A stretch of DNA of 26,363 nucleotides from a virus. Shown here one piece after another: positions 1 to 26,363 of this stretch. The DNA lies in IMG/VR virus record IMGVR_UViG_3300010151_000124, positions 1 through 26,363 of that record; one strand, 5' to 3'. The notes beneath the pieces are model-generated. The model searched no databases and was not told the origin of the DNA. It saw only the letters and a program-made list of their open reading frames with translations. The number at the start of each line of letters is the position of its first letter. The first letter of the stretch is position 1. A program made the position numbers and the translations under genes.

Positions 1-52
1 ACCCATCCTTTGGGCGCAAAAGCATCCCCGGCTTTAATTCACTGGCTCTCAT
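1..52 (-). CDS. Partial hypothetical protein (N-terminus only)
   Basis: Only the first 17 codons lie in the window; the gene runs off the left edge. The ATG at 52 overlaps the TGA of the preceding 43-residue gene as ATGA, the typical coupled arrangement in this operon. The peptide begins MRASELKPGMLLRPKDG. I do not recognise the family from so short a piece; the KPGMLL segment suggests the start of a small beta-rich protein, which is only an impression. Confidence 0.5.
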   Translation of the reverse strand, partial: MRASELKPGMLLRPKDG

Positions 53-180
53 CTCTTCCCCTTGTGCTTGACCTTGCGGCTATATACCTTCTTGCCCTTG
101 TGCCTTCCAGCACCGGAGCGAAGAAAGCCAGCGAGATGCACCACGGAAGGGCGCGACACTTTCTTTTTAGAGCTTTTCAT
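49..180 (-). CDS. Very basic 43-residue protein
   Basis: A short open frame begins with ATG at 180 inside the last codons of the upstream gene (14 nt overlap) and ends in TGA overlapping the next ATG. About 40% of residues are Lys or Arg, including the stretches KSSKKK at the N-terminus and KVKHKGKR at the C-terminus. This suggests nucleic-acid or other polyanion binding, but no family is recognised. Its position, linked by overlaps to genes on both sides, is the main evidence that it is real. Confidence 0.55.
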   Translation of the reverse strand: MKSSKKKVSRPSVVHLAGFLRSGAGRHKGKKVYSRKVKHKGKR

Positions 181-460
181 TGTTCCAAACCTTGTCAGCA
201 TATTGCTTGTTGTAGCGAAGACCATTAATGTCTTCCAGCTTCATGTCTCCGCTTTCCAAATCTTCTTGAATCTGTCTTGTAAAAGCGCGAAGCATTTTGA
301 TAAATGGAATCCTGCTGAATCTCAGGTCGCTTGTACTGTACTGGGTACAATATTCTCCCGATTGTCCAGTGATATACTCGCGCTCAAGGTGCCTCGCGAT
401 ACGAAGCGCAGCCTTGAGCCCCTTCTGGTCTTCAGTGTCCAGTACAATTACAGTCTTCAT
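167..460 (-). CDS. Hypothetical protein, 97 aa
   Basis: An intact frame of 97 codons starts with ATG at 460 behind a good Shine-Dalgarno (GGAGTTAAAGAG just upstream). It begins MKTVIVLDTEDQKGLKAALR and is a mixed alpha/beta, charged protein without membrane segment or signal peptide. No family is recognised. A promoter-like motif (481-509) lies immediately upstream, so this gene probably begins a transcription unit with the two small genes that follow. Confidence 0.7.
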   Translation of the reverse strand: MKTVIVLDTEDQKGLKAALRIARHLEREYITGQSGEYCTQYSTSDLRFSRIPFIKMLRAFTRQIQEDLESGDMKLEDINGLRYNKQYADKVWNNEKL

Positions 461-480
461 CTCTTTAACTCCGATGCTAT

Positions 481-509
481 ATAGACGCGCGAGATTCGAG
501 TTTATTCAA
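481..509 (-). promoter_or_regulatory. Promoter-like motif, copy 1 (TTGAAT-17-GTCTAT)
   Basis: On the minus strand TTGAAT (504-509) is followed after exactly 17 nt by GTCTAT (481-486), preceded by GCGC. The same arrangement occurs at 1155-1183, also intergenic and also just before a gene. The shared nine bases GCGCGTCTA, the shared TTGAATA and the identical spacing suggest a specific promoter class. The -10 half is not sigma-70-like. The assignment is inference from two copies. Confidence 0.45.
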
Positions 510-515
510 ATAATT

Positions 516-725
516 TTAAACTTTTTCGATTTTCGACCTTGAACCACCGGAAAGCAGCTTCAGCTCATTGTTGGGGATCCACCATATTACGCCACTGTGA
601 ATCACGCGGATTTGACTTTGCCTCCAACCGGCTTCGATGACGACGGCATAAGACCTTGTCCTCTTATCGGGAGAGGTGAAATAAAACTCTTTTATGGCGA
701 CCAAGTCGCCCTCCTCAAGAGTCAT
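516..725 (-). CDS. Small SH3-like barrel candidate, 69 aa
   Basis: The protein reads like many small phage proteins that begin with a hydrophobic GDLV turn (EEGDLVAIKEFYF) and continue with short alternating strands ending in a Trp-rich segment (VIWWIPNNELKLL). That pattern suggests a small SH3-like beta barrel; the function is unknown. The ATG at 725 overlaps the upstream gene by 11 nt and has GGAGG at suitable distance. The C-terminus is basic (SRSKIEKV). It resembles the 63-residue protein at 16603-16794 in layout. Confidence 0.65.
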   Translation of the reverse strand: MTLEEGDLVAIKEFYFTSPDKRTRSYAVVIEAGWRQSQIRVIHSGVIWWIPNNELKLLSGGSRSKIEKV

Positions 726-984
726 TCATTGCCTCCGCAATATCTTGAACGGTCACTGGCTTCGCCTTCTTCCTCTGGGCCTTCATCAGCTTTCTATATC
801 GCGAGACTTTGTGAGCACTAATTGAAACATTCGTAATTCCAATATTCTTGTATCTCCTCAGCGCTTCCTTGGCCGCCTTGTACGAGTCTGGTCTTGTGAG
901 TATTCGTTCAGTGGCCACGACAGCCGCCTCCCCCTTGTCCTGATTTCCGGCTCTCACATCAATCTTGCTTATATAATATTTCAC
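715..984 (-). CDS. Hypothetical basic protein, 89 aa
   Basis: The frame starts with GTG at 984, overlapping the TGA of the upstream 46-residue gene as GTGA. The N-terminal part (MKYYISKIDVRAG) looks like a beta strand; the middle and C-terminal parts are Lys/Arg-rich and helical (KLMKAQRKKAKPVTVQDIAEA). No family is recognised. The stop overlaps the start of the SH3-like gene, so the three genes 981-1121, 715-984 and 516-725 are probably co-translated. Confidence 0.65.
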   Translation of the reverse strand: MKYYISKIDVRAGNQDKGEAAVVATERILTRPDSYKAAKEALRRYKNIGITNVSISAHKVSRYRKLMKAQRKKAKPVTVQDIAEAMNDS

Positions 985-1121
985 TTTTTCACACTGTTAA
1001 TTTTGTTATCAATTTGAATCTTTACTTCCGCAAAGAATTGTGGATTGTCTGCAAGGTATGAGATAATGAAGTACATCCCGCATGCCATGACAAAGTATTT
1101 TAATAGAGTCTCCAATTTCAT
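981..1121 (-). CDS. Small membrane protein, 46 aa
   Basis: An ATG at 1121 behind AGGGAG opens a 46-codon frame ending in TGA that overlaps the GTG of the next gene. Residues about 5-24 form one hydrophobic helix (LLKYFVMACGMYFIISYL), followed by a hydrophilic tail ending INSVKK. A single-pass inner-membrane peptide is likely; a holin or spanin-like role cannot be argued from the sequence. A promoter-like motif (1155-1183) is just upstream. Confidence 0.6.
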   Translation of the reverse strand: MKLETLLKYFVMACGMYFIISYLADNPQFFAEVKIQIDNKINSVKK

Positions 1122-1154
1122 GTCTTACTCCCTGCTATTAAACAAAGACATCAC

Positions 1155-1183
1155 TTAGACGCGCCAAATTGTACAATATTCAA
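1155..1183 (-). promoter_or_regulatory. Promoter-like motif, copy 2 (TTGAAT-17-GTCTAA)
   Basis: On the minus strand TTGAAT (1178-1183) is followed after 17 nt by GTCTAA (1155-1160), again preceded by GCGC. It matches copy 1 at 481-509 in both hexamers and in spacing. It lies in the 110-nt gap between the minus-strand operon and the divergent OmpA-VWA gene. GTCTAA resembles the -10 element of some ECF-type sigma factors, but this is suggestive only. Confidence 0.45.
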
Positions 1184-1231
1184 TGTTTTTTTGAAAAAAG
1201 CACATAGTTATTTATAGAGAGGGTTAAATGT

Positions 1232-2050
1232 TTGTTTATACTGCTGTTTATGCTGTTGTTCAGCGCAGATGTCACAAGAGCGGATACTACGGCAAAAGAT
1301 AGGTGCGCGGTCGTAGACTGCACATGTAGGGTGGTTGCCGAAAAAGACACTGGGTTCACTTTCCAAGTGAAAGCGAATAGCAGAAGGCAATTGATTTATT
1401 TTAATGAAGACAGCGATGAAATTCTGGATTCGCAAAAGTTTGGCCTGACTGCCTTCGTTGACAAGTTCAGGGGCAAGCCAGCCAATGTGACACTGATTGG
1501 ATACACTGATGGCTGCGGTGGCAAGGCATACAACCGTGACTTAGCAGCACGTCGCGTACAACAGATAAAGAGAGCCGTAAAACAAGATATTCCACACGCC
1601 AACTTTAACATAGTTATCCACGGTGAACAGGTCAGCGGTCACTCTCAAGAGTCTAGACGGGTTGATATTATTTTTCATACAAAAGATTCCTTCATGACAA
1701 AAATAGAGAAAATACCAGCAGACCTTTATTTAATTGACGCTTCAGGCTCAATGTGGAGCGGCTGGAGAGATTGGACGAGTATCACTGAAGCCTCTCTAAA
1801 ACCAAACAGCAAAGTATATGTTTCAATGATGCGAGGGTGCTATAATGGACAAAGTTTATCCACAATCACACCCGGAGGTGGCACTGAAATTTGGTACTCG
1901 TACTGGAAGGTTATAGACCATATGCAACCCGGTCAAACGCTCCTAATTATATCCGACTTCGACTCTAATGTCCCATTGTCACAACCCGGAGCGACGATAA
2001 TTAGTCAAAAGGTGCGCGACAAGGGAATCACGGTCAAATATATAAAATAG
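1232..2050 (+). CDS. Exported OmpA-like / von Willebrand factor A fusion protein
   Basis: The only convincing plus-strand gene. It starts with TTG at 1232 behind GAGAGGG. A hydrophobic signal peptide covers residues 1-17 with no positive charge before it, so export is likely but atypical. Residues about 54-148 match the OmpA C-terminal peptidoglycan-binding fold, with GYTDGCGGKAYNRDLAARR at 90-108 and SRRVDI at 141-146. Residues about 163-272 look like a compact VWA domain, with a DASGS metal-site motif at 169-173, GGGTEIW near 216 and SDFDSN near 242. It would sit in the periplasm bound to peptidoglycan and present a metal-dependent adhesion domain. The gene ends 1 nt before the convergent gene at 2052. 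Opposite orientation and bacterial-style architecture suggest an acquired moron-like gene. Confidence 0.8.
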   Translation: MFILLFMLLFSADVTRADTTAKDRCAVVDCTCRVVAEKDTGFTFQVKANSRRQLIYFNEDSDEILDSQKFGLTAFVDKFRGKPANVTLIGYTDGCGGKAYNRDLAARRVQQIKRAVKQDIPHANFNIVIHGEQVSGHSQESRRVDIIFHTKDSFMTKIEKIPADLYLIDASGSMWSGWRDWTSITEASLKPNSKVYVSMMRGCYNGQSLSTITPGGGTEIWYSYWKVIDHMQPGQTLLIISDFDSNVPLSQPGATIISQKVRDKGITVKYIK

Positions 2051-2051
2051 T

Positions 2052-2279
2052 TTATTCAGCGTCTGGCTCTCCGCATCGAATCTCGGTCACCCCATCAACG
2101 ATTTGCGCGTAAAACAGATCACCCTCCGCGATCTCACACGGAAAAAGCTCGACAGGTATATCTGCCTCATAGGTGTCGGGCCCATCGGTCGTAATTACTA
2201 CATGGGCCATGTGGCCCTCGATTACATCAATTGAGCCAATACAAAACAAACTGACGATAATCGCCATGTAATTATACAT
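2052..2279 (-). CDS. DUF3006-like small protein, 75 aa
   Basis: The ATG at 2279 is chosen over an upstream in-frame start because AAAGGA lies at suitable distance and the overlap with the preceding gene disappears. After a hydrophobic N-terminus (YNYMAIIVSLFCIGS) the protein has the pattern of DUF3006: an IDVIEGHMAHVV strand, then an EADIPVELFPCEIAEGDLF segment in which the acidic EGD turn follows a proline. The family is small, beta-rich and of unknown function. Whether the N-terminus is a membrane anchor or the first strand is unclear. Confidence 0.6.
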   Translation of the reverse strand: MYNYMAIIVSLFCIGSIDVIEGHMAHVVITTDGPDTYEADIPVELFPCEIAEGDLFYAQIVDGVTEIRCGEPDAE

Positions 2280-2289
2280 TCTATTTCCT

Positions 2290-2565
2290 TTATTTTTTAT
2301 CGAAAAAAGTTCGGACATGTCCGATTGGCACTTTCAATACCACCATTCGCCAGCCCATCCATTTAGCATCAAACTTTGAACGGAGTTCTTGACCCAACAT
2401 TTCGTCTGGGTCGTTTACTTCCAAGACTGCCATGATGTGCTCTCCACCATCGTCAGAGCGGAAAGCAACGGTAAATCCACCGGTCCAGTTATCAGCGATG
2501 TGTTCCATCAAAGACTTTTTGGCCTCCAGTTTAGGCGCCTTCTTGTCATTCCAAAATATGCCCAT
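2290..2565 (-). CDS. Hypothetical protein, 91 aa
   Basis: The ATG at 2565 overlaps the upstream TAA as TAATG. The protein begins MGIFWNDKKAPKLEAKKSL and contains a conserved-looking segment with MAVLEVNDPDEMLGQELR, followed by a strand-rich end MVVLKVPIGHVRTFFDKK. No signal peptide or membrane segment is present and no family is recognised. Spacing places it in the same transcript as the flanking small genes. Confidence 0.65.
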   Translation of the reverse strand: MGIFWNDKKAPKLEAKKSLMEHIADNWTGGFTVAFRSDDGGEHIMAVLEVNDPDEMLGQELRSKFDAKWMGWRMVVLKVPIGHVRTFFDKK

Positions 2566-2840
2566 TATGCGCTGACGCCTTCGATCTCCTGCTTGAGAGC
2601 GCTAGCAATTGCAAACGCCATTATATTTTGGTCGCGAATCTGCTTAACCTCTTCTAGCTTTTCCTGGTCTTTAAATATTGCAGACAAACTATTATCATCT
2701 TGTTGCTGCATCGCCTCTACGGTCCTTGTCGCCATGATTGAATATTGCATGTTTGAGCCAAATGTCAAAGCATCGTCAATAGCCCTCTCAAGTGGCGTCA
2801 TGTCAGTTTGGATATTTTCAACATTATCAATAGTGAACAT
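2565..2840 (-). CDS. Hypothetical helical protein, 91 aa (start debatable)
   Basis: The frame is open up to about 2990, but the best start is ATG at 2840, which has AAGGAG with 6-nt spacing (2847-2852), one of the strongest ribosome sites in the window. The protein from there, MFTIDNVENIQTDMTPLERA, is helical and Gln-rich with no recognised domain. Alternative starts at 2954 or 2948 would add about 36-38 basic, Pro/Arg-rich residues (FRRPKRQTIEPQ) and close the gap to the upstream gene. Both forms may be made. Confidence 0.55.
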   Translation of the reverse strand: MFTIDNVENIQTDMTPLERAIDDALTFGSNMQYSIMATRTVEAMQQQDDNSLSAIFKDQEKLEEVKQIRDQNIMAFAIASALKQEIEGVSA

Positions 2841-2846
2841 TTTTAT

Positions 2847-2852
2847 CTCCTT
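2847..2852 (-). promoter_or_regulatory. Strong internal Shine-Dalgarno AAGGAG
   Basis: AAGGAG followed by ATAAAA and ATG at 2840. It decides the start of the 91-residue gene, or marks an internal second start within a longer reading frame. Confidence 0.55.
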
Positions 2853-2940
2853 GCGCGGCTTTCTGGTTGGTGACCGCTGTGGTTGGGGTTCTTCTCTGTT
2901 TTGTGGTTCAATAGTTTGACGTTTGGGACGCCGAAATATT

Positions 2941-3177
2941 CTAATCATTTTCATTATTTTTTTTAGGAAAGTCAATAACATTTGTTTCAATCTCCGCTAT
3001 CGCTGGTAATTCTTTTTTCCTTTCACCAGAAGTTAGCTCGCTGACAAGCTCCTTGTAATAGCTCTTCTGTATGTTTAAGTTTATCATGCTCTGTCTCAGG
3101 CGCTTCTCCTCCTGGTAAAGTAATTCGACTTGAAGGTTGCAGAACTGTATAATTCGCTTCTTTAAGTCATCCTCCAT
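2941..3177 (-). CDS. Coiled-coil hypothetical protein, 78 aa
   Basis: The ATG at 3177 directly follows the TAA of the upstream gene. Residues about 5-55 are a continuous charged helix with heptad-like Leu/Ile spacing (LQVELLYQEEKRLRQSMINL), indicating a coiled coil; the tail is hydrophilic and Asn-rich. No clear Shine-Dalgarno is seen, so translation is probably coupled. No family is recognised. Confidence 0.6.
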   Translation of the reverse strand: MEDDLKKRIIQFCNLQVELLYQEEKRLRQSMINLNIQKSYYKELVSELTSGERKKELPAIAEIETNVIDFPKKNNEND

Positions 3178-3528
3178 TTATAATGTATCCACGCTATTAC
3201 CAAACGTCAACTGCTCACCATCTTCAAATGTGATAATTGTTTTGTTTGATGGGTGGGGCTTGACGTGGACCTTCAAAAAATCTTCTAATGAATCGAATAT
3301 TGCAATTCCTCCGCGCGGTGGAGGAAAAAGCCAGTGGATAATACAATGACCGGTGGCCAGTACAACACCCTCGATAACAATTCCCTCTCCAGACACTCCC
3401 GATTCATCATTCTGACGGCAGACCGTGAAGGACTTAATCCCCTGTGGGGCTCGACGCGGCGGTGGCTTAGGCTTTAAGTCGTCGTCGTCAACAATTAACG
3501 CTGCGGTGACCAAGTCTTGTTCTGACAT
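3178..3528 (-). CDS. Conserved phage-type hypothetical protein, 116 aa
   Basis: ATG at 3528 has AAGGA at suitable distance. After an acidic, Pro-rich lead (VDDDDLKPKPPPRR) the protein has a beta-rich core: DESGVSGEGIVIEGVVL, then HCIIHWLFPPP, SLEDFLKVHV and KTIITFEDGEQ. The order 'G-SG--V-EGV', 'W', 'S---F---H' and 'N-T-I-F' resembles small proteins of marine phages of unknown function. A sigma-70-like promoter is just upstream, so it starts the transcript running to about 2052. Confidence 0.65.
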   Translation of the reverse strand: MSEQDLVTAALIVDDDDLKPKPPPRRAPQGIKSFTVCRQNDESGVSGEGIVIEGVVLATGHCIIHWLFPPPRGGIAIFDSLEDFLKVHVKPHPSNKTIITFEDGEQLTFGNSVDTL

Positions 3529-3552
3529 AGCATATCCTTACTTTATATAAGT

Positions 3553-3581
3553 AGTTTAACATGTTTTACAAAGCAAGTCAA
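3553..3581 (-). promoter_or_regulatory. Sigma-70-like promoter
   Basis: On the minus strand TTGACT (3576-3581) is separated by 17 nt from TAAACT (3553-3558). It lies about 25 nt before the ATG at 3528. The -35 is close to consensus and the -10 weaker (4 of 6). It would drive the genes from 3528 down to 2052. Confidence 0.5.
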
Positions 3582-3586
3582 GTTTG

Positions 3587-3700
3587 TCAATTGTCACGCT
3601 TGGCGCCAAGCTCCCTATATAGCCAATAGCATGCAATTGTAACTACAGCGGCTAGGTCCATTAAAAGAATATATGCACCACATGATATTGTAGATAACAT
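3587..3700 (-). CDS. Small membrane peptide, 37 aa
   Basis: An ATG at 3700 directly follows the TAA of the VWA lipoprotein gene. The peptide is almost entirely one hydrophobic helix (ISCGAYILLMDLAAVVTIAC) followed by a basic end, RELGAKRDN, so it should be a single-pass membrane peptide with a charged cytoplasmic tail. GGGAAG upstream of the ATG is a possible ribosome site. The 14-nt palindrome at 3598-3611 lies within its 3' end, so the region could instead be regulatory. Confidence 0.45.
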   Translation of the reverse strand: MLSTISCGAYILLMDLAAVVTIACYWLYRELGAKRDN

Positions 3701-4729
3701 TTAGCTTCCCGTGTCTCCGGTGTCTGATCCGGTGTCTTCAAAATATCGGTAACCCACCTCTACCAGATCGTTGCCACCCGGTATAGTTGTAAAGTATACG
3801 ATGTTATCCGACGCAGAGTAGTACCAGTCATAGTATAGCGAACCATTTACAAAAACCCTGATTGATTCCTCGATTGGCTCGTGAGTTAGTTCAATAAATT
3901 CATATGGTTCTAGTCGGCTAGCCGCATCTATAACGCCGGCGCTCCAGTCTTCGGAGCAAATATCAATAATCTGGCCGGCAAAATGATTTGTAGCTTCAAT
4001 GTATCTATCTCCAGTGTGTGCAGATGAAGTATTACACAACGACTCAGAAAGATCTAAGTTAACAATGCTTGATAGGAAGACTGAACCACTACGCAATCCC
4101 TGATACCAAGACACAAACCCGTCCACTGTTGGAAAATGATCATCGCTCTGCTCTTCTTCGTCAGATACAAATACCACCAGCAGAGCCGCATCATAACGAA
4201 GCCATGTCTGTGCATATGCATTGTTTACAAGATATTCATATGATGCATCAAAGCCCTCCTCTCTATGTCCCCGGCCCATACTCTGATACATTGCTTCTGC
4301 ATCAGCTATGTCATCACCAGGAACCAACGGGAATTGCGACTCAATAGAGGCACTGCCGGGATCGTTAGACATCATTGCAAGTCTCCAGCCGCTTTCGGGC
4401 AAAGCTATAAGCATTGCCTCAATTCCTGATAGGAGTTCTTCGTCAAACCTATTCATTGAGCCGGAAGTGTCAATAACCCAAAGAATATCAACGCCATCAA
4501 CTGATTGAGGCTGAACAAAAGAGTCTACCCATATCAAACCGGGATCCCCAGGCACTTCTACCTCGATGTATGTGGGAACTTCAATTTCTTCGTAAACAGT
4601 TTCAACAATTGTTTCTGTAACTGTTTCGATGCCGGATCCGACGATATAATAATCTAAATTGGTGCAACCAGTCAGGAAAAGCATGGAAAATATTATTCCA
4701 ATAATTCTTTTTGCAGCTCCACCAAGCAT
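3701..4729 (-). CDS. VWA-domain lipoprotein
   Basis: The N-terminus has a basic-hydrophobic signal and a lipobox LFLTGC with the lipid-carrying Cys at 22. Residues 36-60 are a Thr/Glu/Val-rich linker. The VWA domain spans about 80-285: ILWVIDTSGSM with the DTSGS metal site at 87-91, and a second acidic segment VVFVSDEEEQSDDHF. The last part (about 290-330) is a beta-rich module, and the protein ends DTGSDTGDTGS, an Asp/Thr/Gly tail common in Myxococcota/Bdellovibrionota-like exported proteins. It should be anchored in a membrane and bind a ligand through a Mg/Ca-dependent site. It lies 2 nt after the trypsin-like protease gene, with GGAGGG before its ATG, so the two are co-expressed. Confidence 0.85.
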   Translation of the reverse strand: MLGGAAKRIIGIIFSMLFLTGCTNLDYYIVGSGIETVTETIVETVYEEIEVPTYIEVEVPGDPGLIWVDSFVQPQSVDGVDILWVIDTSGSMNRFDEELLSGIEAMLIALPESGWRLAMMSNDPGSASIESQFPLVPGDDIADAEAMYQSMGRGHREEGFDASYEYLVNNAYAQTWLRYDAALLVVFVSDEEEQSDDHFPTVDGFVSWYQGLRSGSVFLSSIVNLDLSESLCNTSSAHTGDRYIEATNHFAGQIIDICSEDWSAGVIDAASRLEPYEFIELTHEPIEESIRVFVNGSLYYDWYYSASDNIVYFTTIPGGNDLVEVGYRYFEDTGSDTGDTGS

Positions 4730-4731
4730 AA

Positions 4732-5535
4732 TTATTTACCCTCCAGCATCTCCTCTAGCTCGCCAACATTGATGCCCCAAATCGGCGAAACATACACGAT
4801 GTTTTCCTGTATCTGTGGGTGATATAGACCGCGCTCTATGTCCACCGCCACTAAGACCCCAACATATCTACCCTTTTCGTCAAAGACGCCAGAGCCAGAG
4901 GATCCCATCCATGCATAAGATTGCATGATAATATAACCACTTGAATCGCTAATCCCTGCTAATGTACCACCTAGCGTCAGTGGTTCACCATGCTGATGAT
5001 GGCCTGGGAATCCTGTATAGAGCACCTTGAGGCCTTCGCCGGCATGGGCGGGCTTAATTGGGCTAAGTGCCGCAGCTTCGACGGTACGCATCTTTGGTAT
5101 CAATAGTACACAGATGTCACGATCTCGGTCACCATATACAATTGTGCCGGCTACCATCTCGCCATCCTGGCTCTGTACCAGTGCGCCCTGAATCCTGGGG
5201 TCGTCATACACATGATACGCTGTTATAACAATGTGATAACCTTTGTGTGCAAAGTATGTGCCAGATCCCCTGACAACCCTTTGACCAGAAATCGTACCCC
5301 AGACAACAACAGCAGACTCTTTTGACATCTTAAGAGTCTTTCTATATTTTCTGGATACTGCGGCTGTCTCTCCAGCCGCAGGCGCAGCATCAACGGTAGA
5401 GCCGGCTGAGTCATTAATGCCGTTGCTGTGCACACTCGGTGTACTCGGAATTGGAGTACACGTCAAGGTAAAGATCGAACATATGGCGATAAGCCATAGC
5501 GACATAAACGATTTAAAGCCAAGCCTTTGCTTCAC
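4732..5535 (-). CDS. Exported trypsin-like serine protease (S1 family)
   Basis: GTG at 5535 with GGAGGG in front. Residues 1-26 are a signal peptide; Cys26 in FTLTC might be lipidated, but the lipobox is poor. After a Ser/Ala-rich linker, the protease fold covers about 72-262. The triad is visible: His108 in VITAYHV, Asp140 in DRDICVLL and Ser213 in GSSGSGVF. The triad and the GKYVG-like strand after the Ser are typical of HtrA/S1C-type trypsin folds, and no PDZ domain follows. It is expected to act in the periplasm or outside the cell, perhaps processing the VWA lipoprotein encoded next to it; that link is inference. Confidence 0.85.
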   Translation of the reverse strand: MKQRLGFKSFMSLWLIAICSIFTLTCTPIPSTPSVHSNGINDSAGSTVDAAPAAGETAAVSRKYRKTLKMSKESAVVVWGTISGQRVVRGSGTYFAHKGYHIVITAYHVYDDPRIQGALVQSQDGEMVAGTIVYGDRDRDICVLLIPKMRTVEAAALSPIKPAHAGEGLKVLYTGFPGHHQHGEPLTLGGTLAGISDSSGYIIMQSYAWMGSSGSGVFDEKGRYVGVLVAVDIERGLYHPQIQENIVYVSPIWGINVGELEEMLEGK

Positions 5536-5606
5536 ATCGCGCCCTCCATAAGTAACTATAGAGGAAAATGTGAAATAGCTATTTTTTTATCAGACTGATA
5601 GAAGAA

Positions 5607-5987
5607 TTAAGTCTTTGAAAAAGATAAAACTTCTCTGTCGTAATCGTCTTCAAGGCGCACAACGTCATCTAATTCTGGCGTACTCACCTCAAATAATCTA
5701 ACATTCTGATTGCAGTAGGCACAAAACCTGTGAACTGTTCCTGGTGTAATATGATATGCATCGCCGGCTCGCATAATTGCAATTTGTTTGTCGTCTCCTT
5801 CACCGATCTCAAGCTGTAGTCGGCCTTCCATAACAAATATTGTTTCATCCTTAACTTTATGATATTGTTTGGATAATCTATGTCCCTCCTTGATGAAAAG
5901 GATCTTTCCAACATATCTTTCATTGTGGGCAAAGATGGTTTCGCCACCCCACGGTTTGTTAACATGAATTGTCTCAAATTTTGGCAT
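5607..5987 (-). CDS. Cupin, mannose-6-phosphate isomerase type II-like
   Basis: A 126-residue single cupin. The N-terminus has KPWGGETIF, the signature of the cupin half of GDP-mannose pyrophosphorylase/phosphomannose isomerases. Metal ligands are recognisable: SKQYHKVKDE with Gln, His and Glu, and a second-motif His in TPGTVHRFCA. As a free-standing domain it could isomerise a sugar phosphate or simply be a sugar-binding cupin. ATG at 5987 has AGGAG with 6-nt spacing. It precedes the exported-protein block but shows no sequence link to it. Confidence 0.75.
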   Translation of the reverse strand: MPKFETIHVNKPWGGETIFAHNERYVGKILFIKEGHRLSKQYHKVKDETIFVMEGRLQLEIGEGDDKQIAIMRAGDAYHITPGTVHRFCAYCNQNVRLFEVSTPELDDVVRLEDDYDREVLSFSKT

Positions 5988-5996
5988 TATAATCTC

Positions 5997-6782
5997 CTAA
6001 TTTTTAATAAATACTATTTCTTTCGCACTGTCCGCATCTTGGGCCGGCCTAAAGTTTGACTTGAAAAGTTTGTATGGAACATCAGTATACATTGTAAGCA
6101 ATTTTGGATGATAATTATACGACAAAATCCAATTATTTTTCTGCGTCAAGATGCTACACAGCTCCTCATGATCTATTTTGGGTCGCTCGGGAATGTTTGT
6201 GCCCGTTTGAAGGCCGCCGTAAAAAGACTCAAACTTCGGAGGGCAACAGAGTAGAAATGCATCAGCGTGCTGGCTAATTGTCTCTTTGTAGCTACCAGAA
6301 TACCCAACAGCGAAGTTATCTACCTCAAACAGCAGCAACTTCTTCATTCCAAATGGCGTAAACTTAGGATGGTTTCGCACCAACCTCCCAGAAGAAACTT
6401 CACCACCTTCGGAGCACCTATTCAAAACATAAAATTGGGCGGCGCGCATGAACGCATCTCGCGGAGTTGAAAGGTTTTCCTGAATGTAGTGAAACAACTT
6501 TTGATCTTTCATGGGGTAATAATGCTTTATCATCGAAACAAGAATAAGCGGATTTTCTATTAAACAATTCCAAAATTCACACAACAGATAATAATCCGAA
6601 TATGCATCAACCTGTATACCCTTGCTGGCTATTGCAAGCTCGACGGAGCCGCCGCCAAAAAATGGCGAACAAACTTTTTTAACCCCGCGAGGAAGCAGTC
6701 CCGCAATTGTTGAGGCGCCTTTTGTCTTGTCACTCGGGAACCGGAGAGGCGAACTTAAAGTTGGCACGACCCACCATCGCAA
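5997..6782 (-). CDS. D12-class adenine methyltransferase homologue with altered active-site motif
   Basis: Residues 36-50 hold the SAM-binding motif of Dam/D12 enzymes (SPFFGGGSVELA), preceded by SPLRFPSDK, equivalent to the usual PLRYPGGK. The middle part follows the family (FYVLNRCSEGG near 118). The catalytic motif, normally DPPY, is CPPK at 180-183 with YGG following at 188, and the usual SYND is SYNY at 221. The essential Asp and aromatic residue are therefore missing, although the frame is full length. Adenine-N6 methylation looks doubtful; another role, such as DNA binding or protection, is possible. The TTG at 6782 overlaps glutaredoxin by 28 nt; a GTG at 6767 (giving MPTLSSPLRF) fits the family start better. 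Confidence 0.75.
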   Translation of the reverse strand: MRWWVVPTLSSPLRFPSDKTKGASTIAGLLPRGVKKVCSPFFGGGSVELAIASKGIQVDAYSDYYLLCEFWNCLIENPLILVSMIKHYYPMKDQKLFHYIQENLSTPRDAFMRAAQFYVLNRCSEGGEVSSGRLVRNHPKFTPFGMKKLLLFEVDNFAVGYSGSYKETISQHADAFLLCCPPKFESFYGGLQTGTNIPERPKIDHEELCSILTQKNNWILSYNYHPKLLTMYTDVPYKLFKSNFRPAQDADSAKEIVFIKN

Positions 6783-7048
6783 CTTTCAGTGATCTCTTCA
6801 GAAATACCAGCGAAGTATTTAGAAAGATCGTCAAAACCGCCAACAAAAGTTTCAGTACCGTCAAGCCTCATCTCAACGATCATTGGAACAGTGTCCCATT
6901 CGTATTTATTCTTAAGAAATGCCCTGTGCTGCGGGCAGTTATCTAGCAAAGTTAATGAATATTGAAAACCATTTTTCTCAAGTAGTTTTATAGCCTCGAT
7001 GCAATATGGGCATGTGCCAAGTGCATAGACAAGATAATAACTAACCAT
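6755..7048 (-). CDS. Glutaredoxin
   Basis: A 97-residue thioredoxin-fold protein with the redox site CPYC at 13-16, the cis-proline motif TVP at 53-55 and the glutathione-binding GG near 70. The C-terminal extension ends CDGGSCQL, a possible extra cysteine pair. It probably reduces the phage ribonucleotide reductase encoded at the right end, although the genes are 18 kb apart. ATG at 7048 has AAGGGG in front. Confidence 0.88.
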   Translation of the reverse strand: MVSYYLVYALGTCPYCIEAIKLLEKNGFQYSLTLLDNCPQHRAFLKNKYEWDTVPMIVEMRLDGTETFVGGFDDLSKYFAGISEEITESCDGGSCQL

Positions 7049-7051
7049 ATT

Positions 7052-7360
7052 TTACCCCTTTATCAATCTAATATCTTTTGTTTGTAAAATATCCTCTACA
7101 ACAGAAGGACAGCCAACAACAACAATATCTAAACCAGCGCTGCCACGGTTCATTTGAACTCTGGTAAATCTTTGGCGCGCATCAATTCCATCGGGCAATT
7201 GACCTTCATGCAACAATTCCAAGGTTGCAGGGTCTTCCCGCAAGCAAACAACATGCTCGGGATTTATAAATACCTCTCTCAATGTATAGCGCCCAACCCT
7301 CTGACTGTTGCGAACAACATCGGCTTTTCTACTAACTTCAATTAATTTAACTACTGCCAT
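7052..7360 (-). CDS. Conserved hypothetical protein, 102 aa
   Basis: ATG at 7360 is chosen because AGGAG lies 5 nt before it; the frame is open 18 codons further but would overlap the upstream gene. The protein has a phage-typical pattern: EVFINPEHVVCLRED, then LLHEGQLPDGID, FTRVQMNRG and IVVVGCPSVVEDIL, ending with a basic strand. It is beta-rich and soluble. I do not recognise a functional family. Confidence 0.65.
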   Translation of the reverse strand: MAVVKLIEVSRKADVVRNSQRVGRYTLREVFINPEHVVCLREDPATLELLHEGQLPDGIDARQRFTRVQMNRGSAGLDIVVVGCPSVVEDILQTKDIRLIKG

Positions 7361-7368
7361 GTGTGCTC

Positions 7369-7584
7369 CTAAATATTTGAAATAATTGATATATCGTTTT
7401 CTTTGACAAACCACTTTTCACCGTTGTACAGTATTTCATGGTAACTGTTGCCAGCGCTATGCAGAGGAGGTTCCAGAATCAAAACACTCTTGGGCTTTAA
7501 GATTTTCTCACACTTGGTGACATTGCCAGATTCATTTAATTTTACAATTAATACTTCTGAAGGTATGTATCCTATGTTACCCAT
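7369..7584 (-). CDS. Hypothetical beta-rich protein, 71 aa
   Basis: ATG at 7584 overlaps the upstream stop by 8 nt and starts MGNIGYIPSEVLIVKLN; an earlier pair of ATGs at 7614 is open and possible. Alternating strands (VLILEPPL, EILYNGEKWFVKENDISII) indicate a small barrel of the kind common in phages. No family or catalytic residues are seen. Confidence 0.6.
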   Translation of the reverse strand: MGNIGYIPSEVLIVKLNESGNVTKCEKILKPKSVLILEPPLHSAGNSYHEILYNGEKWFVKENDISIISNI

Positions 7585-8011
7585 GTTCAATTTGTTCGTC
7601 CTGTTTGCCATCATTGTCGAAACTTGTTGCCATATCTTGCAGCGTTTGAAGATCTCCCAAGAGTTTATTCATCGCCACATCATGATGGGCCGGCGCAGGA
7701 ATAGTTTTTGCAACATCCTGTGTCGTGCTGTCCTGTTCTGGCTGAACTTCGCCAACTAACGCCATGTGGTAGTCTCTGATGATGTTGATGCAATCTTCAA
7801 GTTGAAAATCTATTCTAGCCAATTGCCGGCGGAATTCGGATATTTCATCAATAGCCGTCTTTGTATTGTTGTCCCGGATTGAGCTTTCAACGGTTGTTAA
7901 CAACTCCAGAGCATCAAGTTGTTCATGTTTGCTGCATGCATCGCGAACAAACCCAACCATGCGCTCTGGCAATTCGTCAAATTCGACGCTGAATTGTAAA
8001 CTGACTCTCAT
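7577..8011 (-). CDS. Hypothetical protein with coiled coil, 144 aa
   Basis: ATG at 8011 has GAGGT in front. The protein begins with a strand MRVSLQFSVEFDELPERM and continues with helices from about 25 to 95, including a coiled-coil-like segment (EISEFRRQLARIDFQLEDCI). The C-terminal third is Gln/Asp-rich and probably flexible. No membrane segment. It precedes two small genes with overlapping or adjacent ends. Confidence 0.65.
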   Translation of the reverse strand: MRVSLQFSVEFDELPERMVGFVRDACSKHEQLDALELLTTVESSIRDNNTKTAIDEISEFRRQLARIDFQLEDCINIIRDYHMALVGEVQPEQDSTTQDVAKTIPAPAHHDVAMNKLLGDLQTLQDMATSFDNDGKQDEQIEHG

Positions 8012-8026
8012 AGATACCTCTTTTAT

Positions 8027-8290
8027 TTAGAATTTTAATTGTGGGAATATAACCTGCCAGATTCCCAGCGTGGTCAGGCCGACTATAGAAGTGAACATGA
8101 TCCACATTATTTTTGTTGATGTGTTTTTCCAAGTTTCGAGCGATCGGAGACGAGCGTAAATTCCTTCATCCGGGTCGTATACGGCGTCTTTAATTTTTGA
8201 TATGTCTGCTCGGATATGGTCAATATCCTCTTTAACATGCTCAAGGAGGATAATAGCCCTAGTTAAGTCTTGATTTTGTTGATCATCCAT
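8027..8290 (-). CDS. C-terminally membrane-anchored coiled-coil protein, 87 aa
   Basis: Residues about 8-58 form an acidic helix with heptad spacing (LLEHVKEDIDHIRADISKI) and the segment GIYARLRSLETWKNTSTK. Residues 60-80 are one hydrophobic helix (IMWIMFTSIVGLTTLGIWQV). This is the XhlA/haemolysin-like layout found in small phage membrane proteins, some next to holins. The role is unproven. No good ribosome site is visible before ATG 8290, so it may be translated by coupling to groEL upstream. Confidence 0.65.
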   Translation of the reverse strand: MDDQQNQDLTRAIILLEHVKEDIDHIRADISKIKDAVYDPDEGIYARLRSLETWKNTSTKIMWIMFTSIVGLTTLGIWQVIFPQLKF

Positions 8291-8307
8291 GACAGTAATA
8301 AATAGAC

Positions 8308-9885
8308 CTAAATCTCAACAATTGCATAATTTGTTGTAATAAGAGTTCCGGCCACGGAGGCGGCGTTGGCAATTGCTGAGCATGTCACCTTCACAGGGTC
8401 AATAATCCCAGACTCTATCATATCAACAATCTTACCATTACGAAAATCATAGCCATGGTCGCCGCCGCGCTTTGAAACCATCCGAACGATAATGTCAGGA
8501 GACTCGCCAGAGTTCAGCGCCATTTGCCTGATGGGCTCTTGTACCGCTTTCTTTACAATCTCAATTCCTAGTCGCTGATCTTCGTTATCGTACTGAACCT
8601 TGAGGTTCTTAATGGCACGCAGCAGCGCTGTGCCGCCACCTGGAACTATTCCCTCAAGCTGAGCCGAACGGACAGCTTCCAGAGCATCCTCGATACGATG
8701 CTTTTTCTCTGTCATTTCAATCTCGGTAGCGGCTCCCACCTTGATGACTGCGACACCACTAGCCAACCTCGTAATACGCTCCTGTATTCGACTGCAATCG
8801 TGCAATGATTCTGTGCGGGCTAGCTCGGCTTTAAGCGATTCAATTCGCTCCTCAACCAACTCATAGTTAGAGTTCCCACCAACGATTGTAGTAAAGTTTC
8901 TTGTGCACTCTATGGACATCGCTGTGCCAAGCATATCGAGGGTGGTTTCATGTAATTTTGTGCCCGATTCGCGTGAAATAAATGTGGCGTTAACAGAGAT
9001 GGCTAAATCGCTTAGAATGCCTCGGCGCTCCTCTCCATATCTTGGTGCCTTAATCGCTGCGACTTTGAGAGATCCTCGCATTGCATTCATTATCATAGCT
9101 GCTAGCGCTTGGCCCTCCACATCTTCAGCTACCAACACAAAGGGTCGACCTTCTCTCGCGACAATTTCGAGGATTGGAAGTATCTGCTCGACTGTCGTCA
9201 CCTTGTGATCGGTCACCAAAATAAGCGGCTCATCGTAGTGCATGATACCTCTTCTCTCATCGGTGATAAAAGCAGTTGCACAAAAACCGGAATCAAAACT
9301 AAAGCCCTCGGTGATATCCAGCGAGGTGCTCATAGACCTTGCTTCTTCGATAGTGATAGCGCCATCTTTTCCAACGCGATCAACAGCCGTGGCAATTAGT
9401 TTTCCAATAGCCGTGTCATTGTTGGCCGAGATTGTAGCGACATGTGCGATGTCTTCTTCGCTCTTGACGGGAGTTGACATATCTTTAAGCCGATTCACAA
9501 TTGCTTTTGAGCACTTGTCAATGCCGCGCTTGAGTTCAACTGGCGAAGTTCCTGTGGCTAAGTAGGTTTGCGCCTGGGATAGTATTGCCCGGGCCAATAC
9601 CGTCGATGTCGTTGTGCCATCGCCGGCATCTGAATTAGTCTGTACCGCAGCCTGCTTGATTATTTGTGCACCGGAATTCATGAACGGGTCATCTAAATGA
9701 ACAAATTGTGCGACGGTCACACCATCTTTTGTAATAATTGGGGGCTCACCCTTCTGTTGTAATATAACATTTCTACCCTTTGGGCCCAAGGTCGTAGCTA
9801 CGTTATCTGCTAAAACATTGACACCATCGAGAATCTTCTGGTTTAATGACGCATTTGAATCAAATGCCATTTTAAAGTCTGACAA
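8308..9885 (-). CDS. groEL: Chaperonin GroEL (phage-encoded), 525 aa
   Basis: Full-length group I chaperonin subunit, co-linear with E. coli GroEL. ATP-site residues are kept: TKDGV with Asp54, GDGTTT with Asp89, and the catalytic Asp in RIEDAL near 399 followed by GGGTALL. The apical domain keeps LPILE and DVEGQALA segments, while the Tyr203 position appears to be Ala. The protein stops at TTNYAIVEI, so the flexible Gly-Gly-Met tail of about 20 residues is absent. TTG at 9885, with GAGGTG in front, gives the right N-terminal length. It has its own near-consensus promoter at 9904-9932. It should form a folding chamber for phage proteins with the GroES-like protein at 24710-24994. Confidence 0.97.
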   Translation of the reverse strand: MSDFKMAFDSNASLNQKILDGVNVLADNVATTLGPKGRNVILQQKGEPPIITKDGVTVAQFVHLDDPFMNSGAQIIKQAAVQTNSDAGDGTTTSTVLARAILSQAQTYLATGTSPVELKRGIDKCSKAIVNRLKDMSTPVKSEEDIAHVATISANNDTAIGKLIATAVDRVGKDGAITIEEARSMSTSLDITEGFSFDSGFCATAFITDERRGIMHYDEPLILVTDHKVTTVEQILPILEIVAREGRPFVLVAEDVEGQALAAMIMNAMRGSLKVAAIKAPRYGEERRGILSDLAISVNATFISRESGTKLHETTLDMLGTAMSIECTRNFTTIVGGNSNYELVEERIESLKAELARTESLHDCSRIQERITRLASGVAVIKVGAATEIEMTEKKHRIEDALEAVRSAQLEGIVPGGGTALLRAIKNLKVQYDNEDQRLGIEIVKKAVQEPIRQMALNSGESPDIIVRMVSKRGGDHGYDFRNGKIVDMIESGIIDPVKVTCSAIANAASVAGTLITTNYAIVEI

Positions 9886-9903
9886 TATACACCTCTTTGT
9901 ATT

Positions 9904-9932
9904 AATATAATCTGTTTTTATTATTTTGTCAA
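9904..9932 (-). promoter_or_regulatory. Near-consensus sigma-70 promoter of groEL
   Basis: On the minus strand TTGACA (9927-9932) is separated by 17 nt from TATATT (9904-9909), in an AT-rich gap between the 508-residue gene and groEL. The -35 is perfect and the -10 matches 5 of 6. This implies reading by host sigma-70 RNA polymerase early in infection. Confidence 0.8.
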
Positions 9933-9948
9933 GTTGTTTTTTATTTAA

Positions 9949-11475
9949 TTAAAGCCCGGTATCATCTTTTGTAGGCGAGAGTTTCTGTATGGCAGTGGTG
10001 GACGACTCTTGCACTTTTTGAGCAGCCTTGATTGCTGTAGTACCATGATCGAACCTGGAACTTTCTTCAGTGGGACTAGATAGGAAATAGCTGTTGATGC
10101 TTTTCGTAAACTTGTTTAAGAAAAAATAAACAGGCGCAATTGTCTCGATGAGTTGTTCCGCGTACAGCGTCCAGAGATTTTTTAAACCCTCTTCGCCCAA
10201 GCTAAGTGTTCCAACGTCCTTGTATGATGCAATTTTTTCAACTTGGGTGGGCGAAATTGAAAATTGCTTTTGTCCTCTATACGCAGGTGTTCGTTCTAAG
10301 GCTGCAAAAAGTTGAGACTTTTGGCTTTCTGGATCTTTTCTATACTGCTCAAATGAGTCTCGCAAATCATTAAACTGACCGACAGGGCCGAACAAGGCTC
10401 TGGCTTTGTCGCTTTTTGCATAACTCTCCGTTGAGTATGCCACCTCAAATGGGCCAAGTTGCGATAGCATTTCGTCTGGCAGCTCCATAAGTCCGTCGAT
10501 AAGAGCCCTGTTGGCCTCTCCTGTTTCTTTATCTGTTATTGCTTGAAATTTGGTCCGACCGCCAATATCAGGGTAGTCGCGACGGGACAATCTTTTCGAT
10601 GTTTTAATTAAAAATATTTGTTCATCATATTTTTTATGTCGATTTCTTAATTTTTGAACAGTATCGACGACCATGGTCTTCTTTACAAAAGCTGCGAAGG
10701 GTTCATAAAAAGCCTCCAAAAATGTTGGTAGGGTAATTTCAAATTCCGAAAAATGTAAATCAGTATCTCTACGGCGCGCATCTAAGTAAACAACATGATC
10801 AATCCCACTTTTAAAATGCTCAACCATATTTTTAAATGATCCTTTAACTGCTGTTGATTTGCCGAGTAATTTGAGCGAATAATGCTTGCCGGCCAACACA
10901 ACATCAGTAATTGGCTTACCAGCAGCTTCGACCTCCTGTCCGGTGGCCGCTTTAATGTCTGCTGGTGTTTCAATTTGAACCGACTGACCACCAAACAAGC
11001 CAGCAAGAAAGCCTTCAAAAATAAAGCCGCCGGCCGATTCAGTAAATTCACCTAAAATAGCATTTAAAGTTTCAATGACCATCATCGTGGTTAATATTTG
11101 CGATATACTGGTGATCTGTTCTTGTTTGCCGGTCATGACATCGTTAATTAATGTCAGCTTATCCTGCACGGTGTTACCTTCTCCACCAAGCTGCGCCGTC
11201 CACTTTTCAATCACAGTGCGGTCACGATTATTCTTTCCAAGTCGACCCCATGCCTCAGTGATTTTAATTGTTGGCAAAAGTTCTTGAACATTCCTATCCT
11301 TTACGGCTTTCTCAAATGCTTTTGCCAATTCGTCTTCTTCTTCAGCTTGCTCGTTAATTGGCTGACGAAGGTCGAAAAGATCTATCACTTTTTCTACTTC
11401 TTCAAATAAAGTTTTTAACGTAACCTTCTGATCATCATTGAAAAACTTTTCAACTGCTTCATCAAGCTTTTTCAT
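9949..11475 (-). CDS. Large hypothetical protein, possible PD-(D/E)XK nuclease-like core, 508 aa
   Basis: ATG at 11475 overlaps the upstream TGA as ATGA and has AGGGATT at good spacing. The N-terminal 130 residues are acidic and helical. Residues 149-220 contain GGFIFEGFLAGLFGG, then TDVVLAGKHYSLKLLG, then VKGSFKNMVEH. The order Glu (154), Asp (191) and S-x-K (200-202) resembles the PD-(D/E)XK nuclease core with Ser replacing the usual acidic residue. The same arrangement is, as I recall it, seen in uncharacterised large proteins of T4-like marine phages. The remaining 280 residues are helical with a Ser/Thr-rich tail. Function is inferred, not shown; a virion protein is an alternative. Confidence 0.65.
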   Translation of the reverse strand: MKKLDEAVEKFFNDDQKVTLKTLFEEVEKVIDLFDLRQPINEQAEEEDELAKAFEKAVKDRNVQELLPTIKITEAWGRLGKNNRDRTVIEKWTAQLGGEGNTVQDKLTLINDVMTGKQEQITSISQILTTMMVIETLNAILGEFTESAGGFIFEGFLAGLFGGQSVQIETPADIKAATGQEVEAAGKPITDVVLAGKHYSLKLLGKSTAVKGSFKNMVEHFKSGIDHVVYLDARRRDTDLHFSEFEITLPTFLEAFYEPFAAFVKKTMVVDTVQKLRNRHKKYDEQIFLIKTSKRLSRRDYPDIGGRTKFQAITDKETGEANRALIDGLMELPDEMLSQLGPFEVAYSTESYAKSDKARALFGPVGQFNDLRDSFEQYRKDPESQKSQLFAALERTPAYRGQKQFSISPTQVEKIASYKDVGTLSLGEEGLKNLWTLYAEQLIETIAPVYFFLNKFTKSINSYFLSSPTEESSRFDHGTTAIKAAQKVQESSTTAIQKLSPTKDDTGL

Positions 11476-12098
11476 TTGCAATCCCTAAAATCTTTTTCAT
11501 CGAGGAGCGTATAACTGAAATACTTGCCCCAATATTTTTCAGACCTACAAACTAGTTTCATGAAGTCCTTGAAATCACTACTGGTTTTGAAAACTTGGCA
11601 GCCGGCTGACCAGCGATGAACGATTTTGGAGTCCGAACCTGCCTTATGGATGTTGATCCCAAAATGGCCTTCGACAACTGAATCTGGATCCATGTCAAGA
11701 ATTTCATCTTTATTTGAATCGCGATATATTTTAATTGGATTTTTGCCTCGTTGTACAAGTGCTTCATATGTGTAGTGAGTCCCTCTTTTATAGGCCGACC
11801 TGTATTGTCCCGGGACAACAATTGCAGTGCCGGTCACTTTCATTGGATTCTTCAAATAATATGTGCCAGGATCGGTTGTTATTTTGTAAAGCCTGACCTC
11901 CCAGTCTTTAAGTGTGTTCTTGTAAATCACATAAAGACTGTCATCAAATTTGTTGGCCCGGGCCTCATCGCTCCTGACGCCGATGATATTAACATCATAT
12001 GGTTTACGCCCCTCAAAAAAGACATATCCCTTCTTCTCCACGATGCAGCGAAATTGCTCAACAAGCAAACGTGCTGCGGCTCCAGTTATCTTTGCCAT
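11472..12098 (-). CDS. L,D-transpeptidase-like (YkuD-related) protein
   Basis: 208 residues without signal peptide. The catalytic part is C-terminal: HFGINIHKAG (145-154) and SAGCQVF (164-170) reproduce the HxG..IH and SxGCx signature with nucleophile Cys167 and His151. The first 140 residues are a beta-rich region with a VVPGQYRSAYKRG segment typical of phage and Bacteroidota versions. In a phage it could trim or modify peptidoglycan cross-links as an endolysin or virion-associated enzyme; the lack of a signal peptide fits use after holin opening or delivery in the virion. Confidence 0.75.
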   Translation of the reverse strand: MAKITGAAARLLVEQFRCIVEKKGYVFFEGRKPYDVNIIGVRSDEARANKFDDSLYVIYKNTLKDWEVRLYKITTDPGTYYLKNPMKVTGTAIVVPGQYRSAYKRGTHYTYEALVQRGKNPIKIYRDSNKDEILDMDPDSVVEGHFGINIHKAGSDSKIVHRWSAGCQVFKTSSDFKDFMKLVCRSEKYWGKYFSYTLLDEKDFRDCK

Positions 12099-12117
12099 CT
12101 TGCAGGTACTCCTATAC

Positions 12118-12750
12118 TTATATAATTATGTCAGCAATACCCAATTCGACCGCTTCTTGTGCTGTAAGATAAATATTTACCTTTCTTTCTAACATCTTTT
12201 TCAATTGTCTTGTGGTCATGTTGGTTTCTCCAACCAAGGCCTTAATATATTGCTCTTGTGTGTTCCTGACCTCTTCCATCTCGTTCTCCAGATTGTGAAA
12301 CGAGCCGGCATTGCCAGCAATTACACTATGAATCATGACCCTACAGTGTTTGCCTATCTCTCTCTTGCCCTTTGTGCCGGCAGCTAAAAGTAACACACCC
12401 GCTGACATTACTTTGCCTAATCCGCGCGTGATTATGTCACAGTCCCTTTGCACGCCCCTCATAACATCATATAATGCAAACATTTCATCAGCAGACCCAC
12501 CGCAAGTAGAGATGATAAACTCAATTGGCCTTACAATTTGTGTAATGCCCGCTTCCAGATCGTCGGGATCCTTGGGTACAATAATCTTTGCCGACTTCTG
12601 CAGAACTATTAACGAATATAATATTTCCGCACACTTCTCTTCATCCACATCACCGACGATGCCAATTGTTCGCATTTCATCTTCAATTCCCTCAGACGCC
12701 AGCGCTGCGACTGCTTTATTCTCGACCTTTGATTCATCGTTCAGTTTCAT
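12118..12750 (-). CDS. ClpP-like protease subunit 1 (Asn at the catalytic Asp position)
   Basis: 210 residues from ATG 12750, which has GGAG with 6-nt spacing; an in-frame TTG at 12762 is weaker. The fold follows ClpP: IISTCGGSADEMFALYDVM (78-96), nucleophile Ser116 in GKVMSAGVLLLAAGTKGKR, and His141 in VMIHSV. The third triad residue aligns to Asn192 in VNIYLTAQEA, where E. coli ClpP has Asp in RDRFLSAPEA. Activity may be reduced, as in ClpR-type subunits. Phage ClpP-like proteins may act as prohead proteases or pair with host Clp ATPases. No ClpX or ClpA is seen here. Confidence 0.88.
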   Translation of the reverse strand: MKLNDESKVENKAVAALASEGIEDEMRTIGIVGDVDEEKCAEILYSLIVLQKSAKIIVPKDPDDLEAGITQIVRPIEFIISTCGGSADEMFALYDVMRGVQRDCDIITRGLGKVMSAGVLLLAAGTKGKREIGKHCRVMIHSVIAGNAGSFHNLENEMEEVRNTQEQYIKALVGETNMTTRQLKKMLERKVNIYLTAQEAVELGIADIII

Positions 12751-12770
12751 ATGCATCTCCAATGCTTTAG

Positions 12771-12779
12771 ATTATAACA
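12771..12779 (-). promoter_or_regulatory. Candidate extended -10 promoter before clpP-1
   Basis: On the minus strand TGTTATAAT gives a consensus TATAAT (12771-12776) preceded by the TG of an extended -10. No clear -35 is present. It lies in the 30-nt gap before ATG 12750. Confidence 0.35.
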
Positions 12780-12780
12780 C

Positions 12781-13158
12781 TTATTTTGTATGAATTTTAG
12801 TTAAATGCGCCATGGCTGAATCCCAGTCATGAAACTTAAGCTGGTTCTTAAAATGCTTTGGATACATTGCGACATACTTCATTATCGCTGATCGCTTCCA
12901 ATTGTCGATACTTTGATCAAATAGCAGCTTTGCTGATTCACATTGTTTTTCGCTAAGACCGCCCTCCATCATTGTTTTATGCTTAAGCTGCTTGATGAAT
13001 GCAACATCTTCTGCAACAATTTTTAACAAATCTAGCGCGTCCTGGCCGGCTTGCTTGACCAGCAGCCCTGCGGATCCCAAGTTAAGGAGCACAGTTAACA
13101 TTCGACATGTCGCATAACCAAAAATAAAACACAACGTGCCAAGTAAATATATATTCAT
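12781..13158 (-). CDS. Conserved marine-phage membrane-anchored protein, 125 aa
   Basis: ATG at 13158 follows GAGGTGATA, a strong ribosome site, and gives MNIYLLGTLCFIFGYATCRM as an N-terminal membrane segment. The rest is soluble and helical with AEDVAFIKQLKHKTMMEGG, FDQSIDNWKRSAI, YPKHFKNQL and HDWDSAMAHL. This order resembles an uncharacterised small protein I associate with T4-like marine phages. The gene follows a terminator (13171-13200), so it needs read-through or its own promoter. Confidence 0.7.
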   Translation of the reverse strand: MNIYLLGTLCFIFGYATCRMLTVLLNLGSAGLLVKQAGQDALDLLKIVAEDVAFIKQLKHKTMMEGGLSEKQCESAKLLFDQSIDNWKRSAIMKYVAMYPKHFKNQLKFHDWDSAMAHLTKIHTK

Positions 13159-13170
13159 TATCACCTCGTT

Positions 13171-13200
13171 AAATGAAATGCCACCGCTCACGCGGTGGCA
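13171..13200 (-). terminator. Rho-independent terminator
   Basis: On the minus strand TGCCACCGC and GCGGTGGCA pair as a perfect 9-bp stem (13179-13200) with a 4-nt loop, followed by TTTCATTT. It lies 30 nt after the stop of the acidic protein gene and should end or reduce that transcript. Confidence 0.75.
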
Positions 13201-13229
13201 TGTATATGAAAAAAGAGAAACTTCAACTA

Positions 13230-13808
13230 CTATCCAAGCTTGGAAAGCTTGGTTGCGAGTCGCTCGGCTAGCTGATCAATCTTTGCAGCCTTTGCGCGAC
13301 TGCGCTGCTCGGTTCTGAGCCTTTTTTGCACCCGGGCCATGACTTGTTCGACCAACTCATCGTCGTCAATCAACTCAATACCTTCCATCATTTCCATGTC
13401 TTCTTCGTCCTCTACGGGGGGCTCTTCTCCCATCATGGGGTCTTCCTCTGCGGGGGCCTCCATGTCCTCTTCGCCTTCTCGCGATGCGTCACCCTCGACA
13501 CCATATGGCCTGAGAGCGTCGAGCATAGCATCTGCGGCTGCTTCAGCAGCGATCTCAAGTGCTTCTACGGCCTCGGGATCCAATTGCTCACTGCCGGCGC
13601 CCTCTTCATCGGGCATCTCGTCGTCCATCATGTCTTCGCCTTCGGGGGCGCCCATGTCCATGCCTGGATCTTCGGCCATATCCATCTCATCATCGCGTGC
13701 ACCGGGATACGCCTCGGATAGTGTTTTAAGCTGTTCAACGGGCTCAATGTTAGCTAACGACATCCAACGTCGGACCTGCGCTTCGCTTAAAAGTGTCTTC
13801 TTACTCAT
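13230..13808 (-). CDS. Highly acidic scaffold-like protein, 192 aa
   Basis: Three parts are visible. Residues 1-30 (MSKKTLLSEAQVRRWMSLAN) form a basic helix resembling the start of a marine-phage structural protein family. Residues about 38-150 are extremely rich in Asp, Glu, Met and Pro with an Ala-rich helix in the middle. Residues 152-192 are a basic amphipathic helix (QVMARVQKRLRTEQRSRAKA). Such charge-segregated helical proteins often act as prohead core or scaffold, a possible ClpP-like protease substrate. ATG 13808 has AGGAG upstream. Terminator follows. Confidence 0.65.
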   Translation of the reverse strand: MSKKTLLSEAQVRRWMSLANIEPVEQLKTLSEAYPGARDDEMDMAEDPGMDMGAPEGEDMMDDEMPDEEGAGSEQLDPEAVEALEIAAEAAADAMLDALRPYGVEGDASREGEEDMEAPAEEDPMMGEEPPVEDEEDMEMMEGIELIDDDELVEQVMARVQKRLRTEQRSRAKAAKIDQLAERLATKLSKLG

Positions 13809-13871
13809 GTGTAAAATCTCCTAAAAGAATAACTGTTATTAAATAGTTGTGAAATTGCTAAATAACCTTAT

Positions 13872-14117
13872 TTACTTATATAAAAAATCAACAAGGTTGA
13901 CGCCGCGCTTCCTTAATTTAATTAGTGCGGCATCTTGAATTTGTTTCACTCTTGCATAGCTTATATTTTCTCGTTCAGCTATTTCTCTTAAATTCATTGG
14001 CCCGTTCTTTTTAACCGCTATCAAGGCACAGCAATTATCCTCTGGAAAATCTATCCAGTAGCGGCATTTTTTATTTTTGCAATTATTGCTTCTAACCCAA
14101 CATTTTTTATTTTTCAT
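13872..14117 (-). CDS. Zinc-binding sigma factor region 4-like protein, 81 aa
   Basis: Residues 6-30 hold five cysteines (6, 13, 18, 29, 30), a probable zinc site. Residues 40-70 are a sigma-70 region 4 helix-turn-helix: MNLREIAERENISYARVKQI followed by a basic helix. The arrangement matches, as I recall it, a small sigma-like family of marine phages thought to act in middle or late transcription. Regions 2 and 3 are absent, so it cannot melt a promoter alone; it may bind the -35 region or the polymerase flap. The ATG overlaps the upstream stop as ATGA. Confidence 0.8.
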   Translation of the reverse strand: MKNKKCWVRSNNCKNKKCRYWIDFPEDNCCALIAVKKNGPMNLREIAERENISYARVKQIQDAALIKLRKRGVNLVDFLYK

Positions 14118-14440
14118 AAATCAGGATGTTCCTTTGCAATTATGTCAAAAATGTCCTCTCTCTCATCATTGTTCAAATTCAATTTACTCTCCAAGTTTTT
14201 GCCTTTCATTATTAGCCTCTCAGATGTGCTAATATTTTTTATGCTTTGTTTTCTATTTTTTGATTTATATTCATTGATAAACTCAACTATTAAATCACAC
14301 TTATCTAAATAACCAGTCACAACAGCGCGAAAAAATTCTGATTGAGATAGGGCATCATGTTGCAATCTTATTTTCAAATCGGCGTGCCGCTTATCCGTAT
14401 CATAAAACATTATCTTTTTTCGCGAATTGCCATAACTCAC
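14114..14440 (-). CDS. Conserved marine-phage protein, 108 aa
   Basis: GTG at 14440 overlaps the upstream TGA and has GGAG 9 nt before. The start MSYGNSRKKIMFYDTDKRHA and the helix LSQSEFFRAVVTGYLDKCD are, as I recall them, characteristic of a protein found in many marine T4-like phages. The N-terminal half may be ribbon-helix-helix-like; the C-terminal half is basic and ends with an acidic helix. Function unknown. It is translationally linked to the sigma-like gene, and may work with it. Confidence 0.7.
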   Translation of the reverse strand: MSYGNSRKKIMFYDTDKRHADLKIRLQHDALSQSEFFRAVVTGYLDKCDLIVEFINEYKSKNRKQSIKNISTSERLIMKGKNLESKLNLNNDEREDIFDIIAKEHPDL

Positions 14441-15465
14441 CGATCATATCTCCACTGGATGTGCGTAGCACTCTCTTGGAGGCCGGCCGTTGACTGCAAA
14501 ATAAACTTCGCTTTAGCGCGCAGCTCTTTCAAATTGCTGGCGCCAGTATATGACAAGCCGCTTCTAATGCCACGCTTTAAATTCTCCAGCACATCGGCTG
14601 CATCTCCCTTATAAGGAACGCTAGTTGATATGCCCTCTAGCGAAGAGGTCGATCCGCGCCAATCTTTCTGAGCCTCTGCTGATGCCATGCCTCGATATGT
14701 TTTGTATCTTTCGCCATCTTGGTAAAAGACTTCACCAGGAGCTTGTGTAGTCCCGGCCAACAATGATCCAACTATTACAAAATCGGCGCCGGCTGCAAGG
14801 GCTTTGACGATATCACCAGAAGTCCTGATTCCGCCATCTGCGATAATTTTTGCATCGCGATCAGACCTGGAACAATCAATCACTGACTGTAGCGTTGGCA
14901 TGCCATGGCCAGTTTGTATCCTGGTGGAGCAGATTGAGCCGCCACCAATTCCAACTCTGATGGAGTCGGCGCCCCAGTCCGACAGATCATTGAAGCCTTC
15001 GAGTGTTGCAACATTCCCAGCCATGATGTGTGCTGTTGTGCCGATCGTGTTTCGTAAGACCTCCAAAGAGTGCCGCATCATAGTGTGGTGACCGTGTGCC
15101 ACGTCAATACATAGAATTTTAACACCAGCTTCATGCAGTGCCATGGCCCTATCGATATAATCTCCAGTGACACCAATTGCAGCCGCAACATTTTTTGCAC
15201 CATGCATTCGATGAGCATGCTTGATCATCTTAACTTGTTGCTCTATTGTATTGTAGCGGTGAACGATTCCAAGGCCACCTTTGTTATCCAAAGTTTTTGT
15301 CATCACCGCTCCTGTGACAGTATCCATTGGAGCAGAAATAATCGGCATTGAAAACTCGATGTCCGACAACGAGTTGCTGATATCGATCTCTTTTCGCGAC
15401 TGGATATTTGAATACTGTGGTACCAACAGCACGTCATCGTAACAAATTGTATGTTTAATATTCAT
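14437..15465 (-). CDS. IMP dehydrogenase / GMP reductase family enzyme without CBS domains
   Basis: 342-residue TIM barrel. Landmarks: YDDVLLVPQYSN (9-20), catalytic Cys179 in GSICSTRIQTG, phosphate-binding ADGGIRTSGDI and the loop YRGMASAEA. No CBS pair is inserted in the middle. The end, VPYKGDAADVLENLKRGIR followed by SYTGASNLKELR, is closer to GMP reductases than to IMP dehydrogenases. It would recycle or redirect guanine nucleotides (GMP to IMP, or IMP to XMP) for phage DNA synthesis. Start ATG 15465 has AAAGGA. The exact reaction is not settled by the sequence. Confidence 0.9.
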   Translation of the reverse strand: MNIKHTICYDDVLLVPQYSNIQSRKEIDISNSLSDIEFSMPIISAPMDTVTGAVMTKTLDNKGGLGIVHRYNTIEQQVKMIKHAHRMHGAKNVAAAIGVTGDYIDRAMALHEAGVKILCIDVAHGHHTMMRHSLEVLRNTIGTTAHIMAGNVATLEGFNDLSDWGADSIRVGIGGGSICSTRIQTGHGMPTLQSVIDCSRSDRDAKIIADGGIRTSGDIVKALAAGADFVIVGSLLAGTTQAPGEVFYQDGERYKTYRGMASAEAQKDWRGSTSSLEGISTSVPYKGDAADVLENLKRGIRSGLSYTGASNLKELRAKAKFILQSTAGLQESATHIQWRYDR

Positions 15466-15655
15466 CTTCTATCCTTTGTAAATCTTGGTATGTAAAAATA
15501 TAATGATTGCCGGTGATCAGTACAATCAAACAAGCGTCTGCCTGGGCCCTGTTCTCATAAATCTGCTTCCATGCAAGATCGCGATCTGGTGGTGCATTGT
15601 GCACCTCTGAGCGCAGCCGCCCGTCATCGTATTGAAAAATTGCTGTGTAAATCAT
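15455..15655 (-). CDS. Hypothetical protein, 66 aa
   Basis: ATG at 15655 overlaps the upstream TGA and has GGAG in front; an earlier start would overlap by 18 codons. The protein reads MIYTAIFQYDDGRLRSEVHN and contains two strands and a helix with a Tyr-rich end. No family is recognised. It overlaps the next gene by 11 nt. Confidence 0.6.
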   Translation of the reverse strand: MIYTAIFQYDDGRLRSEVHNAPPDRDLAWKQIYENRAQADACLIVLITGNHYIFTYQDLQRIEDEY

Positions 15656-15909
15656 TCGCTCTCCATATCTTTCACTAGCTTGATGGCCTTGTCCCAACAA
15701 TCTGGACAATAGAGTCTCACGATCTTTTCATCTTCTCTTACGACCACATTCCATTCCATCACCATCTGCTTGTCTTGCTTGTCAAACGGTTTTAGGCATG
15801 CCATGCACTCATCTGGCATCTGGTTGAATAGAAAAATTTTCTCGGAAAGTTCTTTATTCTCATCTTTCTTGGCCGCCTTCTCGGCGGCGCGCCGTTGTTT
15901 CCTATTCAC
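15652..15909 (-). CDS. Zinc-finger conserved phage protein, 85 aa
   Basis: GTG at 15909 is chosen because GGGGAG precedes it and the protein then begins MNRKQRRAAEKAAKK, a basic start common in phage proteins. Two CxxC pairs (CMAC near 45 and CPDC near 72), separated by a WNVVVREDEKIVRLY strand pair, indicate a zinc-ribbon. The last part is a basic helix. The family resembles a small protein of marine T4-like phages. DNA or RNA binding is plausible. Confidence 0.65.
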   Translation of the reverse strand: MNRKQRRAAEKAAKKDENKELSEKIFLFNQMPDECMACLKPFDKQDKQMVMEWNVVVREDEKIVRLYCPDCWDKAIKLVKDMESE

Positions 15910-16366
15910 CCGTGCTCCCCAAAGCCCCTGCGCCTCGGTCGCTAATAGTGATCGGATACCAATTGTACAGATCCTCGGATGAAGACTCGATTGCCCTAAA
16001 CGAAACAACTGGAATCATGATCACCTGTGCGATTTTAGTGCCGGCTGAAACAAATTGTTCTTCTGTTCCTATATTATGAAGGTTTATAAACACTTCTCCG
16101 TCATAGCCAGAATCGACCACGCACGCCCCAACAATTAAACTTCGTTTTGAGGCCATGCTTGATCGGTTCTTTACCTCCAGCATATAACCATGTGGTACGC
16201 CAAAACGAAGACCAGTTGGTAGAATTTTACTATCACCGGGTTTCAAATTGACGCCCACCTCGCTTGGGTTATCTGGACAATAGTACACATCAAGACCGGC
16301 ATCGGATGGGTGCCCCCTAGTCGGGGGCTTCGCTGACGGCCTTACTCTGCAATATTCAAGAAGCAT
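15902..16366 (-). CDS. dut: dUTPase
   Basis: All five trimeric dUTPase motifs are present: PSDAGLDVYY (20-29), NRSSMASK (67-74), VVDSGYDGEV (83-92), GTKIAQVIM (109-117) and RGAGALGSTG (144-153), the last with Ala and Leu in place of the usual Gly and Phe. ATG at 16366 gives 154 residues, the usual length. It converts dUTP to dUMP and PPi, keeping uracil out of phage DNA and supplying dTMP synthesis. It overlaps the GapR-like gene by 11 nt. Confidence 0.95.
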   Translation of the reverse strand: MLLEYCRVRPSAKPPTRGHPSDAGLDVYYCPDNPSEVGVNLKPGDSKILPTGLRFGVPHGYMLEVKNRSSMASKRSLIVGACVVDSGYDGEVFINLHNIGTEEQFVSAGTKIAQVIMIPVVSFRAIESSSEDLYNWYPITISDRGAGALGSTGE

Positions 16367-16619
16367 GCGTTGTAGGGCCCTTTGCTTTCCGTAGCAGGCT
16401 GTACATATCATAGAGATCGTCCAGGTCATCGCCGCTCTTCATCAGCCGATATGCCTTAACGGCAAGACTAATTTCATCGCGGGTCAGCCATCCATTCTCT
16501 TGATACGACTTCTTAAGGTCTCTGCGCTGATCCTTGTAAGGCTCCATCGCATCTTCCAGAGTTTTTAGGGACTTGATATATTCAACAAGCATAAGCTCTT
16601 TTTCATTTTGTTCGTTCAT
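16356..16619 (-). CDS. GapR-like helical protein, 87 aa
   Basis: Residues 10-75 follow the order of GapR/DUF2312 DNA-binding proteins: a first helix EYIKSLKTLEDAMEPYKDQR, then basic DLKKSYQENGWLTRDEI and the helix VKAYRLMKSGDDLDDLYDM. GapR binds overtwisted DNA ahead of replication forks. The similarity here is by layout only, judged by eye. Position next to dUTPase fits a replication-stage protein. A generic marine-phage small protein is the alternative. Confidence 0.55.
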   Translation of the reverse strand: MNEQNEKELMLVEYIKSLKTLEDAMEPYKDQRRDLKKSYQENGWLTRDEISLAVKAYRLMKSGDDLDDLYDMYSLLRKAKGPTTHAS

Positions 16620-16794
16620 TTATGCCTCCTTTGACATGTTGTATAAATGAGTGGTGAAACTTCTGAACGTGTATTCCAAATTTGACGCCATAGACGGTAG
16701 AATTCTCATTAATTGAAACAATCAAACCGATATTATGTTTTGATGTTCGATTGAGAAAATCCACTCTAACTAAATCGCCAAGTTTGTAAACCAT
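16603..16794 (-). CDS. Small SH3-like barrel candidate, 63 aa
   Basis: Begins MVYKLGDLVRVDFLNRTSKH and continues with short strands (NIGLIVSINENSTVYGVKFG), the usual pattern of phage SH3-like mini-barrels. The C-terminus is basic. First gene after the perfect-consensus promoter at 16808-16836. Overlaps the next gene by 17 nt. Function unknown. Confidence 0.6.
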   Translation of the reverse strand: MVYKLGDLVRVDFLNRTSKHNIGLIVSINENSTVYGVKFGIHVQKFHHSFIQHVKGGINERTK

Positions 16795-16807
16795 TTGATC
16801 TTTATAT

Positions 16808-16836
16808 ATTATAACCTTATATAATCAGTCTGTCAA
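16808..16836 (-). promoter_or_regulatory. Perfect-consensus sigma-70 promoter
   Basis: On the minus strand TTGACA (16831-16836), 17 nt, TATAAT (16808-16813). Both hexamers match consensus exactly. It sits in the 49-nt gap between ClpP-2 and the SH3-like gene and would drive the nucleotide-metabolism and sigma block down to about 13872. Confidence 0.85.
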
Positions 16837-16843
16837 GGGCTTT

Positions 16844-17446
16844 TTATTCAAAATTGAAATCAACTTTAACATCGAAAGAAAATTTAGGTACGCGCAACTG
16901 GCTAGCCAATTTGTGCTTCAGGCACTCGTCTGCGTCGAGGAACCAATCAGCGTGGCCTTTATCATGAACAATCTTTAAAAAATAATCTTCCCTCTTCCCA
17001 CAATTTCTAGCCATCATCTTATAAACAATCTTATTGAGACGATCAGTCTCTTCGGCGCTGGCCTTGACTTCTTCAACCTTGCCGCGATCCATTGATGATA
17101 CATCATGGATCATGACAGTAGCATTTGGATCCATGAATCGCATGCCCTTGGCGCCGAAAGAAAATAAAATTGCCCCACATGACATCGCCTTGCCTTCAAT
17201 GATAGTTGCAATTGGAATCTCTGCATGTTCAATTTCTGATATCATCGCCATAAGAGAGTAGACTTGCCCGCCATAGGAATCAATTACAATTGGAATCACA
17301 GGCTGGCCGGTGTTATGTGCATCACTCATTTTTTCAGAGAATTCTTGTGCAGTTTTTTCATCAAACTTGTTAACGCGAATGATAACAGGCGCGCGCCGTA
17401 ATTCACATTTGCTAATAAGCGGATCTTTCTTGTATGTAATTTTCAT
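16844..17446 (-). CDS. ClpP-like protease subunit 2 (intact triad)
   Basis: 200 residues. IVIDSYGGQVYSLMAMI (53-69) and the fold markers of ClpP are clear. The triad is Ser89 in GKAMSCGAILF, His114 in VMIHDV and Asp167 in HADWFLDADE, all in the expected order. It is only distantly similar to ClpP-1 and has a shorter N-terminus, so it may form its own ring or a mixed ring. Start ATG overlaps the HNH gene's TGA as ATGA, with GAGG upstream, so expression may be coupled to the endonuclease. Confidence 0.88.
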   Translation of the reverse strand: MKITYKKDPLISKCELRRAPVIIRVNKFDEKTAQEFSEKMSDAHNTGQPVIPIVIDSYGGQVYSLMAMISEIEHAEIPIATIIEGKAMSCGAILFSFGAKGMRFMDPNATVMIHDVSSMDRGKVEEVKASAEETDRLNKIVYKMMARNCGKREDYFLKIVHDKGHADWFLDADECLKHKLASQLRVPKFSFDVKVDFNFE

Positions 17447-17964
17447 TGGTATTCCTCTTTTGGAAAGTTTAATACTGCGAATTCTCCGAAAAGTTCTATT
17501 GCCTTTTTATCATACACTTTTGCAGCCTCTTCAGCGGTTAGATGGTGGCCAAGGTGATATACTTTATTGTCTCTTTGGATCTTGGCTGTGTATGGATTCT
17601 TTTTACTGTCACCACAGTCATACACGCCCTTAAAGCCAGTTGAGTTTTGTGTCGTCTTGGTACGGTTCATCATATTCTGTGATCTTGTGCCGGCGCGTAA
17701 GTTTTCACGCCTGTTGTCCAAGCCATTTTGATTTATATGATCTACAACCATACCGCTTGGGGGGTTAATTAGCTCCCCATGCATTGTGACTGGGGCGCGG
17801 CGCTTGCTGCCGGTGCGAGGAAGATTTCTTTTAACATAATAGGTCTTGCTGCCTCTTACAATATGCCACGTGTAAGGCTCAATCTTATCAGCATCACACG
17901 CGTTATATAGCACTGTATGTGTGCCATGAGTTTCGCTCTTAATAATCAGTTCTTTTGTTTCCAT
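17443..17964 (-). CDS. HNH-AP2 homing endonuclease
   Basis: 173 residues. An HNH_3-type nuclease domain lies at 60-100, with VVDHINQNGLDNRRENLR (73-90) giving the His-Asn-Asn order. An AP2-like DNA-binding domain follows at 108-168, with GFKGVY, YTAKIQRDNK and LGHHLTAEEAAKVYDK. This combination is typical of free-standing homing endonucleases of phages. It starts 2 nt after the dnaE stop and ends inside the clpP-2 start, so it has been inserted or has moved between two essential-looking genes without disrupting either. Confidence 0.9.
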   Translation of the reverse strand: METKELIIKSETHGTHTVLYNACDADKIEPYTWHIVRGSKTYYVKRNLPRTGSKRRAPVTMHGELINPPSGMVVDHINQNGLDNRRENLRAGTRSQNMMNRTKTTQNSTGFKGVYDCGDSKKNPYTAKIQRDNKVYHLGHHLTAEEAAKVYDKKAIELFGEFAVLNFPKEEYQ

Positions 17965-17966
17965 CG

Positions 17967-20900
17967 TTAACCTAACAGTCTAAAGTTGTGTCGAATCGAG
18001 CGTGTTGAGAATCCCCATTGAGGATCGAAATCTAGTTTTGCAAGATAAGGACGATTAACATAAATTATATCTCGGCTCGGATTCACTCCCCAGCACTTGA
18101 TTTTTGTCACAGAGCTGGTCGAGTCAATGACCTCAACAATCCAATACGTTTTCCCGTTCTTTGTCTTCTTTGGAATTATATCACGCGGAATGAACCATGT
18201 CAATTGAAGATCTGGATCATATTCAGATATTGGTGGAATATACTTGTCACTCAAATTGCGTAAAATCTTCTCGTCCACCACGCGATTCATTGGAAAAATT
18301 CCAGTTAAATCAACAAGATATTGAATCTTTTCTTCTTCGGTGAAGTCTGGCTCATCCTTTGTAAGGTCGATGTTTTCATGAAACTTTCCTGCTTTGCGAA
18401 CACGATCGACAGCCACGCAGTACCAGAAATGTTTCATGTTTTCAAAACGATCATCCATTAAAGAGGTCAGAGCCTCTGATCGAACGAGCACGTCTAAGCA
18501 TTTTTTATTCAGCTTGGAATAACTAATATCATCATGAAACAAAAATTCTTCAATTGTGTTGAAAGGCCTGTGGTTAATAATTTGTTCAATTGCTTTTTCG
18601 CCCAACCCTTTAATAGAACTCAGAGGCTGAACAAGCGTACTATCATTCGCTGCAATTTCCCACACCATACCAGAGCGGTTAATGTCGACCGTCTCAATTT
18701 CAAAGCCATGCTGCTTGGCAATATTGATTGCCTTCTCTTTTCTGCTCTCGGGCTCTTTGTCAAGAAATGCTGCCATCCATTCTACTGGATAGTAATTCAT
18801 CAGCCATGCGCACTGAAACGACAAGATCGAATATGAGATAGCGTGTGATTTATTAAAACCATACCCAGAGAAATACTCAAAAGTGTCCCATAGTTTTTGG
18901 GCATCCACTCTCTGCATGCCTTTTTCGCCGCAGCCTTGCATAAACTTTTCATAAATCTTCGTCTTCGCCTCATTGCCTTTGCCTGTCCCTTTCTTAGTAA
19001 GTAGCTTACGGAGCAGGTTCCCCTCATCGAGGGTTAAATCTTTCCCCAGCTTGTGTGCTAGCAGGGCAATTTGTTCCTGAAAGATCAAAAATCCATACGT
19101 CTCTTCCGTAATCTCTCGCACTTCTTCGGATAGGTACCTAATATATTGCGGAGATTCCTTCGCTTCGACAAATTGTTTATCGACATCGGCACTCAATGGG
19201 CCCGGGCGATATATCGAAGTGATGGCCGAAATATCAATTAGACTGGTCGGCTTTGCCAGCTTGCAGAAGTCTTGGGCGCCAGTCTCAGTAAATTGAAATA
19301 TTCCCGCCCACTTGCCTTTATGAAACACATTACTAAAAACTTTTTGGTCGTTAAGATCAATGGCATCTGGATGCAGATGCTGATTGTAGTAATCACTCAC
19401 ATGTGCAAATGTCGGATTCTCGACGCCGTGATGGCGACGAAGCACATGTTCGATGCACCCCTCGATCATTCTTAGCGTAGATAGCCCAAGAATATCGAAC
19501 TTGATGAATCCCATGGGCTCAAGATGTCGAACGTTTTGACCCTCGCTCCATGGAGTTTGTCGTATGCCGCCGGAATTAATTAGCGGCATGTACTGATCTA
19601 GATTCTCTGCGACCACAACGCCACCCGCATGGCGGGAACACGATCGCACTTGTCCGTAAAGAGCTTCAACATGAGTTTTGACATGCGGATACTTTTTCAG
19701 GAATGCTTGAAGCGAAGTGCTGAATTCCATCACCTCTTCAAACGTTGGATTGTAAACGCCGGCCTTAATACCGTGCTTCTTCTTTGCTGGCGCCTTGGCT
19801 TCATGCAGCATGCGACCGGTCACTGGGTTAACTTCTGTGAATGGAATTCCATAAAATTTCGAAATGTCCTTAATTAAAGAACGAAGCTGCAACGTGTTCC
19901 AGTTTGAAATAGGGGCAACAGTGTCTTCGCCCCACTCTTCAATCAATTTCTCTTTCAGCAACATGGGATCAGCAACATCATAATCAATGTCGGGATAATC
20001 AGTTGCATCTGATCGAAGGAAGCGAGAGAACAGCAGGCCATATTTAATTGGATCAATCTGCGTAATTCCCAAAACATATGCAACTAGTGAACCAGCGGCT
20101 GAGCCGCGCCCAGGGCCAGTCAACATCATGCCCGATGCCCTATCCGAAATTGCTTTCATTGTAAGGAAATATTTACTGAATCCTCGATCATTAATGACGT
20201 GCAATTCGTGTTTCAGCCTATCGATGTATTCCTGATCGGCGTGTAGGTCAAAAGACTTAAGCCCGTCAATGCTTAGGCGGGTCAGCGCCTGCGTTGCTGT
20301 CAGGTCTGCAGGGACCACAAAATCAGGCAAACGCACAGTGTTATCAGGATAAAAAGTAGATATTCGTTCATGTGCAATCCTATAAGTTTCAGTAATTGAG
20401 CCCATCACCGTGTCGTCGTCGTACTCAACGCTGCATTGATCTGAGTAGTCTTTATATGCCTTCCACATCTGGTCACCATTTTTCGGATACAGTTCGTACC
20501 CAATGGCCTCAGTTCCCGCAGGAAGTTCTGTGCTTTCATAATCTGGACGACTCTTACCAAGCCAGCCAAGACGCTTATAAAGCTCTCGATCCCTCCAAGC
20601 ATCCGGGTTAGGATAATGGCTATCGGCTGTAGAAATTAGCTTAATGCCAAACTCTTCGTGCATCTTAATGATGTATTGGTTTAGCTCATGCTGCTCTGGG
20701 ATATTATTCCATTGCAACTCGCCGTACCAGCGATCACCGAAAATGGCTACCATTTCGCGCGTCGTTTCGCGCATGGCGCCTAAGACGGCCTCTGCGCCAT
20801 TCTCCCGGTTCTCCCAGTAGTTTCCGGCGTATACCCCGCCCAAGCAGGCAGAGGCGGCTATGACGCCCTCAGAGTATTTTGCCAGCAAATCGTAATCCAT

Positions 20901-21401
20901 GCGAGGATATCGATAATAATTCTCAGCCTTATAACTCTCAGAGATCAGTTTGAAAATATTATTCAACCCAGTCTGATTTTGAGCTAAAAGAACAAGATGA
21001 CGGCGACGATTAAGAATACTTTTAATCGCCTTTTTGCTTGCGTCTTCATCTTCAATTGTTGCACCAGATTGATCCTCCTTGGCATGTGCTCGGCGTTTCT
21101 TTTTATCCTCCATCGCCTTTTCGTAGTCTTCGCGCCACTTCGCGATAGAATCAATAAAATAAGCCTCGCAACCATATATAGGCTTGAACTCTTTTCCTAG
21201 GTTTTGCATGTTCTTCGCATGCAAAACCTGATAAGCCAAGCCGTTCATATTTCCATGATCGGTCAATGCTAATGCATCGCTGCCATTTTCATACGCAAAG
21301 TCCATATGTTCTTGCGGATAGCCAATTGCATCAAAGATAGAGCCTGCCACGCTATGCGCGTGGAGACCCACGAATGGAATTTTACTCTTCTGTTGCTGCA
21401 A
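17967..21401 (-). CDS. dnaE: DNA polymerase III alpha subunit (bacterial DnaE type)
   Basis: About 1144 residues, as long as bacterial DnaE. The N-terminal PHP domain has HAHS and TDHGNMNGL. The polymerase core has GPGRGSAAGSLVAYVLGIT near 430 and PDIDYDV near 470, with the two catalytic Asp, and FDILGL near 635 with the third. HhH and OB-like regions follow (KGLGEKAIEQI near 965). TTG at 21401, with GGAGAG upstream, gives the usual short lead before FVGLHAHS; ATG 21440 and TTG 21446 are open but overlap the preceding gene by up to 65 nt. It is the phage replicative polymerase, in place of the family B enzyme usual in T4-like phages. Confidence 0.95.
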   Translation of the reverse strand: MQQQKSKIPFVGLHAHSVAGSIFDAIGYPQEHMDFAYENGSDALALTDHGNMNGLAYQVLHAKNMQNLGKEFKPIYGCEAYFIDSIAKWREDYEKAMEDKKKRRAHAKEDQSGATIEDEDASKKAIKSILNRRRHLVLLAQNQTGLNNIFKLISESYKAENYYRYPRMDYDLLAKYSEGVIAASACLGGVYAGNYWENRENGAEAVLGAMRETTREMVAIFGDRWYGELQWNNIPEQHELNQYIIKMHEEFGIKLISTADSHYPNPDAWRDRELYKRLGWLGKSRPDYESTELPAGTEAIGYELYPKNGDQMWKAYKDYSDQCSVEYDDDTVMGSITETYRIAHERISTFYPDNTVRLPDFVVPADLTATQALTRLSIDGLKSFDLHADQEYIDRLKHELHVINDRGFSKYFLTMKAISDRASGMMLTGPGRGSAAGSLVAYVLGITQIDPIKYGLLFSRFLRSDATDYPDIDYDVADPMLLKEKLIEEWGEDTVAPISNWNTLQLRSLIKDISKFYGIPFTEVNPVTGRMLHEAKAPAKKKHGIKAGVYNPTFEEVMEFSTSLQAFLKKYPHVKTHVEALYGQVRSCSRHAGGVVVAENLDQYMPLINSGGIRQTPWSEGQNVRHLEPMGFIKFDILGLSTLRMIEGCIEHVLRRHHGVENPTFAHVSDYYNQHLHPDAIDLNDQKVFSNVFHKGKWAGIFQFTETGAQDFCKLAKPTSLIDISAITSIYRPGPLSADVDKQFVEAKESPQYIRYLSEEVREITEETYGFLIFQEQIALLAHKLGKDLTLDEGNLLRKLLTKKGTGKGNEAKTKIYEKFMQGCGEKGMQRVDAQKLWDTFEYFSGYGFNKSHAISYSILSFQCAWLMNYYPVEWMAAFLDKEPESRKEKAINIAKQHGFEIETVDINRSGMVWEIAANDSTLVQPLSSIKGLGEKAIEQIINHRPFNTIEEFLFHDDISYSKLNKKCLDVLVRSEALTSLMDDRFENMKHFWYCVAVDRVRKAGKFHENIDLTKDEPDFTEEEKIQYLVDLTGIFPMNRVVDEKILRNLSDKYIPPISEYDPDLQLTWFIPRDIIPKKTKNGKTYWIVEVIDSTSSVTKIKCWGVNPSRDIIYVNRPYLAKLDFDPQWGFSTRSIRHNFRLLG

Positions 21402-21585
21402 CGAACTCTCCAGCGATATCGAGTTGAAAGATTTGCGCATCTTCAACCTGACCCATGGAAACTGAGCAGTGGTTGTCGCGCAAGTGGTTTGCTACGTGTT
21501 CATCATCGCGGCGCACCCAATCTTCGATGGCCGCCTTCACTTCTTCTGCCGTCAATTGCAGAGAAAGTTTATTAAAAGTTCTCAT
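21382..21585 (-). CDS. Hypothetical protein, 67 aa
   Basis: ATG at 21585 (MRTFNKLSLQLTAEEVKAAI) or 21591; AAGGAG precedes both. The protein contains a helix with EVKAAIEDWVRRDDEH and a strand-rich C-terminus ending in EFVAATEE. The longer frame up to 21687 is the reverse overlap of the 74-residue gene and is not used. Soluble, acidic, no family recognised. It ends 20 nt inside the preferred dnaE start. Confidence 0.6.
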   Translation of the reverse strand: MRTFNKLSLQLTAEEVKAAIEDWVRRDDEHVANHLRDNHCSVSMGQVEDAQIFQLDIAGEFVAATEE

Positions 21586-21590
21586 GATCA

Positions 21591-21815
21591 TTAACTCCTT
21601 TCGATCACTTCGTCTAGACGAGCAACAATTTCCGTCCTCATCTTCAGCCAGTCCCACTTGGGAGGAGGAGCTGATTCCATAAGCCATTTACGCATCTCTC
21701 CGACGCGCTTAAGCGTGTTCTTTCGCCTCTCTGTCTGCCAAGTAAGCTTGTTTTCGACCTTGGCCAAATCCTTTTCAACATCGGCCTTGGTTCTTTTGTT
21801 AGCTGTCGTACTCAT
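21591..21815 (-). CDS. Small coiled-coil protein, 74 aa
   Basis: ATG 21815 has AGGAG upstream and overlaps the preceding gene by 17 nt. Residues 8-45 form a basic coiled coil (VEKDLAKVENKLTWQTERRK), followed by a Pro-rich turn SAPPPKWDW and a final helix. No family is recognised. Position immediately before dnaE suggests replication-time expression. Confidence 0.6.
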   Translation of the reverse strand: MSTTANKRTKADVEKDLAKVENKLTWQTERRKNTLKRVGEMRKWLMESAPPPKWDWLKMRTEIVARLDEVIERS

Positions 21816-22707
21816 ATGTATATTCTCCTATTGAATTTAATTTTCTTGCTTTAAGCAAGTTTGTTGGTTTAATAACTAGTTCTCGCTCTTTCGAGCCCAT
21901 ATAATTACAATATCGATCCCAACAATCAATATTGAAATACCACGGTAACCTTATTACCTCCACATTATCTAATATAACACAATTAAAGATTTTGTCAAGC
22001 GTAAAATGTCTTGCAGAGTATCTTTCTTCGATCGGCAGTGATTTTGTTGGATATCGTCCATCACGACGGTCACTGCTGGGGTCCCAAAAGCCGGTGCCCT
22101 CTCGCACAACTCTCCTGAATTTAACAAAATCATTTTTATCAAATGTGAATCCTAAATACTCTCCATCTCGAATTGTTTTATTGTTGTATGATAAGTAAAA
22201 AGGCTCGTTGCTAGATATTTTCTTTCGATGTTGTCGCAAAATTTTTGGATCATAGACGCCATACGGAAAAGCGACATAGTATCGTGAAGGGATCAGCCAT
22301 TTACTCATTTTTGCTGCAATTTTAAACGCAGTGAGGGCTCCATGCAAAACGCTCCAGCCCAGCGAATCTCGCTTGTCCCTATCCTTCGGATGAATTGGCA
22401 CATAAAATATGGGTATAATTTTTTTACTTTCACTCGGGAATCTGTCAAAGGTCCTATTTGCCCAAACGGGATCAAGAATGAAGTCGCCTACCCTATGCCG
22501 TATCAGCGGAGACACATCATCATTGCAGATAACCCAAATTGTCTCACAACCGGCCCAGGCGCACTCCACCACAGCGCGCTCGACAGCTGTGTAGCTTGGC
22601 GCAATCGGCATCATACAATCAGACCACTCGAATCCGAAATCCAATTCCTTACCAGCAACGGGAATAATCCCCGCCAAGTGAAAAGTTTTTTTATCGCGAT
22701 TTTCCAT
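21799..22707 (-). CDS. Nucleotidyltransferase-like conserved marine-phage protein
   Basis: 302 residues from ATG 22707 (a TTG at 22719 is also open). The start HLAGIIPVAGKELDFGFEW and CAWAGCETIWVICNDD recall GT-A-fold nucleotidyltransferases with their IPAAG and A-GC--I-V patterns, though the usual metal-binding Asp is not clear. Later segments FYVPIHPKDRDKRDSLGW, RYYVAFPYGVY and SLPIEERYSARHF are, as I recall them, conserved in related marine-phage proteins. The role is unknown; a glycan or DNA-base modification function would fit the fold. It is paired with the next upstream gene. Confidence 0.6.
   Translation of the reverse strand: MENRDKKTFHLAGIIPVAGKELDFGFEWSDCMMPIAPSYTAVERAVVECAWAGCETIWVICNDDVSPLIRHRVGDFILDPVWANRTFDRFPSESKKIIPIFYVPIHPKDRDKRDSLGWSVLHGALTAFKIAAKMSKWLIPSRYYVAFPYGVYDPKILRQHRKKISSNEPFYLSYNNKTIRDGEYLGFTFDKNDFVKFRRVVREGTGFWDPSSDRRDGRYPTKSLPIEERYSARHFTLDKIFNCVILDNVEVIRLPWYFNIDCWDRYCNYMGSKERELVIKPTNLLKARKLNSIGEYTYEYDS
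21971..21998 (-). promoter_or_regulatory. Candidate internal promoter upstream of dnaE
   Basis: Inside the nucleotidyltransferase-like gene the minus strand has TTGACA (21993-21998), 16 nt, TATATT (21971-21976). It may be chance, since the sequence is also coding, but it could add transcription of the 74-residue gene and dnaE. Confidence 0.3.
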
Positions 22708-23602
22708 AGAACTGCTCAACCAGCTTTGCCATGTAGGCTTTATCGTCTGATGTGTGAGAAATTAAATTTTCAGCATCGAGGTTCATAATTTTGACACTCT
22801 CAAATGGCGAAAGATATTCTAAACTTGAAAAACCCTTTAACTCCCTTTTTGTTGCTTCAACCTTAATTGCTAGGTGTCGCGACGACGAAGGATCTTTTGA
22901 CTGGCGGCCGTTCTTTTTTCCGCGGATACCGTGTGTTCGCATTAAGTCCTCAATTTTAAATCTTGCGTATGTGTCGGAGTAATTAAAATCTTGGAGCTGG
23001 GCTTCGGATAAGTAAGATATGGCCACAAGATCCTTAAAGTCGTGATTTCCATCAATTCGACTGGAAGGGTAAAAATACACACATCTCACAAAGTCTGATT
23101 TCGTTTCTATCTTGTCAAAGGCATGCACTGTGCCAGACTTTACACTCATCCAGTCTAAGACCTCGTATTTTGCCTCTTGTTTTCGAGTAGGAAGCCCCTC
23201 AATATTGTCATCATGAAAAACCAGAAGCTCACCAAACTTAAACTTTACAAATCTCGAATATTCGGTCGAGACCCTAAGCGTGTTCTCATCTTCTATGCGA
23301 ATTGTGCGCGCTTTGTCCGACAAGGGCAGAAGGCCAGAAAGAGAAAGCAAATAAATCAATCTAGCCCAAACTATTTGTTTCGAAATACCAGCTGGTTCGG
23401 TACCGTGCGGCACTCTAAGAACTTGTGTCTCTATGTTTGCTGCAATTTGGCCTGCTTTGGTTTCGACATCAAACGCTTCAAAAAAATGATATACTTTTGG
23501 ATCTGTATATATAGCCGGTATGTTATTGATATATGCGTACAGCAATGCAGATAAGTCGTTTCCAATTATTAATTTATCGTATTCATATACGTGATTCTTC
23601 AA
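22691..23602 (-). CDS. Conserved marine-phage protein with Rossmann-like start, 303 aa
   Basis: The N-terminus YDKLIIGNDLSALLYAYINN looks like the beta-alpha start of a FAD/NAD-binding Rossmann fold, although the full GxGxxG is not present. Later parts include KQIVWARLIYLLSLSGLLPL and a C-terminal helical region. As I recall them, similar genes lie beside the nucleotidyltransferase-like gene in other marine phages, which suggests a shared pathway. ATG at 23602 overlaps the metzincin gene by 4 nt. Function unknown. Confidence 0.6.
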   Translation of the reverse strand: MKNHVYEYDKLIIGNDLSALLYAYINNIPAIYTDPKVYHFFEAFDVETKAGQIAANIETQVLRVPHGTEPAGISKQIVWARLIYLLSLSGLLPLSDKARTIRIEDENTLRVSTEYSRFVKFKFGELLVFHDDNIEGLPTRKQEAKYEVLDWMSVKSGTVHAFDKIETKSDFVRCVYFYPSSRIDGNHDFKDLVAISYLSEAQLQDFNYSDTYARFKIEDLMRTHGIRGKKNGRQSKDPSSSRHLAIKVEATKRELKGFSSLEYLSPFESVKIMNLDAENLISHTSDDKAYMAKLVEQFYGKSR

Positions 23603-24150
23603 TCGGCCTCCCGCTTAAGCCCCGATGCATTGTGGCCACCATATTGCCATGACGGATGCATCATATGATATTTTCTGTAGTAATGTTTCCAACCAATTGC
23701 ATGGCCGATTTCATGTTCCACTACCCTCTCCGTGGTCGCATACATTCTGTGGATGTATATCTTTGCGGTCAATATCTCTCTTGTATCATTAACTATAAGA
23801 GTCCTGGTTAATGCCATATTCGGTCCCACAAAAGTGTTATCAGGCAAGCTGATTGTTATTTTTCCCGTAAGATCTTCAAGCATCAAACAGTCGACGTTAT
23901 CATAAATCTTACCAAAATTATACCCCAATTTTTTCCAATAATTAAGGGATAATTGCACCCTGCTCTTTGTAACCGGTGCACTCTTGCAGATGTGCACCGT
24001 AGGAACAGTGTACCATTGACCATGCCTCTGTGGTGGGCCAATCTGAATCACCTCATATTCTTCTACTAATTCTGTTTCTTGAGCCTGCTCGTATATCTTA
24101 GCTGGGGTACACCCCACCAAAGAAAACAAAAGCAATATTATATACCGCAA
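23599..24150 (-). CDS. Metzincin-type metalloprotease lipoprotein
   Basis: TTG at 24150 behind GGAGGTG. A hydrophobic signal leads to the lipobox LVGC with Cys14. Near the C-terminus VVEHEIGHAIGWKHYYRKYHMM holds the full zinc-binding HExxHxxGxxH motif (146-156) and a Met-turn HMMH (162-165), as in metzincins/matrixins. The protein would be lipid-anchored in a membrane and cleave proteins in the periplasm or outside. No inhibitory propeptide cysteine switch is seen. It is unusual for a phage. It is the first of the block leading down to dnaE. Confidence 0.85.
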   Translation of the reverse strand: MRYIILLLFSLVGCTPAKIYEQAQETELVEEYEVIQIGPPQRHGQWYTVPTVHICKSAPVTKSRVQLSLNYWKKLGYNFGKIYDNVDCLMLEDLTGKITISLPDNTFVGPNMALTRTLIVNDTREILTAKIYIHRMYATTERVVEHEIGHAIGWKHYYRKYHMMHPSWQYGGHNASGLKREAD

Positions 24151-24169
24151 ATATTCACACCTCCATTAC

Positions 24170-24550
24170 TTAAATAGTAATAAGATCAAATGCTTTATTA
24201 ATTGCTCTCCTAAATTTATCAGAAATATCGTAGTCTTCTATCTGTTCTAGTCTTAAAAATTTATATTTATCGTGTTCTTCGCTTAATTTGATTGTCCCAA
24301 CTGGCATTTTCGTAAAATAAAATGTCACTTTGCCTTCAACATACATTTTTGTTGGATTCTTAATAATCAGGCCAGTCTCTTCGTATGTCTCCCTGATAAG
24401 TCCATCTTCTGGATTTTCGCCAACAATTAGATGCCCGCCCGGGAGATCCCATTGGCCAAGGTATTTCTCGTTCATCGAGAGGCGGAGGATGAGGAAACGA
24501 TTTGTCTTGCTTAAGATTACCACCTTCGAAACATAATCAGTGTCACTCAT
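24170..24550 (-). CDS. Nudix hydrolase
   Basis: 126 residues. The Nudix box is complete at 39-61: GHLIVGE, seven residues, then RETYEETGL. The preceding QWDLPGG strand is typical. Nudix enzymes hydrolyse nucleoside diphosphate derivatives; the substrate cannot be named. Its place beside the RNR and GroES genes suggests nucleotide housekeeping. ATG overlaps the small membrane-protein gene by 8 nt. Confidence 0.9.
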   Translation of the reverse strand: MSDTDYVSKVVILSKTNRFLILRLSMNEKYLGQWDLPGGHLIVGENPEDGLIRETYEETGLIIKNPTKMYVEGKVTFYFTKMPVGTIKLSEEHDKYKFLRLEQIEDYDISDKFRRAINKAFDLITI

Positions 24551-24692
24551 TCTTCGATCTAGACCTATATCCTAAAAAGCAAAGAGATGCTGATGCGAAT
24601 GCCATAATGGTGAGGGTGTGGCTGCTCATAGCAATTCCAAGCATTATAAGCCCGATATTCAACCCTATGGCCACTAGACAAAGTTCTTTCAC
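24543..24692 (-). CDS. Small membrane protein, 49 aa
   Basis: GTG at 24692 opens a 49-codon frame ending in TGA that overlaps the Nudix start. Two hydrophobic stretches (ELCLVAIGLNIGLIMLGIAM and TIMAFASASLCFLGY) suggest two membrane helices, with a basic tail YRSRSKNE. No clear ribosome site is seen, so confidence is moderate. No family is recognised. Confidence 0.45.
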   Translation of the reverse strand: MKELCLVAIGLNIGLIMLGIAMSSHTLTIMAFASASLCFLGYRSRSKNE

Positions 24693-24709
24693 ATAATTAA
24701 CTAGTAAAA

Positions 24710-24994
24710 CTACGTGTCAAGGCGCCCAATTATATGATTTTCTAAAATAACGTGGTATTTTTTACCATTGAAACCCACTTCCTCAATCATCGATCGATTG
24801 ACTATAAAGGTTGATCCGATGATAAGGTTGCCAATTTGAGTACAGTCGCCGGCACTATCGAGTAGTCGCACAGCAGCATGATGATCAAGTGTAGGCTTGT
24901 AGTTTTCTGGTAATAAAATACCTAGGTCAGTCTCTTGCTGTTCAAGTTCGATTAACTCGATTAACAAGTGACGATTCATTGGTTTCAATCGCAT
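24710..24994 (-). CDS. GroES / gp31-like co-chaperonin
   Basis: 94 residues from ATG 24994 (MRLKPMNRHLLIELIE); a TTG at 25000 is also open. The N-terminal strand and the short mobile loop TDLGILLPENYKP with the GroEL-contacting ILL are characteristic of GroES and T4 gp31/CocO. The rest forms the barrel. It should cap the phage GroEL at 8308-9885 or the host GroEL. The genes are 15 kb apart. It overlaps the preceding zinc-ribbon gene by 53 nt. Confidence 0.88.
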   Translation of the reverse strand: MRLKPMNRHLLIELIELEQQETDLGILLPENYKPTLDHHAAVRLLDSAGDCTQIGNLIIGSTFIVNRSMIEEVGFNGKKYHVILENHIIGRLDT

Positions 24995-25199
24995 TGTCAA
25001 TAACTCCCTTATGTGTGTTATATTCGTTGTGTGTTAAAAATGTCCACTCTCTTTTGCTGCAATGCTTGCAAAAAAGACATATAGCAACATTATCGCCCAA
25101 CTTTGCCTCAATGGTGCCAGTTGGTAGCCAAAAATGCTGCTTGGCGCCTTTACAGCGGCCTTTGCTCAAATAGTTGGGCAGCAAATGATTTAATTTCAA
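24942..25199 (-). CDS. Zinc-ribbon hypothetical protein, 85 aa
   Basis: TTG at 25199 has GAGG 6 nt upstream and follows the RNR stop closely. The protein starts KLNHLLPNYLSKGRCKGAKQ and has a beta-rich core (HFWLPTGTIEAKL) and a CxxC pair, CLFCKHCSKREWTFLT; with the earlier Cys it can bind zinc. The last 17 codons overlap the GroES gene. No family is recognised; the frame could be shorter in use. Confidence 0.5.
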   Translation of the reverse strand: MKLNHLLPNYLSKGRCKGAKQHFWLPTGTIEAKLGDNVAICLFCKHCSKREWTFLTHNEYNTHKGVIDNAIETNESSLVNRVNRT

Positions 25200-25207
25200 A
25201 GTACACC

Positions 25208-26363
25208 TCACAAAGTACAATTGTCCCCATCACAAAATTTAGTTCCGGCGCCTGCCTTATCTGTCTCAATTTTTGTAACTGGGGTGGTTTTACTGGCCAT
25301 CTCTTCGTACCGCTCTTTGGTTATAGGCTCATACGGGGCCTGGACATAGCCAGTCTCCTCATATCTTAAAAACGAAACGGCCTTCAGACGACTTTCGTAC
25401 ATCTCCAATGCATGCTTAATTTGGGGGCCCTCTTCGGGCTTAAAAGAAACAGTGATCGACACAGAGTTATCGGCCCAGTAGTGCTGATATTGTGCTGCAA
25501 TTTCTAATTGTTCCCACATGCTGATGTCTCTCTTTCCTTTGGAGAAGTAAGGCTCGTGAATTGGAAATTCTACGACAGAAGTATTCGGTGAATACTCGTC
25601 ATCTTCTATATTGTAACCGCTTTCTTGCAGAGTGTCAAGTAAATCTGAATTTTTCGAAAATCTCACGCGCCTGATATAGTATTCATCTTCTGGAAAGTGT
25701 ACGCCCGGTGTGGAGCCATTCAATAACGAAACTGTGCCAGAAGGCTTAATACTCGTTACGCGGACAGAGCGTGGTATACAGAGCCAATCAGAATACTCTT
25801 CGTCTAATTGCTGAACGTGGCTATATGCGTTGTCGCACCACTCAAACATTGTTCTGCGCCCGTGTTTGTTGAACGCTTGGATAACCCCAGACTGAGACAG
25901 TCCAATGCGACGATTTTTTAACATAATTGCATTTGTTTCGGGCCAGTGAGTATTGACAAGCGTCACAGTCTTCCCATACAGGTAAGCGATCTTTAGTGTT
26001 TTGATATAATCTTCATAGGTATCATGCTTGGCTGGGTATGTTTCTACCAAACAGCAAAGCTCTGCGTCCTCTAATTGCTGTTCAACGCATGGATTAAACC
26101 CCATGACATTTCGATCATCGTCGCGAGGGGCATCTTTAAATCTGCCGCGAGTTCTGGCGTTTTCAAGCCAGATATAGCCGGGCTCTCCATTCTTTTGACT
26201 TTGCTCTGCGTGCCAGGAATAATCCATTCCAACAACGGCCTCAAAGGAATTATTTGAGCCCCATCGATGATGCATAAGTTTTTCTTGATCGTTCTTCATT
26301 GTCAGGTACGGCTTATCGCTGTATCCACCAAGAGCCAGCGCAGCAGAGCGGCGAACGTTTCCT
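25208..26363 (-). CDS. Class II (adenosylcobalamin) ribonucleoside-triphosphate reductase, C-terminal part
   Basis: The gene runs off the right edge, so only the 3' part is seen; the frame is open to 26363 and begins in the middle of GNVRRSA. Catalytic parts present: GFNPCVEQQL with the active-site Cys and Glu, VTSIKPSGTVSLLNGSTPG, and a C-terminal redox pair CDGDNC. The order and the YGKTVTLVNTHWPETNA and NRRIGLSQSG segments match the monomeric B12-dependent enzymes of the Lactobacillus type. It makes dNTPs without oxygen or a separate R2 subunit, but needs B12 from the host. Glutaredoxin at 6755 could reduce it. Confidence 0.93.
   Translation of the reverse strand, partial: GNVRRSAALALGGYSDKPYLTMKNDQEKLMHHRWGSNNSFEAVVGMDYSWHAEQSQKNGEPGYIWLENARTRGRFKDAPRDDDRNVMGFNPCVEQQLEDAELCCLVETYPAKHDTYEDYIKTLKIAYLYGKTVTLVNTHWPETNAIMLKNRRIGLSQSGVIQAFNKHGRRTMFEWCDNAYSHVQQLDEEYSDWLCIPRSVRVTSIKPSGTVSLLNGSTPGVHFPEDEYYIRRVRFSKNSDLLDTLQESGYNIEDDEYSPNTSVVEFPIHEPYFSKGKRDISMWEQLEIAAQYQHYWADNSVSITVSFKPEEGPQIKHALEMYESRLKAVSFLRYEETGYVQAPYEPITKERYEEMASKTTPVTKIETDKAGAGTKFCDGDNCTL

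Follow-up and report, generated by a model that had tools for sequence, protein, structure and literature searches.

A conserved phage gene pair encoding a MIDAS/VWA lipoprotein and an exported HtrA-like protease

HtrA, DegS and DegP (MEROPS S1C) combine an export signal with a Trypsin_2 domain bearing an HDS triad, and proteases of the HtrA type normally choose their substrates through PDZ domains. In complement factor B and C2, a MIDAS VWA domain places a trypsin-fold protease on its target. Among phages, the envelope-acting proteins known so far are mostly lysis proteins or small exclusion lipoproteins. Bd0875 of Bdellovibrio (378 aa; D66, E213, Y349) is located at the predator surface, and its deletion is complemented by neither D66A nor E213A (PMC11003981). 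McaA of magnetotactic bacteria is a periplasmic MIDAS VWA protein whose localisation is MIDAS-dependent (PMC9512821).

Here we analyzed two adjacent phage genes, one for a VWA lipoprotein and one for an exported protease, a pair of which searches of open-licence PMC papers gave no description. If our reading is true, a conserved MIDAS-lipoprotein/protease pair would be a new phage route for editing the surface of the infected cell, and its MIDAS and triad residues offer clean loss-of-function mutants that make the idea directly testable. The comparison with factor B and C2 is an analogy only and implies no homology of the combination: these are single polypeptides of animal immunity. McaA has no protease, and a McaA-type system was rejected as a match for the pair. 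VMAP (VWA-MoxR-associated) conflict systems were also set aside, as export signals are present here and a MoxR gene was not recognised nearby.

Two exported products encoded 2 nt apart

The window, that is the whole 26,363-base stretch analyzed, comes from an IMG/VR virus record and is an uncultured-phage fragment with phage genes flanking the pair. It also encodes a phage-type DNA polymerase III, a chaperonin (GroEL), two ClpP-like proteins and IMPDH-family and ribonucleotide reductase proteins, and contains a weak match to phrog_33083 "endolysin". The protease gene (4732–5535, minus strand) precedes the VWA gene (3701–4729, minus strand), and a GGAGGG ribosome-binding site lies before the GTG start of the former and the ATG start of the latter. 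A sequence-only reading of this DNA had proposed two exported proteins with intact motifs. Our analysis confirmed both open reading frames with their coordinates, the gap of exactly 2 nt, the DTSGS motif at residue 87 and the H108-D140-S213 triad, and export signals were predicted in both products.

A cupin gene (5607–5987, minus strand) lies directly upstream of the protease, as in many phages in which the protease comes first. Downstream of the VWA gene is a phrog_7499 protein of unknown function (3178–3528, minus strand), which recurs in this position in protease-first phages (family F15). Right after the VWA stop codon begins an ORF (3587–3700, minus strand) whose 37-aa translation shows a single hydrophobic, TM-like segment; it is possibly the third gene of the protease-VWA unit.

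The VWA protein (342 aa) has no family match in Pfam or PHROGs and was assigned as a MIDAS/VWA lipoprotein from its sequence motifs and its AlphaFold model. Its signal peptide with lipobox (LTGC, Cys22) is followed by a Glu/Val/Pro-rich stalk (residues ~30–63), the VWA domain (~78–275, with DTSGS, SDE at 189–191 and Cys232/Cys258), a C-terminal beta region (~278–329) and a DTG tail. Foldseek places the model (pLDDT 82) with integrin I/VWA domains (E 2e-8), and VIA aligns it to the alpha2 I domain at Z 15.7 and rmsd 3.5 over 181 residues; the model predicts a strand ahead of the domain (65–72) and further strands behind it (278–329). Cys22, D87, S89, S91, S189 and D190 are invariant in all 85 VWA sequences, Cys232/Cys258 are kept in 84, and E191 is invariant in a 30-row alignment (A1). 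A strict lipobox was found at the pattern level in 76 of the 85; here and below, signal-peptide and lipobox calls were made from sequence patterns and inspection.

The protease (267 aa) is an exported HtrA/DegS-like serine protease. Pfam recognises Trypsin_2 (E 1.9e-16) and no other domain. The triad residues lie in TAYHVYD (H108), RDRDICV (D140) and GSSGSG (S213), and they are kept in every one of the 59–60 relatives (of 60) that have those alignment columns. The predicted structure (pLDDT 76) best resembles PDZ-deleted DegS and HtrA catalytic domains, with a TMt of about 0.75–0.80 to DegS delta-PDZ. The C-terminal PDZ domain or domains of HtrA/DegP are absent from the phage protein, which stops after the catalytic domain and is therefore best described as an HtrA-like catalytic domain rather than a full HtrA. 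Unlike HtrA, DegS and DegP, the phage proteases measure 240–320 aa and are often lipoproteins in protease-first phages: a lipobox is found in 20 of 30 such proteases, with several near misses, and is absent in 29 of 30 proteases from VWA-first phages, which have an ordinary-looking cleavable signal at the N-terminus instead. The lipobox of the window protease, TLTC, is unusual (close relatives have LLGC, FASC or GASC), and the protein is probably a lipoprotein modified at the Cys of this motif.

Cellular relatives and the predator adhesins

A profile search retrieved cellular VWA relatives that are 22–32% identical. They account for 79 of the 80 loci kept, and almost all belong to Bdellovibrionota, Myxococcota or unassigned delta-type bins. 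The suggestion that the DTG-rich tail hints at a Myxococcota/Bdellovibrionota-like origin thus gains support from where these relatives lie; the tail itself does not serve as a family marker, since it is common (59/85) and the assignment stands on the VWA domain. Within the flanking DNA examined, no phage-type protease lies near the VWA gene at any of the 79 cellular loci, and therefore the pairing looks phage-specific. The only cellular match with both genes, L042 on the "WOR-3 bin77 chromosome" (G001 = CP070664), was rejected as misbinned phage DNA and is uninformative on the host because it is a 9.6-kb piece with phage neighbours among contigs joined by 100-N runs. In a profile search of 369 Bdellovibrionota genomes, the protease matched only HtrA-type proteins, at 51 bits or less and mostly in frames of ~350–570 aa, and so no prophage or misbinned piece there pointed to a host.

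The phage VWA profile found at least 6 paralogs in a complete B. bacteriovorus genome. One of them (379 aa; lipobox Cys22, D66, E214, Y350) is, judging by these residues, very probably the ortholog of Bd0875. Aligned to the window VWA, its D66 corresponds to D87 and its E214 to E191. Bd0875 and Bd1483 (PMC11003981) have in common with the phage proteins a Cys22 lipobox, a MIDAS DxSxS, SDE, a C-terminal beta region and the Cys of a DIC motif, although identity is only 22–30%. Bd0875 differs by its cap insertion, its role in prey invasion and the lack of a known protease partner, and it is the phage VWAs, not Bd0875/Bd1483, that have a V/E/P stalk, often a DTG tail, and clades of their own. Given this link to predator adhesins, one may ask if Bdellovibrionota or Myxococcota are hosts of such phages or donors of their genes.

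The pair could also serve superinfection exclusion, the VWA protein masking or jamming a receptor as T5 Llp does on FhuA and the protease removing the receptor or maturing the VWA protein. Phage lipoproteins with such a role are known, T5 Llp being, like the VWA protein, phage-encoded and placed in the host envelope (PMC9586334), and in Bdellovibrio the MIDAS family works at the surface where cells make contact (PMC11003981). However, Llp is much smaller and has no VWA domain, MIDAS or protease, and no constant link to receptor-binding genes was seen at the loci of our pair, with tail genes near few of them. We consider exclusion improbable as the main role.

Conservation and re-formation of the pair in phages

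A scan with the single VWA protein gave 37 phage loci, and a scan with a protease alignment, in which the VWA was not used, gave 196 relatives, the best 80 of which were kept. Among these best 80 of 196, grouped at 90% identity, the VWA adjoins 39 of 45 protease clusters, and in 35 of 45 the two share a strand and are no more than 150 nt apart. This set is biased to the VWA-adjacent subfamily, because the proteases used as queries were themselves neighbours of a VWA gene. Seen from the other gene, 62 of 97 non-redundant phage VWA clusters have a protease at most 150 nt away on the same strand, 30 of them protease-first and 32 VWA-first. In VWA-first sets, the protease is adjacent in 34 of the 59 clusters having adequate flanks. 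Strong purifying selection acts on both genes (dN/dS 0.03–0.13 for non-saturated pairs), which are therefore more than chance ORFs. The pairing of the two genes is thus well supported, and the proposal that each could be isolated host contamination in an unconserved pair fails, as the pair is widely conserved in phages. A tblastn search of cultured phages with either protein gave no match.

Linkage is not universal. No adjacent protease was found in 25 of the 97 VWA clusters despite adequate flanks. In seven genomes (G002–G005, G008, G014, G015) the protease is not adjacent to the VWA gene and lies elsewhere in the genome; in L005, L008 and L009 it is about 17–24 kb away, in a slot that other phages fill with VWA-protease, between a small TM protein and a Nudix gene. 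Some long but incomplete fragments with a VWA (e.g., 184 kb) yielded no detectable protease, which weakens processing of the lipoprotein as the sole cause of pairing.

A T4-type late promoter is absent upstream of the pair in 61 of 62 clusters. This bears on a possible function in quality control or egress, where the HtrA-like protease would, together with chaperonin, ClpP and small-heat-shock proteins, act late in infection to clear proteins that are misfolded or form a barrier, with the VWA protein as an anchor. GroEL and two ClpP-like genes do occur in the window, relatives have genes beside the VWA that inspection suggests are small-heat-shock-like and YiiX-like, and the pair has TM peptides next to it, an arrangement also found in lysis cassettes. 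Besides the missing promoter, no holin, endolysin or spanin was recognised beside the pair and the missing PDZ speaks against a general HtrA role, so that we regard this function as quite improbable.

The gene trees, built from short and divergent proteins, conflict. On the protease tree the two gene orders separate in 2 changes; on the VWA tree, protease-first linkage takes 11 changes, of which starred branches force 8 or more. The clade that holds the window VWA (10 rows, 99/99) contains both adjacent and non-adjacent cases. The VWA of L239 is 85% identical to a VWA-first type, yet the protease upstream of it is of the protease-first type (47–52% identity to L251 and L264); the pair sits in a heat-shock/YiiX-like/VWA/nucleotidyltransferase context, and in L005, L017 and L279, which share this context, the VWA has no adjacent protease. 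In L128, L129, L154, L161, L167 and L182, a second lineage of VWA lipoproteins, with N-terminal ASH/HYDIN-type domains (ASH-VWA), is the direct or close neighbour of this protease family; in L182 it has taken the exact place of the short VWA. Taken together, the tree conflict, L239 and ASH-VWA are unlikely to be explained by one frozen ancestral operon, and we favour a functional link between the VWA protein and the protease. In a tree with cellular relatives, the short phage VWAs fall into one clade and the long ones into another (SH-aLRT 99 and 100 by a quick method), which suggests two acquisitions.

That the pair was kept or re-formed repeatedly hints at a tool of two parts with which the phage alters the host envelope. 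Of the two-part envelope system first suggested from the sequence, the conserved two-gene unit in phages and the export signals on both products now stand; complex formation, capture in trans, the target and what the phage gains are what we infer. We tentatively propose, at slightly less than even chances, that the VWA protein captures targets for the protease. Both proteins would be exported through the host Sec pathway during infection, and the VWA protein would be lipidated at Cys22, its stalk holding the MIDAS domain off the membrane. The MIDAS would bind, via Mg2+, probably an acidic residue of a partner, either an envelope protein of the infected cell or the protease itself. A lipid-anchored, stalked MIDAS VWA would be a natural replacement in an HtrA-like protease that lacks PDZ, capturing or positioning the substrate in trans, after which the protease would cut this target. 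The likely benefit would be remodelling of the cell surface, so that the receptor of competing phages is lost or the envelope is loosened for release.

This capture model is supported by the occurrence of the pair in both orders, by its re-formation, including with ASH-VWA as partner, by the invariant MIDAS and triad, and by the several genomes that keep both genes unlinked. The resemblance to PDZ-deleted DegS/HtrA and the alignment of D66 and E213 of Bd0875 to D87 and E191 also argue for it. Against it stand the clusters without an adjacent protease, the long fragments without any, and the lack of a fusion of VWA and protease domains, which was sought among the 97 VWA clusters. A Trx-like lipoprotein is found within 1 kb of the VWA gene in 13 of 97 clusters, mostly those without an adjacent protease; it too counts against capture and hints that the VWA may have further enzymes as partners.

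Co-occurrence alone could also reflect a shared pool of envelope genes. In an alternative reading, the pair is an envelope cassette: the two proteins would both be exported and work in one stage of infection, yet act independently, one as adhesin or blocker and the other as protease, linked by co-expression. Other exported genes nearby (the Trx-like lipoproteins, metalloprotease-like lipoproteins and small TM proteins) and the persistence of VWA and protease at separate sites in several genomes are consistent with such a cassette. However, VWA-protease adjacency is far commoner than adjacency with other neighbours and has been rebuilt with different partners and orders, and we hold independent action to be unlikely. 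A wider version of the capture model is possible, though we would sooner doubt it than accept it: predator-type MIDAS adhesins, acquired more than once, would be exchangeable targeting subunits in a widespread and as yet undescribed split system of lipid-anchored VWA and PDZ-less HtrA-like protease at work in the host envelope.

Other genes in the window and at related loci

On the strand opposite to the pair, window positions 1232–2050 (plus strand) encode an exported protein in which an OmpA-family domain (Pfam E 9e-8) precedes a second VWA-like motif (DASGSM, residue 169); it is possibly a peptidoglycan-bound VWA protein. Positions 23599–24150 (minus strand) encode what is probably a lipoprotein and, by its HEIGHAIGWKH motif and a Pfam match slightly under the cut-off, a matrixin-like zinc protease; exported proteins resembling it lie near the pair in L128, L129, L161 and L275.

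Thioredoxin/AhpC-like lipoproteins directly adjoin the VWA gene in L013, L026, L027, L032, L037, L128, L129, L161, L222, L240, L248 and L268, for the most part at loci whose protease is not adjacent, and are candidates for an alternative partner. A 54–77-aa protein with two TM segments (F5) is encoded directly upstream of VWA-protease in L022, L033, L174, L177 and other VWA-first loci, and it stays upstream of the protease even in genomes whose VWA gene lies at another site. Many neighbours, including Nudix proteins (L033:11814–12263, L258:1287–3155 and similar), share an N-terminal motif, NWNKFLTE or LLENWRKFLNE, which we take to resemble T4-type capsid-targeting sequences. In VWA-carrying viral loci longer than 9 kb, TATAAATA is not enriched on the VWA strand (61 vs 77 in shuffled sequence) and is about threefold commoner than in shuffled sequence on the opposite strand (134 vs 43).
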